Of a DNA stretch of 51,785 bases, positions 1 to 51,785 are shown one piece after another (within the stretch, counting starts at the first letter, position 1; each line of letters opens with the position of its first letter). The stretch is taken from positions 1 through 51,785 of the IMG/VR virus record IMGVR_UViG_3300012039_000010; one strand, 5' to 3'. A program made the position numbers and the translations under genes. The stretch comes from a virus. The notes below the pieces were generated by a model. That model made no database searches, was not told where the DNA came from, and saw only the letters and a program-made list of their open reading frames with translations.

Positions 1-585
1 ACCGTGCGGTGCGTGCGGGACACCGAGAAGTCAGCCGGGGCGAAGGGCTACCCGTACCGGGGGCGCTCCGTCAACGACTGGGCCCTGCAGATCGAGCACG
101 CCGGGTACGCACGCCAAAGCCGAGCGGAGTGGCTGGACCGCAGCTCCCGTCGGACGATGGAGCAGGGCGCCCGGGCGTTCGCCCGCTGGTCGGACCTGTA
201 CGTGATCCCGCCGTTCCGCCTGACGGACGCCGAGATCAGGTCGGGCATGCACGGGCTGTGTGGGCATGGCGACATCACCCGTGCGCTGAAGGTCGGGGGC
301 GGCCACACCGACCCGGGCTTCGGCTTCCCGTGGGACGTTTACCTGGAGATGATCCGGACCTTCAAGGAGGATGAAGTGTGGACGCCTGAGGAGAAGGCCC
401 GGCTGCTCGCCGGGGCCGACGCCAGCGTGCGGATGGACCAGCGGTGGAACGCCGACGCCCGCACCAAGCTGGAGGAGGTGTGGACGAACCTGATGGACCG
501 GGACGACCCCGACCCCGGCTTCCGCAAGGGGACGGTGGGGGCGATGGTGCAGCGCATCCTCTACCCCGAGCCGACCGAGCCGTAG
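1..585 (+). CDS. Endolysin, N-acetylmuramoyl-L-alanine amidase (5' end cut by window)
   Basis: The reading frame is open from the first base, so the true start lies upstream. Visible residues include HGDITRAL followed by HTDPGFGFPWDVY, which match the end of the Amidase_2/PGRP fold in actinophage LysA proteins, where His and Asp near the C-terminal edge belong to the zinc/active site. About 80 residues follow with no domain I recognise; they may bind the cell wall. The enzyme would cleave the amide bond between MurNAc and the stem peptide at the end of infection. It sits directly before a holin gene, as lysis cassettes do. Its TAG stop is also the first part of a TAGGCT -10-like box for that holin. 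Confidence 0.8.
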   Translation, partial: TVRCVRDTEKSAGAKGYPYRGRSVNDWALQIEHAGYARQSRAEWLDRSSRRTMEQGARAFARWSDLYVIPPFRLTDAEIRSGMHGLCGHGDITRALKVGGGHTDPGFGFPWDVYLEMIRTFKEDEVWTPEEKARLLAGADASVRMDQRWNADARTKLEEVWTNLMDRDDPDPGFRKGTVGAMVQRILYPEPTEP

Positions 586-588
586 GCT
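583..588 (+). promoter_or_regulatory. -10 box TAGGCT for leaderless holin transcript
   Basis: TAGGCT (TANNNT form) lies 7 bases before the ATG at 596, the spacing expected if transcription starts at the start codon. There is no Shine-Dalgarno sequence in the 10-base gap. The first three bases are the endolysin stop codon. Confidence 0.5.
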
Positions 589-595
589 GCCCGCC

Positions 596-925
596 ATGCG
601 ACTCATTGCACGACTCCAGGCCTCGGGGCGCCTCGCTGGGGACGCCGGGGCCATCACTGACAACTGGCCCGACTGGCTGCGTGCGGCCTCCCGGACTGCC
701 GTGCAGACGTTCGTGGGCATGTTCGGCCTGTCCCTCGTCGGCTGGCTGGCCGATGTGGGCGCCTGGGCCGGAAGCTCCGAGGGGACGTTCCCGTCCGTCT
801 CGCCGCTCGGCAAGGCCGCCGTCGCCGCTCTCGTGGCAGCCGCCTCGGGCGTCGTGGCCGCCCTCATGAACGTCTTCGGGAAGCGCTCTGCGACCTATCC
901 AACGCCCCCGCCTGCTGGGGGGTAG
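596..925 (+). CDS. Holin-like protein with two membrane segments
   Basis: 109 residues. Two hydrophobic stretches (about residues 36-58 and 66-92) are separated by a short polar loop, and the C-terminus is short and basic/proline-rich. This is the usual shape of actinophage holins found right after LysA. It would form lesions in the cytoplasmic membrane and release the endolysin. The start at 596 is the only reasonable ATG and sits 7 bases after a TAGGCT box, so the mRNA may be leaderless. Family assignment rests on topology and position rather than a conserved motif. Confidence 0.7.
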   Translation: MRLIARLQASGRLAGDAGAITDNWPDWLRAASRTAVQTFVGMFGLSLVGWLADVGAWAGSSEGTFPSVSPLGKAAVAALVAAASGVVAALMNVFGKRSATYPTPPPAGG

Positions 926-946
926 GCTCTCGGGCGTTGGGGCTGG

Positions 947-1028
947 GCGACCGGCCACCTGCACCAGAAGGGCTCCAGTTGGGTTCGCACCTCTCGGAGC
1001 TCGGGGCTGGCGCTGGGTGGCCGGTCGC
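947..1028 (+). terminator. Long-loop inverted repeat downstream of the lysis genes
   Basis: A perfect 13-base inverted repeat (GCGACCGGCCACC at 947-959, its complement at 1016-1028) flanks a 56-base loop that contains CTCGGAGCTCG. It lies in the 177-base gap after the holin and just before the first operator-promoter. It may be a terminator or a protein-binding site. No U-run follows, so terminator function is uncertain. Confidence 0.4.
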
Positions 1029-1045
1029 AGTCCGTTCTGCCCCAG

Positions 1046-1074
1046 TAGCCTCGCCCGCTAACCCGGGTTAGACT
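1046..1074 (+). promoter_or_regulatory. Promoter with overlapping palindromic operator (site 1)
   Basis: -35-like TAGCCT (1046-1051), 17-base spacer, -10 TAGACT (1069-1074). The perfect palindrome TAACCCGGGTTA (1059-1070) overlaps the -10. It drives the early operon that begins at 1103, which also has a Shine-Dalgarno (CAGGAGG) 5 bases before its ATG. Confidence 0.65.
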
Positions 1075-1102
1075 GGCGGCCTCCACCCCAACAGGAGGCC
1101 CC

Positions 1103-1849
1103 ATGCCCGACCTCATCCCGGCGGAGCTGATGCCCGCCGCCCCGTTCGACCCTGACCTGATCCCGCCCGACGTCGCAGACGACCAGGACTTGGAGCCGCT
1201 GCCCCCCGAGATTGAGCGGTGGGAGCCGACCACCCAGGACGAGGCCGAGTGGGCCATGCGCCTGTTGGCCGCCTACCAGGCCGAGGCCGCCGCCATCAGC
1301 GACCAGGCCGCCCTGTGGCGTGAACCCATCGACGTCTGGGAGGCCGCCGAGCTCCGTCGCATCGTCCGCAAGGCCGAGTTCTTCACCGGCCACCTGGAGC
1401 GCTTCGCTCTCGCCTGGCGCCAGCGGACCGACCGTGCGACCCTGGCCCTCCCGTCTGGGAAGGTGACGACCACCAAGCAGCCTCGCCGCATCTACGTGGG
1501 CGACGAGGCCGCCGTGTGGGAGTGGCTGGCCGCCCGGGACGCCGTGGACGACCTGGAGGCCCGGGACGCCTTCACCAAGCAGGAGCTCTCCCTGTCGGGC
1601 ATCCAGGCCGCCTGCCAGATCGAGGACCGGCCGCTCGCCGTGGACGTGTACCGGAGCTGTGGCTGCATCTACCGGGCCCCCGGCTGGGACGACCGCACGC
1701 CGGGCGTCTGCCCCGAGTGCGCCACTGGCAGCGAGGTCACTCAGGTGCTCGTGGTGGACTCAGAGCTCGTGGCGACGTTCCGGGGCGACCGGGTGCCTGG
1801 GCTCGACGTGACGCCCGAGAGGATCAAGCCCAAGGTCAAGCCCGCATGA
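1103..1849 (+). CDS. Gam-like host nuclease inhibitor with C-terminal zinc ribbon
   Basis: 248 residues. Residues around 90-160 show the pattern of the Gam family (Mu Gam-type double-strand end-binding proteins): a helical segment, then TLALPSGKVTTTKQPRR and a VWEWLAARDA segment, matching the 'LP.G.....RK...W' core of that family. A C-terminal pair CGC...CPEC (about residues 200-220) looks like a zinc ribbon, not part of classical Gam. By family, it would coat linear DNA ends and block host RecBCD/AdnAB-type nucleases. It is first in an early operon directly followed by a Sak4-like recombinase, which fits a role in recombination. SD CAGGAGG precedes the ATG. Confidence 0.65.
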   Translation: MPDLIPAELMPAAPFDPDLIPPDVADDQDLEPLPPEIERWEPTTQDEAEWAMRLLAAYQAEAAAISDQAALWREPIDVWEAAELRRIVRKAEFFTGHLERFALAWRQRTDRATLALPSGKVTTTKQPRRIYVGDEAAVWEWLAARDAVDDLEARDAFTKQELSLSGIQAACQIEDRPLAVDVYRSCGCIYRAPGWDDRTPGVCPECATGSEVTQVLVVDSELVATFRGDRVPGLDVTPERIKPKVKPA

Positions 1850-2175
1850 GCCTCATCCCCGGGCCCCTGCCCCCGGCCACCACCCAGCAGCGGGTGGACT
1901 ACGACGCCATCGCCCGGGAGGTGCGGGCGACCCCCGGCCAGTGGTTCCGGCTGGAGGTCGTTCCCGCTCTGGGGAACAACGCCGCCTACGCCCGAGGCAA
2001 GCAGTTCATGAAGCGCCGCCTGACCGTGGCCTACCGGGCCCCCCAACAGAACCCCCCGAGCGCCCTGACCGGGAGCTTCGGCGCCGAGACGGACGAGGCC
2101 CACAAGTGGCGCCTCGACCACAAGGACGTCTGGCTCTGCTACCAGCCCCCAACCCCAACTGAGGAGACACCATGA
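1846..2175 (+). CDS. Hypothetical early protein
   Basis: 109 residues; ATGA overlap with the stop of the Gam-like gene and again with the next gene. The middle carries GQWFRLEVVPALGNNAAYARGKQFMKRR, a compact mixed alpha/beta stretch; the C-terminus is acidic and proline-rich. No family recognised. Its position between Gam-like and Sak4-like genes suggests a part in the same recombination module, but the sequence itself does not show a function. Confidence 0.7.
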   Translation: MSLIPGPLPPATTQQRVDYDAIAREVRATPGQWFRLEVVPALGNNAAYARGKQFMKRRLTVAYRAPQQNPPSALTGSFGAETDEAHKWRLDHKDVWLCYQPPTPTEETP

Positions 2176-3302
2176 CCCATGACACCACCACAGGCACCGC
2201 CCGCTCCCGCCTCTCCCAGGGCCACCCCGGGCAACGCACCGCCACCAAGGCCCGCCTCGCCATCTCCGGCGCCTCCGGTGCGGGCAAGACGTGGACGGCC
2301 CTCTCCGTCGCCGAGGTGCTCGCCCCATCCGGGCCCACCGTCATCATCGACACCGAGCCGTCCGACCAGGACACCGGGGCCGCCGAGCTGTACGCCGACC
2401 GCTTCCGCTTCGACACCATCAGGTGGGCCCCTCCGTTTGACCCTCGTGACCTCGCCCTCACCATCCAGGAGCTCGGCGCCAAGCGTGTGCCCGGGTCGCT
2501 GTGGCAGGGGGAGGGCGGCTACGACGTGATCGTGGTGGACTCCGCCTCGCACTTCTGGCGGGGAGAGGGCGGCACGCTCGACATCGCCGACGGCAAGTTC
2601 GGCGGCTGGAAGGAGGCCACCCCCATCCAGGACCGCATGGTGGACTCCATCCTCCGCAGCCCCGCCCACGTCATCGTGTGCACCCGGGCCCGCATGAGCT
2701 ACGCCCAGGAGCCCGACGCCGGTGGCAAGCAGAAGGTCGTCAAGCTCGGCATGGCGCCCGTCCAGCGGGACGACCTCGAGTACGAGTTCCAGGTCGTGGT
2801 CCAGATGGACCAGGCGCACACCATCGAGATCGGCAAGACCCGCTGCGCCACCCTGGCCGGGATGCAGTTTCGCCAGAACGATCAGGCCCGCTTCGCTGGC
2901 ATCTTGAAGGAGTGGCTGGACGGAGGCGTGGAGCTGATCACCCAGACGCAGGTGGACGAGCTTGTGGACGCCTTCAACGCCCTGGAGGGCCCGCCCAAGG
3001 TGGCCGCCAAGACGGCCTTCGTGGACGTCTTCGGTGCCCCCGGGGCTCTGCCGGCGGAACGTCTCGCCGAGGCTGAGGCGTGGATCGCCGCCCGAGTGGC
3101 GACGGACCTTGCCAGCCCCCCCGCTACGGCCCCGGAGGAGGCCCCTCCTGTTGACGAGGAGCCGGGCAACGACCCGGAGGCCCCCACTGGGCACCCAGAG
3201 CCTCCTGCGAGCTCTGAGGACGCTAAGGCCGCCGCCGACGAGAAGGCGGACAGCGCCATCGCCCGGGCCAAGGCCAAGGCGAAGGCGTCCACAGCGTCGT
3301 GA
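2172..3302 (+). CDS. RecA/Sak4-like ATPase (AAA_24)
   Basis: 376 residues. Walker A GASGAGKT at residues 33-40, Walker B DVIVVDSAS at about 118-126, and the IIDTEPSD segment after the first strand are typical of phage Sak4-type single-strand annealing ATPases (AAA_24 family). It would promote recombination or annealing at replication forks. The last ~80 residues are low-complexity, rich in Pro, Glu and Ala with a Lys/Ala tail, and may bind partners. Start chosen at 2172 because it overlaps the previous stop (ATGA) with GAGGAGA upstream. Placed in an early operon with a Gam-like protein. Confidence 0.75.
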   Translation: MTHDTTTGTARSRLSQGHPGQRTATKARLAISGASGAGKTWTALSVAEVLAPSGPTVIIDTEPSDQDTGAAELYADRFRFDTIRWAPPFDPRDLALTIQELGAKRVPGSLWQGEGGYDVIVVDSASHFWRGEGGTLDIADGKFGGWKEATPIQDRMVDSILRSPAHVIVCTRARMSYAQEPDAGGKQKVVKLGMAPVQRDDLEYEFQVVVQMDQAHTIEIGKTRCATLAGMQFRQNDQARFAGILKEWLDGGVELITQTQVDELVDAFNALEGPPKVAAKTAFVDVFGAPGALPAERLAEAEAWIAARVATDLASPPATAPEEAPPVDEEPGNDPEAPTGHPEPPASSEDAKAAADEKADSAIARAKAKAKASTAS

Positions 3303-3362
3303 CCGCCGGGTGGGATAGACCTACCCGGCCCCAACCGCCTCTCCCTCACCCCGAGGAGGCCC

Positions 3363-4283
3363 ATGAGTGTCGCCGCCCTTGACTGGGTGCTGAACCACAG
3401 TCGCACGACTGGCGCCGAGCGCATGGTGCTCGTCAGCCTCGCCAACCACGCCGGGGGCGAGCCCGTAGGCGACCCGCCCGCATGGGAGTCCTGGCCGGGC
3501 GTCTCGCTCATCGGGACCGAGGCCGGGCTGCGCCGGGACCGCACCACGTCCGACGTGCTCAGCCGTCTCGTGGAGGTGGGCGCCATCGAGCGCCTGGTCA
3601 ACAGCGCCCCCGACCCCCGCCTCGCCGCCAACCGCCGCACCAACCTGTACCGCATCCTGATCCGGGCCGGGGAGTCATGCGGGCGTCTCAGGTGCTCGTG
3701 GTGCGGCCCCGAGAGGCCCGTCGCCGAGCGACCCCCCAAGCACGCCGGTAGGGGGGCGACCGCCACCAGGGGCAATGCGACACCGGAAGCTCCTGACCTG
3801 GGCGGACAGCCTGTTCTGGGGGGCGCCCGGGAGGGACGCCGCCGGGCGACGGACAAACCAACTACTACAACCACAACCCATAACCCCATAACCCCTGGCC
3901 CCGTCCCGGGGCCTGGGGGGAGCCCAGACGCCCCCCAGGTTGACCTCGTGCTGGCCAACCCAACCCCTGCACGAAAGCAGAAGGCTCCTGCCCAGCCGGA
4001 GGCCCGCCCTCACAGCTCCGTGGCGGACAGGCTCGCCCGGGCTGAATGGGAGAGACTCCCCACCAAGCCGGTAGCCGGGTTCCTCGCATTGCGGGCCCGG
4101 ATCGAGGAGGCCCTGGACGCCGGGTACTCCGAGGGCGAGCTCTCCAGGGCTCTGCCGACCATCAAGGCGTTTACCCGCAACGGGTTCGACCTGGCGCTCC
4201 GCCAGACCAGGGCGGCCCAACCCCAACATGACGAGACACTGGACGAGGGGCGAGAGCTCCCGTCCGGAGAGGTGCAGCTATGA
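3363..4283 (+). CDS. Winged-helix replication initiator-like protein
   Basis: 306 residues. The N-terminus (about 1-90) has the pattern of the phage helix-turn-helix_36/DnaD-like N-terminal domain: AERMVLVSLANHA, then SWPGVSLIGTEAGL and the recognition-helix-like RTTSDVLSRLVEVGAIERL. The centre is low complexity (Pro, Thr), and the C-terminus (about 235-290) is helical, LALRARIEEALDAGYSEGELSRAL. Such proteins often act as replication initiators that recruit a helicase loader, and the next gene, overlapping by four bases, is a DnaC-like ATPase. Start has GAGGAGG 4 bases upstream. A 6-base-stem hairpin lies in the 60-base gap before it. Confidence 0.7.
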   Translation: MSVAALDWVLNHSRTTGAERMVLVSLANHAGGEPVGDPPAWESWPGVSLIGTEAGLRRDRTTSDVLSRLVEVGAIERLVNSAPDPRLAANRRTNLYRILIRAGESCGRLRCSWCGPERPVAERPPKHAGRGATATRGNATPEAPDLGGQPVLGGAREGRRRATDKPTTTTTTHNPITPGPVPGPGGSPDAPQVDLVLANPTPARKQKAPAQPEARPHSSVADRLARAEWERLPTKPVAGFLALRARIEEALDAGYSEGELSRALPTIKAFTRNGFDLALRQTRAAQPQHDETLDEGRELPSGEVQL

Positions 4284-4930
4284 CCCGCACGTACGACGAG
4301 CCCGAGGGGCCCATCGACCGAGACACCATCAACGCCTACGTGGACGAGATCATGCAGGGCTCGTGGGACCTGGCCTGGCAGGCGGCCATCCCTGTCCGCT
4401 TCCGCAACGCCAGCCTCGGGGCGCTCCCCCGGGAGGTGCGGGACCCGTGTCACCGCTGGGCGGAGGCGTGGGCGCACGACAGCCCGGAGGCCGGAGCTCT
4501 CCTGCTGATCGGCCCCGTGGGCACCGGGAAGACCTACGCCGCCGTGGCGACCGCCCGGGAGTATGAGGTGCCGCTGTTCGTGCCGGTGGTCGAGCTGTTG
4601 GACGCCCTCCGCCCGGGGGGCGACCTCGGGACCATCACCCGGCAGGGCGTCACCGTGACGGCCGGGCCCGTCGGCATGCAGCGTTTCGCTGCGGGCGTGG
4701 AGACGGGGCTGGTGATCCTCGATGACCTGGGCGCCGAGCGTCCGACGGAGTGGACCGCAGAGCGCCTGTACGCCATCGTCAACCGCCGGTGGATGGACCA
4801 GCAGCCGACCATCGTGACCGCCAACACCACGCCCGAGAAGATGGCCGAGACGTTCGGGCCTCGCATCTACTCCCGCCTGGTGCACAACGCCACCGTGGTC
4901 CGGGTCGGCGGAGAGGACCGCCGCCGATGA
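4280..4930 (+). CDS. DnaC-like helicase loader ATPase
   Basis: 216 residues. Walker A GPVGTGKT at 78-85, Walker B LVILDDLG at 144-151, then a sensor-like TIVTANTTP and a C-terminal RIYSRLVHNATVVRVGGEDRR, the usual arginine-finger ending of DnaC/IstB-type AAA+ proteins. It would load the replicative helicase at the phage origin. The partner helicase is not in this window unless the host's is used. ATGA overlap with the winged-helix gene supports a joint role. Confidence 0.85.
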   Translation: MTRTYDEPEGPIDRDTINAYVDEIMQGSWDLAWQAAIPVRFRNASLGALPREVRDPCHRWAEAWAHDSPEAGALLLIGPVGTGKTYAAVATAREYEVPLFVPVVELLDALRPGGDLGTITRQGVTVTAGPVGMQRFAAGVETGLVILDDLGAERPTEWTAERLYAIVNRRWMDQQPTIVTANTTPEKMAETFGPRIYSRLVHNATVVRVGGEDRRR

Positions 4931-5289
4931 CCACCGACCTCCTGACCGACTGCATGGAGTGCGGGGGCCGCTGCCGCTGCCCCCGATGCCACGGGCTCCG
5001 CTGGGTGTACGTCACCCCGGCCTACGCCGACCGCTTCGAGCAGCCCGCCCGCCCGGGGCACCGGGCCGCCCTGCTCAACACCATGTACCCGTGCAAGGAC
5101 TGCAACGCCGGAGCGTTCTACCGCTGGAGCTCCGGCTGCTTGGAGGCCGACCATGACGCCTTCAACTGCGACCGCTGCCAGGCTGACCACGAGCGGCCCC
5201 GGAGAGGCAACCGGCGGGCCGCCCCTGGGCGACCGCCCCTCCAGGCCGTAGAGGCCGGATACCGGGCAGAAGGGCCCGACCATGACTGA
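4927..5289 (+). CDS. Cys-rich zinc-binding protein of unknown function
   Basis: 120 residues; ATGA overlap with the loader gene. Contains CMECGGRCRCPRC near the N-terminus, then CKDC and CDRC pairs, giving several likely Zn knuckles separated by basic stretches. The C-terminus is rich in Arg and Pro. Probably binds nucleic acid or a protein partner. No named family recognised; nearby small Cys-rich genes show the same style. Confidence 0.65.
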   Translation: MTTDLLTDCMECGGRCRCPRCHGLRWVYVTPAYADRFEQPARPGHRAALLNTMYPCKDCNAGAFYRWSSGCLEADHDAFNCDRCQADHERPRRGNRRAAPGRPPLQAVEAGYRAEGPDHD

Positions 5290-5554
5290 GACGAGGGGGC
5301 ACTGCAAGGGGTGCGGAGGCCCGGTCCTGTGGGTGCGGACGGAGGCGTCGGGGGCGTGGCTGTCCCTCGACCCGGAGCCGGTGGGCGAGGGCAACGTGGT
5401 GCTCGTGAAGGGCAAGGCCCACGTGCTCACCAAGGCCGAGCTCGCCCCACCGGGCCTGCTCGACAGTCTGCTCCCCGGGTCGCCGCCGCCCGGGCCCCGG
5501 TACGTGCCCCACCGGGCGACGTGCACCAACTGGCCTGCGAGCAACAAGCGATGA
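5282..5554 (+). CDS. Small zinc-finger protein common in actinophages
   Basis: 90 residues. CKGCGGPVLWVRTEASGAWLSLDPEP followed by a GN(V) strand and a distal HRATC gives a C-x2-C...H-x3-C arrangement, a pattern I associate with small hypothetical proteins of mycobacteriophages and relatives. Function unknown. ATG at 5282 overlaps the preceding stop by 8 bases. Confidence 0.65.
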   Translation: MTETRGHCKGCGGPVLWVRTEASGAWLSLDPEPVGEGNVVLVKGKAHVLTKAELAPPGLLDSLLPGSPPPGPRYVPHRATCTNWPASNKR

Positions 5555-5739
5555 GGGCCGCCGACTACTTCGCCGTCGTGACCTCGACCGCCAAGGTGAC
5601 GACCGGCCCGAACGACGGGCAGGGCATGGCGTACTGCGCCTTCTGCCACGGGCCGATCGCCACCGGCACGATCATCCACCGGCTCGTCCCCAAGCGGGGA
5701 GGCAGCCACGTCTACGCCCACCAGGGATGCTGGCCGTGA
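5551..5739 (+). CDS. Small CxxC/HxxC protein
   Basis: 62 residues; ATGA overlaps the previous stop. CAFCHGPI with a later HVYAHQGC suggests a single zinc site built from two CxxC/HxxC pairs. It ends at TGA 5737-5739, which overlaps the GTG of the next gene. Unknown function. Confidence 0.6.
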   Translation: MRAADYFAVVTSTAKVTTGPNDGQGMAYCAFCHGPIATGTIIHRLVPKRGGSHVYAHQGCWP

Positions 5740-6056
5740 AGCGCCGCACCCCGCTGAGGGCGAGCCTGGAGACAGCCCGGGCGTGGGAACGCCGGAGCCG
5801 ACGAGCTCTGCCTGTCCGCCGCAAGGGCCTCGACCCGGCCCTCGCCAGAGCGTGCTACGTCCGGGACGGGGGCTGCAAGGTCCGCCCGGAGCTGTACGGC
5901 GTGAAGTGCTGGGGCGTCAACGACCCGCACCACGTCCTGCCGAGAGGCCGGGGCGGGCCCGACGCCCTCGACAACCTGGTCACGCTCTGCCGGGGCCACC
6001 ACGACTGGGTGCACGCCCACCCGGAGCTGTCCAAGCCGCTGGGGCTCCTCCGATGA
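5736..6056 (+). CDS. HNH endonuclease
   Basis: 106 residues from GTG 5736 (an in-frame ATG at 5727 is an alternative; the 4-base GTGA overlap favours 5736). The HNH core is clear: HH at residues 65-66, N80 in DALDNLVTLC, and HH at 88-89. The N-terminus is basic (KRRTPLRASL). This ~105-residue form is a free-standing HNH nuclease; in phages these act in packaging, homing or recombination. It sits in the early operon far from the terminase genes, so a packaging role is not indicated by position. Confidence 0.8.
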   Translation: MKRRTPLRASLETARAWERRSRRALPVRRKGLDPALARACYVRDGGCKVRPELYGVKCWGVNDPHHVLPRGRGGPDALDNLVTLCRGHHDWVHAHPELSKPLGLLR

Positions 6057-6220
6057 CCGCCCCCGACTTCGACCGGCAGTGCCTCGCCACCACCGATGAC
6101 ACCGAGATTGACGGCGCCATCGAGTTCGGCCACTGGTGCCGCCTGTACGAGGGCCACCTGACCGAGGGCATCCCGCACGCCTGCGGGGCCTGCAAGGCCA
6201 CCTGGGGGATCGAGGAATGA
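6053..6220 (+). CDS. Small Cys-containing hypothetical protein
   Basis: 55 residues; ATGA overlaps on both sides. Acidic, with CGACKATW near the C-terminus and single Cys residues earlier (RQCLA, HWCRLY). Possibly a small zinc-binding protein. No family recognised. Confidence 0.55.
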   Translation: MTAPDFDRQCLATTDDTEIDGAIEFGHWCRLYEGHLTEGIPHACGACKATWGIEE

Positions 6221-6600
6221 CCGGCCTCCCGATCAGCCACGTGGACCTCCAGGCGACCGTGACCGAGGCCCTGCACGTCCTCGGCTGGCGCCACCTCCAC
6301 GTCCGCCGCTCCATCGGGAAGGGCCGCAAGTGGACTACGGCGACGAACGTGGACGGCTGGCCTGACCTGTTCTGCTGGCATCCCGTCGCCCGCCGACAGT
6401 TGGCCATCGAGCTGAAGGTGCCCCCCGACCGCCTCACCCTCGGCCAGTGGCAGGTGCTCCACGACCTCGACGCCGCCGGGGTGGAGACGGCCGTGCTCGA
6501 CCCGTCAGACCTGACGTGGCTGGGAGCTCTCCTGGCGCCGAAAGGCCCCCGGCTGGAGCTCCGGATGCTGGAGGCGTTCGCCCCCAAGAACCCGGGCTAA
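6217..6600 (+). CDS. VRR-NUC domain nuclease
   Basis: 127 residues. GWPDLFCWHPVARRQLAIELKVPPDRLTLGQWQVL carries the PD...E-x-K core of VRR-NUC nucleases, followed by the usual 'LDAAGVETAVLDPSDL' strand and helix. These compact phage enzymes cleave branched or flap DNA structures. It fits with the helicase, Sak4-like and Gam-like genes nearby. ATGA overlap with the previous gene sets the start. Confidence 0.8.
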   Translation: MTGLPISHVDLQATVTEALHVLGWRHLHVRRSIGKGRKWTTATNVDGWPDLFCWHPVARRQLAIELKVPPDRLTLGQWQVLHDLDAAGVETAVLDPSDLTWLGALLAPKGPRLELRMLEAFAPKNPG

Positions 6601-6606
6601 CCGGGC

Positions 6607-6612
6607 TATGGT
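6607..6612 (+). promoter_or_regulatory. -10 box TATGGT for a leaderless transcript
   Basis: TATGGT lies 8 bases before the ATG at 6621 in a 20-base gap without a Shine-Dalgarno. Just upstream is CTAACCGGG, a half-site resembling the dispersed operator. Confidence 0.45.
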
Positions 6613-6620
6613 TCAGACGC

Positions 6621-7025
6621 ATGGCAGTCATCAACAACTTGGGGCTGGGCGACCTCGATGGTGAGGCGTTCACCCACACGACCATCAAGCTGACCAACGC
6701 CGGGGACGGCCTGTCCGACTCGATGCGAGTCGAGCCGTGCTGGCTCAAGACGGGCGACGAGGTATTCGTCATCGTGAAGGCCCACGTGAGCCAGGTGACC
6801 GGCAAGCCGTGGGTCGGCAAGGGCGGAGAGACGGGCCTGGAGCGCATCGTGACCTTGAAGGCGGAGGCCGCCGGGCTCGCCGCCGAGGACCTGGTCGGCC
6901 CGGTCATCGCCGAGATGCAGGTGCGGCTGCGAGAGCTCCGAGACGCCGAGGCCGGTCAGGGGAGCCTGGCGGACCGGATGGGCGACAACGTCACCCCCGT
7001 CAAGCCCGAGGAGGGCAGCGAATGA
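6621..7025 (+). CDS. Hypothetical early protein
   Basis: 134 residues. The N-terminal two thirds look like a beta-rich domain (THTTIKLTNAGDGLSDSMRV, GDEVFVIVKAHVSQVT), followed by a helical acidic C-terminus. I have no firm family. The sharp break between a folded domain and an acidic tail resembles single-strand-binding style proteins, but no OB-fold motif can be read. Likely leaderless (TATGGT, 8 bases upstream). Confidence 0.65.
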   Translation: MAVINNLGLGDLDGEAFTHTTIKLTNAGDGLSDSMRVEPCWLKTGDEVFVIVKAHVSQVTGKPWVGKGGETGLERIVTLKAEAAGLAAEDLVGPVIAEMQVRLRELRDAEAGQGSLADRMGDNVTPVKPEEGSE

Positions 7026-7321
7026 GCCAGCGCCAGACCAAGACTCGGAACCCGTCGGTGCAGACCGTCAACGTCGCCGAGGCCATCGCCGAGCGGGGAG
7101 GGTCCGAGGGGCTGCTCGACGCCCTGGCCGACCTCGCCCCGCAGATCGACACGGCCAACAGCGAGCTCCAGCTGCTCTACGACCGGCGCCTGGCGCTGTG
7201 GCGTGAGGGTCGGGAGAGGGCCATCACCCACAAGGTGCTGGCAGCCGCCTCGGGCGTGACGGACGCCCTCGTCGTGCAGACCTTGAAGCGTGCCGACAAG
7301 GCATTGGCCGCAACGGGGTAG
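7022..7321 (+). CDS. Hypothetical protein with possible helix-turn-helix
   Basis: 99 residues, helical throughout. The C-terminal KVLAAASGVTDALVVQTLKRADKAL resembles the two helices of a sigma-like or HTH DNA-binding unit. ATGA overlap with the previous gene. Its TAG stop (7319-7321) is the start of the -35-like TAGACG of the next promoter. A regulator role is possible but not shown. Confidence 0.6.
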   Translation: MSQRQTKTRNPSVQTVNVAEAIAERGGSEGLLDALADLAPQIDTANSELQLLYDRRLALWREGRERAITHKVLAAASGVTDALVVQTLKRADKALAATG

Positions 7322-7348
7322 ACGGGCTAACCCGGGTTAGTCTATGCT
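7319..7348 (+). promoter_or_regulatory. Promoter with operator placed upstream of the -10 (site 2)
   Basis: TAGACG (7319-7324), 18-base spacer, TATGCT (7343-7348). The perfect palindrome TAACCCGGGTTA is at 7328-7339, 4 bases before this -10. At the other sites the palindrome overlaps the -10; reading TAGTCT (7338-7343) as the -10 here would leave only a 13-base spacer. Confidence 0.6.
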
Positions 7349-7391
7349 GGGGGCTCCCAACCAAGCACCACGCCCAAGGAGGCACCCAGTC

Positions 7392-7568
7392 ATGACCCGC
7401 ACCGATTCAGCCCTCGCCCAGCGCCTGCTCAACGCAGTCGGTATCTGCACCATCGACATCAGCACCGTTCCCGGCCAGCCCGCCCGCTCGCTGTGGGCCA
7501 AGTCCGGCGCCCGCTGGGACAACCTCGATCAGGTCTACGAGACGCTGACCGTCGCCTGCGGGTCATGA
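7392..7568 (+). CDS. Small hypothetical protein
   Basis: 58 residues, first gene after promoter site 2, with AAGGAGG 10 bases upstream of the ATG. Sequence TDSALAQRLLNAVGICTIDIS then WAKSGARWDNLDQVYETL suggests two helices around a short strand. Unknown function. Confidence 0.6.
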   Translation: MTRTDSALAQRLLNAVGICTIDISTVPGQPARSLWAKSGARWDNLDQVYETLTVACGS

Positions 7569-7975
7569 CCGACCTGTGGGTTCCCCGGGAGGTCGTCGCC
7601 GACCCGGAACGCCGCCAGGGCGACTGCTTCGCCGCCGCCGCCAAGCTCGTGCTCAGCGACCCGTCGTTCACCCTCGTGCACGCCAAGGTAACCACCCCCG
7701 ACAGGGAGACGCCCAGGCGCCCCGACCAGCCCCGTCCCGGGGAGCGCCACGACCACGCCTGGGCCGAGAAGCGGGCCCCCGTGCGGCTGGAGGACGGCAA
7801 GATGCGCAACACCGTCGTTTGCGTGGACCTGTCCTCCGGCCGCCACGTGGCCGCCCCCCGGGAGCTCTACTACCGGCTCGGCAAGATCGGCAAGACGTTC
7901 CGGTACTCGATGGCCCAGGTGCACCAGCTGGTGACCGAGCACGAGCACTGGGGCCCGTGGAGGGAGCTCCCGTGA
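7565..7975 (+). CDS. Hypothetical protein
   Basis: 136 residues; ATGA overlap with the previous gene. The pattern GDCFAAAAKLVL...LVHAKV...HAWAE...VCVDLSSGR has a Cys in an N-terminal helix and a later His in HAWAE, recalling papain-like or transglutaminase-type folds found in phage hypothetical proteins. The catalytic triad cannot be confirmed by eye. Unknown function. Confidence 0.6.
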   Translation: MTDLWVPREVVADPERRQGDCFAAAAKLVLSDPSFTLVHAKVTTPDRETPRRPDQPRPGERHDHAWAEKRAPVRLEDGKMRNTVVCVDLSSGRHVAAPRELYYRLGKIGKTFRYSMAQVHQLVTEHEHWGPWRELP

Positions 7976-8334
7976 CCGACCGCCCGAAGCTCCGCCGCCT
8001 CACCGAGGCCCACGGGGAGGACCCGCTCGACTCGACGTGGGAGGTCATCCTCCCGTGGGACGTCATCGGCTGCGTCTCCGCTCCCCGAGACGGGACGGCC
8101 GACAAGCCCCGGGAGTGGGCGTGCTGGTCGTACCGGCCCGACCCTGACGACCCGGTAGACGCCCTCGCCGACGACGCAGAGCTCGCCGACCTCGGCACCA
8201 GCCCGGCCGAGATGGACGACCCGGAGATGGCCGCCCGCATCAGGGCTGGCCGGGCCCGCTTCCTGTTCGGGGGCTTCACGACCCGCCGGGCCGCCGTCAC
8301 GTACCTCGTCGCCCACGAGCTCGGCATCACGTGA
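7972..8334 (+). CDS. Hypothetical acidic protein
   Basis: 120 residues, GTGA overlap with the previous stop. Very acidic in the middle (DPDDPVDALADDAELADL) with a basic C-terminal helix TTRRAAVTYLVAHEL. No family recognised. Confidence 0.6.
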   Translation: MTDRPKLRRLTEAHGEDPLDSTWEVILPWDVIGCVSAPRDGTADKPREWACWSYRPDPDDPVDALADDAELADLGTSPAEMDDPEMAARIRAGRARFLFGGFTTRRAAVTYLVAHELGIT

Positions 8335-8519
8335 GCCTCACTCACGGCGTGGCCCTCGTCTGCAACCTGTGTGGCGCCACGACGCCGTTTACCGTCTACG
8401 ACGGCGTGCGCCAGAGGACCAACGCCGTCCACCTTGCCCGGGCTGTCGCCGAGAGCAAAGGCTGGAAGGCCAACCCCGTCGCCGACATCTGCTCCGTCTG
8501 CACGGAGGCTCGGCGATGA
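8331..8519 (+). CDS. Small zinc-finger protein
   Basis: 62 residues, GTGA start overlap. CNLCGATT near the N-terminus and CSVC near the C-terminus make one four-Cys zinc site around a helix (RTNAVHLARAVAESKGW). Directly upstream of the SF2 helicase, with which it overlaps; it could be a small accessory factor. Confidence 0.6.
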   Translation: MSLTHGVALVCNLCGATTPFTVYDGVRQRTNAVHLARAVAESKGWKANPVADICSVCTEARR

Positions 8520-10234
8520 CCCGGCTGGCGCTCCGCCCGTACCAGGAGGAGGCCCTTGACGCCGTAGCCAAGGCGGAGGCTGAGGGCTGCCGCCGACAGC
8601 TCCTCGTGGCCGCCACCGGCCTCGGCAAGACGGTCATCTTCGCCCACCTCGCCGAACGACGGCAAGGCCGAGCTCTCATCATCGCCCACCGGGACGAGCT
8701 CGTGTCGCAGGCCGCCGCCAAGGTCGCCGCCCAGTGGCCTGAGCTCGGCATCACCCCCGCCTGCGCCCAGCTTCTCGCCGACGCCAAGGAGCCCGAGGTC
8801 CGTCTGATGGCCGCCTCCGCCCAGGTGCGCCGGGGAGGCATCGGCATCGTCAAGGCGGAGGCCGACGACACCGACGCCCAGGTGGTGGTCGCCTCCATCC
8901 AGACTCTGGCGAGGGCCCGCAGGAGGGACCGCCTCGCCGCCTCTCCGCCCTTCGACCTCGTGGTCGTGGACGAGGCCCACCACGCCGCCGCCGACAGCTA
9001 CGGAGCGGCCCTCGCCGCCGTCCGAGCCGGGGAGCCCGACGGGCCCCTCCTCATCGGCGTGACCGCCACCCCCGACCGGGGCGACGGCAAGGGCCTGGAC
9101 GACCTGTTCGACCAGATCGTGGCGTCCTTCGACATCCTGTGGGGCATCCGAGCCGGGTACCTGTGCGACGTCCGAGGGCTCCGCATCGTGGTCGAGCACC
9201 TCGACCTGTCGGGCGTGAAGGTCCGCCGGGGCGACTACGACCAAGGCCAGGCCGGTCAGGCGATGGAGGACGCCGGAGCCCCCGAGCAGATCGTTCGGGC
9301 TTGGCTCGAGCACGCCCCCGGGAGACGGACTCTCGTGTTCACGCCGACCGTCGCCCTCGCCCATCAGGTGGCGGACGAGTTCAACCTGTCCGGGGTGCAC
9401 GCCCAGGCCATCGACGCCTCAACGCCGCTGGGCGACCGCCGCCGAGCTCTCGCCGCCTACGCCACGGGCGAGATCGAGGTGCTGGCCAACTGCGGTGTCC
9501 TCACGGAGGGCTACGACGAGCCCCGCACCGACTGCATCGTGGTCGCCCGCCCCACCAAGAGTCGGGCCCTCTACGCCCAGATGATCGGCCGGGGCACCCG
9601 CAAGCACCCCGACAAGGGCGACCTCCTCGTGCTCGACACGGTGGGCGCCACCCGCATGCACAGCCTCGTCACCGTCCCGTCGCTGATGGGCCTCGGGGAG
9701 ACGGAGTGGGCCGGGCTGATGGAGACGGGCTCGGGCCTCCTGTCGCAGGTCATGCAGGACCACGACGACGAGCTCGTGCGTCTCGGCCGCCTCAGGGCGG
9801 AGGAGGCAGACCTGTTCCGCCAGCTCACGTCCAGCGCCGTGCGGATCGCCTGGGCGCCCGTGGACAGCCCCGAGCCGGGCCTCCGCCGGTATGCCCGCCC
9901 GATGGGCCCGGGGGAGCCGACCGTCATCCTCGCCCAGCGTGCCGAGGGGGACGTGTGGACGGCCGGGCTGCTCTGGCCCGACGGCCGCAAGGAGGCGCTG
10001 ATGGCCCTCCAGCCCCTGGCCGCCTGCCAGGGCGTGGCCGAGGACTTCGTGCGAGCCGGGCGCTCCGTCGTGCTGACCCTGGCCGACGCCCCGTGGCGGG
10101 CCCGGGCCGCCTCAGCGAAGCAGAAGGGCTACGCCCGAGCCCTGGGCGTGGAGGTGCCGAAGGGCGTGACGGCCGGGGAGCTCTCCGACCTGATCGCCGC
10201 CGCACAGCTCCGCAACGGAGAGGTGAGCCAATGA
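8516..10234 (+). CDS. SF2 DEAD/DEAH-type DNA helicase
   Basis: 572 residues. Q-motif-like LRPYQEEAL at the N-terminus, Walker A ATGLGKT (33-39), DEAH (152-155), TATP (183-186), and in the second RecA domain VFTPTVALAHQVA, GVLTEGYDEPRTDCIVVARPT and QMIGRGTR. This is the full motif set of UvsW/RecG-like or type III restriction-like SF2 helicases common in actinophages. It would remodel forks or branched intermediates with the nearby recombination proteins. The C-terminal ~200 residues are not conserved by eye. ATG 8516 overlaps the previous stop. Confidence 0.9.
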   Translation: MTRLALRPYQEEALDAVAKAEAEGCRRQLLVAATGLGKTVIFAHLAERRQGRALIIAHRDELVSQAAAKVAAQWPELGITPACAQLLADAKEPEVRLMAASAQVRRGGIGIVKAEADDTDAQVVVASIQTLARARRRDRLAASPPFDLVVVDEAHHAAADSYGAALAAVRAGEPDGPLLIGVTATPDRGDGKGLDDLFDQIVASFDILWGIRAGYLCDVRGLRIVVEHLDLSGVKVRRGDYDQGQAGQAMEDAGAPEQIVRAWLEHAPGRRTLVFTPTVALAHQVADEFNLSGVHAQAIDASTPLGDRRRALAAYATGEIEVLANCGVLTEGYDEPRTDCIVVARPTKSRALYAQMIGRGTRKHPDKGDLLVLDTVGATRMHSLVTVPSLMGLGETEWAGLMETGSGLLSQVMQDHDDELVRLGRLRAEEADLFRQLTSSAVRIAWAPVDSPEPGLRRYARPMGPGEPTVILAQRAEGDVWTAGLLWPDGRKEALMALQPLAACQGVAEDFVRAGRSVVLTLADAPWRARAASAKQKGYARALGVEVPKGVTAGELSDLIAAAQLRNGEVSQ

Positions 10235-10503
10235 GCCTCGACGTGGGAGGCCTGTACTCAGGCGTGGTCCTCACCGACGCCGCCGACATCGTGGAGGGCC
10301 TGCTGGCGCCCGACGTGACCCCCGACCGCATCAGCGACCTCCTGGAGCACGCCGCCGACGACGCCGACCGAGCCCACGCCGTCATGTTCTACCTGGTGCT
10401 CCGCTGCCGAGGCATCCCCTATGGCCACCCCATCGCTGACGGCCTGACGGCCCCCCACGTCCACGGGGCCCAACTGATCCTCCCCCCGGGGGTGCAGACG
10501 TGA
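10231..10503 (+). CDS. Hypothetical protein
   Basis: 90 residues, ATGA overlap with the helicase. Helical and acidic (DIVEGLLAPDVTPDRISDLLEHAADD). No family recognised; conserved operon position suggests a small helicase-linked or replication-linked role. Confidence 0.55.
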   Translation: MSLDVGGLYSGVVLTDAADIVEGLLAPDVTPDRISDLLEHAADDADRAHAVMFYLVLRCRGIPYGHPIADGLTAPHVHGAQLILPPGVQT

Positions 10504-10691
10504 CCTGCCCGGCCCAGTGGCGGACGTTCGCCATCCACGACTGCAAGCGCAAGGAGGGGCACGCCGGGTTCCACCTATGCCCCTGTGGGTCGGCCTGCGC
10601 CCACGCCGACCTCGGCAAGTACAGCCTGAGTGAGGCTGGCCGGGTGGGCGACCTCCGGTACGTCCGGTACAGCCCGCCGCCCCCCGCATAG
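10500..10691 (+). CDS. Small Cys/His-rich protein
   Basis: 63 residues, GTGA start. C-x-H spacing (CPAQWRTFAIHDCKRKEGHAGFHLCPCG) resembles small zinc-binding proteins seen throughout actinophages, with the C..H...C..H pattern 'C...H.GfH'. Its TAG stop forms the first half of the TAGGCT box for the ParB-like gene. Confidence 0.6.
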   Translation: MTCPAQWRTFAIHDCKRKEGHAGFHLCPCGSACAHADLGKYSLSEAGRVGDLRYVRYSPPPPA

Positions 10692-10694
10692 GCT
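10689..10694 (+). promoter_or_regulatory. -10 box TAGGCT for leaderless ParB-like gene
   Basis: TAGGCT ends 6 bases before the ATG at 10701; no Shine-Dalgarno in the gap. The upstream gene's TAG stop is the first three bases. It would make the hypermodification operon a separate transcription unit. Confidence 0.5.
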
Positions 10695-10700
10695 CGCCCC

Positions 10701-11471
10701 ATGCCTGCCTCCAAGAGCCCCGCCGTCCCCGGTCAACGCCGCCTGGAGTACCTGCCGCTCCGCCAGATCATGAGCGCCCCCCGGAACCCCAACGGCCACG
10801 ACCTGCCCGCCATCGCCGCCTCCATCCGCCGGCACGGCTTCGTGGAGCCGGTGGTGGTGGACGAGCGGACCGGGTTCCTCGTGGGAGGCCACGGCCGCCT
10901 GGAGGTGCTCGCCGAGATGCGAGACGCCGGAGAGCAGCCCCCCGAGGGCATCGTGGAGCAGGAGCGAGCCGAGAACGACGTGGCCGCCGAGCCGGAGTGG
11001 CTGGCGCCGACCATCCTGGGCTGGGCGTCCCGCTCAGACGCCGAGGCCGAGGCGCTTCTGCTCGCCATGATGAAGCTCCCCAAGACGGCCGTCGCCTCGA
11101 TGGACCTCCTCGCCACGATGCTGGACGAGCTCTCGCAGGGCACCGAGCTCGCCCTCGCCGGGACCGGGTACAGCCCCGACGACCTCGATGACATCTTGGC
11201 TGGCCTGTCCGAGAGCGCACCCCTGACCGAGCTGGAGTACGGGGACAGTCGCAAGAGCGCCTACCCCGAGCCGTCGTACGGGGAACGCACCGACAACTAC
11301 CGCAACAAGCAGGTGCGGGCGATGGTGTTCGACTACCCGCTGGACGATTACGCCCTGGTCGCCGAGATGGCCGCCCGGGCCCGGGGCGCCTTCGGTGTGC
11401 AGTCCAACGCCGAGCTGTTCCAGCGGATGCTGGAGGCGTGGTGCATGCAGAACCCCGAGACGCCCGCATGA
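10701..11471 (+). CDS. ParB-like nuclease-domain protein
   Basis: 256 residues. The N-terminal ParB/Srx core is clear: LPLRQIMSAPRNPNGHDLPAIAASIRRHGFVEPVVVDERTG then GGHGRLEVL. The central helical region (LAPTILGWASRSDAEAEALLLAMMK and TGYSPDDLDDILAGL) matches actinophage ParB-like proteins that often neighbour DNA-modification enzymes. Here it opens an operon with a TET/JBP dioxygenase, an AADT-like protein and a kinase. It may bind DNA to guide the modification, or be a nuclease; its role in such operons is not established. Apparent leaderless start. Confidence 0.8.
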   Translation: MPASKSPAVPGQRRLEYLPLRQIMSAPRNPNGHDLPAIAASIRRHGFVEPVVVDERTGFLVGGHGRLEVLAEMRDAGEQPPEGIVEQERAENDVAAEPEWLAPTILGWASRSDAEAEALLLAMMKLPKTAVASMDLLATMLDELSQGTELALAGTGYSPDDLDDILAGLSESAPLTELEYGDSRKSAYPEPSYGERTDNYRNKQVRAMVFDYPLDDYALVAEMAARARGAFGVQSNAELFQRMLEAWCMQNPETPA

Positions 11472-12397
11472 GCGACACCGAGCTCGCCCCCGCCGTCACG
11501 GTCCGTCTTGCCCCGCTCGACCCGGAGGCCCGCAAGGCCGCACTCGACCTCCTCGGCAAGGGCGCCGCCCTGGAGCCCCCCGGGGCGATGATCAAGGCGC
11601 CGTGCCTCGTGCGAGCCGGAGACGAGCTCGTGGCAGTCGTTCTCAGGATGCCGCCGGGCCCGCTGGCCTGGGTCCGCAAGGCGCTTCTCGGCTGGCCGTT
11701 CGACACGACCACGTACCGTTCGGCTGGCATCAAGAACAACGCCCGGACGTTCGGCTACCTGGCCCGCAACACGCTCCTGCAGCGTGACGGCTGCCGGGCC
11801 TGCCAGGGCTCCCGGCTGGCGCCCGAGGCCCACCACGGCATCGTGGCCCAGGCAGAGCTCCTGTCCGCCATGCTGGCCGAGGCCGCCCCAGAGCTCGCCG
11901 CCCGGGACCGGGCCGCCGCCGAGGCCGTCTCGCCGGAGTGGCGCATGGGCGACAGCCAGTGGACCTCCGGGGTGGCGAACAGCACCTCCGTCCTGCCCTA
12001 CCACTTCGACCGCAACAACCTGGAGCCCGTCTGGTCAGCGATGATCGTGGTGCGGAGGGGCGTGCGGGGCGGCTACCTCCACGTGCCCGAGCTCGGCGCC
12101 TCGTTCCACTGCCGAGACGGAGACGTGGTGTGCTTCCCGGGCTGGCGCTTCGTGCATGGCGTCACCCCGGTCAAGATCGTGGAGCCCGACGGCTACCGCA
12201 TCTCCGCCGTGTACTACTGCGTGGAGCAGATGCGGGCGTGCGGCACCGGAGCCGAGGAGATGGCCCGGGCACAGCTCGCCCGCACCAACCGGGAGGCCGA
12301 CACCAGGCCCACCGTGGACCGCATCCCGGCTGCGATCGCCCGCCGAGATGCCGCTTCCAAGCCCACGGTTGAGGACGACGAGAGTGACGAGCTGTGA
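11468..12397 (+). CDS. TET/JBP-type 2-oxoglutarate/Fe(II) dioxygenase (DNA base hydroxylase)
   Basis: 309 residues from ATG 11468 (ATGA overlap). The double-stranded beta-helix ligands can be read: H179-x-D181 in LPYHFDRNN, distal H230 in FVHGVTPV, and the 2OG-binding Arg R244 in GYRISAVYYC. The segment RGGYLHVPELG...DGDVVCFPG and the ending 'VYYC..M..C' are characteristic of the TET/JBP branch. Known members oxidise the methyl group of thymine (JBP) or 5-methylcytosine (TET) in DNA; phage members occur in hypermodification operons. Here it is followed at once by AADT-like and kinase genes, which points to thymine as substrate, by inference. C-terminal ~50 residues are basic then acidic. Confidence 0.8.
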   Translation: MSDTELAPAVTVRLAPLDPEARKAALDLLGKGAALEPPGAMIKAPCLVRAGDELVAVVLRMPPGPLAWVRKALLGWPFDTTTYRSAGIKNNARTFGYLARNTLLQRDGCRACQGSRLAPEAHHGIVAQAELLSAMLAEAAPELAARDRAAAEAVSPEWRMGDSQWTSGVANSTSVLPYHFDRNNLEPVWSAMIVVRRGVRGGYLHVPELGASFHCRDGDVVCFPGWRFVHGVTPVKIVEPDGYRISAVYYCVEQMRACGTGAEEMARAQLARTNREADTRPTVDRIPAAIARRDAASKPTVEDDESDEL

Positions 12398-13332
12398 CCC
12401 TGAACCCCGACATGGGCGCCCTCGATGACCTCGCCACCTTCGCCCGCATCGAGGTGGAGAGCCGAGACGTGGAGCCGTGGGCCGACCTCCTCCGCCACCT
12501 GTACATGGAGGACGGGGCGCTGAGCCTGGAGGCCGCCCTGTGGCTGGTGGCGCTCTACAACACGTACGACAGCCTGGGCTCCGCCTGCTCAGTGTTCGCC
12601 CGCTGGCCGAGCCCGCACGAGCTCCTGACGGCCGCCGACTTCCCCGACAGCGCCCAGTACGAGTGCACCCAGGAGCGCCGCAACCTCAGGGGCGGCCTCG
12701 TGCTGACCCGCCACGCCTCCTACGGAGCTCTCGTGATGGGCGGAGACGGCACCCAGGCCTACTGGCTCGGCCAGGGCATCCCCCAGCCCGACGTGACGAC
12801 TGACTGCTGCGACACCGGAGGCGCCGAGGCCGCCTGGGAGCCGATGACCCGCCACCTCCGCCGAGTGTGGGGCGTGGGCCGCCAGGCCGCCTTCGAGTGG
12901 GCCGAGTTCCTCGCCAAGGTGGTTGGGATGCGGCTGACCGCCCCCCACGCCCAGCTGTGGGAGAGCGAGGGCCCGAGACGGAGCCTGCAGCGCCTCTACG
13001 GCAACCCCGACCCGGACCGGGCGTGGCTGGACGAGGCCGCCCTGGAGTGCCGGGCGTGGCTGCTCTCGCAGGGCATCGACCTCTCGTGGGAGGACTTCGA
13101 GACGATCATCTGCGACTTCAACGTGATGCGGGACGGCCGCTACTACCCGGGCCGCCACCTGGCCGCCCTCCGGGAGGAGATCGACGGCGTGGCCGAGTCG
13201 GCGCTCCGGGCCGCCCTGGAGCACGCATGGGAGCAGGTCGTGCCGCCCGAGTGGCAGTGCATTGACCCGGGCATCGACAAGGCCAAGCTGCCCGTCTACC
13301 GGGACTCCGGCCTGATCAGGAGCTCTGCATGA
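12394..13332 (+). CDS. AADT / aGPT-PPlase-like base transferase
   Basis: 312 residues. The N-terminal helical region WADLLRHLYMEDGALSLEAA, followed by LWLVALYNTYDSLGSACSVF, and the ERRNLRGG motif (E94-R-R-N97) match, by eye, the amino-acid:DNA transferase / alpha-glutamyl-putrescinyl-thymine pyrophosphorylase superfamily of phages. Known members replace the phosphate of phosphorylated 5-hydroxymethyl-dU in DNA with an amino acid or amine. C-terminal DFETIICDFNVMRDGRYYPGRHLAAL is also family-like. It overlaps both neighbours by four bases, so it is made with the dioxygenase and the hydroxylase fusion. No catalytic residue can be stated with confidence. Confidence 0.7.
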   Translation: MTLNPDMGALDDLATFARIEVESRDVEPWADLLRHLYMEDGALSLEAALWLVALYNTYDSLGSACSVFARWPSPHELLTAADFPDSAQYECTQERRNLRGGLVLTRHASYGALVMGGDGTQAYWLGQGIPQPDVTTDCCDTGGAEAAWEPMTRHLRRVWGVGRQAAFEWAEFLAKVVGMRLTAPHAQLWESEGPRRSLQRLYGNPDPDRAWLDEAALECRAWLLSQGIDLSWEDFETIICDFNVMRDGRYYPGRHLAALREEIDGVAESALRAALEHAWEQVVPPEWQCIDPGIDKAKLPVYRDSGLIRSSA

Positions 13333-14396
13333 CGCCCGAGGAGACGGCCCGCTTCCTCAACGGCTACGCCCGCCGCCACGCCGCCGGGGCGTTCGCCACG
13401 CCCCTTGCTCGAGAGTTGAACGACGGCAACGTCCGCATCTGGAAGAACCCGCTCGGCCGCACTGTCGCCGTGACCAAGCGGCTGACCCGGGACAGCGTCC
13501 GCACCGACTGGCTCGGCCAGCCGTACACGCTTCCCCGGGGCGCCACCATCGTGACGCACCTCGGCCGGGAGACGGGCTCCCCCATCCCAGCCGACCTGGA
13601 CGAGTACCACGCCATCTACGCCTACGCCGACGACCTGGAGCTGACCGCCGGGCTGGGCCGCCTCGGCCGGGAGGTCACAGCCACGAGGATCAGCGCCGCC
13701 TCCGAGATGATCCACTGCTGGGGGTGGCCGGGCACCGCCCGCCCGACGCCCCTCCTCGACGGCCTGACCGTGGTGCCGGTCGCCACGCACTCGGGCGACC
13801 TCCTCAACGCCTGCCGCCGAGAGCTCGCCCGGGCGACGGGGTGGGCCGATGACTACCCGTTCTACTCAGACGGCTCCTGGTCGGCGCTGTCCCTCCGGGG
13901 CTTCGACCCGGACCCGGCCTGGGGGGTGAAGCCCGCCGAGATGGGCCGCAAGTGGAACGACGCCCACCCGGGGGCTCTCCGCCGGACGTGCGTCTGGACC
14001 GACCTCGCCGACCGCTGCCCCACCCTCGTGCAGATCGCCTCGCAGCTGCCCGGGGCCGGGCTGGAACGGGTCCGCCTGATGCGCATGAAGCAGGGGAAGC
14101 TCGCCCGCCACACCGACATCACCGACAAGGCCAGCGGCCTCCGGGACGGGCAGATCGCCCGCTTCCACCTGCCCCTGATCACCAGCGAGCTCGTCGCCCT
14201 CCACGTCTGGGAGCTGTCCGGGGAGCTCCACAACTGGCACCTCGACGTGGGCGTCTGGTACTACCTCGACGCCCGCAAGCCGCACGCCGTCACCCAGGGC
14301 GACCCTGACCTCGACCGCATCCACCTCGTCGCCGACGTCATCTGCGACGAGTCCACCCGCTCCTACCTGGAGGCTTCATGCTCGGCTGCTACCTGA
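13329..14396 (+). CDS. Two-domain protein ending in Asp/Asn-hydroxylase-like 2OG dioxygenase
   Basis: 355 residues. The C-terminal half (about 245-345) has H261-x-D263 (ARHTDITD), H319 in RKPHAV, and R330 in DRIHLVADV, the ligand order of the aspartyl/asparaginyl beta-hydroxylase fold. The N-terminal half (about 1-170) is separate: FATPLARELNDGNVRIWKNPLG... ATRISAASEMIHCWGW, which could be a GNAT-like or other small-molecule domain; I cannot settle it. In a modification operon the second dioxygenase may tailor the base adduct. A 19-base overlap with the kinase gene follows. Confidence 0.65.
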   Translation: MTPEETARFLNGYARRHAAGAFATPLARELNDGNVRIWKNPLGRTVAVTKRLTRDSVRTDWLGQPYTLPRGATIVTHLGRETGSPIPADLDEYHAIYAYADDLELTAGLGRLGREVTATRISAASEMIHCWGWPGTARPTPLLDGLTVVPVATHSGDLLNACRRELARATGWADDYPFYSDGSWSALSLRGFDPDPAWGVKPAEMGRKWNDAHPGALRRTCVWTDLADRCPTLVQIASQLPGAGLERVRLMRMKQGKLARHTDITDKASGLRDGQIARFHLPLITSELVALHVWELSGELHNWHLDVGVWYYLDARKPHAVTQGDPDLDRIHLVADVICDESTRSYLEASCSAAT

Positions 14397-14941
14397 TCGG
14401 CCAACCTGGCGCCGGCAAGTCCACCCTGTTCCGGGAGGTGACCCAAGGCATTCCGAGCTACGAGAGCTCCCAGCCGTTCGCCCACACCGTGTACCTGCCC
14501 GAGCCGTCGGGGGGCCGCCCGATCGGCGCTCAGCTGGGCCGCCACCACGAGACGTTCCCGGGTACCGACCGCCTCAGCATGGCCGTCCAGCCCGACGCCG
14601 AGGCGTGGGTGCGCTCCGCCCCCTACCCCGTCATCATCGGCGAGGGCGACCGTCTCGCCACGCTCGGCTTCCTCACAGCACTGACGGAGGCGTGCGACGA
14701 GGGCTGCACCATCCTGTGGCTGGACACGCCCCAGTTGACCGCCAGGGCCCGGGCGACCCGCCGGGGCTCAGCCCAGACGGAGGCGTGGGTGAAGGGCCGC
14801 CGCTCCAAGGTCAACCGGCTGACCGACCTCCTGCCGGTGGTCCGGCTCGACGGCACCCTCAGCCCGGAGCTTCTCGCCGTGCAGGCCATCGGGGCGTCCC
14901 CCGCCTTGCAGGCGCTCCACGCCCTGGTGCCCGGCCTCTGA
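14378..14941 (+). CDS. P-loop kinase of base-hypermodification type
   Basis: 187 residues. Walker A GQPGAGKST at residues 8-16; then LGRHHETFPGTDRLSMAVQ, IIGEGDRLA (Walker B region) and RATRRGSAQTEAWVKGRRSK, a lid-like Arg-rich segment. This motif series matches phage P-loop kinases found beside ParB-like and TET/JBP or thymine-hypermodification genes; the best-studied relatives phosphorylate 5-hydroxymethyl-dU in DNA. I do not see the extra helical domain of HMUDK proteins, so a free nucleotide or an unusual substrate remains possible. Last gene of the operon. Confidence 0.7.
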   Translation: MLGCYLIGQPGAGKSTLFREVTQGIPSYESSQPFAHTVYLPEPSGGRPIGAQLGRHHETFPGTDRLSMAVQPDAEAWVRSAPYPVIIGEGDRLATLGFLTALTEACDEGCTILWLDTPQLTARARATRRGSAQTEAWVKGRRSKVNRLTDLLPVVRLDGTLSPELLAVQAIGASPALQALHALVPGL

Positions 14942-14956
14942 CCAGGCTCGTCCCGG

Positions 14957-14988
14957 TAGACGCCCCAGGCTAACCCGTGTTAGCCTGG
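14957..14988 (+). promoter_or_regulatory. Promoter with extended palindromic operator (site 3)
   Basis: TAGACG (14957-14962), 18-base spacer, TAGCCT (14981-14986). The operator is extended here: 10-base perfect arms CCAGGCTAAC and GTTAGCCTGG around CCGT (14965-14988). This is the most symmetrical copy and covers the -10. It drives the DUF932 gene. Confidence 0.7.
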
Positions 14989-15038
14989 GTAGGCCCCCAA
15001 CCGGGGGGCGTCACACACAGCCCAAGGAGAGCCCCAAC

Positions 15039-16091
15039 ATGCCCGACTACTTCGAATCAGGCTTCGCCGTCCGAGATGTCTCCTGGCACGGCAAAGAGAC
15101 GCTGCTGCAAGAGCACCCCGAGAACTGGGCGGCAGCCCGCATCCTCGCTGGCCTCGACTGGGAGCCCGAGTACCAGGACCTCTACGTCCCCGAGGTCATC
15201 CCCGCCGGGGAGAGCGCCCCCGAGGGCTCCATCCATATCAAGGCGATGGGCAACGACAGCGCCGACCTGTGGCACGTCCCGGTCAACGGCCACCAGGCCA
15301 TCATCCGCAGCGACAACCGGAAGGTGCTCGCCACCCCCAAGGACTCGTTCCGGCTGATCAGCAACACCGAGATGGGCGACCTCCTGGAGGCGTACAGCGA
15401 GGCGTGGCGCAAGGCCGGAGCCAAGGTGCTGTTCGACACCGCCGGGTCCGTCTACGAGGGCCGGTGGGTGTACGCCACGCTCCTGCTGGACGAGCCCTAC
15501 ACCATCCCCGGCGACCCCAGCCCCATCCTCCCGTACGCAGCGTTCCTCAACGCCCACGACGGCACGGCCGCCTGCAAGGTCGTCAACACTCAGGTCCGGG
15601 TCGTCTGCGCCAACACGTGGAAGATGGCCGACGTGGAGGGCGAGCGCTCTGGCCGCCAGATCGTCATCCGCCACACGTCCGGTGCGACGGAGCGCCTGGA
15701 GGAGGCCAAGGCCGCCCTCGCCAGCGTCCGTGACGAGGTGGCGAACTACCAGATGCTCGCCACCGAGCTTGCCTCGATCAACGTCTCAGACGCCCTCGTC
15801 AAGACGTTCCTCAGCGAGTTCATCCCGGTGCCGGAGAACAGCTCCGAGCGCACCCGGACGGCCCGCCTGGAGCGCCAAGGCATGTTCATGGCGCTGTACG
15901 CCTCGTCGCCCACGACCGACGGCATCCGGGGCACCGCCTACGGCCTCGTGCAGACGGCCGGGGAGTACCTGGACCACCTGCGCCCCGTCCGGAACAGCGA
16001 CACCTACCTGGCCCGCACCCTGTTCAACAGCGAGCCCATCAAGGGCAACGCCGTCCGCCTCGTCCGAGAGCTCGTGCAGGAGGGCGTGTGA
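15039..16091 (+). CDS. DUF932 / TIGR03299-type phage-plasmid protein
   Basis: 350 residues. SFRLISNTEMGDLLEAY, then GRWVYATLLLDEP, LPYAAFLNAHDGTAACKVVNTQVRVVCANTWKMA, and a C-terminal helical part with the pattern of the DUF932/TIGR03299 family that is widespread in phages and plasmids. The molecular function of the family is unknown. It has its own promoter with the most symmetrical operator and an AAGGAGA Shine-Dalgarno, so it is likely made strongly and under control. Confidence 0.8.
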   Translation: MPDYFESGFAVRDVSWHGKETLLQEHPENWAAARILAGLDWEPEYQDLYVPEVIPAGESAPEGSIHIKAMGNDSADLWHVPVNGHQAIIRSDNRKVLATPKDSFRLISNTEMGDLLEAYSEAWRKAGAKVLFDTAGSVYEGRWVYATLLLDEPYTIPGDPSPILPYAAFLNAHDGTAACKVVNTQVRVVCANTWKMADVEGERSGRQIVIRHTSGATERLEEAKAALASVRDEVANYQMLATELASINVSDALVKTFLSEFIPVPENSSERTRTARLERQGMFMALYASSPTTDGIRGTAYGLVQTAGEYLDHLRPVRNSDTYLARTLFNSEPIKGNAVRLVRELVQEGV

Positions 16092-16609
16092 TGGCCGCCC
16101 CGTCCCTGCCCCGAGTGTCCGTCACCCCTCCCCCCCTTGCGGGGGGAGAGGTGCGCTCGGGCTCCCTTTCGCTCAACGCCGTGGCGGCCTGGAACACGGG
16201 CGTCTACGCCGGGGAGCTCCTGCGCTTCGGCTTCGACGTGGAGCTCCGGGACTACCACGCCCGGGGCCTCACCCAAGGCCTCCTGTGGGTCGGGCGTCCC
16301 GGCCTGGAGCCCGGCATGGTCCGGGTGGAGCTCGACCCGGAGAGCAACAGCCTCCGGGGCGTCTGGGACCGCTGCGTGGTGGTCCTGTACGGCAGCCAGC
16401 TGAACGCCCTTTCGGGCATGGTGCGCCGGAACCTTCGCCGCCTCAGGGAGCACGGCTCCGGCCGCCCCCCCGAGACGGTGGCGACCCAGGAGGCTTTCCT
16501 GGTGCGTCTGCTTGAAGCGCTGGCGGAAGCCGGGGCCAACAACCGATACGACGCAAGCGCCCGCCCCGAGCGAGCTCTGACCGTCGTGCCTGACTACGAG
16601 GAGAACTGA
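16088..16609 (+). CDS. Hypothetical protein
   Basis: 172-173 residues; start is GTG 16088 (GTGA overlap) or the next codon, ATG 16091. A proline-rich N-terminus precedes LNAVAAWNTGVYAGELLRFGFDVELRDYHARG and GMVRVELDPE; the second half is helical and basic. No family recognised. Stop overlaps the next start as TGATG. Confidence 0.6.
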   Translation: MMAAPSLPRVSVTPPPLAGGEVRSGSLSLNAVAAWNTGVYAGELLRFGFDVELRDYHARGLTQGLLWVGRPGLEPGMVRVELDPESNSLRGVWDRCVVVLYGSQLNALSGMVRRNLRRLREHGSGRPPETVATQEAFLVRLLEALAEAGANNRYDASARPERALTVVPDYEEN

Positions 16610-17166
16610 TGCACAGACTCATCCGCACGGCCGCCGCTGCGGCCCTCGGCCTCTCCGCCCTGTGGCTGACAACCACAGTCCCGGCTGGGGCCACCAACCC
16701 GCCTCCCGTGTGCGAGAACAACGGGCGTGAGTTCACCTACAACCCGTCGACCACCCAGTGCACGCCCCCGACCACGGGGGCTACGACGACAGGGGCGACC
16801 ACCACGGCCGCCACGACCACGACAGCCACCACCCTCCCGCCGACCACCACCGTGCCGCCGACCACCACCACCGTGTTCAACTGCGGCCTGTGTGCAGGCC
16901 AGTTCGGCACGACCACCACGACCGCCCAGGCCACGACGACCGTTGCCCCTCCGGTGACGACAGCGCCCCCTACGACGCAACCTGCGCCGCCGCCGCCCGA
17001 CACAACGCCTGAGCACGTGACCGTCCCCGACGCCCCCGCCACCACAGCTCCGCCGGAGCTTCCCGTGACCGGCAGCCTGTCGGGCCCGATGGTCGCATGG
17101 GCTCTCGCCGCCGGTGCCGTCGGCCTCGCCCTCGTGGCGTTCGCCAAGGCTGTCCGCCGGGCATGA
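16609..17166 (+). CDS. LPXTG-type, Thr-rich cell-surface protein
   Basis: 185 residues. An N-terminal signal peptide (basic MHRLIR, hydrophobic core, cut near AGA-T at ~27), a short Cys-bearing region, ~100 residues rich in Thr and Pro (TTT repeats with a FNCGLCAGQF insert), then LPVTG at 151-155, a hydrophobic stretch (~160-178) and a basic RRA end. This is the order of a sortase substrate anchored to the cell wall of Gram-positive bacteria. A phage-encoded surface stalk could alter the host surface, block other phages or mark lysis. No sortase is seen here, so the host's would be used. Start overlaps the previous stop. Confidence 0.75.
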   Translation: MHRLIRTAAAAALGLSALWLTTTVPAGATNPPPVCENNGREFTYNPSTTQCTPPTTGATTTGATTTAATTTTATTLPPTTTVPPTTTTVFNCGLCAGQFGTTTTTAQATTTVAPPVTTAPPTTQPAPPPPDTTPEHVTVPDAPATTAPPELPVTGSLSGPMVAWALAAGAVGLALVAFAKAVRRA

Positions 17167-17294
17167 ACGGAGGCCTGACCGCCCTGACGCTCCCGCTGTG
17201 GGGCGTCTGGGCGGTCGCCTTCGCAGCGATGTTCCTCGCCCTCCTGCTCGAGGAGCGAGTCCACGAGTGGCGGAGACGCCGGAGGCACCGATGA
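17163..17294 (+). CDS. Small membrane protein
   Basis: 43 residues. One membrane segment (ALTLPLWGVWAVAFAAMFLALLL) followed by a basic tail HEWRRRRRHR, so N-out/C-in. ATGA overlaps on both sides. Placed after the LPXTG gene; may work with it at the cell surface. Confidence 0.6.
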   Translation: MNGGLTALTLPLWGVWAVAFAAMFLALLLEERVHEWRRRRRHR

Positions 17295-17407
17295 CCACGA
17301 CCAAGCCCTACGGCTGCATGAGTTTCCTGTTCGACCTGCTGATGGTCATGCTCACGGGTGGGCTCTGGCTCATCTGGATATTCGTGCGGGAGATGCGCAA
17401 GCGATGA
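17291..17407 (+). CDS. Small membrane protein
   Basis: 38 residues. Hydrophobic FLFDLLMVMLTGGLWLIWIF with basic REMRKR end, one membrane segment. ATGA overlaps with both neighbours. Function unknown; part of a run of three tiny membrane proteins. Confidence 0.55.
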   Translation: MTTTKPYGCMSFLFDLLMVMLTGGLWLIWIFVREMRKR

Positions 17408-17607
17408 CCCGCCGGGCGAGAGAGCTCCTGCTGCTCGCCCTCGTCGGCGCCCTCTACCTCTGGGTGGGGGGCGCTTTGGCGTGGGGCGCCCTGACGGCCC
17501 CGGAGGAGCCCCCTCGGACCCGCAGGTGGGCCGGGGTGGAGTACAGCCCCGAGGCCTGCTACGTGAACGACGCCGGGGCTCTCCTGTGCGTCTCGGGGCT
17601 CGCATGA
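17404..17607 (+). CDS. Small membrane-anchored protein
   Basis: 67 residues. Basic N-terminus (TRRARE) then one hydrophobic segment LLLLALVGALYLWVGGALAWGAL (signal anchor) and a short outside domain with two Cys residues (ACYVNDAGALLCV) that could form a disulfide. ATGA overlaps. Unknown function. Confidence 0.6.
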   Translation: MTRRARELLLLALVGALYLWVGGALAWGALTAPEEPPRTRRWAGVEYSPEACYVNDAGALLCVSGLA

Positions 17608-17810
17608 CCCTCCTGGCCGGAGCTCACCTCCACGTCGCCACGGACGCCTTCGGCACCCTCCGCCTGACGGCTACCCGCCGGGGCGTCTGGACCACTATCG
17701 CCATCCCCAACATGCCCTACCGGGCCGACGCCCAGGGCGTCCTCGACGTCACTCTGGCGATGCTCGACGCCCGCCTCGCCGAGGAGGAACAGGCAGGCTC
17801 CGGGGCGTAG
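17604..17810 (+). CDS. Hypothetical protein
   Basis: 68 residues, soluble by composition: short strands (LRLTATRRGVWTTIAIP) then a helix GVLDVTLAMLDARLAEEEQ. ATGA start overlap. Its TAG stop (17808-17810) is also the start of the TAGACC box of the next promoter. Confidence 0.55.
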   Translation: MTLLAGAHLHVATDAFGTLRLTATRRGVWTTIAIPNMPYRADAQGVLDVTLAMLDARLAEEEQAGSGA

Positions 17811-17837
17811 ACCACCGGGGCTAACCCGTGTTAGTCT
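17808..17837 (+). promoter_or_regulatory. Promoter with operator (site 4), leaderless
   Basis: TAGACC (17808-17813), 18-base spacer, TAGTCT (17832-17837); operator TAACCCGTGTTA at 17822-17833. The ATG at 17844 is only 6 bases after the -10, so the transcript should start at or next to the start codon. Confidence 0.65.
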
Positions 17838-17843
17838 GGGGCT

Positions 17844-18044
17844 ATGACAACCACCCAGCCCAAGAGGCACCCGCTGGTCGGCTGCAAGATCACCGACAAC
17901 GGCATCGTTGGCGGCCTGACCGGCCGCATCGTCCACGTCTTCCCCGACGCCATCTCCGTCAGCTGGAACGGCAGCGAGCAGGCGTCCCAGATCAGCCTCG
18001 CCCGCATCAAGGCCGGGCAGTTCAGCGTGGAGGTGGCAGCATGA
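17844..18044 (+). CDS. Small KOW/SH3-like hypothetical protein
   Basis: 66 residues. Beta-rich: GCKITDNGIVGGLTGRIVHVF then ISVSWNGSEQASQISLARI, the spacing of a small SH3-like barrel (KOW-type). Could bind RNA or protein. Apparent leaderless start under operator-promoter 4. Confidence 0.6.
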   Translation: MTTTQPKRHPLVGCKITDNGIVGGLTGRIVHVFPDAISVSWNGSEQASQISLARIKAGQFSVEVAA

Positions 18045-18277
18045 CCGACGAGATGCGCACCCCCGGCTTCGCCCGAGGCCCGATCAACTACGCCCTCCAG
18101 ACCTGCCCCGAGGGGTACTGCCCCGAGTGCAGCGAGCCCGACGACGAGTGCGAGTGCGTCCGGCTCCCCAAGCCCCCGGCCCGCACCCCCGTCCAGGCTG
18201 AGGCCCTCCTCGCCCGCCAGATCAACACCGAACGCAAGGTCGCCGAGTCGATGGCGTACTGGGCCGCCCGCCGGTAG
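18041..18277 (+). CDS. Small Cys-rich hypothetical protein
   Basis: 78 residues. CPEGYCPECSEPDDECEC near residues 22-39 gives up to five Cys in an acidic stretch, likely metal-binding. C-terminal helix is amphipathic (VQAEALLARQINTERKV). ATGA start overlap; followed by a strong terminator. Confidence 0.6.
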   Translation: MTDEMRTPGFARGPINYALQTCPEGYCPECSEPDDECECVRLPKPPARTPVQAEALLARQINTERKVAESMAYWAARR

Positions 18278-18320
18278 ACGCCCCAGCAGAGCTCCCCCGG
18301 GTTCCGCCCCCGGGGGCGTA

Positions 18321-18356
18321 GGGGCCCCTCGACCATCCGCCCGGTCGGGGGGCCCC
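18321..18356 (+). terminator. Strong intrinsic-type hairpin
   Basis: 14-base arms (18321-18334 and 18343-18356), pairing GGGGCCCCTCGACC with its complement apart from one G-U, with an 8-base loop, followed by GCCTGTTTGGGC. It separates two operator-promoter units. Confidence 0.75.
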
Positions 18357-18381
18357 GCCTGTTTGGGCAGGCTCCCCCACG

Positions 18382-18411
18382 TAGACGCCCCCGGCTAACC
18401 CGTGTTAGTCT
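18382..18411 (+). promoter_or_regulatory. Promoter with operator (site 5)
   Basis: TAGACG (18382-18387), 18-base spacer, TAGTCT (18406-18411); operator TAACCCGTGTTA at 18396-18407. The transcript would have a ~26-base leader with CAGGAGG before the ATG at 18445. Confidence 0.7.
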
Positions 18412-18444
18412 GGAGTCATCACCAACAGCCCACAGGAGGCCGTC

Positions 18445-18738
18445 ATGCCCAACCCCCGTCTCGCTCTCGACCACGGAGACGTCGCCGTCTACCGCAACGA
18501 GCGTGGCACCGTCGTCATCGACGTGGATGCCCCGTTCCGGGCGCTCGCCCGTCTGCCCGAGCCCGCCACCACCGGCTGGCAGGGCGGCTACAACGCCGAC
18601 GCCCAGCTCATGCTGCACCCGGCCCAGGCCGTCGCCCTGTTGAAGGCGCTCATGGAGAGCCAGGAGCTCCGCATCGCAGCCGGGTTCGGCGAGGCCGACG
18701 AGGTCGCCCACGTCGCCACCAACGGTCTCGCCCGATGA
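18445..18738 (+). CDS. Hypothetical protein
   Basis: 97 residues, first gene after promoter site 5 with a good Shine-Dalgarno (ACAGGAGG). The N-terminal half is strand-rich (GDVAVYRNERGTVVIDVDAPF), the second half helical (PAQAVALLKALMESQELRIAAGF). No family recognised. The position suggests high expression. Confidence 0.65.
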   Translation: MPNPRLALDHGDVAVYRNERGTVVIDVDAPFRALARLPEPATTGWQGGYNADAQLMLHPAQAVALLKALMESQELRIAAGFGEADEVAHVATNGLAR

Positions 18739-19025
18739 CCGGCATCCCCTACGCCCGGGCCTCCGTGCTGCCTGTCCGCTACGGCCAGACCGACGGGTCA
18801 GAGCTCGTCATCAACGCCTACTTCGTGCACTGCCCGATCTGCGGCGAGCAGTTCATGGGCGACGACCCGTCCATCGCCGGGCCCAAGGACACCGACCTGA
18901 CCGGCGAGGAGCGTCTCCGCCCCCGCACCCCCGAGGACCAGATCACCAAGTCAGCCGCCCGCAAGTACGGCCGCCACTGGGAGAAGGTCCACGCCGAACC
19001 CCAACCCCAACTGGAGCTCTCATGA
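18735..19025 (+). CDS. Hypothetical zinc-binding protein
   Basis: 96 residues. CPICGEQF near residue 37 and a distal His pair in GRHWEKVH suggest a C2H2-like zinc site. ATGA start overlap. Unknown function. Confidence 0.6.
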   Translation: MTGIPYARASVLPVRYGQTDGSELVINAYFVHCPICGEQFMGDDPSIAGPKDTDLTGEERLRPRTPEDQITKSAARKYGRHWEKVHAEPQPQLELS

Positions 19026-19186
19026 CCAGCCTCAAAGCACCCCCTCCCCCGTCCACCCCACAGCCCGCCCACACGGGCGCCTGCCAGGCCCTCGGAAGCT
19101 CCGAGGGCTGCCCCGGCTGCGCCTGGGAGGCCCACGAGGCCCAAGCCCTGGCGGAGTACCTGGACGCCAACTACGAGGACGCCTGA
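19022..19186 (+). CDS. Tiny Cys-containing protein
   Basis: 54 residues, ATGA start overlap. Pro-rich start, then CQALGSSEGCPGCAWEAHEAQALAEYL: three Cys and one His beside a helix, a possible metal site. Supported by the overlap pattern and codon use. Confidence 0.5.
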   Translation: MTSLKAPPPPSTPQPAHTGACQALGSSEGCPGCAWEAHEAQALAEYLDANYEDA

Positions 19187-19187
19187 G

Positions 19188-19466
19188 ATGGGCCGGTACG
19201 AGCGGATGGAGGCCGCCTCGATCACCTACCGTCCCCGGGCCCGTGTCTGGTGGATTCAGGTCACCGACCCGTCGGGCGAGGCTGTCCCCGACAGCGTCCT
19301 CGCCGCCGCCAGCAGCGCCGACCTCGCCAAGACCATCGGCCGGGAGATGGCCGAAGCCCTCGGCTGGGTCGAGCTCGGCCGGTGGCGGTCCAACGGCGCC
19401 GACTGGGAGCTCATGGGCGGCTGGTACGAGAAGGCCTACAACGAGGAGACGGAGACGTGGGAATGA
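19188..19466 (+). CDS. Hypothetical protein
   Basis: 92 residues. Strand-rich N-terminus (RVWWIQVTDPSGEAV), helix SSADLAKTIGREMAEAL, then WVELGRWRSNGADWELMGGWY. Looks like a small folded domain. No family recognised. Ends with an ATGA overlap into the next gene. Confidence 0.6.
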   Translation: MGRYERMEAASITYRPRARVWWIQVTDPSGEAVPDSVLAAASSADLAKTIGREMAEALGWVELGRWRSNGADWELMGGWYEKAYNEETETWE

Positions 19467-19759
19467 GCAACGACTGGACGGAGAGCCAACTGGCCCGAGC
19501 GTGGGCGCCCAAAGACCCAGAGCTCCCGGGCCCGGCTCCCGAGGCCGGGCCCGCCAAGGGCCACCGCACCCGCAAGCCCACGGTGCGCCGCACCAAGGAG
19601 CACCCCTACGTCGATGGCTGGTGCGACCAGTGCGACTGGCGCTCCGCCTACATCACCCCGGCCGCCTGCGGCCTCGACTGCAAGGAGCACGCCGAGGCGA
19701 ACCCGGGCCACACCGCCCGCTGGCGCAGGGTCGAGCACGTCTCCTACGAGGCGTCATGA
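19463..19759 (+). CDS. Hypothetical zinc-binding protein
   Basis: 98 residues, ATGA start overlap. WCDQCDW and CGLDCKEHAEANPGHTA give four Cys and two His in the C-terminal half, likely one or two zinc sites; N-terminal half basic and Pro-rich. The pattern of single CxxC units recurs in this region. Confidence 0.6.
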   Translation: MSNDWTESQLARAWAPKDPELPGPAPEAGPAKGHRTRKPTVRRTKEHPYVDGWCDQCDWRSAYITPAACGLDCKEHAEANPGHTARWRRVEHVSYEAS

Positions 19760-20145
19760 CCGACTACAGCCTGATCCCGACGGGGGGCGCCGGAGGCGTC
19801 CGTGACGCCGCCGTGGAGGTCGTCGCCGCCGCCCTCGTCATCGACTACGACGAGGTGCTGGGCGGCCTGATGTGCTACCAGGGCGACAGGTGCGCCACCG
19901 CTGACGAGCAGCAGGAGGTCAACCTCGTCATCGAGCAGGTCGAACGCCTCCGGGGAGCCGTCGCCGCCCTCGTGCTCGCCCGAGAGCCGGGCCCCGACCC
20001 GCTCTGCGACGTGCCCCACCTCGACCTCGGCCTTCGCTGCACCCTCCCCCCCGGCCACGACGGCCGCCACCAGGCCCGAGACATTGGCGTCCGGGGCCGC
20101 CTGGTCCACTGGACGGCCCCCGAGTTCGACCGCAAGAGCTCGTGA
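19756..20145 (+). CDS. Hypothetical protein
   Basis: 129 residues, ATGA start overlap. N-terminal acidic helices (DAAVEVVAAALVIDYDEVLGGL), helical middle, then CDVPHLDLGLRCTLPPGHDGRHQA, whose 'C....PPGHdG.H' stretch resembles the 'C.L..gH.G.H' zinc pattern in small actinophage proteins. Unknown function. Confidence 0.6.
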   Translation: MTDYSLIPTGGAGGVRDAAVEVVAAALVIDYDEVLGGLMCYQGDRCATADEQQEVNLVIEQVERLRGAVAALVLAREPGPDPLCDVPHLDLGLRCTLPPGHDGRHQARDIGVRGRLVHWTAPEFDRKSS

Positions 20146-20354
20146 TGCCCGCTTACCGGGTCGCCCTCGACCTCCGCTGCCAACAGGAGCGCTGCCCCCG
20201 CACCGCCACCCAGGAGGTCCGCAACACCGTCAACGCCTTCATCGGCCGCTACTGCATGGCCCACGCCGAGCAGATGGTGACCCGCCTCAACGACGGCTGC
20301 CGCCCCGAGCCGACCAGCCCGCCCGCCTGGGCCCAACGCCAGAGGGAGCTGTGA
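20142..20354 (+). CDS. Small zinc-binding protein
   Basis: 70 residues; GTG 20142 overlaps the previous stop, and the next codon is ATG 20145, so either may be used. CQQERCPRTATQEVRNTVN... YCMAHAEQM shows C-x4-C and C-x2-H sites. Unknown function. Confidence 0.55.
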   Translation: MMPAYRVALDLRCQQERCPRTATQEVRNTVNAFIGRYCMAHAEQMVTRLNDGCRPEPTSPPAWAQRQREL

Positions 20355-20536
20355 TGGCGTCCTGGCCACCCGAGTACCCGCCTCTCGAGCATTGGCCGCA
20401 GCGTCTCCGCTTCTGCCCGTGCGGGCTCGCCATGTTCGTCGTGGCGCCCGCCGACGGGGGCCCTGACGAGTGGATCTACGCCTGCGACGACTGCGACCCG
20501 CACCTGTTCCCCCCACGCCCCGAGGAGACACCGTGA
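20354..20536 (+). CDS. Small zinc-binding protein
   Basis: 60 residues from ATG 20354 (GTG 20351, overlapping the previous stop, is an alternative). CPCGLAMFVV and CDDCDPHLF give four Cys of a likely zinc ribbon. Unknown function. Confidence 0.55.
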   Translation: MASWPPEYPPLEHWPQRLRFCPCGLAMFVVAPADGGPDEWIYACDDCDPHLFPPRPEETP

Positions 20537-20997
20537 CCGCCCGCAACGCCTTCCTGGCCGGAGCTCTGCTCGGCCTGACCCCCTGGCTCGTCCACCGCCT
20601 CGACCGCTACCTCCGGGAGCCGTGGAACGACTCCGGGCCCATCGAGGAGTGGTGGCGGACCCAGACTTGGAAGCAGCGCCGCTGGGTCACCGACCTCCCC
20701 GAGAAGGCCGGAGGCTGGATCGTGGCCCGCCCCCCAGCGCACCCCATCCTCGCCACCCGCCGCTTCCGGGTCGAGTACGAGTGCCACTGCATCCACGGGC
20801 CCGAGTTCGGCTGGGCCCCGTACAAGGTCGGCGAGTCATGGCACTGGACGTTGAAGGGCGCCGAGTTCAAGCGCCGCCACCGCCCGCCCAGGCGCACGTA
20901 CATGCGGGCCGTCGGGCTCGGCTCCGGGCTGATGGTCACCAAGATCGACCGCCGCACAGCGTCGGGCTGGCTGCCCCAGGGAGAGCCCCGTGACTGA
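20533..20997 (+). CDS. Hypothetical protein with N-terminal hydrophobic segment
   Basis: 154 residues, GTG start overlapping the previous stop. Residues 5-20 (NAFLAGALLGLTPWLV) form a short hydrophobic helix; the rest is rich in Trp, Arg and aromatic residues (EWWRTQTWKQRRW, CHCIHGPEFGWAP). Could be membrane-anchored with a basic internal domain. No family recognised. Confidence 0.55.
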   Translation: MTARNAFLAGALLGLTPWLVHRLDRYLREPWNDSGPIEEWWRTQTWKQRRWVTDLPEKAGGWIVARPPAHPILATRRFRVEYECHCIHGPEFGWAPYKVGESWHWTLKGAEFKRRHRPPRRTYMRAVGLGSGLMVTKIDRRTASGWLPQGEPRD

Positions 20998-21131
20998 CTG
21001 TTCGGCCCGCCTGCCCCGTGCAGCGTTGTTCGGGGGCCTCATCGACTGCACGTGCCGCCTCCCCTCGGCCACCCGGTCCTCTGCCCGGGGGCTCTCCTGC
21101 GTCTCCACCCCCCAGGCGTACACTCCCCCGC
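20998..21131 (+). other. Non-coding gap before the terminase genes; -10 TACACT
   Basis: 134 bases without a credible gene. It holds an 8-base palindrome GCACGTGC (21048-21055) and, at 21119-21124, TACACT placed 7 bases before the ATG of the small terminase, again a leaderless arrangement. Position just before terS makes it a candidate packaging (cos/pac) region, which the sequence alone cannot confirm. Confidence 0.4.
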
Positions 21132-21770
21132 ATGGCACGCCCCCGCAACAGCTCCCTCCCCGACGAGGGCGGGCAGCCCTCCCGCATCAGCGAAGTCGTC
21201 CGCTACCGGGAAGCCACCGACGCCGACGGCGTGACCAACATGGTCCCCTTCACCCTCGGCGAACAGATAGTCGAACGGGTCCGCACCGGCCTCGACCTCA
21301 CCGACGCCGCCGCCTCCGCCAACATCACCAAGCAGACCATCTGGAACTGGCGCCGAAGGGGAGCCCTCAACCGGGCCCTCCTCGCCCAAGGCAAACCCCT
21401 CGCCACCGACGACGGAGACGCCTACGTCAAGTTCGTTGATGCACTGGAAAGAGCCGAAGCCGAGGCAGAGCTCGTCCGCCTCGCCATCATCCAGAGGGCC
21501 GCCGAAGGGGGCTTCAAGACAACCCGGGAGACGATCAAGTACGACGCCGCCGGGGACGTCCTGGAGCGCACCGTCGTGACGGAGGTCAGCCTGCCGCAGT
21601 GGACGGCAGCCGCCTGGTATCTGGAGCGCCGCCACGCCCGCAAGTACGGCCGCAAGAGCCAGCTCGCCGCCGAGGCGCTGTCGGGCCTCCTCCACGCCCA
21701 CGACGACGGAGACGACGAGGCGCTGCGCACGGAGGCGCTGATCGCCATGGCCCAGGAGTTCGGCACGTAG
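21132..21770 (+). CDS. terS: Terminase small subunit
   Basis: 212 residues. The N-terminal third carries a helix-turn-helix: IVERVRTGLDLTDAAASANITKQTIWNWRRRG, the usual DNA-recognition unit of TerS proteins, then a helical region (ALERAEAEAELVRLAIIQRAA) for oligomerisation and WYLERRHARKYGRKSQL near the C-terminus, common in HTH-type phage TerS. It would bind the packaging site and hand DNA to the large subunit. Start ATG 21132 is 7 bases after TACACT. Its TAG stop forms the TAGGCT box of terL. Confidence 0.8.
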   Translation: MARPRNSSLPDEGGQPSRISEVVRYREATDADGVTNMVPFTLGEQIVERVRTGLDLTDAAASANITKQTIWNWRRRGALNRALLAQGKPLATDDGDAYVKFVDALERAEAEAELVRLAIIQRAAEGGFKTTRETIKYDAAGDVLERTVVTEVSLPQWTAAAWYLERRHARKYGRKSQLAAEALSGLLHAHDDGDDEALRTEALIAMAQEFGT

Positions 21771-21773
21771 GCT
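21768..21773 (+). promoter_or_regulatory. -10 box TAGGCT for leaderless terL
   Basis: TAGGCT ends 8 bases before ATG 21782; no Shine-Dalgarno. The terS stop codon TAG is its first half. Confidence 0.45.
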
Positions 21774-21781
21774 CCCCGCTC

Positions 21782-23512
21782 ATGGCAGCCCGGGCGCCCA
21801 ACCGAGACGCCCAGGCCGCCGAGCTGTTGGCGGTCATCCACGGCATGAAGCCCGCCCGCCGGGCCCTGTTCCTCAGCGCCCTCCCCGTGGAGGACAAGGC
21901 GCTGGTGGAGCGGGCCTACGCCCTCCACCAGCAGACAGGCTGGCGGGCCCACCCGGCCGCCATGTGGGCTCACCTCGACGGCCGGGAGCTCTGGCCGTAC
22001 GTGGTGCTCCTGTCCGAGACGTTCGCCCGGGCGCTCATGGGCCTCGGCCCCACCAAGGTCATCGAGAACCTGCCCAGCCAGATGGGCAAGACGACCGGCC
22101 TGATGGACGACGCCCTCTGGGCGCTCGACTTCGACCCTCGCCTCCGGGTCATGTACGTCACCTACGACGTCAACAAGGCGGAGGAGCTCGGGGGCGACTG
22201 CCGTGACCTCGCCGAGGTCCACAGCGCCGACCTCCGCTTCCGTCTCCGCAAGGACCGCAGCGCCAAGGGCCAGTGGAAAACGGACCAGGGCGGAGGCATG
22301 TACTGCACCGGCATCAACGGTGCGATCACCGGCTACCCGGCCGACGTGCTCCTGTTGGACGACCTGTTCAAGGGCTGGGAGACGGCCCACAGCGAGACGC
22401 AACGTGAGCACGCCTGGGCCATCTACCGCTCGCAGTGCCGCCTCCGCATCCAGGGGCCACACTGCCCGGTCATCAACGCCGGTACCCGCTGGCACCGGGA
22501 CGACATCACAGGGAAGCTCCTCGACGCCGCTCTCGCCGACCCGGCCGCCGACCAGTGGCACCACATCCGTCTCCCCGCCATCGCAGAGGCCCCCGACCCG
22601 CTGAACGTGGACCCGTCGTTGCGCACCCCCGACCCGCTCGGCCGGGCCCCCGGAGAGCTCCTGGAGGCCCGACGCTTCCCCGAGGAGGAGGTCAAGGCCC
22701 GCCAGGTGGTGCTCGGCTCGTACCTGTGGGCTGCGATGGAGCAGCAGCGGCCCGCCCCCGAAGAGGGCAACATCGTCAAGCGGGCCTGGTTCCGACTGGA
22801 GGCACAGCTCCCCCCGCACGCAGACGAGTGGATCAGCAGCTGGGACTTGAAGCTGAAGGACAAGGAGGAGGGCGACTTCGTGGTCGGGCAAGTGTGGGCC
22901 CGCACGGGGGGCGACATGTGGCTGTGCGACCAGCTGCGAGGCAAGTGGGGCCAGGAAAAGACGATCCTCGCCATCGCCCTCCTCCAGGTCCGCTGGCCGC
23001 AGGTGAACGCCCACCACGTGGAGTGGGCTGGCAACGCCCCCGAGGTCATGAAGGCCCTCCGCCAGGCCGCCCCCGCCTACGTGGTGTCCGACGACGACGC
23101 CGACGAGCTCGGCATGACCCAGACGGAGCGAGCTCTCGTGCAGGAGCTCCGCCGGCACGGCCTCCCCGGCCTGTTGGGGAACCCGGTCAAGGGCGACAAG
23201 GCGGTGCGCCTCCGAGCGCAGGTGCCGTACATCGAAGCGGGCAACGTCCACGTGCTCGAGACGGCCTCGTGGCTGCCCGGGTACCTGGACGAGATGGCCG
23301 CCTTCCCGAACGGGTCGCACGCCGATCAGGTGGATGCGACGAGCCAGGCGCTGCTGAAGCTCGCCAAGGGCCCGGCCACTGCGGGCCCGCCTCCGGCAGG
23401 GCCGTTGCCCAACCGGCCGCACACGGGCCCTGGGTTGGCCGCTGCGCCCTCGTTGCGTGGGGGTGGGGCGTTGGGCAGCCCGGCCCGTAGCGGCCCCAGG
23501 AGGGTCAGGTAG
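21782..23512 (+). CDS. terL: Terminase large subunit
   Basis: 576 residues. ATPase part: Walker A-like LPSQMGKT (97-104), Walker B VLLLDDL (189-195). Nuclease part: WISSWDLKLKDKEEGDFVVGQVWA (first acidic residue of the RNase H-like fold) and a late acidic/His segment near HADQVDATSQALLKL. It translocates DNA into the prohead and cuts it. Start ATG 21782 is the first Met after the terS stop and follows TAGGCT by 8 bases. The end overlaps the convergent minus-strand gene by 8 bases. Confidence 0.9.
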   Translation: MAARAPNRDAQAAELLAVIHGMKPARRALFLSALPVEDKALVERAYALHQQTGWRAHPAAMWAHLDGRELWPYVVLLSETFARALMGLGPTKVIENLPSQMGKTTGLMDDALWALDFDPRLRVMYVTYDVNKAEELGGDCRDLAEVHSADLRFRLRKDRSAKGQWKTDQGGGMYCTGINGAITGYPADVLLLDDLFKGWETAHSETQREHAWAIYRSQCRLRIQGPHCPVINAGTRWHRDDITGKLLDAALADPAADQWHHIRLPAIAEAPDPLNVDPSLRTPDPLGRAPGELLEARRFPEEEVKARQVVLGSYLWAAMEQQRPAPEEGNIVKRAWFRLEAQLPPHADEWISSWDLKLKDKEEGDFVVGQVWARTGGDMWLCDQLRGKWGQEKTILAIALLQVRWPQVNAHHVEWAGNAPEVMKALRQAAPAYVVSDDDADELGMTQTERALVQELRRHGLPGLLGNPVKGDKAVRLRAQVPYIEAGNVHVLETASWLPGYLDEMAAFPNGSHADQVDATSQALLKLAKGPATAGPPPAGPLPNRPHTGPGLAAAPSLRGGGALGSPARSGPRRVR

Positions 23513-23723
23513 CCACGCTGATGACGGCCCACAGGAGGGCCGAGAGGATCAGCCACCCTCCGGCCACGATGGCGATGACGATCGCCCACGCCCGGAAGTG
23601 GTTCCGCCAGGGGATGGGCGGCCCCGTGTCGGCCACCCTCCGGCCGCCGACCTCGTAGATGCCCGGGTTGCGAGGCGCCCCGGCCCTTGGCTGAGGCTCG
23701 ACCTTGGGCTCACCCCAGCCCAT
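23505..23723 (-). CDS. Small membrane protein (minus-strand operon)
   Basis: 72 residues. Soluble N-terminal part (GEPKVEPQPRAGAPRNPGIYEVGGRR) then a long membrane segment near the C-terminus (AWAIVIAIVAGGWLILSALLW). Its ATG overlaps the stop of the upstream gene as TGATG, so the two are translationally coupled. Last gene of the four-gene minus-strand unit; runs toward terL. Confidence 0.6.
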   Translation of the reverse strand: MGWGEPKVEPQPRAGAPRNPGIYEVGGRRVADTGPPIPWRNHFRAWAIVIAIVAGGWLILSALLWAVISVAT

Positions 23724-23983
23724 CAGCGACAGCTCCGGCACCCGGTCCGGTCCTGCACCGCCGTGTAGGCGCCCTCCGCCGTGGTGATGCGCCACGTCCT
23801 GTTCCCCACCTTCGAGACGGACAGGACGCCCTCGACCTCCTCGTTGACGGTGCCGTCTGCGGACCGGAGCGCCAGCTTGCCTCCACGAGTGAGGAGCTGG
23901 ACCTTGCCCCAGGACCGTTGCGGCCCGCCGTTCAACGGGTCGAACGTGACGGATGATGCCCTGAAAGCAGCGGTGGCGGCCAT
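23723..23983 (-). CDS. Hypothetical protein ending in CRSCR
   Basis: 86 residues. Alternating strands (KVQLLTRGGKLALRSADGTVNEEVEGVLSVSKVGNRTWRITTAEGAY) suggest a small beta-sandwich or PH-like fold; two Cys at the end could bind metal. ATG lies 8 bases after TAGCGT (minus strand), so it may have its own leaderless promoter inside the operon. Unknown function. Confidence 0.6.
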   Translation of the reverse strand: MAATAAFRASSVTFDPLNGGPQRSWGKVQLLTRGGKLALRSADGTVNEEVEGVLSVSKVGNRTWRITTAEGAYTAVQDRTGCRSCR

Positions 23984-23991
23984 GGCCAGCC

Positions 23992-23997
23992 ACGCTA
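23992..23997 (-). promoter_or_regulatory. Minus-strand -10 box TAGCGT (leaderless)
   Basis: Read on the minus strand, TAGCGT is 8 bases before the ATG at 23983, the same spacing as the plus-strand leaderless genes. It suggests separate expression of the last two genes of the operon. Confidence 0.4.
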
Positions 23998-24026
23998 CCC
24001 CGGGGAGCTCTCCCGGGCCGGGTTGG

Positions 24027-24302
24027 TCAGGCCGGGTCGCCGACCCGCCGGATCGTGATGAAGCACAGCATCGTGTGCGGCGTGCGATTCTCCATGAACA
24101 GGGTGCCGTCGCCGTTGACCGTCTGGTGCTTCCCGTCGCCGACGCAGTTGATCGCCGTCTCCGTCCGCCCGACCTTGGCGTCGATGGAGATGCCGACCGA
24201 CACCTTGGGTGTGGGCGCCTGGCGTGGAGCGGCAGCCACGACGTTCACCCAGAGGCCGACCGGCCAGACTGCGATGCAGGCGACGAGCAGGACACGGCGC
24301 AT
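24027..24302 (-). CDS. Small secreted protein
   Basis: 91 residues. Signal peptide: basic MRR, hydrophobic VLLVACIAVWPVGLWVNVVAA, likely cut after AAA. The mature part is ~65 residues with two Cys (AINCVGD, TMLCF) that could pair. It starts at TGATG overlapping the regulator's stop. A phage-secreted small protein made with a MerR-like regulator may act at the cell surface, for example in superinfection exclusion; that is inference. Confidence 0.6.
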   Translation of the reverse strand: MRRVLLVACIAVWPVGLWVNVVAAAPRQAPTPKVSVGISIDAKVGRTETAINCVGDGKHQTVNGDGTLFMENRTPHTMLCFITIRRVGDPA

Positions 24303-24688
24303 CAGGCGAGGGCGAGCTCGTGCTGCCCGGCCCGGTCCCAGCACCAGCCGAGGTCGATGACCCAACCGGCGCCCTCGCTCAGGTGCGGAGTGTCGCCGAG
24401 CTCTCGCCGGGCGCCAGCCGGGTCGGGCGTGACCACCAGCACCCCAGCCCACGGGCCCGGAAGCTCCATCGCCCACTCCGCCATCGAGGCGAGCGTGGAG
24501 TAGTCCGCCCCGAGCCGGAACAGGCAGCCCCACAGCGCCGTGACGGCCACGTGCCGAGGGTGCCACTCTCGGGAGACACCAGAGCCGGGGCGTGCGGGGA
24601 CGTCCGGGTAGAGGCCCATGCGGTGCCAGTAGTCCAGCTGCCGGTAGGTGACGCCCGCCTGGCGGCAGACGTCTGCTGATGTCAACAC
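24302..24688 (-). CDS. MerR-like helix-turn-helix regulator
   Basis: 128 residues from GTG 24688, preceded by GAGGAGGTGA. The N-terminus TSADVCRQAGVTYRQLDYWHRMGLYPDVPARPGSGVSREWHPR is the MerR/excisionase-type winged helix (VCRQAGVTYRQLDYWHR as helix-turn-helix; the following W-bearing wing). The rest is a ~70-residue helical domain ending in a strand (LASMAEWAMELPGPWAGVLVVTP). It opens a minus-strand operon, divergent from 24857, with a palindrome in the shared control region. It could repress both units, or recognise the dispersed operator; neither is shown. Confidence 0.7.
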   Translation of the reverse strand: MLTSADVCRQAGVTYRQLDYWHRMGLYPDVPARPGSGVSREWHPRHVAVTALWGCLFRLGADYSTLASMAEWAMELPGPWAGVLVVTPDPAGARRELGDTPHLSEGAGWVIDLGWCWDRAGQHELALA

Positions 24689-24763
24689 GGGCTCACCTCC
24701 TCGTCCACGGCGCACACCTTCGAGCGTATCCACAGCCTGGGGACTGCGCTGGTGATACCCCGA

Positions 24764-24773
24764 CGAACGTTCG
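24764..24773. promoter_or_regulatory. Palindromic site CGAACGTTCG in the divergent control region
   Basis: A perfect 10-base palindrome in the 168-base gap between the divergent regulator gene and the 24857 gene. It resembles half-sites of the actinobacterial LexA box (CGAAC-N4-GTTCG) but with no spacer, so LexA binding is doubtful. On the minus strand TTTACC just beyond it could be a -35 box. It is a reasonable operator for the MerR-like regulator. Confidence 0.4.
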
Positions 24774-24796
24774 GTAAACGGGCAGGCTCCGCCGGG

Positions 24797-24826
24797 TAGA
24801 CGCCGGGGGCTAACCCGGGTTAGTCT
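24797..24826 (+). promoter_or_regulatory. Promoter with operator (site 6)
   Basis: TAGACG (24797-24802), 18-base spacer, TAGTCT (24821-24826); operator is the perfect palindrome TAACCCGGGTTA at 24811-24822. Leader ~30 bases with CAGGAGG before ATG 24857. Confidence 0.7.
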
Positions 24827-24856
24827 GGAGGGACCACAGAGCCCCAGGAGGCCGCA

Positions 24857-25726
24857 ATGACGATCGCCGAGTACCCCGAGAACAGCCTGCAGACGCTGAT
24901 CGACCTGTACGCCGAGGTCTACGGCCTCACCGACCCGTGCCACATCATGGACTCCCTCCACGCCGCCGGGATGCTCAACGAGGCCGGGCTGTTCGAGGAC
25001 ACGGTCCGGGTCGCCACCGGCAAGGGTCGCCCGGTCGCCCTCCCGCTCGACGGGCGTGAGGTGCCCCGCCGGGAGCGCCAGGTCAAGTCCACCGTCGCCC
25101 ACAGCGGCAAGGTCCACGAGGGCCCGGCCCGCCGTCAGGGCTCCCAGTGGGGCACCAAGGCCGCCACCCCGGCCCCCAAGCCCGAGACGCCCACGGTCAC
25201 CACGGTCACCTACCGCAAGCACCAGGACGTCTGGGCGCTCCAGGTGACGGGCCCCGTCCCCGCCGAGGGCACCGAGGTCACGGTCGCCAAGCGTGACGGC
25301 ACCACCAAGGTCGAGACGGCCGGAGCTGTCCTCGCCCGCTTCGCCGAGGCCACCATCGTCGCCATCGCCAAGACGGCTCGCAGCACCGGCACCCCGGCCG
25401 CCCCGACCGTCCCCGCAGGCCACTACGCCACCCCTTCCCGGACCGGCAACAACGACCTGGACTTCTGGGCCGTAGACGTCCCGACCGACGGCAAGTGGGC
25501 CGGGTACACCTTCGTCAGCCGGGTCATCGGCGGGCACGAGGACACCAGGGTCCGGGGGGCCGAAGCCCGCCAGGCCCTCGACGCCATCGCCGCCTTCGGC
25601 CCCCAGGACGCAGCGAAGGCCTACGGACGGGCCATCGGCCGCTGTGGCCGCTGCAACCGGCACCTCACCGACGAGACGAGCCGCACCCTCGGGCTCGGCC
25701 CCGAGTGCGCCCAGAAGGGCTGGTGA
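24857..25726 (+). CDS. Protein with C-terminal DUF6011-type zinc motif
   Basis: 289 residues. The C-terminal CGRCNRHLTDETSRTLGLGPECA is the DUF6011-like zinc site (C-x2-C...GxGPEC), common in actinophage proteins. Upstream lies a beta-rich part (DVWALQVTGPVPAEGTEVTVAKRDG, FWAVDVPTDGKWAGYTFVSRVIGG), and the N-terminus is acidic and helical. Molecular role unknown. It is the first gene of the operon under operator site 6 and has a clear Shine-Dalgarno. Confidence 0.7.
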   Translation: MTIAEYPENSLQTLIDLYAEVYGLTDPCHIMDSLHAAGMLNEAGLFEDTVRVATGKGRPVALPLDGREVPRRERQVKSTVAHSGKVHEGPARRQGSQWGTKAATPAPKPETPTVTTVTYRKHQDVWALQVTGPVPAEGTEVTVAKRDGTTKVETAGAVLARFAEATIVAIAKTARSTGTPAAPTVPAGHYATPSRTGNNDLDFWAVDVPTDGKWAGYTFVSRVIGGHEDTRVRGAEARQALDAIAAFGPQDAAKAYGRAIGRCGRCNRHLTDETSRTLGLGPECAQKGW

Positions 25727-25818
25727 TGTTGGCCCGCCCCCAGACGCACCCCAACCCCCAACGCAACCCCAACGACGGCCCCGGGCGAGAGCTCGGGGCC
25801 AAAGGAGACTCCCCATGA
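25726..25818 (+). CDS. Tiny possible gene
   Basis: 30 residues: polar, Pro/Asn-rich (LARPQTHPNPQRNPNDGPG). Supported only by the ATG right after the preceding stop (GTGATG context) and by its stop overlapping ATG 25815 as ATGA. It may instead serve only to couple translation. Confidence 0.35.
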   Translation: MLARPQTHPNPQRNPNDGPGRELGAKGDSP

Positions 25819-26183
25819 CCCACGCACGCTGCCTCGTCGTCACGGACGACGGGGACTACGACAGGGCGCTCGCCCCGTTCGACTTTGAAGGCCCGGGGGC
25901 CGAGGCCCACTGGGACTGGTACGTGCTCGGGGGCCGCTACACCGAGCGTGCCCTGGTCACGGCCGACGGCACGATGGTCCTGCAATGCCGCCGGGCCGAG
26001 TTGAACGTGGAGGCGACCGGCCCCTGCTTCGCTGTCCTCACGAGCTCTGGCGAGTGGCACGAGAACCCCGACGCCTGGGGTGAGGGCCTGCCCGAGGGCA
26101 AGACGTGGCCCGAGACGTTCGCCAAGCTCGTGCTCGCCGAGAGCCCCGACGCCATCCTGTCGCTCGTGGACTTCCACTCATGA
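25815..26183 (+). CDS. Hypothetical protein with WDWYxxGGR motif
   Basis: 122 residues. HWDWYVLGGRYTERAL near residue 35 matches a 'DWY.iGGR' pattern I know from hypothetical proteins in actinophages and other phages; an N-terminal RCLVVTDDGDYDRAL and C-terminal SPDAILSLVDFHS also fit. Function unknown. SD AAGGAGA precedes the ATG. Confidence 0.65.
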   Translation: MTHARCLVVTDDGDYDRALAPFDFEGPGAEAHWDWYVLGGRYTERALVTADGTMVLQCRRAELNVEATGPCFAVLTSSGEWHENPDAWGEGLPEGKTWPETFAKLVLAESPDAILSLVDFHS

Positions 26184-26698
26184 GCCTGACCCCAACCAAG
26201 ACTTACACCGACCCGGAGGGCCGCCGCTACCGGGTGGGCGACCGCATCCGTCTCGTGTGCTGCACCGACCCGTACACCCACCTGGAGCCGGGAGCTCTCG
26301 GGACCGTCACGGGCGGCCACGTCTCCGCCGTGTTCCCGATGGCGCTCTACGTCCAGTGGGACTCCGGCAGCACGCTGTCGCTGTGCCCCGACGCCGGGGA
26401 CCGCTGGGAGCCCGAGGCGAGGGTGGTAGACACCGCCGCCACCCCGCCGGTAACCTCCCCGGCCGGAGCCCAGACCTTGCCCCAGTCCACGCTCAGCGCC
26501 CCCAGCGCCGACGACGTCGCCCGAGCCTCACGGCTCTGGGATGACGCCCAAGTTCAGGCCCTCGCCCGCCGTGGCGTGGAGGCCGAGCTTGTGGACGGCC
26601 GCATCTGTCTGACCCGCCGGGCTGTAGAGCATCTGATGCTCACCCTCCCGGTCCTGCCAGTCGAGTCCGCCGTGGGCGCACGGCAACCGAGCGGCTGA
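26180..26698 (+). CDS. DUF4314-like protein
   Basis: 172 residues. VGDRIRLVCCTDPYTHLEPGALGTVTGG...MALYVQWDSGSTLSLCPDAGDRW is the DUF4314 pattern ('GdrIrLv...Dp...L..G..GtV....V.WD.Gs.L.l....D.w'), a small SH3-like beta barrel. The C-terminal ~85 residues are extra: a Pro/Ala linker and a helical part. Function of the family is unknown. ATGA start overlap. Confidence 0.7.
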   Translation: MSLTPTKTYTDPEGRRYRVGDRIRLVCCTDPYTHLEPGALGTVTGGHVSAVFPMALYVQWDSGSTLSLCPDAGDRWEPEARVVDTAATPPVTSPAGAQTLPQSTLSAPSADDVARASRLWDDAQVQALARRGVEAELVDGRICLTRRAVEHLMLTLPVLPVESAVGARQPSG

Positions 26699-27336
26699 GG
26701 TGGCGCCAGGGCGTCTCCGCCCTCTCTCTGATGCTGTGCGCCGGGCTGGCTGCCTGTCAGCCTGGCCCGGCCGTTCTCCGGGAGCTTCCCGGGCACGACG
26801 CCGACGGCCCTGACCTCGGGACGGCAGAGGCCATCCTGGCCGCCGTCGCCGAGGCCCAGGCCGCCCCTGTCCTCCGGGAGGAGAGCTCCCAGCCAGAGGC
26901 GCAACCTCCGCCGCCTACTGCCACTCCGGCAATCGAGGGGCCCGCTCCGCTTGACCTCCGCTGGATGGCTGACCTCACCCCCCACCAGCTGATCAAGGTC
27001 GCCTTCGCCGAGCTCGGCGCCGCCAACGTGGAGAAGGCCCTGTACGTCGCATGCCGTGAGGGCGGCCTCGACAAGGGGCGCAGCATGGTGAACGGCAAGC
27101 GGGTGGACCCGTGCGATCCCCGCTACCGGCTGGTGGACAGCCAACCCCCCCGGGGCCCGGCCTGCTCGGCCGACAACCCCACCAGCACCGCCTCAGGCCT
27201 GTTCCAGTACCTTCGGGGCTGGGCCGGATGGGGAGGGTACTCGTGGGCCGACATCGTGGGACCGGACTGTCTGACGGACGTGCTGATGACAGTGGCCGTG
27301 GTCAGGGGCCCGAGCGGCTGGGGCCCCTGGGAGTAG
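26695..27336 (+). CDS. Lipoprotein with transglycosylase/lysozyme-like domain (probable CTG start)
   Basis: 213 residues if translation starts at CTG 26695, which overlaps the previous TGA as CTGA. That start supplies the charged n-region RWRQG before the hydrophobic core and a lipobox LAAC (18-21); the first ATG (26731) would remove it. A Pro/Glu linker follows, then a domain with ALYVACREGGLDKG (E122 as likely catalytic residue), two Cys and SASGLFQY-like TASGLFQYLRGWAGW, as in goose-type/SLT lysozymes. It would be lipid-anchored outside the membrane and act on peptidoglycan. Role could be lysis help or surface remodelling. Confidence 0.65.
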   Translation: MRWRQGVSALSLMLCAGLAACQPGPAVLRELPGHDADGPDLGTAEAILAAVAEAQAAPVLREESSQPEAQPPPPTATPAIEGPAPLDLRWMADLTPHQLIKVAFAELGAANVEKALYVACREGGLDKGRSMVNGKRVDPCDPRYRLVDSQPPRGPACSADNPTSTASGLFQYLRGWAGWGGYSWADIVGPDCLTDVLMTVAVVRGPSGWGPWE

Positions 27337-27530
27337 ACGGGTGGCGGCAGGGCTACGCCACCTTCGACCTCGGCCGCCGAGCTCGGGCCGGGGCCGCCAG
27401 TCGCAAGATCGACCGTCTCGGCACCCGGGTGGACGGCCTCCTCGACCTGCTGCTGGCGTTGACCATCGGCGCCTGCGTCGGGGAGCTGTTGGCCGTCGCC
27501 CTGTTCGTCGCACTGGCGCTGTGGGGATGA
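27327..27530 (+). CDS. Small membrane protein, start uncertain
   Basis: Up to 67 residues from CTG 27327; a GTG at 27429 would give 33. The part after about residue 27 is an amphipathic helix (SRKIDRLGTRVDGLLDLLL), then one membrane segment ALTIGACVGELLAVALFVALALW. The stop overlaps ATG 27527 (ATGA). Start codon cannot be fixed by eye; the membrane part is clear. Confidence 0.45.
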   Translation: MGVDGWRQGYATFDLGRRARAGAASRKIDRLGTRVDGLLDLLLALTIGACVGELLAVALFVALALWG

Positions 27531-27883
27531 CACCGGAGGGAGAGCTCGCCACGGACGCCCTGGCCATCGCCCGGCTGACCCGCCTCGTCACCCACGACGT
27601 CATCTCCCAGGGCCCACGCCACGCCGTCATCCGCTGGGCCTACGCCCGAGACGGACGTGCCGGCGACTTGGCCGAGCTCGAGGAGTGGGGCGGCCCGGAG
27701 GAGGCTGTGGAGACGGACCGGAACCCGCCCAAGCTCGCTCGGCTGATCACGTGCCCGTGGTGTGCGGGCATGTGGGTCGCCCTCGGGGTGGTGGCGGCGA
27801 GACGAGTCGCACCTGGGCTGTGGCGTCCGCTGGCACGAGCTCTCGCCGCTTCGCAGGTCGCCGGGCTGGTGGCGAACCTGTGA
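27527..27883 (+). CDS. DUF1360-like protein
   Basis: 118 residues. LARLITCPWCAGMWVALGVVAARR (CPWC at residues 76-79) and the N-terminal LAIARLTRLVTHDVI match DUF1360 ('rltrLit.D......fkel..C.wC.gmWva'), a family of phage and bacterial integral membrane proteins of unknown function. A membrane segment follows the CPWC site. ATG 27527 overlaps the previous stop. Confidence 0.75.
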   Translation: MTPEGELATDALAIARLTRLVTHDVISQGPRHAVIRWAYARDGRAGDLAELEEWGGPEEAVETDRNPPKLARLITCPWCAGMWVALGVVAARRVAPGLWRPLARALAASQVAGLVANL

Positions 27884-28140
27884 GCGGCCCCGAGACGCCC
27901 GAGGTGGGCTCGGGGTGGGGGGCGCTCAACCAGGCCGCCCTTGACCGCATGGCCGCCGTCCGAGGGTGGCTGGACGAGTGCCTGTTCGGGGCTCGCACCC
28001 CGACGCCGGGGGAGCTGTCCCGCTGTGCAGGGCAGCTGCTCTACGCCGCCGGGGCTCTGCTGGACGCCTCCGCACTAGGCTCGCCTCCGGGGCCCGACGA
28101 GGCCCCAGACGCCAACCCAACGGAGGATGATCATGAGTGA
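27880..28140 (+). CDS. Hypothetical helical protein
   Basis: 86 residues, GTG start overlap. Helical: LNQAALDRMAAVRGWLDECLFG and CAGQLLYAAGALLDASAL; acidic C-terminus. No family recognised. Confidence 0.55.
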   Translation: MSGPETPEVGSGWGALNQAALDRMAAVRGWLDECLFGARTPTPGELSRCAGQLLYAAGALLDASALGSPPGPDEAPDANPTEDDHE

Positions 28141-28567
28141 TACCGACCCGTTCTGCACGGGGCAGTACAGCTACTACGCCAACGCCAAGCTGCAGCCGGG
28201 CGCCGACATCGCCGGGCTGTTCCCGGCCGCCGCCGACGGCACGCCGTGGCCGGGCCGGGACACGGGCGAGACGCAGTGGGGCACCCTGTACCGCAACGCC
28301 GTGGAGGGCTTGTGGCTGCCGGTCTACATCCCCGAGGGATGCGACGGGTACGTGGCGGCAGTCGATCCGGTCACGGGCGACAAGCTCCCGAGCGTGGTGC
28401 TGTACGCCAACACGAACCACAGCGCCGTCGCCAACCGGCTCTCCCCGCACGGGGAGGCGCACAGCTCCCCCGAGGTCGATGCGGCACGCTTCGAGGAGGC
28501 GTGTGCGATCGGCCTGGAGTCGTGCACCTACACCTCCGGCTCGCCGTACGTGAAGGAGCTCGGGTGA
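28133..28567 (+). CDS. Hypothetical protein
   Basis: 144 residues from ATG 28133, 4 bases after GGAGGATG. Sequence starts with DTDPFCTGQYSYYANAKLQPG; an aromatic, Gly-rich stretch (LYRNAVEGLWLPVYIPEGCDGY, VTGDKLPSVVLYANTNHS) suggests a beta-rich fold. Three Cys residues. No family recognised. Confidence 0.6.
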   Translation: MSDTDPFCTGQYSYYANAKLQPGADIAGLFPAAADGTPWPGRDTGETQWGTLYRNAVEGLWLPVYIPEGCDGYVAAVDPVTGDKLPSVVLYANTNHSAVANRLSPHGEAHSSPEVDAARFEEACAIGLESCTYTSGSPYVKELG

Positions 28568-28974
28568 GCACCTACCCGCACGTCTCGCTTGGCGACGCCT
28601 ACGACGAGCGCCAGGACGCCCGCCAGCAGGCCCCCGAGTACCGGGAGCACCGGGGCGTCTCCCCCGAGGCCCAGGAGCCATCGGTGCACCAACAGCTCCG
28701 CCGCCTCGGCGACCTCGTGGACGAGGCCGAGAAGGGCATGGTGGGCCTCCTCGACGCCCGGGCCGGGCTGGAGAGTCGCATCGGCCCCGTCCTCAGCCAG
28801 GTCGAGCCGATCAACGGCACCGGCATGATCGGCACCCGGGTCGCCACCGTGGGGCCCCGATGCGGCCTCGCCGCCGAGATAGACCGGCAGTGCCTCAGGC
28901 TGGAGAGTCTGATCCAGGGCATGGACGTGGAGCAGCTACAGCTCCGGGGGCTCGCCCAGCGGGTAGAGGTCTGA
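28564..28974 (+). CDS. Hypothetical coiled-coil protein
   Basis: 136 residues, GTG start overlap. Central and C-terminal helices with regular heptads (VHQQLRRLGDLVDEAEKGMVGLLDA, LAAEIDRQCLRLESLIQGMDVEQLQLRGL) suggest a coiled-coil or oligomer. N-terminal part basic and polar. Unknown function. Confidence 0.55.
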   Translation: MSTYPHVSLGDAYDERQDARQQAPEYREHRGVSPEAQEPSVHQQLRRLGDLVDEAEKGMVGLLDARAGLESRIGPVLSQVEPINGTGMIGTRVATVGPRCGLAAEIDRQCLRLESLIQGMDVEQLQLRGLAQRVEV

Positions 28975-28981
28975 CAGTGGC

Positions 28982-28987
28982 TACGGT
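28982..28987 (+). promoter_or_regulatory. -10 box TACGGT (leaderless)
   Basis: TACGGT lies 8 bases before GTG 28996, in a gap without a Shine-Dalgarno. Confidence 0.4.
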
Positions 28988-28995
28988 GGGGGCTC

Positions 28996-29334
28996 GTGGC
29001 CGGGCCCTCACCGTTGCTCGTCCGACACGACGTGCCTGGGGCCCCGGGTCAACCCCTGGGCCGCCTCCACTCCACCCGAGCTCTCGACGCCTCATGCTGG
29101 TGCAGCCCGTGCTGGGAGGGCATCTGGGTCGTGCACCACGAGACGTGCCCGGGCTGTCGTGGCTACGGCCTCCACGAGGAGCGTGGCCTTGTGTTCGACA
29201 AGCCGTGCCGGGAGTGCCGGGGGGTAGGGTTCTTCCCATGCGCCTCGCCCAAGGGTTCGCCTTCCTCGCCGCCGTCGTCGGTTACCTCGTGCTGTACCGG
29301 GCCCGAGCCCGAACGGGCAGGTAGCGGGGCGTAG
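28996..29334 (+). CDS. Protein with DnaJ-type zinc-finger repeats
   Basis: 112 residues from GTG 28996. CWCSPCWEG, CPGCRGYG, and CRECRGVG give four CxxC pairs, two of them with the CxxCxGxG form of DnaJ zinc fingers. Such small proteins bind RNA, DNA or unfolded protein. The C-terminal ~35 residues overlap, in another frame, a tiny membrane-protein gene at 29238; the Ser/Pro-rich tail may then be constrained by that gene. Its TAG stop is the start of TAGACG of promoter site 7. Confidence 0.6.
   Translation: MAGPSPLLVRHDVPGAPGQPLGRLHSTRALDASCWCSPCWEGIWVVHHETCPGCRGYGLHEERGLVFDKPCRECRGVGFFPCASPKGSPSSPPSSVTSCCTGPEPERAGSGA
29225..29230 (+). promoter_or_regulatory. -10 box TAGGGT (leaderless)
   Basis: TAGGGT lies 7 bases before ATG 29238, inside the previous gene; would drive the 28-residue membrane protein. 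Confidence 0.35.
29238..29324 (+). CDS. Tiny membrane protein inside the zinc-finger gene
   Basis: 28 residues: RLAQGFAFLAAVVGYLVLYRARARTGR, one hydrophobic segment with a basic end, positive-inside topology. It is in a different frame within the zinc-finger gene. TAGGGT sits 7 bases upstream. Supported by the promoter and the protein's shape only. Confidence 0.4.
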   Translation: MRLAQGFAFLAAVVGYLVLYRARARTGR

Positions 29335-29361
29335 ACGCCCGGGGCTAACCCGTGTTAGCCT
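29332..29361 (+). promoter_or_regulatory. Promoter with operator (site 7), leaderless
   Basis: TAGACG (29332-29337), 18-base spacer, TAGCCT (29356-29361); operator TAACCCGTGTTA at 29346-29357. ATG 29368 follows the -10 by 6 bases. Confidence 0.7.
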
Positions 29362-29367
29362 GAGGTC

Positions 29368-29598
29368 ATGACACCTCAGCCCACAGCGGCCCCCGCCTGG
29401 TACGCCGCCGAGTTCCGCACGTTCGCCGTCCGCATCGGCCGCAACCACCGCCACTACCTGTCGGTCAAGCAACTGGTCGAGAACCTGGGCGGCCACCGCT
29501 CGCCCGGCTCTGGCGGCTACTTCACGGTCACCTGCCACCCCGGCCACGTTGGCACCTTCGAGGCTTGCGGCGCCCGGGTCACCGAGGCCGCCCGATGA
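29368..29598 (+). CDS. Hypothetical protein
   Basis: 76 residues under operator site 7, leaderless. Mixed alpha/beta: FAVRIGRNHRHYLSVKQLVENLGGH... YFTVTCHPGHVG. The 'LVENLGGHRSPGSGGYFTV' stretch may be a small DNA- or RNA-binding fold. No family recognised. Confidence 0.6.
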   Translation: MTPQPTAAPAWYAAEFRTFAVRIGRNHRHYLSVKQLVENLGGHRSPGSGGYFTVTCHPGHVGTFEACGARVTEAAR

Positions 29599-29963
29599 CT
29601 ACGCACCTGCTCCCGCACGACGAGGCCCGAGAGGCCCGCATCGCCGCCCGTGTCGCCGCCCGAGCCGACCGGCCCACCCCCACCGGCCCCCGCACAGCTC
29701 CGTCCTGGCGGGCCATGCTGACCCTGGTCCGCACGCACGCCGGGCTCAACCCCCTCAACGCCTTCGCCCTCAGCGACAAGGCGTTCGCCGAGGCGCTGTG
29801 GACCGCTGGCGTCGGCCCCGAGCAGTGGAACACCATCGGCTACCTCGACCAGCAGGCCGCCATCGACGCCGAGTGCGAGACGGTCGCAGACGCCCTGATC
29901 GCAGCCGGGTACCGCATCACGCAGGGCCCCCGGGGCGGGCTCCGCTTCGAGCGCCGTGGCTGA
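29595..29963 (+). CDS. Hypothetical protein
   Basis: 122 residues, ATGA start overlap. A basic N-terminal helix (REARIAARVAARADRP), then FALSDKAFAEALWTAGVGPEQWNTIGYLDQQAAIDAECETVADALIAAGY, all helical. No family recognised. The stop is 8 bases into the WhiB gene. Confidence 0.55.
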   Translation: MTTHLLPHDEAREARIAARVAARADRPTPTGPRTAPSWRAMLTLVRTHAGLNPLNAFALSDKAFAEALWTAGVGPEQWNTIGYLDQQAAIDAECETVADALIAAGYRITQGPRGGLRFERRG

Positions 29964-30300
29964 CGGGCTGCCCGGCCGCCCACGAGCTCTCCCCAACCCG
30001 CTCCCCCCGTCTCGCAACGACTGGTGGAAGGCCGGGGCCTGTGCGAACCACCGGCACCCGGAGTGGTTTACGGGCCCGTGCCACAACCCGGGCGGCCAGG
30101 GAGGCCGGGGCCCCCTCACCCGCAACGCCAACATGGCCCTCGTGGTTTGCGCCGCCTGCACGCAGCGCCGCCCGTGCCTCGCCGAGGCGCTGGAGTTCAC
30201 CGAGCAGGTGGGCGTCTGGGGCGGCCTGACCGACCAGGAGCGCCGCCTGTACGAGCACGAGCGGGCCGTCATCCTCCGGGAGCGCTTCGGCTCTGCGTAA
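29956..30300 (+). CDS. WhiB-family Fe-S transcription factor
   Basis: 114 residues from GTG 29956. Four cluster Cys: C29, C65, C68, C74 (C...C-x2-C-x5-C), a conserved W before the first Cys (NDWWKAGAC) and GVWGG at 86-90 followed by LTDQERR, the hallmark of Wbl proteins. The family occurs only in actinobacteria and their phages; it binds a [4Fe-4S] cluster and often the primary sigma factor's region 4. Phage copies (e.g. TM4 WhiB) can repress host whiB genes and affect superinfection. It lies just before the portal gene, an unusual spot. The TAA stop is part of the TAAGAT box. Confidence 0.9.
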   Translation: MADGLPGRPRALPNPLPPSRNDWWKAGACANHRHPEWFTGPCHNPGGQGGRGPLTRNANMALVVCAACTQRRPCLAEALEFTEQVGVWGGLTDQERRLYEHERAVILRERFGSA

Positions 30301-30303
30301 GAT
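30298..30303 (+). promoter_or_regulatory. -10 box TAAGAT for leaderless portal gene
   Basis: TAAGAT ends 8 bases before GTG 30312; the WhiB stop TAA is its first half. Confidence 0.45.
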
Positions 30304-30311
30304 GCCGCCCG

Positions 30312-33300
30312 GTGGCACGGACCCGGGGGAAGCAGCAGCGTGACTTCGGCATCGTCGCCGCCGCTCAACGCATCAACCTCGCCGACAGGGCCGCCGCCCA
30401 TAGGGCCGCCGCCGTCGCCCAACCCTGGCAGGCGGAGGCGTGGGAGGCGTATAACGAGGTCCCCGAGATCGGCGAGAGCCTGACCTACCGGGGCGACCTG
30501 ATGGCGCAGCTGATCCTGTTCCCCGCTGTGGCCGACCCGGAGAACCCGGATGGCGACCCCATCCCCCTCGCCGACGAGAAGGTGGCCTGCCCCCCCGCCG
30601 TGCTCGAAGCGGCCACGGCAGAGCTCGCCCGTCTCCGCACGTGGGCTGGCGGCCAGGCCGAGATTCTGCGCCTCTACGAGATCAACATGCAGGTCGCCGG
30701 GGAGCTGTACCTGGTCGGCTACGCCCCCGACGGAGACGAGCCCGAGGAGTACTGGGCGGTCGCCTCGACGCAGGAGGTGAAGGAGCAGGACGGGGAGTAC
30801 ACGGTCCTGGCGAAGCCGGGCGACACCGAGGGCCGCAAGCTGACCGCCAACGACTACATCGAACGGTACTGGACCCGTCACCCGCAGTGGGCCGCTCTCC
30901 CCGACAGCCCGCTCCGCCGCCTCCGCACCGACACTCGGGCCGCCATCACCCTCAACGAGCAGGTGATCACCGAGGCGCTGTCGACGCTGCCAGCGGGCAT
31001 GCTCCTCATCCCCAACGAGATTCAGTTCGAGTGGCCCGCCGGGTACACCCCGTCCGACAAGGACGCCGAGCGGAACCCGTTCGACGTCATGCTCGAGATG
31101 GCGATTCAGGACGGCATGGTGCCGGGGAGCTTCGCCAGCCAGTACCCGCTGACCGTCCACGGCGCCGCCGAGTTCTTGAAGGAGATCAGACGGGTCAGCC
31201 TCGCCCGTGAGGCCGACACCACCACGGAGGCCCGTCTCGCCGCCCGAGTGGACCGCATCGCCCGGGGCCTGCCGCTGCCTGTGGAGAAGGTCATGGGCCA
31301 CCAGCAGACCACGTTCGCCAACGCCAAGCAGGTCGATCAGGACACCTTCGACGACTACCTGCGCCCGTCGGCCGTGTCGATGGTGACGGCCATCACCTAC
31401 TGCTTCTACCAGCCGCACCTGATCGAGAACCCGGCCATCCCGGAGGACTGGCAGAAGCGCATCGTGGCGTGGTTCAACCCGTCTGCCCTGATCGCCGACC
31501 CGGACCCGGAGGAGAGCGCCGACTTCGGCGTGACCGAGGGCCTCGTGAAGGCGGCCAGCTGGCGAGCGAAGCGTGGCTGGACGGAGGAGGACGCCCCCGA
31601 CGCCGAGGAGCTTCTGTTGCGGATGGCGTACCGCCGGGGTGCCATCGACCCGGGCCTGACCGCACAGCTCCTCCGTGACCTGGCCGCCGAGGTGGGCGTG
31701 GAGCTGAGCGTGGCCGAGACGCAGACGATCGCCGAGCAGAGCCCGCAGCAGGCCGCCGCTCTCCTGTTGAAGTGGCACCAGGCGAAGGCCCGTGGCGAGC
31801 CGCCCCCACATCTGACGCCCCGGCAGCCGCTGGCGCTGACGGCCGGGGCCACGACAGCGCCAAGGGTGATCGACGGAGGGCGAGAGCTCCTGGCGATTGA
31901 CCAAGAGCTCCGGGTGCGGTGGCGGGCCGCCATGGACGCCGCCTTGGACCGGGAGCTGGAGCGGACAGCGAACAAGCTCCGCAACACCGCCCGCAAGCTC
32001 GGGGTGCTCAGCGCTCTGCAGGCTCGCCCCGAGGACGTCGCTCCTCTGCTCGGGCGAGCGGTGGTGGCCGCCGCCGGAGTGGAGTACGACTGGAGCCGTC
32101 TCCGACTCTCGTTCATGGGGCTTGGCCGCCGGGCCCAGGATCAGGCCGTGGATGCCGCTGGGCGCATCGCTGGGGGCTTCTCGACGGCCCAGCGGCAGAC
32201 GCTGAAGCTGCGCCAGGCCGACGACCTCGGCACGGCGTGGAAGTGGGTCCAGCAGGCGATGACGGGCCTCGCCGATCTGCGCCTGTACGACCCGTCCACC
32301 GGCCAGTACACGGGGGTGGGCGAGAGCGACCCCACGAGCTTCATCCCGGCCGGGATGGTCCGCCAGGCGATGAACGTCGCCGGGGGGAGCCCGGTCCGGG
32401 TGCTCACCGACGAGACACTCCGGAACGGGGAGGCGTGGATCAGTGTCGGGGACCGGGTGGAGGGCATCGGCGTCGGGGAGCGCATCCGGGACGCCCTCGC
32501 CTCGGAGGGCGTGGAGGTCGTCCGGTACAGGTGGATCTACGGGCCCGCCATCCGCATGCACCCCTTCGAGCCCCACCAGCGCCTCGATGGCCTCGTGTTC
32601 GAGTCGTTCGAGGACGACCGCCTCGCCAACACCTACGGGTGGCCTGTCCGCTCGCACTTCCTCCCGGGCGACCACGGGGGCTGCGTCTGCGACGTGGAGC
32701 CGATCTTGGGCGCCCCACCCCCGGTCGAGGAGCCGCCCCCGCCGCCGCCCGTGCTCGGCAAGGAGACGGGCAAGGCCGTCCGAGGGTTCGACACGCCCCT
32801 GGAGGAGAAGCTCGCTCGCCGCTTCGCCGGGTGGCGCCGCCTCCGCAGCGTCGATCAGGAGCAGCTGGACGAGCTCAACGTGGCGTACAACGCCATTCGT
32901 CGCCACCCCAACTTCTCCGTGGCGAGCCCGACGGTGGAGACGGTCGCCAAGACGTTCCGGGGCCAGTTCAAGACGTTGCAGCTGACCAAGACTCGGGCCA
33001 AGACGCTCCTCACGACGACGCCCGAGAACCTGAACCCAACCCAGCTGGACGGCATCCTGGGAGACGCCACCCGCCTCGGCCTCGACCCGCAGGACATCGC
33101 CGACCAGGGGCTGGTGGTCGTAGCCAAGGTCGGCGACCGGGAGGTCGTAGCGTTCGGCTCCGAGCACCTGTGGGCCGCTCTCGAGCGTGGCGCCGCCGAG
33201 GAGTTCTACCCCAAGGTCCTGTACTGGAACGCCAAGATCGACGTGCCGCCGGGCGCTGACCTGGAGCGCCTGTTCCACGCCGACGACCTGACCCGTGTCC

Positions 33301-34148
33301 GCCAGGCCGCCGCCCGTGAGGCGAAGGCGACCCGTCTCGCCCTCGGCCTGGACGAGCCCACAGGCAAGGCCACGCCGGGCGCCAAGACGTCGGGCCTGGC
33401 AGCTCTCCCCCCGGCCGACCGGCCCGCCGCCGCCGCCGAACAGTTCGCCAAGCGCTGGGGCCGGGGTGGCGTCGGGGGCACCAACGTGGACACCAAGGGC
33501 GCCTTCACGGGCATGTCGACCCGGGTCGCCAACGACGTCACCGACGAGCTCGACCGGATGATGCGAGCCCACCCCGTGACCGCCGGCAAGCTCCGCTCCG
33601 TCCACACCGTCAAGCTCGGGAGCAACACGCACGCCCAGGCCAATCAGGCCACCCGGGAGCTCACGTTCAACAGCCAGTTCTACGGCTACGGCAAGGAGAA
33701 GCGTTTCCAGGAGACGTGGGAGGCGTGGAACCACCAGCCGGGCTCGGGGTGGAGCGCCTACGTGGAGGGCGCCGCCGAGCGCAAGATCACCCACGCCCGG
33801 TACACGACCACCCACGAGTTCGGCCATCACATCGACTACACCGCCCGAGACAAGCTCGGCGAGGACGCCTGGGATCAGCTCGTGCAGGACACCATCGAGG
33901 CCGACTGGCGCCGGGTGCGGGGCACCAAGGGCAAGCTCCGCCGGACCCAGGAGCGGAGCAGGGGCCGGGCGAAGCTGCCGCCGGAGATGGCCGCCCACGT
34001 CAAGGAGCATCTGTCCACGTACGCCACGACTAACCTCCGGGAGGTCATGGCTGAGGTCGTCGCCGAGGCGACCCTGTCCCTCAACCCCCGGCCTCTCGCC
34101 ACCGCCCTGTACAAGCTCCTGTTGAAGCACGCAGAAGGAATCGCATGA
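30312..34148 (+). CDS. Portal-MuF fusion with C-terminal metallopeptidase
   Basis: 1278 residues. N-terminal ~1-500: portal-like ([50 protein letters not shown]). About 540-810: MuF/head morphogenesis, with PHQRLDG (from ~754) and [19 protein letters not shown] Pro-rich linker follows, then an extra ~460 residues ending in THEFGHHID: HExxH at 1168-1172 plus a later E near 1244 ([13 protein letters not shown]), a zincin pattern. Portal plus MuF forms the head vertex and is packaged or injected in some phages. The peptidase could process head proteins or enter the host with DNA. Start GTG 30312 fits the TAAGAT box; in-frame Met codons upstream are not needed. Confidence 0.8.
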
Positions 34149-34414
34149 CGAGTCTCGGCCCGCCGATCTGCATGAGCTGCGCCCGGATGGCCCGGGGACC
34201 TAATGCCGCCGTCGGGACGTGCGAGGCGTTCCCGGAGGGCATCCCCGACGACATCTGGCTCGGGGGCTACGACCATCGGCTGCCGTACCCGGGCGACGAG
34301 GGCGTCCTGTTCTCGCTGGCCCTCAGCCCCGACGCCGCCGCCGGGCTGGAGGCCTACGACGACTCGGGCCGGGCCGGGTCCGCCCAGATCGGCTACAAGG
34401 TCCCTCCCTCCTGA
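34145..34414 (+). CDS. Hypothetical Cys-containing protein common beside MuF
   Basis: 89 residues. CMSCARM... [31 protein letters not shown] matches small proteins found next to MuF/portal genes in many actinophages ('C..F.....C.aFP.GIP..i..g..dH..p.pGD.G..F'). Function unknown. ATG overlaps the portal-MuF stop. Confidence 0.75.
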
Positions 34415-34427
34415 CCGACGCCGGGCG

Positions 34428-34433
34428 TATGCT
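34428..34433 (+). promoter_or_regulatory. -10 box TATGCT for leaderless protease gene
   Basis: TATGCT ends 7 bases before ATG 34441 in a 26-base gap without a Shine-Dalgarno. Confidence 0.5.
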
Positions 34434-34440
34434 CCCGGTC

Positions 34441-36024
34441 ATGCCTCCGCAGCTTGCCCCTGCCCCGTTCCCTCTCGTCCGTCAGGCTGGCGCCGCCTGG
34501 GAGGTGCACGCAGGCGACGACGTCCTCGCCGTGCGAGACACCTACCCGGAGGCTGTCGCCTTCCTGGCTGACCTGGCCGCCGACGAGGGCGCCCCAACAC
34601 CGAGCTCTGACGGCCTGTTGCCGGAGACGTGGACGGGCGAGGTGGCCATCGCCTACAACGAGCAGCCCGACCCGGAACGTGACTTCACGAACGTCAAGTG
34701 GGGGTGGCGTGACCCGGAGGCGAGCCTGGTCCCGCTCATGTTGCAGACCAGCACCGAGATGGGCCACTTCGGCGCCGAGCTCGCCGGGTTCATCCAGTCG
34801 TTCGAGCTGACCGGGACGGGCGAGCCGAACGCCACCGGCCGCTTCTACGACACCGAGGCTGGGCGCACCGCCCGGGGCCTGTTGCTCGGGGGCCGCAAGT
34901 TCGGCGTGAGCGTGGACCCGGACAGCGACACGACCGCCGACTACATGTGCATCGAGGAGGACGACGACGGGTTCTGCCAGGCGGCCATGTGGAGCTTCAC
35001 GTACTACAGCATCGCCGGGCTGACCATGACGCCGTTCCCGGCCTTCGCCCGAGCCAACATCGTTCTGGCCGGGGCCGAGACGGCCGACAGCTCCGCCCCT
35101 GAGGACACCGTGGAGGCCGCTCTGGAGGGCCTCGTTGCTGCGAGTGCAGCCCGCCCGGACCGGCGTGCCCGACCGCCCAAGGCGTGGTTCACGATGCCGG
35201 AGCCTGAGTTCGGCGACCCGCTCCTCGTGCAACAGGACCTCGCTGGGGAGCGGTGGGGCGTGCCCCTGACCATCACCGAGGAGGGCCACGTCTTCGGCCA
35301 CCTGGCGCTGTGGGGCGAGTGCCTGCGGGTAGGCCGGGAGGACGTCTGCATCCAGCCGCCCGACAGCGCCCGGGCTTACGCCGAGTTCATGGTCTGCTCG
35401 ACCCGCACCGCCGAGGGAGAGCTCGTGGCGACGGGCGCCATGGTGGTCGGCTGCCCGCACTACCCCGTCTCGGGCGTGGACCGCTCCCACCCGTCGGTCG
35501 TGCGTGACTACTACGCCGAGGCCGGGCTGGGCTGGGCTGACGTGCGAGCGAGCTCTGGGGCGTTCGGCCCGTGGATCACCGGCCGGGTCCGCCCCGACGT
35601 GACCCTGGCGCAGCTGTCCGTCTTGCAGAGCGTCCCGCCCTCAGGCGACTGGTCGTTCTCCCCGGAGGACGGGGGCCTGGAGCTGTGCGCCATCCTGTCC
35701 GTCAACAAGCCCGGCTACCCGGTGCGCCGTGAGGCCATCGCCGCCGCCGCTCTCCCCGCTGACAGCCTCGCCGACGGCGCCTCCGTCGCAGCGCACCTGG
35801 TCGGCCGGACGGTCATGGCGCTGACCGGCGCCAACAGGGTGCGTCCGTGCCCCGAGTGCAACCAGAGGCACGCCGCTGCCCAGACGGCCACCAGCCGGGA
35901 GCTCGCCGCTCTCGCACGCATCGAGGCCCTCCTCCGGACCATCGACCGGCGCACCCTCCACTTGAACGGCGCCGCCATGCAGACGGCCCGGGCCCGTCTC
36001 TTTCCCCCGACCATCCGTGACTGA
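34441..36024 (+). CDS. Capsid maturation protease-like protein
   Basis: 527 residues between the MuF gene and the capsid. The long N-terminal half is beta-rich (GEVAIAYNEQPDPERDFTNVKWGW, LMLQTSTEMGHFGAELAGFIQSFELTGTGEP). The stretch ARGLLLGGRKFGVSVDPDSD and ITEEGHVFGHLALW resemble actinophage prohead protease fusions, where a Ser/His pair acts, here not certain. The C-terminal part has a CPECNQRH zinc motif. It would process the capsid protein's N-terminal scaffold. Start 34441 follows TATGCT by 7 bases. Confidence 0.65.
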   Translation: MPPQLAPAPFPLVRQAGAAWEVHAGDDVLAVRDTYPEAVAFLADLAADEGAPTPSSDGLLPETWTGEVAIAYNEQPDPERDFTNVKWGWRDPEASLVPLMLQTSTEMGHFGAELAGFIQSFELTGTGEPNATGRFYDTEAGRTARGLLLGGRKFGVSVDPDSDTTADYMCIEEDDDGFCQAAMWSFTYYSIAGLTMTPFPAFARANIVLAGAETADSSAPEDTVEAALEGLVAASAARPDRRARPPKAWFTMPEPEFGDPLLVQQDLAGERWGVPLTITEEGHVFGHLALWGECLRVGREDVCIQPPDSARAYAEFMVCSTRTAEGELVATGAMVVGCPHYPVSGVDRSHPSVVRDYYAEAGLGWADVRASSGAFGPWITGRVRPDVTLAQLSVLQSVPPSGDWSFSPEDGGLELCAILSVNKPGYPVRREAIAAAALPADSLADGASVAAHLVGRTVMALTGANRVRPCPECNQRHAAAQTATSRELAALARIEALLRTIDRRTLHLNGAAMQTARARLFPPTIRD

Positions 36025-36046
36025 CCGCTCCGGCATGGTGTACCTT
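36017..36046 (+). promoter_or_regulatory. Capsid-gene promoter
   Basis: -35-like GTGACT (36017-36022), 18-base spacer, TACCTT (36041-36046). The protease stop codon TGA lies at 36022-36024, overlapping the end of the -35. It lacks the operator palindrome, in contrast to the early sites. Confidence 0.45.
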
Positions 36047-36064
36047 CCCCGCTGACACCGAGCA

Positions 36065-36086
36065 GGGGGGCGCATAGACGCCCCCC
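36065..36086 (+). other. GC hairpin in the capsid mRNA leader
   Basis: 8-base arms GGGGGGCG/CGCCCCCC with a 6-base loop CATAGA. It sits between the putative promoter and the capsid ATG, so it may protect the mRNA 5' end or act as a terminator for read-through from upstream. Confidence 0.45.
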
Positions 36087-36170
36087 AGCCGAGCGCCGGG
36101 CAGCACAGCTCCCGGGACTCCTGCTCCGTTCGCCGTCTCAACCGACCGCTGACGCAAACAGGAGATTCCC

Positions 36171-37916
36171 ATGCAGGTGCTGACCGAGCTTCTGGCCCGT
36201 GTGGCCCAGGGCCTCACCGAACTGACCGACGAGGAGCTGGCGCTCCTCCTGGACGAGGTTGTCTCCGAGGCTCTGGCCCTCGCCGAGACGGACGACAGCG
36301 ACGAGGCGTTGACGCTGGTGCAGCAGGCCGTGGAGGCCCGCACTGCGATCGTCGCCGAGCAGACGCAGCGTGCAGCTGACGCCGACGGCCGGGCGACCCG
36401 GGCCGCCGACCTCATCGCCGCCCTCAACGCCGGGCCCGACGACGACCCGGAGCCCGAGCCGGAGCCGGAGCCGGAGGAGCCCGAGGCCGAGGCGGCCGAG
36501 GCCACCGAGGCGGAGATCGCCGAGGTTGTCGCAGAGGCCGAGGAGGTCGTGCAGGAGGCCCTGGAGCCTGTTGCGGCGAGCTCTGCCCCTGTGGTGTCCC
36601 GTGTGGCAGCCCGCCGCCCGGCCAGCCGGGCCGTCTCCCGTGCGCAGGCCCGCCCGGCCCGCCAGGTCGGCTCCGTCGCAGAGTGGGGCCTCGTGGCCTC
36701 CGCCAACGCCCCCGGCACGGTCAACGCCGGAGCGCCCGTCCGCACCGAGGTGGAGCTCGCCGACATGTTCCTGGAGGCTTGGGCCGCCAGCGAGAGCTAC
36801 CGGGGCCCGTCCACCTACATCAAGCTCGCCCGTGCAGGCCAGCTCGCCTCTCCCCGCACGTTCGGGGCGGCCCGCTTCCTCGACCGGGACGAGACGGGCA
36901 ACGGCCGCAAGATCAGGGACGTGACGAGCGCCGAGGCCATCACGGCCGCCGGGGGCATCTGCGCCCCGGTCGAGGTGCGCTACGACATCCCCTTCGTCGG
37001 CTCGACCGAGCGCCCCGTCAGGGACGCCCTCGTCCGCTTCGGCGCCGACCGTGGTGGCGTCCGCACCATCCCGCCGGCAGTCATGAGCGAGTTCGAGGCT
37101 GGCGTGGACCTGTGGACCGAGGCGAACGACGTCAACCCCACCGACCCCACGGTCAAGCCGTGCCTCGTCATGACCTGCCCCGAGGAGGAGGAGACGGTCG
37201 TTGACGCCATCACCAAGTGCTTGGAGATCGGCAACTTCCGGGCCCGGTACTTCCCCGAGCAGGTCGCAGAGTGGACCCAGATGCTGTCCGTCTGGCAGGC
37301 CCGCTTCGCCGAGCAGAACCTGATCACCCAGATCGCCGCTGGCTCGACCGACATCTCCGTCGGCCAGGTGCTCGGCACGGTCCGGACGATCCTGGCCTCG
37401 CTCGCCCGGGAGATCGCCGCCGTGCGGTACCGCTACCGGATGCCTCGGAGCTTCCCCCTGCGCCTCCTGTTCCCGGAGTGGATCTACGAGAACATGAAGG
37501 CCGACCTGATCCGGCAGATGCCGGTCGGGACGCTCGAGGAGACGCTGGCCGTCGCCGACAGCACGCTGGATCGGTTCTTCGCCGCCCTCAACATCCGCAT
37601 CACCCTCATGAAGGAGGGCGAGACGGGCCAGGGCTTCGGAGCGCAGGGCGACGGGACGCTCAACCCGTGGCCGTCCACGGTCATCGGCTACATCTTCCCC
37701 GAGGGCACGTGGCTGTTCCTCGACGGGGGCACGCTGGACCTGGGCATCTACCGGGACAGCGGCCTGATCGAGACGAACGATTACCGCATGTTCTCGGAGA
37801 CGTTCGAGGCCGCCCACTTCCACGGGCAGTTCTCCCACCGCTTCATCTTCGACATCTGCCCGGACGGCTCGGCGTCGGCTCTGATCGACATCGACCCGTG
37901 CACGCTGGGTAGCTGA
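36171..37916 (+). CDS. Major capsid protein with N-terminal scaffold region
   Basis: 581 residues; CAGGAGA precedes the ATG. About 1-170 is helical and acidic, with a Pro-Glu repeat (~92-103), then an Arg/Ala-rich stretch (VSRVAARRPASRAVSRAQARPARQ); it looks like a delta/scaffold domain removed by the protease. The remaining ~400 residues have HK97-like capsid features: RVDVRYDIPF-like EVRYDIPFVGS, and late WLFLDGGTLDLGIYRDSG... NDYRMFSETFEAAH. It would assemble the icosahedral head. Followed by a strong terminator, as expected for a highly expressed gene. Confidence 0.8.
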   Translation: MQVLTELLARVAQGLTELTDEELALLLDEVVSEALALAETDDSDEALTLVQQAVEARTAIVAEQTQRAADADGRATRAADLIAALNAGPDDDPEPEPEPEPEEPEAEAAEATEAEIAEVVAEAEEVVQEALEPVAASSAPVVSRVAARRPASRAVSRAQARPARQVGSVAEWGLVASANAPGTVNAGAPVRTEVELADMFLEAWAASESYRGPSTYIKLARAGQLASPRTFGAARFLDRDETGNGRKIRDVTSAEAITAAGGICAPVEVRYDIPFVGSTERPVRDALVRFGADRGGVRTIPPAVMSEFEAGVDLWTEANDVNPTDPTVKPCLVMTCPEEEETVVDAITKCLEIGNFRARYFPEQVAEWTQMLSVWQARFAEQNLITQIAAGSTDISVGQVLGTVRTILASLAREIAAVRYRYRMPRSFPLRLLFPEWIYENMKADLIRQMPVGTLEETLAVADSTLDRFFAALNIRITLMKEGETGQGFGAQGDGTLNPWPSTVIGYIFPEGTWLFLDGGTLDLGIYRDSGLIETNDYRMFSETFEAAHFHGQFSHRFIFDICPDGSASALIDIDPCTLGS

Positions 37917-37928
37917 CCCAAGGCGAGA

Positions 37929-37971
37929 CGGCCCCGGGGGACCAGAGCTGGAGGGCTCCCCCCCGGGGCCG
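37929..37971 (+). terminator. Terminator hairpin after capsid gene
   Basis: 12-base perfect arms (CGGCCCCGGGGG and its complement) with a ~19-base loop, in the 86-base gap after the capsid gene. Confidence 0.65.
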
Positions 37972-38002
37972 ACCCGTACCCGCCGACCGCCAGGAGGCCT
38001 GA

Positions 38003-38884
38003 GTGGCGCAGTCGCAGACCAACATCACTGCCATCCCCGCCGACCCGCCCCGATACGGCCTGATCCAACAGCTCCTCCGTGACACCCCCGACGAGCTCCG
38101 GGACCGCTTCGTGCAGGGCTGGACGTTCCTGCCGGAGGGCTGCGACCCGTCTGGCGCCGAGCCGGTCATCTGCGCCACCTCGACGGCTGAGGTGGACGGT
38201 GGAGACGGCCCGGCCGTCATCGCCGGGCAGCCCGTTTGGCTGTGGGCGGAGGACAGCTGCTCCACGTTCGGCTTCATGAGCCGAGACTGGAACGGCCGGG
38301 TCCGCCGGGCTCTCGACGCCAAGCAGTCGTACGACCTCGCCCGGGAGCTCTGGGAGGGCGTCGCCAGCCAGATCGGCGGGCTGGGCAACATGTACCTGAG
38401 CGCCCCGGACGCCAACATCGTCACGTCAGGCGCCTTCGCTGTGGCCAAGGGCGTCGGCTGCCTGGAGGCCGCCCTCGCCACCGGCCTCGCCGGGCAGCCC
38501 GGCCTCATCCACATCACGCCCCAGGCGCTCATGCACCTCGTCACCATGAACGCTGTCCGCTTCGACTCCGGCACGTGGCGCACCCCGCTCGGGACGGCCG
38601 TCATCGCCGACGCCGGGTACTCGGGCGCCGGGCCCGGCAACGAGCCCGCCGGGGACACGCAGTGGGCCTACGCCACGCCGATGATCCGGGTGCACCTCGC
38701 CGAGGTCATCGTCCGCCCGAGCTCGACCGACGACCGGGAGCAGCTGGCCGCCGCCATGAACATCGGCACGAACCTGATCACCGTGCGGGCTGGGCGTCTC
38801 GCACAGCTCGTGTGGGCGTCCGAGTGCGTCCACGCCGCCGCCGAGCTCGACCTGCCGGTGTGCGGCTACGGGACGGGCTCGTGA
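38003..38884 (+). CDS. Head structural protein
   Basis: 293 residues, GTG start after CCAGGAGG. It has a bipartite beta/alpha pattern: CDPSGAEPVICATSTAEVDGGDGP, FGFMSRDWNGRVRRALDAKQSYDLARELWEG and LIHITPQALMHLVTMNAVRF... GTAVIADAGY. This ~290-residue protein usually follows the capsid gene in actinophages and is assigned as a virion head protein. Exact role (decoration, minor capsid) cannot be read from the sequence. Confidence 0.65.
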   Translation: MAQSQTNITAIPADPPRYGLIQQLLRDTPDELRDRFVQGWTFLPEGCDPSGAEPVICATSTAEVDGGDGPAVIAGQPVWLWAEDSCSTFGFMSRDWNGRVRRALDAKQSYDLARELWEGVASQIGGLGNMYLSAPDANIVTSGAFAVAKGVGCLEAALATGLAGQPGLIHITPQALMHLVTMNAVRFDSGTWRTPLGTAVIADAGYSGAGPGNEPAGDTQWAYATPMIRVHLAEVIVRPSSTDDREQLAAAMNIGTNLITVRAGRLAQLVWASECVHAAAELDLPVCGYGTGS

Positions 38885-39894
38885 GCGACGTCTCCGCCAG
38901 CGACCTGTCCTCCACCGACCGTGGGGGCGTGCTCGAGAACGACCTCACCATGGACGAGCAGGGTGGGGGCGGAGGGGGCTGCCCGCCGGGGGAGGAGTGT
39001 CTGCCCGACGACTTCATTGACCCTGACGACTGCCCGGGCTGCCCTGATGGGGAGGAGTGCCTCCCGTCCAACTTCGTGGAGCCCTGCCCCGAGGGCCAGG
39101 AGTGCCTGCCGTCAGACTTCATCGACCCGGACGACTGCCCGGGCTGCGTGGGCGACTACGTGCCTTTCTGTCTCAACGAGAACGCCGACGACGTTGACAC
39201 GCTGATCCTGGCGCTGACCCCGTTCGCCTACTACCCCATGGACGACGCCTCGGGGCTGATCCAGGACGCCTCGGGCAACGGCAACCACGCCACGGCCGCC
39301 CAGGGGACCGCCGCCTACGCCCAGGCGCCGATCACCTCCAAGGTCGGCAACTCGATCCGCTTCGACGGGCAGGGCTTCACGATCCCCAAGCCTCAGGCGA
39401 CGCTGGGCGGTGGGGCCGCCTGGTCGTTCATCTGGCTCCAGCTCATCACCGTATGGCACGGCACCGGCTCGACAGCCGAGGCGCCCGTCCCCTTCGGCGT
39501 ATCTCAGTCCTCCAACAGTGACGCCCTCACGCTCATCCTCGCCGGGGGCGACCTGTACGTGATCTTCGCCCAGGATGGCGCTCAGAACTACGCCAGCTAC
39601 TTCCCCGAGGCCGACCTCGTCGGACGTGTGGCAGTGATCGCCCTCGTGTGCAACGGGGACAACCAGCCGCAGATGTACGTCGATGGCGTCCGCTGGGGTG
39701 CCACTCAGACAGCGGGCGCAGGCTCGGGAAACGATCTTCGCATCGGCTCTATGAGCGACGGCTTCTGGGGCCACTCCGATATGCGGATGTCGAACCTCGC
39801 CTCGTTCGACCGGGGGCTCACCCACGCCGAGGTTCTGTCCATCACCGAGGCCCTGCACGACGCCGCCTCCCTGGCGGCCTGCCTAGTCCCCTGA
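38881..39894 (+). CDS. LamG-type virion surface protein with Cys-rich repeats
   Basis: 337 residues, GTG overlap with the previous stop. Residues ~30-95 hold three imperfect repeats with the core 'GEECLPxxF(I/V)xPxxCPGC', giving about ten Cys in an acidic, disulfide-like region. The rest is a concanavalin/LamG-like beta-sandwich: FAYYPMDDASGLIQDASGNGNHA, IRFDGQGFTIP, MYVDGVRWGA and the closing YDRAL-like SFDRGLTHAEVLSI. LamG domains bind glycans or proteins; on a virion it may decorate the head and hold to host or mucus sugars. Position between head genes supports a decoration role. Confidence 0.75.
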   Translation: MSDVSASDLSSTDRGGVLENDLTMDEQGGGGGGCPPGEECLPDDFIDPDDCPGCPDGEECLPSNFVEPCPEGQECLPSDFIDPDDCPGCVGDYVPFCLNENADDVDTLILALTPFAYYPMDDASGLIQDASGNGNHATAAQGTAAYAQAPITSKVGNSIRFDGQGFTIPKPQATLGGGAAWSFIWLQLITVWHGTGSTAEAPVPFGVSQSSNSDALTLILAGGDLYVIFAQDGAQNYASYFPEADLVGRVAVIALVCNGDNQPQMYVDGVRWGATQTAGAGSGNDLRIGSMSDGFWGHSDMRMSNLASFDRGLTHAEVLSITEALHDAASLAACLVP

Positions 39895-39914
39895 CCGCCT
39901 ACCGACCACCCAAC

Positions 39915-39943
39915 GTGACGGCCCGCCCGCCACGTGCCATAGT
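39915..39943 (+). promoter_or_regulatory. Tail tube gene promoter
   Basis: -35-like GTGACG (39915-39920), 17-base spacer, CATAGT (39938-39943). No operator palindrome, as at the capsid promoter. The tube gene has AAGGAG in its leader. Confidence 0.45.
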
Positions 39944-39979
39944 CCCGAAACCACCAAACACGCCATCAAGGAGTGACCT

Positions 39980-40621
39980 GTGCCCGAACATTGCTTGCCC
40001 CAGGTCCAAGCCATTGCGATGCGGGTGACTGCGCTCGACCTGTCGGGCGTCCCGCTTCCGGGCACGGACACCATGATCGTCAGCAACGCCCTGTCGTCGC
40101 TGGCCGTCTCGCCCGTCTACACCGACGGTGACGAGATCGAGGAGAAGGGCGCCAACGGTGGCGTCTGCGTGAACTACCGGAGCGCCGACACCTTCAAGCG
40201 CCTCGACCTCACCCTCACCCTGTGCACCCCTGACCCGTACCTGGAGGCCGCCATCTCCGGCGGAGACGTCCTGGAGGCCGGGGGCCTCGTGGGCTTCGCC
40301 GCCCCGCCGCTGGGCATCGTGACGGGTGCCGGTGTGAGCATCGAGCTCTGGGCTCTCCGCATCGACAACGGCGCCCTGGACGTGGACTCCCCGTACGCCT
40401 GGCACGTCTACCCGAGGGTGCAGAACCTGCGCCTCGGCGACTACACCCATCAGAACGGCGCCCTGCTGCCCGTGTTCTCGGGGCAGGCCGTGGAGAACCC
40501 CAACTGGTTCGACGGCCCGGGCAACGACTGGCCCGCCACCAGCGACCGGGTGCACCAGTGGATCGAGACTGCGAGCTACCCGACGCCTGTCTGCGGGTAC
40601 ACCGAGCTCGTCGCCAGCTAG
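39980..40621 (+). CDS. Major tail tube protein
   Basis: 213 residues, GTG start with CAAGGAG upstream. Mixed beta pattern (MRVTALDLSGVPLPGTDTMIVSNAL, SRVEVSPVYTDGDEIEEKGANG-like region, DTFKRLDLTLTLCTPDPYLEAAISGG) and GVSIELWALRIDNG are typical of actinophage tube proteins. It is flanked by its own promoter and a perfect 15-base terminator hairpin, which fits one of the most abundant virion proteins. It is placed before the adaptor gene rather than after the tail completion genes. Confidence 0.7.
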   Translation: MPEHCLPQVQAIAMRVTALDLSGVPLPGTDTMIVSNALSSLAVSPVYTDGDEIEEKGANGGVCVNYRSADTFKRLDLTLTLCTPDPYLEAAISGGDVLEAGGLVGFAAPPLGIVTGAGVSIELWALRIDNGALDVDSPYAWHVYPRVQNLRLGDYTHQNGALLPVFSGQAVENPNWFDGPGNDWPATSDRVHQWIETASYPTPVCGYTELVAS

Positions 40622-40631
40622 ACCTGTCCCA

Positions 40632-40672
40632 GAGCTCCGGCCCGGGCCCAAACGCCTCCCGGGCCGGAGCTC
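40632..40672 (+). terminator. Terminator hairpin after tail tube gene
   Basis: 15-base perfect arms (GAGCTCCGGCCCGGG and its complement) with an 11-base loop. Strong hairpin, weak U-run. Confidence 0.75.
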
Positions 40673-40694
40673 GTGACCGTGGGAGACTGAGACG

Positions 40695-41480
40695 ATGCCG
40701 GGCACCTGCGCACCCTGGGCGACCCTCGCCGACGTCTGCTCGCCCTGCGACGACTACGAGTTCGACGCCGGGCTGCTCGGCGACACACTCCAGTGGGCCA
40801 GCGACATCCTGTTCAACCTGACCAAGCGCCGCTGGTCCGGGAGCTGTGAGCAGACGGTCCGCCCGTGCACGGGCCTCGACCGCTACCGCTGGGCGCCGAC
40901 CGGCCAGTACTTCTGCGGTTGTTCCACGTGGAACAGCTGCGGGTGCTCGACTTGGAGCGAGCTGATCCTGCCCGTGTACCCCGTCACCGAGGTCACGGCC
41001 ATGATCGACGGCGTGGCCGTGGACGCCGCCCGCATGCGGATCGATGACGGCTTCAAGCTCGTGTGGCTGCCCGACGAGACGGACCCGGGCTCCCGGCAGG
41101 GGTGGCCGTGCTGCCAGCGGGTAGACGCCCCCCCGACGGAGGAGGGCACGTACGAGCTGACGATCACCTACGGCGAGGAGCCGCCCATCGGGGGCGTCAT
41201 GAGCGCCGCCATCCTCGGCTGCCAGCTCGCCCTCGGCTGCCAGCCCGAGACGATCGGGGCGTGCCGCCTCCCCAAGCGGGTGACCGCCATCACCCGCCAG
41301 GGCGTGACGGTGGCCGCCGTGCTCGACCCTCTGGAGCTGTTCGCCAAGGGCCTGACGGGGCTCCCCGAGGTGGACCTGTGGGTGCAGTCCGAGAACCTGG
41401 GGCAGGCGTCCAGGGGGGCGACGATCTTCCAGCCCGGCCAGCGGACCCGACAGTCGTACCGGCGCCCGGGGAGCTTCTGA
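40695..41480 (+). CDS. Head-tail adaptor (gp6-like)
   Basis: 261 residues. LADVCSPCDDYEFDAGLLGDTLQWASDILFNLTKRRWSGSCEQTVRP... is the actinophage form of the head-tail connector: an N-terminal helix bundle and a Cys-rich loop (CGCSTWNSCGCSTW). Middle: EVTAMIDGVAVDAARMRIDDGFKLVWLPD, a beta region; C-terminal QRTRQSYRRPGSF. It would join the portal to the neck. Cys content is high and may stabilise the connector. Confidence 0.7.
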   Translation: MPGTCAPWATLADVCSPCDDYEFDAGLLGDTLQWASDILFNLTKRRWSGSCEQTVRPCTGLDRYRWAPTGQYFCGCSTWNSCGCSTWSELILPVYPVTEVTAMIDGVAVDAARMRIDDGFKLVWLPDETDPGSRQGWPCCQRVDAPPTEEGTYELTITYGEEPPIGGVMSAAILGCQLALGCQPETIGACRLPKRVTAITRQGVTVAAVLDPLELFAKGLTGLPEVDLWVQSENLGQASRGATIFQPGQRTRQSYRRPGSF

Positions 41481-41517
41481 CCGGGAAAGTTTCCGCATCT
41501 GGGCAGGTTCGGGGGCG

Positions 41518-41546
41518 TAGACGGAGCGGCTAATCGCTGTTAGTCT
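41518..41546 (+). promoter_or_regulatory. Promoter with variant operator (site 8)
   Basis: TAGACG (41518-41523), 17-base spacer, TAGTCT (41541-41546). The operator is a variant, TAATCGCTGTTA (41531-41542), so binding may differ from the other sites. Drives the structured leader and the 41740 gene. Confidence 0.6.
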
Positions 41547-41554
41547 GGACCTGT

Positions 41555-41735
41555 CGCAAAGAGCTCCCGCCCCCGGCCCGTAACGGAGGCCGAGGCACCA
41601 CCCGGTCGGTAACGCAGACCGGGAAGGGGGCTCCGAGCGGCCCGACCCCGAGGGGCGGCAGGGACGCCGGATGCAACTGCCTGCGTGACCCGCCCCGGGG
41701 GGCCGGACCCCAACCCAGCACGAGGCCAGGAGGCC
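41555..41735 (+). ncRNA. Structured leader RNA with twin GUAACG hairpins
   Basis: The ~185-base leader between promoter site 8 and ATG 41740 folds by eye into a three-way unit: an outer stem (GAG-C...CCCCC at 41561-41574 with GGGGG-CTC at 41626-41633) enclosing hairpin 1 (CGGCC, 41574-41578/41588-41592) and hairpin 2 (CCCGGTC, 41601-41607/41617-41623). Both hairpins end in the same hexaloop GTAACG, closed by C-G in one and G-C in the other, and both carry a single bulged A on the 3' side. A second, longer stem-loop (GGGGCGG with CCGCCCC, 41652-41658/41690-41696) follows. Candidate regulatory RNA. Confidence 0.55.
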
Positions 41736-41739
41736 CACC

Positions 41740-42213
41740 ATGAGCAAGACCCAGCCCACCCTCACCATCACCGTCCCCGGCCGCTTCCTCATGGCGGAGG
41801 CCCCCAAGGGCGCCAAGGTCGTCAAGCCCGGCACCCGCCAGTCCACGGTCGAGTTCACCTCGGCGCAGCTGATCGAGTTCATGGCGAAGGCGGCCCACTT
41901 CGCCAACCACAAGAACTTCAGCCCGGTCCCGGCCGACCTGTGGCCGGTCATCGACTCGGCCCGCAACACGGTCAAGGCGCTCGACGCCAACGCCGCTGTG
42001 GCGGAGTTCCTCGGCATCCAGGGCCCCGTCGTTCCCCGGACGGCCCCGGCCCCCGAGGTCATCGAGGTCCCCGAGTCGATCACCATCGTGGTCGAGACGC
42101 CGGACCCGGCCCCCGAGGTTGGCGACATCGACCCGGTCGCAGTGAAGCGGGCTGCCCGCAACGCCGCAGCCCGTGAGCGCCGTGCAGCCAAGAAGGCGAA
42201 GGCGAACGCCTGA
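41740..42213 (+). CDS. Hypothetical protein under structured leader
   Basis: 157 residues; CCAGGAGG upstream. N-terminus TLTITVPGRFLMAEAPKGAKVVKPGTRQSTVEFTSAQLIEFMAKAAHF suggests a small beta/alpha domain; the C-terminus is a basic Ala/Arg/Lys stretch (KRAARNAAARERRAAKKAKANA). The middle is Pro/Glu/Val-rich. The gene has its own promoter and terminator. It might bind RNA or DNA via the basic tail, perhaps its own leader; this is inference. Confidence 0.6.
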   Translation: MSKTQPTLTITVPGRFLMAEAPKGAKVVKPGTRQSTVEFTSAQLIEFMAKAAHFANHKNFSPVPADLWPVIDSARNTVKALDANAAVAEFLGIQGPVVPRTAPAPEVIEVPESITIVVETPDPAPEVGDIDPVAVKRAARNAAARERRAAKKAKANA

Positions 42214-42288
42214 CCCTCAGGGGGGGAGACCTCGCCGGGTGCGGGAAACGCCCCGGGGCAGGAAGGCTCCCCCCCACCTGGTCCAAGC

Positions 42289-42323
42289 AGCGCCCCCCGT
42301 CCACACCAGGGCCGGGGGGCGCT
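42289..42323 (+). terminator. Terminator hairpin
   Basis: 11-base perfect arms (AGCGCCCCCCG and its complement) with a 13-base loop; then CTGCGTTCT. Upstream at ~42220 lie G-rich and C-rich runs that could form another hairpin. Confidence 0.65.
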
Positions 42324-42341
42324 CTGCGTTCTCGGGGCCGC

Positions 42342-42356
42342 TAACCCCGGTAACGT
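42342..42356 (+). promoter_or_regulatory. -10 box TAACGT with degenerate operator (site 9), leaderless
   Basis: TAACGT (42351-42356) is 8 bases before ATG 42365. The upstream TAACCCCGGTAAC (42342-42354) is an off-register version of the operator. A -35 match is weak. It would start the glycan cluster. Confidence 0.45.
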
Positions 42357-42364
42357 CTGGCGCC

Positions 42365-44131
42365 ATGCGCATCGCCTACATCGGCAACTTCACCCGCCCC
42401 TGGTGCACCGAGGTCCACGTGGCCGCCGCCCTCACCGAGCTCGGCCACAGCGTGGTCCGTCTCCAGGAGAACCGCACCCAGCTCGACCAGCAGACCAAGG
42501 CCCTGCTCCACGGGGGCAACCGGCCGGGCCGCCTCGGGCAGGCGCCCCCGGACCTGTTCATCTGGACTCGCACGTGGGGCGTGCCGCCCGCCCAGGCGAA
42601 CGGGATGCTGGAACAGCTGCGGGCCGCCGGGGTGCCCATCGTGTCGTTCCACCTGGACCGCTACCTCGGCATCGAGCGTGAGGGGATGGTGGACTCGGAG
42701 CCGTTCTTCCGGACGGACCTCCTGTTCACGCCCGACTCGGGCGACTGGGCCGCCCACGGTGTGCGGGCCCACTGGATGCCGCCGGGGGTGGACCGGGCCG
42801 AGGCCAACGCCGTGTACCGGCCGAACCCCAAGCGGTGGCCGTGGAAGGTGGTCATGGTCGGGAGCTTCCCGTACCCGCACCCCGACTGGCACCCGGTACG
42901 AGCGGAGGTCGTCTCTCATCTGAGAGCCCGTTACGGAGACGCCTTCGCCGTGCTGCCCGCCGATCAGGGGGGCCGACCGATCCGCAACGCCGACCTGGGG
43001 GAGCTCTACGCCACCGTGCCGGTGGTGGTGGGCGACAGCTGCTGGGCCGGGATGGCCGACGACCCGGGCGGCTACTGGTCCGACAGGGTGACCGAGACGC
43101 TGGGCCGGGGCGGCTACCTCATCCACCCGCACAGCGCCAAGCTCGCCGAGATGTACCCCGACCTCGCCCTCTACAGCCTGGGCAACATGGACGAGCTCGG
43201 CACGCTGATTGACGAGGTGCTGGAGCCCCCGAACGACCTGATCGCTGCCGCTGTGGCGAGGGCCCGGGTCCGCAACAGGGAGCTCGTGCTCGGCCGGGAC
43301 ACCTACGCCCACCGCATGGAGGAGCTTCTGGTCACAGCGATGGACGCCGCCCAGATCAGGGAAGCGTCCCGGCCTGTGCCGCCAGCCCCTCCGCCGAGGG
43401 CCCTGAGGAGGGCCCCTCGTGTGCCGGAGAGCCCCGAGGTCGCCGCCGCTGCCCAGACGGTCACTGGCACCTACCGGCCCCGCAGGCTGCGTCATACGTT
43501 CCGCTGGGCTGAGGGCGTCTCCGACAGCCACGCCGTCAAGGAGGTGTGGGACAACGACGACTACGGGATGGCCGGGCTTCCGCTGGCCGGGGCGACCGTC
43601 ATCGACGTCGGCGCCAACCTGGGCGCCTTCTCCGTGCTGGCGGCCATGCTCGGCGCCCGAGACGTGCACGCCTACGAGCCTCACCCGGAGACGTTCGCCT
43701 GCCTGCTCGAGAACGTGGCGGCCTGCAGGGTGGCGAACAGGATCACGTGCCACAACCACGCCGTGGGGGGCTGGGCCCGGGTGGATGCGCTGGTGGGCTC
43801 TGGGGGTGGCGCTCACATCGGGGCCGGGGTGGACGGGCCCGAGGTGGCTGTGCTCGACATCTCGGCCGTGCTGGAGCCGGTCCAGGGGGAGGTCGTTCTG
43901 AAGCTGGACTGCGAGGGCTCCGAGTACGAGATCATCGACGGGCTGGCCGACGCTGACTGGGCGAAGGTCAAGGCGGTGGTGATGGAGTGGCACGGGCCCG
44001 GCATGCCCCACCTGGCCCACATCGACCTCGACCGCTGGGGGCCGATGGTCCAGCGTCTGGCCGACCACGGGGCGTTGACGATCAAGGGCCACCCGCATCT
44101 GGGTGGGCTTCTGTGGTGCAGGAGGTACTGA
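42365..44131 (+). CDS. Glycosyltransferase (GT-B)-FkbM methyltransferase fusion
   Basis: 588 residues. N-terminal ~1-370: GT-B-like, RIAYIGNFTRPWCTEVHVAAALTELGHSV, FSFHLDRYLGIEREG-like PIVSFHLDRYLG, and WHPVRAEVV/TETLGRGGYLIHP, reminiscent of CgeB-type glycosyltransferases. C-terminal ~400-588: FkbM-type methyltransferase with VIDVGANLGAFSVLAAMLG (412-430), LKLDCEGSEYEII. FkbM enzymes O-methylate sugars or other OH groups. A single chain that adds and caps a sugar is likely. It heads a run of glycan enzymes inside the structural gene region. Leaderless start. Confidence 0.8.
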   Translation: MRIAYIGNFTRPWCTEVHVAAALTELGHSVVRLQENRTQLDQQTKALLHGGNRPGRLGQAPPDLFIWTRTWGVPPAQANGMLEQLRAAGVPIVSFHLDRYLGIEREGMVDSEPFFRTDLLFTPDSGDWAAHGVRAHWMPPGVDRAEANAVYRPNPKRWPWKVVMVGSFPYPHPDWHPVRAEVVSHLRARYGDAFAVLPADQGGRPIRNADLGELYATVPVVVGDSCWAGMADDPGGYWSDRVTETLGRGGYLIHPHSAKLAEMYPDLALYSLGNMDELGTLIDEVLEPPNDLIAAAVARARVRNRELVLGRDTYAHRMEELLVTAMDAAQIREASRPVPPAPPPRALRRAPRVPESPEVAAAAQTVTGTYRPRRLRHTFRWAEGVSDSHAVKEVWDNDDYGMAGLPLAGATVIDVGANLGAFSVLAAMLGARDVHAYEPHPETFACLLENVAACRVANRITCHNHAVGGWARVDALVGSGGGAHIGAGVDGPEVAVLDISAVLEPVQGEVVLKLDCEGSEYEIIDGLADADWAKVKAVVMEWHGPGMPHLAHIDLDRWGPMVQRLADHGALTIKGHPHLGGLLWCRRY

Positions 44132-44403
44132 TGCTGGGGCGTGTGGCGCTGGTGAAGGTGCGGGCGACCGCCGAGAGCGTGGATCCGGAGACGGGGGTGC
44201 GCCGCTTCTGGCGGATCGAGTCTCGCCGGGCGCACCTGGAGGAGACCATGGTGGGGCAGATGGGCGGTTGGCCCGAGATGGTGCTCTCCCTGGGCGTGGC
44301 CAGCTTCTACCAGGCCTCGGGCGTTACGCCCGACTGCACGTTCGCCTGGGCGGAGGACGAGGCCACCTTGGCCGAGCACTTCCCCTGGCACGAGGAGGGC
44401 TGA
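44131..44403 (+). CDS. Hypothetical protein
   Basis: 90 residues; ATG overlaps the previous stop (TGATG). Strand-rich N-terminus (RVALVKVRATAESVDPETGVRRFWRIES), then a helix and acidic C-terminus. No family recognised. Falls within the glycan cluster. Confidence 0.55.
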   Translation: MLGRVALVKVRATAESVDPETGVRRFWRIESRRAHLEETMVGQMGGWPEMVLSLGVASFYQASGVTPDCTFAWAEDEATLAEHFPWHEEG

Positions 44404-44424
44404 TGATGCCTGTACTGATGGAGC

Positions 44425-44580
44425 GTGACCGACGAGGAGCTCCAGGCGATGGGCGACTACTGCATGGCGCTGCTGGAGGAGGGAGGCCGGGTCGAGGAGG
44501 TCTACTGGCTGCTGGTGGAGGCCCGGGAGAGGGGGAGCTGGCGTGGACCCTCTGATGATCGTGAGCCCCCACCTGGATGA
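44425..44580 (+). CDS. Small acidic helical protein, possible
   Basis: 51 residues from GTG 44425: DEELQAMGDYCMALLEEGGRVEEVYWLLVEARERG, regular amphipathic helix. TGTACT (not TANNNT) sits 8 bases upstream. It overlaps the start of the PIG-L gene by 38 bases. Supported by composition only. Confidence 0.4.
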   Translation: MTDEELQAMGDYCMALLEEGGRVEEVYWLLVEARERGSWRGPSDDREPPPG

Positions 44581-45217
44581 CGCCGTGCTGTCCTGCGGGC
44601 AGCTGATGGCCGGAAGGCCCGACTGCGTGGTGGTGACCGTGTTCGCCGGGGCGCCGCTCAACGTGCAGACCACCCCCTACGACGAGGCGTGCGGCTTCCG
44701 GGACAGCGACGAGGCGCTGACGCTCCGCCGGGACGAGGACGCCGAGGCGTGCGCCCGTCTCGGGGCGACACCGATCCATCTGGACTTCCCTGACGGCCAG
44801 TACGAGCCCAAGCAAGAGCTCCTGTTCCACATCACCGACAAGCTCCTGCGGACGTGGGAGGCGCTGGGGCGCCCCCCAGTGCTCGGCCCGGCCGGGCTGA
44901 TGCACCCCGACCACGAGCAGGTCGCCGCCGCCTGCATCAGGGCGTTCGGCTGGCAGGCCCGCTGCCCGGAGCTGTACGTCTACGAGGAGCTTCCCGCCCG
45001 GGTGCTGTGGCCGGAGAGCGTGGAGCCCGCTCTGACCCGCTGGGAAGTGGGCACGGTGCACCATTACGCCCCGGGCTTCCTCGGCACCGGGTCCAAGGTC
45101 CGCAAGGCGGCCGCCATCAGGGCCTACCGTAGCCAGATGCCTCAGATCGCCCCGCTGGGGGATGGCGCCGGGCGGACGTGCCTGTTCGTTCCCGAGCGCT
45201 ACTGGAGGCCGTCATGA
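44543..45217 (+). CDS. PIG-L/LmbE-type deacetylase
   Basis: 224 residues, GTG start. SPHLDDAVLS at 8-17 (PHxDD zinc motif) and HPDHEQ at 121-126, both diagnostic of PIG-L/LmbE enzymes, which remove N-acetyl groups from GlcNAc-like sugars (MshB, GlcNAc-PI deacetylase). In this cluster it probably deacetylates an amino sugar on a nascent glycan. DFPDGQYEPKQELLFHITDKLL is also family-like. A zinc enzyme of the cytoplasm. Confidence 0.85.
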   Translation: MDPLMIVSPHLDDAVLSCGQLMAGRPDCVVVTVFAGAPLNVQTTPYDEACGFRDSDEALTLRRDEDAEACARLGATPIHLDFPDGQYEPKQELLFHITDKLLRTWEALGRPPVLGPAGLMHPDHEQVAAACIRAFGWQARCPELYVYEELPARVLWPESVEPALTRWEVGTVHHYAPGFLGTGSKVRKAAAIRAYRSQMPQIAPLGDGAGRTCLFVPERYWRPS

Positions 45218-45765
45218 TCCGGCTCAACGTGGGCTGCGGGCTCGACGTGCGAGACGGCTGGGTCAATGTCGATCTTGGCTCGTGGGACTACGACCCGGAG
45301 GGGCCCGACGCCGACCTGGGGCCCCGGCTCGTGCTGCCGCCCGGGGTGCTCTACGCCGACGCCGCCGAGGACCTCGGGGAGTGGCACGGCCGGTGCGAGA
45401 CGGTCCTGCTCAACCACGTCCTCCACATGCTCCCCTACGACCAGGCCGACGTGGCGCTCGACCAGTGCGCCCGATGCCTGGCGCCGGGGGGCGAGCTCGT
45501 CATCGTGGAGGCAGACGTCCTGGGCGTCATCGGTGGGCCGAGGGCCAACTGGCCTGTCGCCGAGCTCGTCGCCGACGACGTGGAGCCGACGGTGCAGGGC
45601 AAGTTGCTCCGGTGGGCCGTCTGGCACGGCACCCGCCGCTCGCTGTGGAGCGTGGAGAGCCTGATCGAGCGGCTGACCCGCCGGGGCCTGGAGGCCGACG
45701 AGACGGAGGCCATCTGGGGCCGGGAGGCCGAGTCGTTCGCCGTGTTCGGGGCCCGGCCCGAGTGA
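45214..45765 (+). CDS. SAM-dependent methyltransferase
   Basis: 183 residues, ATG overlaps the previous stop. IRLNVGCGLDVRDGWVNVDLG is the SAM-binding motif I of small class I methyltransferases (Methyltransf_11 style), followed by VLLNHVLHMLPYDQAD (acidic/His loop) and CLAPGGELVIVEADVLG (motif III). Likely acts on a sugar or lipid intermediate in this cluster. Confidence 0.8.
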   Translation: MIRLNVGCGLDVRDGWVNVDLGSWDYDPEGPDADLGPRLVLPPGVLYADAAEDLGEWHGRCETVLLNHVLHMLPYDQADVALDQCARCLAPGGELVIVEADVLGVIGGPRANWPVAELVADDVEPTVQGKLLRWAVWHGTRRSLWSVESLIERLTRRGLEADETEAIWGREAESFAVFGARPE

Positions 45766-46805
45766 AGGTCGGGCTCGTCGTCCGGGCGGACAACCGAGGC
45801 CTCGGGAACGTGACGTGGGAGGCCGCCCGCCACCTCGACGTAGACCGCATCCTCATCGTTCGCATGGGGGGCTCCCAGGCGTTCGGGGGCTGGCACCCGG
45901 AGCGGTACGAGGGGCTGGCCCGCTGGGTGATCACGCTGCCGTTCGACGGCCACCAGCTCGACAAGCGCCACGTGGTCAACTGGCTGGACGGCCTCGACGT
46001 GGCGTACAGCGCCGAGACGTTCTACGACTGGCGGATGGTCGAGTGGGCCCGAGAGCTCGGCGTGGGGACCGTCTGCCACGTGATGCCCGAGTTCTTCAAG
46101 CACCACCGGCAGAAGGACTTGCCGCCACCGACGGCGTGGTGGGCGCCGACGCCGTGGCGTCTCGACCAGCTGCCGAACAGCACCCGGCTGGTGCCGGTGC
46201 CGGTGGCGCTGGACCGCTTCCCCGACGCCTACGAGCCGTACACGGGCGGAGAGCTCCGGGTGCTCCACCCGGCCGGGAAGCTCGCCATGGCCGACCGGAA
46301 CGGCACCCGTCTCCTGCTGATGACGCTGCGCCGAGCGAAGCGCCCGATGACCGTGACGGTCCTGAGCCAGGACGGGCAGGTGCCCGCCTACCGGCAGGTC
46401 ACCCGGCACATCACCCTCGACGTGGTGAAGGGCGACCGGCCGCACTACTGGGACGGCTACTACGGCCACCACCTGTGCGTCATTCCCCGCCAGTACGGAG
46501 GGCTGTGCCTGCCCGCCCAGGAGGCCGCCGCCGCCGGGCTGCCGCTGATGATGACGGACTGCTCGCCGAACGACTGGTACCCGGCCGAGCTCCTACCGGC
46601 CACGCTGACCGGAGCTGTGGGCGCCCCCTGTGGGCCGCTGGCCACGTACCGGCCCGACCCCATGAAGCTCGCCGCCCGTCTCGACGCCATCACCGCCGAC
46701 GAGCTCGGGGACCTCGCATGGCAGTCGTTCGCCTGGGCCCAGGCCCACTCGTGGGAGGCGCTGCACGAGCTCTGGCTCGCCGAGCTCGCTCTGGCCGCCG
46801 GGTGA
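45762..46805 (+). CDS. GT-B glycosyltransferase
   Basis: 347 residues, GTG overlaps the stop of the methyltransferase. VGLVVRADNRGLGNVTWEAARHL at the N-terminus (donor/acceptor loop GGLG-like), LRRAKRPMTVTVLSQDG, and the C-terminal GGLCLPAQEAAAAGLPLMMTDC with the family's E-x7-E style acidic pattern. GT4-like retaining glycosyltransferase. Acceptor unknown; partners are the methyltransferases and deacetylase here. Confidence 0.75.
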   Translation: MKVGLVVRADNRGLGNVTWEAARHLDVDRILIVRMGGSQAFGGWHPERYEGLARWVITLPFDGHQLDKRHVVNWLDGLDVAYSAETFYDWRMVEWARELGVGTVCHVMPEFFKHHRQKDLPPPTAWWAPTPWRLDQLPNSTRLVPVPVALDRFPDAYEPYTGGELRVLHPAGKLAMADRNGTRLLLMTLRRAKRPMTVTVLSQDGQVPAYRQVTRHITLDVVKGDRPHYWDGYYGHHLCVIPRQYGGLCLPAQEAAAAGLPLMMTDCSPNDWYPAELLPATLTGAVGAPCGPLATYRPDPMKLAARLDAITADELGDLAWQSFAWAQAHSWEALHELWLAELALAAG

Positions 46806-47767
46806 TCGACGCCTTCGCCAGCCTGCCGCACTACGCAGAGCACCTGCTGCCCGTCTGGGAGGCGCTCCCGGAGGGGGCCCGAGGGACGTTCTGGAAGGCC
46901 GGGCCGTACATGGCTGACCAACCGGGCAGCAACCTCCCCAACGGCCGTCTCCGGGCAGTGGGGGCCGCCACTCCGGGCAACCTCGTGATGGTGGCCTCCG
47001 CCGGGGACACCCAACAGCTCCCCGGCCGCCGCTTCGTGCTCGTGGAGCACGGCGCCGGGCAGACCTACGAGGGCATCCGGTCCCGGTCGTACTCCGGCTC
47101 CCACGGGTGGGACGACGCCGTCCTGTTCCTCACGCCCAACGAGACGGTCGCCGGCAGATGGCGAGCCCGCTACCCGGCCGCCCGGGCTGTCGCCGTGGGC
47201 TGCCCCCGTCTCGACTTCTGGCACCGCAACCGGGCCGCCCGGCCGATGACGGTCGCCGTCACGTTCCACTGGGACAACCCGCTGCTGCCCGAGACGAGGT
47301 GGGCGTTCCCGCACTTCAAGGCCGGGCTGGAACAGCTCCGGGACGACTGCGCCGCCCTCGGCTACGAGTTGATCGGCCACGGCCACCCTCGGGCGTGGGG
47401 CATGCTGTCCCGCTGGTGGGGGGCGTTCGGCATCACCCCAGCCGAGAGGTGGCACATGATCGCCGGGTGCGAGGCGCTGATCGGCGATAACACCAGCGCC
47501 CTCCCCGAGTTCGCCTCCCTCGGCAAGCCCGTCGTTTGGATGAACAGCCCCAAGTACCGCCGGGACGTGCACCACGGGGGCCGCTTCTGGGAGTGGCCCG
47601 CCGGTCAGCCCCAAGCGGACGGGCCGGGAGAGCTCCGGGGAGCTCTGGTGCGGGCCCTGTACGGGGAGGGGGAGGAGAGCCGACGGCGCATGGTGCGGAG
47701 CATCTACTGTGCGACGGACGGGCACGCCGCCGAGCGTGCCGCAGCCGCCATCCTGGAGGTCCTGTGA
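46802..47767 (+). CDS. CDP-glycerol/teichoic-acid-type transferase-like GT-B protein
   Basis: 321 residues, GTG overlap. VLVEHGAGQTYEGIRSRSYSG then NETVAGRWRARYP, and the late GDNTSALPEFASLGKPVVWMNSPKYRRDV match the TagB/TagF (Glyphos_transf) pattern 'HG.g......' and 'DySS..fE....gkPvi'. Such enzymes transfer glycerol- or ribitol-phosphate or sugars. This could modify a host teichoic-acid-type glycan or a virion glycan. Last of the cluster; overlaps the next gene. Confidence 0.7.
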   Translation: MIDAFASLPHYAEHLLPVWEALPEGARGTFWKAGPYMADQPGSNLPNGRLRAVGAATPGNLVMVASAGDTQQLPGRRFVLVEHGAGQTYEGIRSRSYSGSHGWDDAVLFLTPNETVAGRWRARYPAARAVAVGCPRLDFWHRNRAARPMTVAVTFHWDNPLLPETRWAFPHFKAGLEQLRDDCAALGYELIGHGHPRAWGMLSRWWGAFGITPAERWHMIAGCEALIGDNTSALPEFASLGKPVVWMNSPKYRRDVHHGGRFWEWPAGQPQADGPGELRGALVRALYGEGEESRRRMVRSIYCATDGHAAERAAAAILEVL

Positions 47768-48024
47768 ACCCGTACGCCAGCCGCCCCGACCAGGCCCCCC
47801 GGATGTCCGTCCCCGAGACGGAGAGCAAGATGGACCAGCTGCAGCGCCGCCTCCGGCAGCTGGGCGCCACCGGGGAGGAGTCGCTGGCGCTCCTCGAGCA
47901 CTGGTATCAGGACACCGACGACTGGGGCGACGAGGACCGGGCCCGCATCATGCGCTCGTCGGACACGGCTCTCCGGGCGATGATCGTGCAGGTGCGGAAG
48001 GAGTGGGCTGATGCAACCGGGTGA
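47764..48024 (+). CDS. Hypothetical helical protein
   Basis: 86 residues, GTG start overlap. KMDQLQRRLRQLGATGEESLALLEHWYQDTDDWGDEDRARIMRSSDTALRAMIVQVRKEW is one or two long helices; may be a small head-tail joining or scaffold protein. No family recognised. Overlaps the next gene by 14 bases. Confidence 0.55.
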   Translation: MNPYASRPDQAPRMSVPETESKMDQLQRRLRQLGATGEESLALLEHWYQDTDDWGDEDRARIMRSSDTALRAMIVQVRKEWADATG

Positions 48025-48544
48025 CCGCCTGTTCGCCTGGTGCCAGGCGGTCATGGACGCCTTGGAGGCGTGGGAGATCGCCAACACCGAGGGGTGGCTG
48101 CTCCCGGCCCGCCGGGTGATCAGCCACGGGGCGCCCGCCTGGGACTGCGAGCTTGTCGCCGTGTGGGCCGAGGGGACCATCGGCTACGAGGGCGACGTGA
48201 GCCTCCCGACGTCAGGCCCGCTGTCGCCGTCGGCGCCTCGCTCGATGCGGGTAGCCACGCTGGGCGTCACCATCGTCCGCTGCGACCTCAGCGCCGCCGA
48301 GCTCGACCTGCGAGGAGGGGAGGCGGAGCTCCCGTCGGCCGCTTCCGTGACGAACACGGCCCAGCTGACCTACCAGGACCAGGCGCACGTGATGAACGCC
48401 CTCCTGGCGAAGGATCAGAGCGCTGGCCGCCCGTTCGGCGTGCACCAGTGGTCGCCGAACGGGTGGGCGCCCGAGGGCCCCGACGGGGGGCTCGCCGGGT
48501 CCACGCTCCGCATCAACGTGGCTCTGGTGATCCCGGTCGCCTGA
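48011..48544 (+). CDS. Tail terminator/completion-like protein
   Basis: 177 residues. A helix (LFAWCQAVMDALEAWEIANTEGWLLPARRVISHGAPAWDCELVAVW) followed by strands (SMRVATLGVTIVRCDL, LRINVALVIPV). This is the profile of actinophage tail-terminator-like (head closure) proteins placed between adaptor and gp10-like genes. No diagnostic motif; call rests on shape and order. Confidence 0.55.
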   Translation: MQPGDRLFAWCQAVMDALEAWEIANTEGWLLPARRVISHGAPAWDCELVAVWAEGTIGYEGDVSLPTSGPLSPSAPRSMRVATLGVTIVRCDLSAAELDLRGGEAELPSAASVTNTAQLTYQDQAHVMNALLAKDQSAGRPFGVHQWSPNGWAPEGPDGGLAGSTLRINVALVIPVA

Positions 48545-49011
48545 TGGCGCTCAAGGGGAGCTTCGCCGGGCACGTCGTCATCGACAACCGGGCGCTGAAC
48601 CAGGTGCTCCACGGCGCCTCCGGCCCGGTGGCGAAGGCGCTCCTCGTGGCGGGGGACATCGTGAAGGCCGGGGCCCGACGCCGGGTGGGCGTCTACAAGC
48701 GTGCGCCGGGCGACCCGCTTCCCCGCTCGGGAGGCCGCCGACCGGGCACCCTCCGGGACAGCATCGTGAAGCGCCTCGTCGTCGGCGGGCCCGAGGGCGT
48801 CAAGGTGCTGGTGGGCTCTGAGGACCCCATCGCCCTCCTCCACCACGAGGGGACCATCCCCCACAGGATCACCGCCCGCCGCAAGCCGTTCCTCGTGTTC
48901 TACTGGCCCGCCGCCGGGAAGGTCATCCGCATCAGGTCCGTGAACCACCCGGGCACCCAACCCAACCGCTACCTGGCCGACAGCCTCCCCGACTTGCGGG
49001 CCCGCTTCTGA
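48544..49011 (+). CDS. HK97 gp10-like neck/tail completion protein
   Basis: 155 residues, ATG overlaps the previous stop. NQVLHGASGPVAKALLVAGDIVKAGARRRVGVYKRAPGD, TLRDSIVKRLVVGGPEGVKVLVGSEDPIALLHHEGTIPHRITARRKPFLVFYW and VNHPGTQPNRYLADSLPDLRAR fit the HK97-gp10/minor tail neck family ('H.Gt.ph.I...... vrHPGt.pn.fl'). It would complete the tail end that docks to the head. Confidence 0.8.
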   Translation: MALKGSFAGHVVIDNRALNQVLHGASGPVAKALLVAGDIVKAGARRRVGVYKRAPGDPLPRSGGRRPGTLRDSIVKRLVVGGPEGVKVLVGSEDPIALLHHEGTIPHRITARRKPFLVFYWPAAGKVIRIRSVNHPGTQPNRYLADSLPDLRARF

Positions 49012-49013
49012 TC

Positions 49014-49019
49014 TAGGCT
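49014..49019 (+). promoter_or_regulatory. -10 box TAGGCT for leaderless tail chaperone gene
   Basis: TAGGCT ends 8 bases before GTG 49028 in a 16-base gap without a Shine-Dalgarno. Confidence 0.5.
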
Positions 49020-49027
49020 CCGGCGCC

Positions 49028-49459
49028 GTGACCCGTCATCGTGACTTCGCCGTCATCTCCGCTGAGCCCGAGCCTCTGTCTTTCACCGTGTCCGGTATCC
49101 GGGTTAGCACCGGGGAGCCCTGGTCCGAGACGTTCAAGTGCTGGCCTCGCATCGCACCCCAGGCGATGGCCGACCTTGCCCTGGCGATGCGGGTGACGCC
49201 GGAGGGCGAGCGCATCTGGAACGCCGGGGCTGTGATTGGGTTCGTGCGCCGGGCGCTGATGGACGTGGAGCCGGTCGCCGTCAACGGGGAGACGCCCCCG
49301 TTCGACCCGACCCAGATGGCCAAGTCTCAGCGTGGCCGCTGGCAGGCGCTCGTGAACGACTCCGACCGGGCCCTCAACATGCAGGACGACCTCGGGCCGA
49401 TCCTCCTGTGGCTGGCGGAGGAGTACACGGGCCGCCCTACCGAACCGCCCTCCACCTGA
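49028..49459 (+). CDS. Tail assembly chaperone (gpG-like)
   Basis: 143 residues. FTVSGIRVSTGEPWSETFKCWPRIAPQAMADLALAM, then helices RIWNAGAVIGFVRRAL and DLGPILLWLAEEYTGRP, typical of the first of two tail assembly chaperones upstream of the tape measure. In most phages the second frame is reached by -1 frameshift. Here the next frame is also open and overlaps the stop as CTGA; see separate note. Confidence 0.75.
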   Translation: MTRHRDFAVISAEPEPLSFTVSGIRVSTGEPWSETFKCWPRIAPQAMADLALAMRVTPEGERIWNAGAVIGFVRRALMDVEPVAVNGETPPFDPTQMAKSQRGRWQALVNDSDRALNMQDDLGPILLWLAEEYTGRPTEPPST

Positions 49460-49794
49460 CGGCTTGGGCGGTCACGAACAGCAGCTACTGCAACGCCAAG
49501 CTGACCACCCTCGGGGTGGACCGAGAAGCGCTGACCCTCGACTCGCTGTGCGACCTGATCCACATGCTGATGGTCGAGACGGCCCACCTTCCTCACAACC
49601 GGGTGGCAGAGCTCGTGGACCAGCCGTTCTGGATCGAGCGGGACACGTGGGGGCAGGGTCCGGTGTCCGAGGCCGCCCACCGTGCAATGATGGCGCTGAC
49701 CGGGGGCCCAGCCCCCCTGCGTGACCCGTCAGCCCAGCGCCCCCGGCCCGTCGGGACGGTGGTGCCCGAGACGCCCCAGGAGAGCCCGGCATGA
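49456..49794 (+). CDS. Second tail assembly chaperone frame (gpT-like)
   Basis: 113 codons from CTG 49456 (CTGA overlap with the stop of the previous gene). NAKLTTLGVDREALTLDSLCDLIHMLMVETAHLPHNRVAELVDQPFWIERDTWG is helical, then a Pro-rich end. It lies in the -1 frame relative to the first chaperone, which is the usual arrangement for gpG-gpGT frameshifts. No canonical slippery heptamer is apparent in the last bases of the first gene, so CTG initiation is as likely as frameshift. Confidence 0.6.
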   Translation: MTAWAVTNSSYCNAKLTTLGVDREALTLDSLCDLIHMLMVETAHLPHNRVAELVDQPFWIERDTWGQGPVSEAAHRAMMALTGGPAPLRDPSAQRPRPVGTVVPETPQESPA

Positions 49795-51785
49795 CCGTGG
49801 TTGGCGAGGCCTTCGTCGTCATCCGCCCCGACGACGACAAGTTCGTCCAGGAGCTCTCCCAGATCAACCTCAGCAAGGCCGGGCAGAAGATGTCCCAGCA
49901 GCTGAGCAACGCCCTGGAGACGGTCGGCGCCGACCTCCGCCGGGAGATCGAGCAGGAGCTCGGGGCTGTCCCCGACACACTCGACGTGGACGTCCGGGTG
50001 GACGCCAACACCGCCCAGGCGAGCTCCGCCATCCGCAGCCTGGAGGCCCAGGGCGAGGGCCTGGACATCAACGTGCCGATTGACGCCGACGCCGACCCGC
50101 TCCTGGCGGACATCAAGCGCATCCAGCGTGAGGCGGAGATCGCCGAGGACCGCCTGGTCCGCATCGGCCGGGCCGGGGACACCTTCGTGTCCGCCGGGCA
50201 GAAACTGAGCGTCGGGCTGACCCTCCCGCTGATCCTCCTCGGCAAGCAGGCCATCGGCATCGCCACAGACGTGGAGACGACCCTCGCCCAGACCATCGGC
50301 CTCGCCGGGGGCACCGCCGAGCAGGTCGAGCAGGCCAACGTCGTCATCCGGAGCCTGGCCGGGGAGACGGGCAAGAGCCTGACCGACCTGTCCGAGGCGC
50401 TGCTGGCCATCTTCTCCGCCGGGTTCACCGGCCAGCAAGCCTTCGACGTCCTCGACGCCTCAGCCCGGGCCGCCGCCGCCGGGCTGGGCGACACCAGGGA
50501 CGTAGCGAACGCCATCACCGGAGCTGTCGCCGCCTACGGGCCCGAGGTGCTGAACGCCGCCCAGGCGACGGACATCCTCGTCAACACCGTGAAGGAAGGC
50601 AAGGCCGAGGCGTCCCAGCTGGCCCCCCAGTTCGGCCGTCTCCTCCCTCTCGCCGCCGAGCTCGGAGTGGGGTTCGATGACGTGGGCGCCGCCCTGGCGT
50701 TCCTGACCCGTGAGTCGGGGGACGCCTCCCAGTCGGCCACCGCCGTTGCGGGCATCCTCCAGAAGCTCGTCAAGCCGACCCAGCAGGGAGCCGAGGCCCT
50801 GTTGGCCGCCGGGTTCTCGAGCGAGAGCCTCCGGGAGAGCCTGGCCGACCAGGGGCTGCTCGGCACCCTCCGGGACGTCCGCAAGGGCCTGGAGGAGACG
50901 GGCGGCTCGCTGGGCGAAGTGTTCGAGGACGCCGAGGGGTTCGTCGGGGTGCTGTCCCTCACCCGGGAGGAGGGCGCCGCCGTCGATGCCGTGTTCAACA
51001 ACCTGAGCAACAGCGCCGGCACCCTGGACTCCGCCTTCGGGGCGTTCGATGCGACCAAGGCCGCCGAGCTCGCCAAGGCCTCCGCCACCGCCCAGACGGC
51101 CCTCGCTGACATCGGCAACGTCGCCTTGCCCGTGCTCGCCGAGGTGCTGAGCCTGTTCGCCAAGGGCGCCGCCCTGTTCTCCGCCCTGCCAGCGCCGCTG
51201 CAGACGGCCGCCGTGGGAGCTCTGGCGCTGGCCGCCGCCCTGGGGCCGGTCATGATCATCGGCGGGAAGATCCTCCAGAACTTCGGCACGATCCAGACGG
51301 CCGCCGGGAAGCTCGGCAACAAGCTCGATGATGTCTTCGGGGCCGGGTCGGGCGCCAAGTTCGCTCGGGCCGCCGGGGGCCTCGCCGCCATCGCTGTCGG
51401 CGTGGAGGTCATCCAGAACCGCATCCAGTCGGACCAGGGCGACACCGAGGACTTCCTGGGGGGCATCGTTGACGACGTGAATGCCGCCATCTCCAGTGGG
51501 AACTTCGACACGCTGGCCGCCAAGTTCACTGCGGTGGCCGACGCCCGGAACGAGCTCGCCGAGGACGCCAACCGGGCCATCGACCCGTTCAAGCGGAAGC
51601 AGCTGACCGAGGCCGTCACTGGGCTCGACTCGATCCTGGCGGCCATGAACGAGACGTCCATCGGCGCCGACGACCTCGCCGTGCAGCTCGGCATCACCAA
51701 GGACGAGGCGCTGGCGCTCGGCTTCCAGGGGGCCGACGCCATCGCCGCCTTCAAGGCCCAACAGACGGACCTCGGCATCCAGGTC
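49791..51785 (+). CDS. Tape measure protein (3' end beyond window)
   Basis: At least 665 residues, open to the window end. ATG overlaps the previous stop. The N-terminal domain matches the phage minor tail/TMP family: FVSAGQKLSVGLTLPLILLGKQAI, ATDVETTLAQTIGLAGGTAEQVEQ, AGFTGQQAFDVLDASARAAAAGLGDTRDVANAITGAVAAYG, then LGVGFDDVGAALAFLTRESGDASQSA, as in PhageMin_Tail. Later a hydrophobic segment (VALPVLAEVLSLFAKGAALFSALPAPLQTAAVGALALAAALGPVM) that in other TMPs may insert into the membrane. It sets tail length and helps DNA entry. Confidence 0.9.
   Translation, partial: MTVVGEAFVVIRPDDDKFVQELSQINLSKAGQKMSQQLSNALETVGADLRREIEQELGAVPDTLDVDVRVDANTAQASSAIRSLEAQGEGLDINVPIDADADPLLADIKRIQREAEIAEDRLVRIGRAGDTFVSAGQKLSVGLTLPLILLGKQAIGIATDVETTLAQTIGLAGGTAEQVEQANVVIRSLAGETGKSLTDLSEALLAIFSAGFTGQQAFDVLDASARAAAAGLGDTRDVANAITGAVAAYGPEVLNAAQATDILVNTVKEGKAEASQLAPQFGRLLPLAAELGVGFDDVGAALAFLTRESGDASQSATAVAGILQKLVKPTQQGAEALLAAGFSSESLRESLADQGLLGTLRDVRKGLEETGGSLGEVFEDAEGFVGVLSLTREEGAAVDAVFNNLSNSAGTLDSAFGAFDATKAAELAKASATAQTALADIGNVALPVLAEVLSLFAKGAALFSALPAPLQTAAVGALALAAALGPVMIIGGKILQNFGTIQTAAGKLGNKLDDVFGAGSGAKFARAAGGLAAIAVGVEVIQNRIQSDQGDTEDFLGGIVDDVNAAISSGNFDTLAAKFTAVADARNELAEDANRAIDPFKRKQLTEAVTGLDSILAAMNETSIGADDLAVQLGITKDEALALGFQGADAIAAFKAQQTDLGIQV

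Follow-up and report, generated by a model that had tools for sequence, protein, structure and literature searches.

A zincin-like metallopeptidase domain at the end of a phage portal chain, paired with a conserved small gene

Results

Architecture of the portal-zincin chain

A soil actinobacterial phage encodes a single 1278-residue protein in which a portal, a likely MuF part and a zincin-like metallopeptidase domain are joined, and comparison with its relatives provides good support for a zinc metallopeptidase carried on the portal(-MuF) chain. The gene lies in the window, that is the whole 51,785-nucleotide stretch of IMG/VR record IMGVR_UViG_3300012039_000010 that was analysed (Table 1). 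We consider it about 50% probable that the zincin serves as an effector peptidase carried in the virion, which would be cut free and ejected with the DNA, and that an 89-residue partner would keep it harmless or help to load it. Metallopeptidases linked to MuF or portal proteins, and effectors fused to them, have already been described (Iyer 2017, Jamet 2017); the kind of protein is therefore known and it is the architecture that is new here.

The open reading frame starts with GTG and is translated without interruption. It was also found at full length and with 100% identity in three other IMG/VR contigs, with partial copies in more, which rules out a misassembly joining a portal to a MuF-zincin gene. 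An earlier note on this DNA had described some 460 extra residues after the MuF part. That length was confirmed, although the region holds two parts, a ParB-like segment and the zincin; the former had been overlooked, as had the coupled small gene downstream.

Table 1 Features of the portal-zincin gene and its neighbours in the window.
Feature	Residues	Position	Strand	Evidence or remark
Single ORF: portal, MuF-like, Pro-rich linker, ParB-like segment, zincin	1278 aa	30312..34148	+	
Portal domain	8-563	30333..32000	+	PHROG 776, E 1.8e-59
MuF-like core	739-799	32526..32708	+	weak: hhalign in MuF register, E 0.038; position
Proline-rich linker	799-816	32706..32759	+	sequence
ParB/sulfiredoxin-like segment	about 886-976	32967..33239	+	AlphaFold model, mostly moderate pLDDT; Foldseek ranking
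Zincin-like metallopeptidase domain	1041-1278	33432..34145	+	relatives, alignment, model, profile searches
HEFGH zinc-binding/catalytic motif (predicted)	1168-1172	33813..33827	+	H, E, G, H invariant in 10/10 alignment rows
EVMAE, predicted third zinc ligand helix	1244-1248	34041..34055	+	E1244, A1247 invariant; E1248 in at least 90%
Partner gene	89 aa	34145..34414	+	start overlaps zincin stop (ATGA); C..C...C.AFP.GIP..I...DHR...GD.G family
Head maturation protease ORF		34219..36024	+	start codon uncertain; PHROG 18402, E 2.3e-20; PHROG 859, E 5e-44 on 34312-36021
Major head protein		36171..37916	+	PHROG 777, E 7.5e-76

The N-terminal part is a tailed-phage portal of the PHROG 776 type, with the profile covering most of the domain. 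Searching with the whole protein by tblastn matched 530 phage records, mostly actinophage portals; among the matches listed, all fell in the portal part. The adjoining region ends in GD..CxC and was compared with the MuF core pattern W..D.R.R..H..DG...PGD..CxC. The MuF assignment is weak: Pfam (PF04233, PF06152) and the head-morphogenesis PHROGs gave no match to the window protein, and the correct MuF register was recovered in one short profile-profile comparison (hhalign) but not when a longer segment was compared. The AlphaFold model of residues 500-799 (pLDDT 39) was too low for use. MuF is nevertheless the likely identity of this part, because a related contig (L017) has a clear MuF domain (PF04233, E 3.9e-15) between portal and zincin. 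Reading of the sequences also suggested intein-like insertions at the MuF CxC end in Gordonia phage Vivi2 (L033 886-3303), a Microbispora contig (L039 9900-13205) and a viral contig (L116 1909-4071).

For the stretch that separates the linker from the zincin, AlphaFold (mean pLDDT 65) predicts strand-helices-strand-strand-helix-strand in that order. Foldseek ranked Noc, sulfiredoxin and ParB first for this segment at E 0.4-0.6 and probabilities up to 0.69, none of which is significant. Its best viral matches included Cantare gp11 (probability 0.98), several ParB/sulfiredoxin proteins and a MuF-like minor capsid protein of Mycobacterium phage Rope (0.99). In an alignment read by hand, the active-site arginine of ParB (G-x-x-R) is not kept, being His in the window and Tyr in both close relatives (L007 and L027). 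The model thus hints, weakly, at a ParB/sulfiredoxin-like segment.

The earlier note had also spoken of prophages; no match to integrase or resolvase families (PF00589, PF00239) was found in the whole record, which may be a fragment, and a prophage is not supported. A WhiB-family regulator gene (window 29956-30300; PF02467, E 2e-12) lies immediately upstream of the portal ORF and points to an actinobacterial host. Elsewhere in the window (42173-44131), glycosyltransferase-like and FkbM methyltransferase domains are found in one ORF.

Conserved motifs of a predicted zinc site

The sequence THEFGHHID followed by a glutamate had been read as a zincin signature. This reading was borne out: HEFGHHID begins at residue 1168, the EVMAE segment with Glu1244 and Glu1248 begins 71 residues past His1172, and HExGH together with the ExxAE glutamate is conserved in relatives with 20-28% identity, several of which lie between portal and head protease likewise. 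The motif is therefore not a product of chance. Across the ten aligned sequences the H, E, G and H of the first motif and the E and A of the second are invariant, and both close relatives keep HEFGH and ATNLxEVxAE. When the last 463 residues were shuffled 20,000 times, HExxH arose in 2.8% of shuffles and HExGH followed by ExxAE in none.

Structure prediction of the C-terminal part recovered the helices bearing HExxH and the downstream glutamate (pLDDT about 75-88). The protein thus combines HExxH with a predicted third-ligand Glu on the next helix, as in zincins, and its relatives keep both. A significant match to a solved fold or a curated zincin family was not obtained: Foldseek hits in the PDB were not significant, and the window protein gave no Pfam or NCBIfam zincin match. 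Comparing the zincin family profile with solved structures placed zinc metallopeptidases first at marginal values (E 0.005 and 0.003), Lethal factor and other zinc peptidases being reached only at E 0.003-0.4. Matches to Pfam ATLF (PF07737) were found for two relatives, L030 (E 4e-6) and L087 (1e-4), and one to M90 for a third, L031 (E 7e-5). The HEFGH-to-ExxAE region aligns with these ATLF/M34-like zincins, whereas the window protein itself is unmatched and the other domains differ; the likeness is one of peptidase fold only.

Distribution of the zincin among head genes

Using the last 401 residues, tblastn gave low-identity matches to Arthrobacter phage Mimi gp77 and Brevibacterium phage Cantare gp11 and weaker ones to Gordonia phages, e.g. 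DalanDe gp22, each encoded between portal and head maturation protease. Scans of viral contigs added the two close relatives and further ones (L017, L018, L021, L023, L030, L031, L008/L009). The zincin occurs among head genes with differing fusion partners. It is joined to MuF in L017, where the portal is a separate gene and the MuF-zincin the next large one, and in L030 (PF04233, E 3.3e-12); to the portal in L031 and L008/L009; to a UvrD-type helicase in the 2710-residue Mimi gp77, with L018 also a helicase-zincin; and, by its motif, to an HNH endonuclease in Orf14 of Gordonia phage GMA6 (L038 9974-13003), which lies in the portal-capsid interval. The tandem genes gp21 and gp22 of DalanDe (L012 1793-6468), behind portal and RNA ligase genes, each carry a HEIGH zincin motif. 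In L009 (1813-6278) another gene, with a HEMAHH motif, comes after the portal-zincin gene and ahead of one that is protease-like.

The zincin is accessory, and most phages with this portal type are without it. The C-terminal part matched 16 phage records by tblastn versus 530 for the whole protein, and the Microbispora prophage of L039 has a portal and a MuF-protease without zincin. The L017 zincin had no match among named phages. No cellular zincin homologue was confirmed in the genome scan, and a portal-MuF scan yielded only a Microbispora portal.

The portal half and the zincin diverge at different rates. Compared with L027, identity is 85% in the portal, 84% in MuF, 52% in the inter-domain region and 38% in the zincin, and the corresponding dN/dS values are 0.23, 0.15, 0.81 and 1.07, which are rough because the observed pS (0.27-0.47) comes close to, without reaching, the 0.54-0.60 that saturation would give at a GC3 of 92%. 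The zincin is 76% identical to that of L007 with a dN/dS of only 0.59; given this value and the near-saturated synonymous sites, positive selection is not proven. Recombination could explain the divergence of the L027 zincin, as could fast evolution.

A small candidate partner gene follows the zincin

Homologues of the 89-residue protein are encoded directly behind the MuF-zincin genes of L007, L027, L017 and Flavobacterium phage lotta8-2 (gp028 MuF-zincin, gp029 partner homologue), the last having a portal of another type. Searching viral contigs with a profile of five sequences gave 194 relatives. From these, 80 loci were retained, and 62 distinct small proteins were left once duplicates and the phage of the window itself had been taken out. 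A zincin ORF (HExxH and a later Glu) lies directly upstream of 51 of these 62, compared with 2 of 170 control ORFs, or of 52 if L105, whose loop is shorter than the search pattern, is included. Because these relatives were selected for resembling the small protein of the window, this 82% pairing holds for that neighbourhood and not for the whole family. When distinct upstream genes with HExxH were counted separately, an ExxAE-type motif followed downstream in 48 of 51. Stop and start most often overlap by four bases (19 cases). The small gene is thus directly downstream of the zincin gene and conserved with it, as with MuF toxins.

Several of the proteins upstream of the partner are MuF by Pfam, and not all carry a zincin. 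Six (L054, L059, L062, L064, L081, L097) end, by reading, in a JAB-like HNHP...SFSxxD segment, possibly a second metalloenzyme class in this slot; one (L100) combines MuF with an ADP-ribosyltransferase (PF03496, E 7e-6), and the L116 gene is a MuF with the intein-like insertion and without an effector. Partner copies away from zincins are found in Brevibacillus phage Jenst and on a Methanothrix plasmid. The latter, on pGP6 of Methanothrix soehngenii (L120 4932-5177), is a stand-alone archaeal copy.

The partner family corresponds to PHROG 33375 (25 of its 28 members), whose function is unannotated, and has no Pfam match above cut-off and no relative among solved structures. Within the sensitivity of tblastn it is not a general MuF companion, since among 50,697 named phage records the L060 small protein matched 7 and the L017 MuF region 1074. 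A text search for the peptide motif or the pairing with zincins found no paper in the incomplete literature searched; within it, the widespread zincin pairing with one small family is the result that we did not find described.

Discussion

The closest published systems are the MuF polymorphic toxins, in which a MuF head protein likewise carries a variable C-terminal effector. A metallopeptidase is present in 20% of 191 MuF toxins, and small ORFs follow 89% of the toxin genes (Jamet et al. 2017, PMC5576092). In contrast to these, portal, MuF-like, ParB-like and zincin parts form one chain here, the MuF-like core has diverged beyond the reach of PF04233 and no integrase was found. The layout of a MuF-borne effector followed by one or more small genes is shared with Apk2 and Bxa, whose adjacent immunity genes are experimentally proven; they have other catalytic activities (PMC12226406, PMC11699363).

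Based on these comparisons, we infer how the peptidase could be deployed. Fusion to portal and MuF would place about 12 zincin copies inside the head, as judged from portal stoichiometry. The portal ring does not leave the particle, so release of the C-terminal part would require a cut, probably in the proline-rich linker or closer to the zincin. Either the head protease or the zincin itself would make it. The freed zincin would then be ejected with the DNA and cut host proteins early in infection, and the product of the 89-residue gene would either protect the producing cell from the peptidase or help to load it. Of the two roles offered in the earlier note, delivery into the host appears the more likely. 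The slow portal and MuF and the fast zincin seen against L027 speak more for an effector than for an enzyme of head maturation.

The main rival, which we regard as rather unlikely, is that the zincin has no host target and acts on its own chain alone, so that the ParB-like segment is set free and/or MuF is separated from the portal. The zincin-like MPTase of phage polyvalent proteins, with 12 published clades, includes P1 DdrB, for which self-release was proposed: in DdrB a ParB domain is combined with a C-terminal MPTase, and the protein is processed before packaging (Iyer et al. 2017, PMC5512222). The window protein resembles it in HExxH with Glu on the following helix and in the ParB-like segment preceding the zincin, being fused to a portal it would have to be cut before it could exit the head, and its relatives, like polyvalent proteins, fuse the zincin to portal, MuF, helicase or HNH in head clusters. 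However, the ParB-like assignment is weak and the conserved arginine is not kept, and the window zincin, unlike that of DdrB, is fused to a portal. L017 and L030 have the zincin without a ParB-like segment, and a domain that did nothing but cut its own chain would not be expected to diverge fast. The ejected effector peptidase is the favoured reading.

A role beside the neighbouring head protease in trimming scaffold or capsid proteins would suit the location among head genes and the portal fusion, yet is improbable: the usual head maturation protease is already present next door, and the zincin is accessory and diverges much faster than head proteins, several-fold faster than the portal in one relative. 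Least credible of all is that the domain has degenerated into a structural extension without enzyme activity, as HExGH and ExxAE persist in sequences that are otherwise 20-28% identical and the pair recurs in most HExxH genes upstream of the partner family.

For the 89-residue protein we propose a conserved partner, either inhibitor/immunity or loading factor, of virion-carried effectors. Classical toxin-specific immunity is weakened, as the family pairs with three catalytic folds and stands alone; pairing with more than one fold favours a general role over a toxin-specific antidote. Tentatively, the 60-90-residue CxxC...CxAFPxGIP...DHR...GDxG proteins may form one dedicated partner family for head-carried effectors in phages of several bacterial phyla. 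Their effectors would have unrelated folds, mostly zincin but also JAB-like and ADP-ribosyltransferase. Because the partner is conserved while the effectors diverge, it may act on a shared step such as loading, zinc handling, head latency or general protection. The portal fusion predicts a cleaved chain, and the partner family, being small and easily expressed, would offer a direct handle on how head-carried effectors are silenced during assembly and released at infection.
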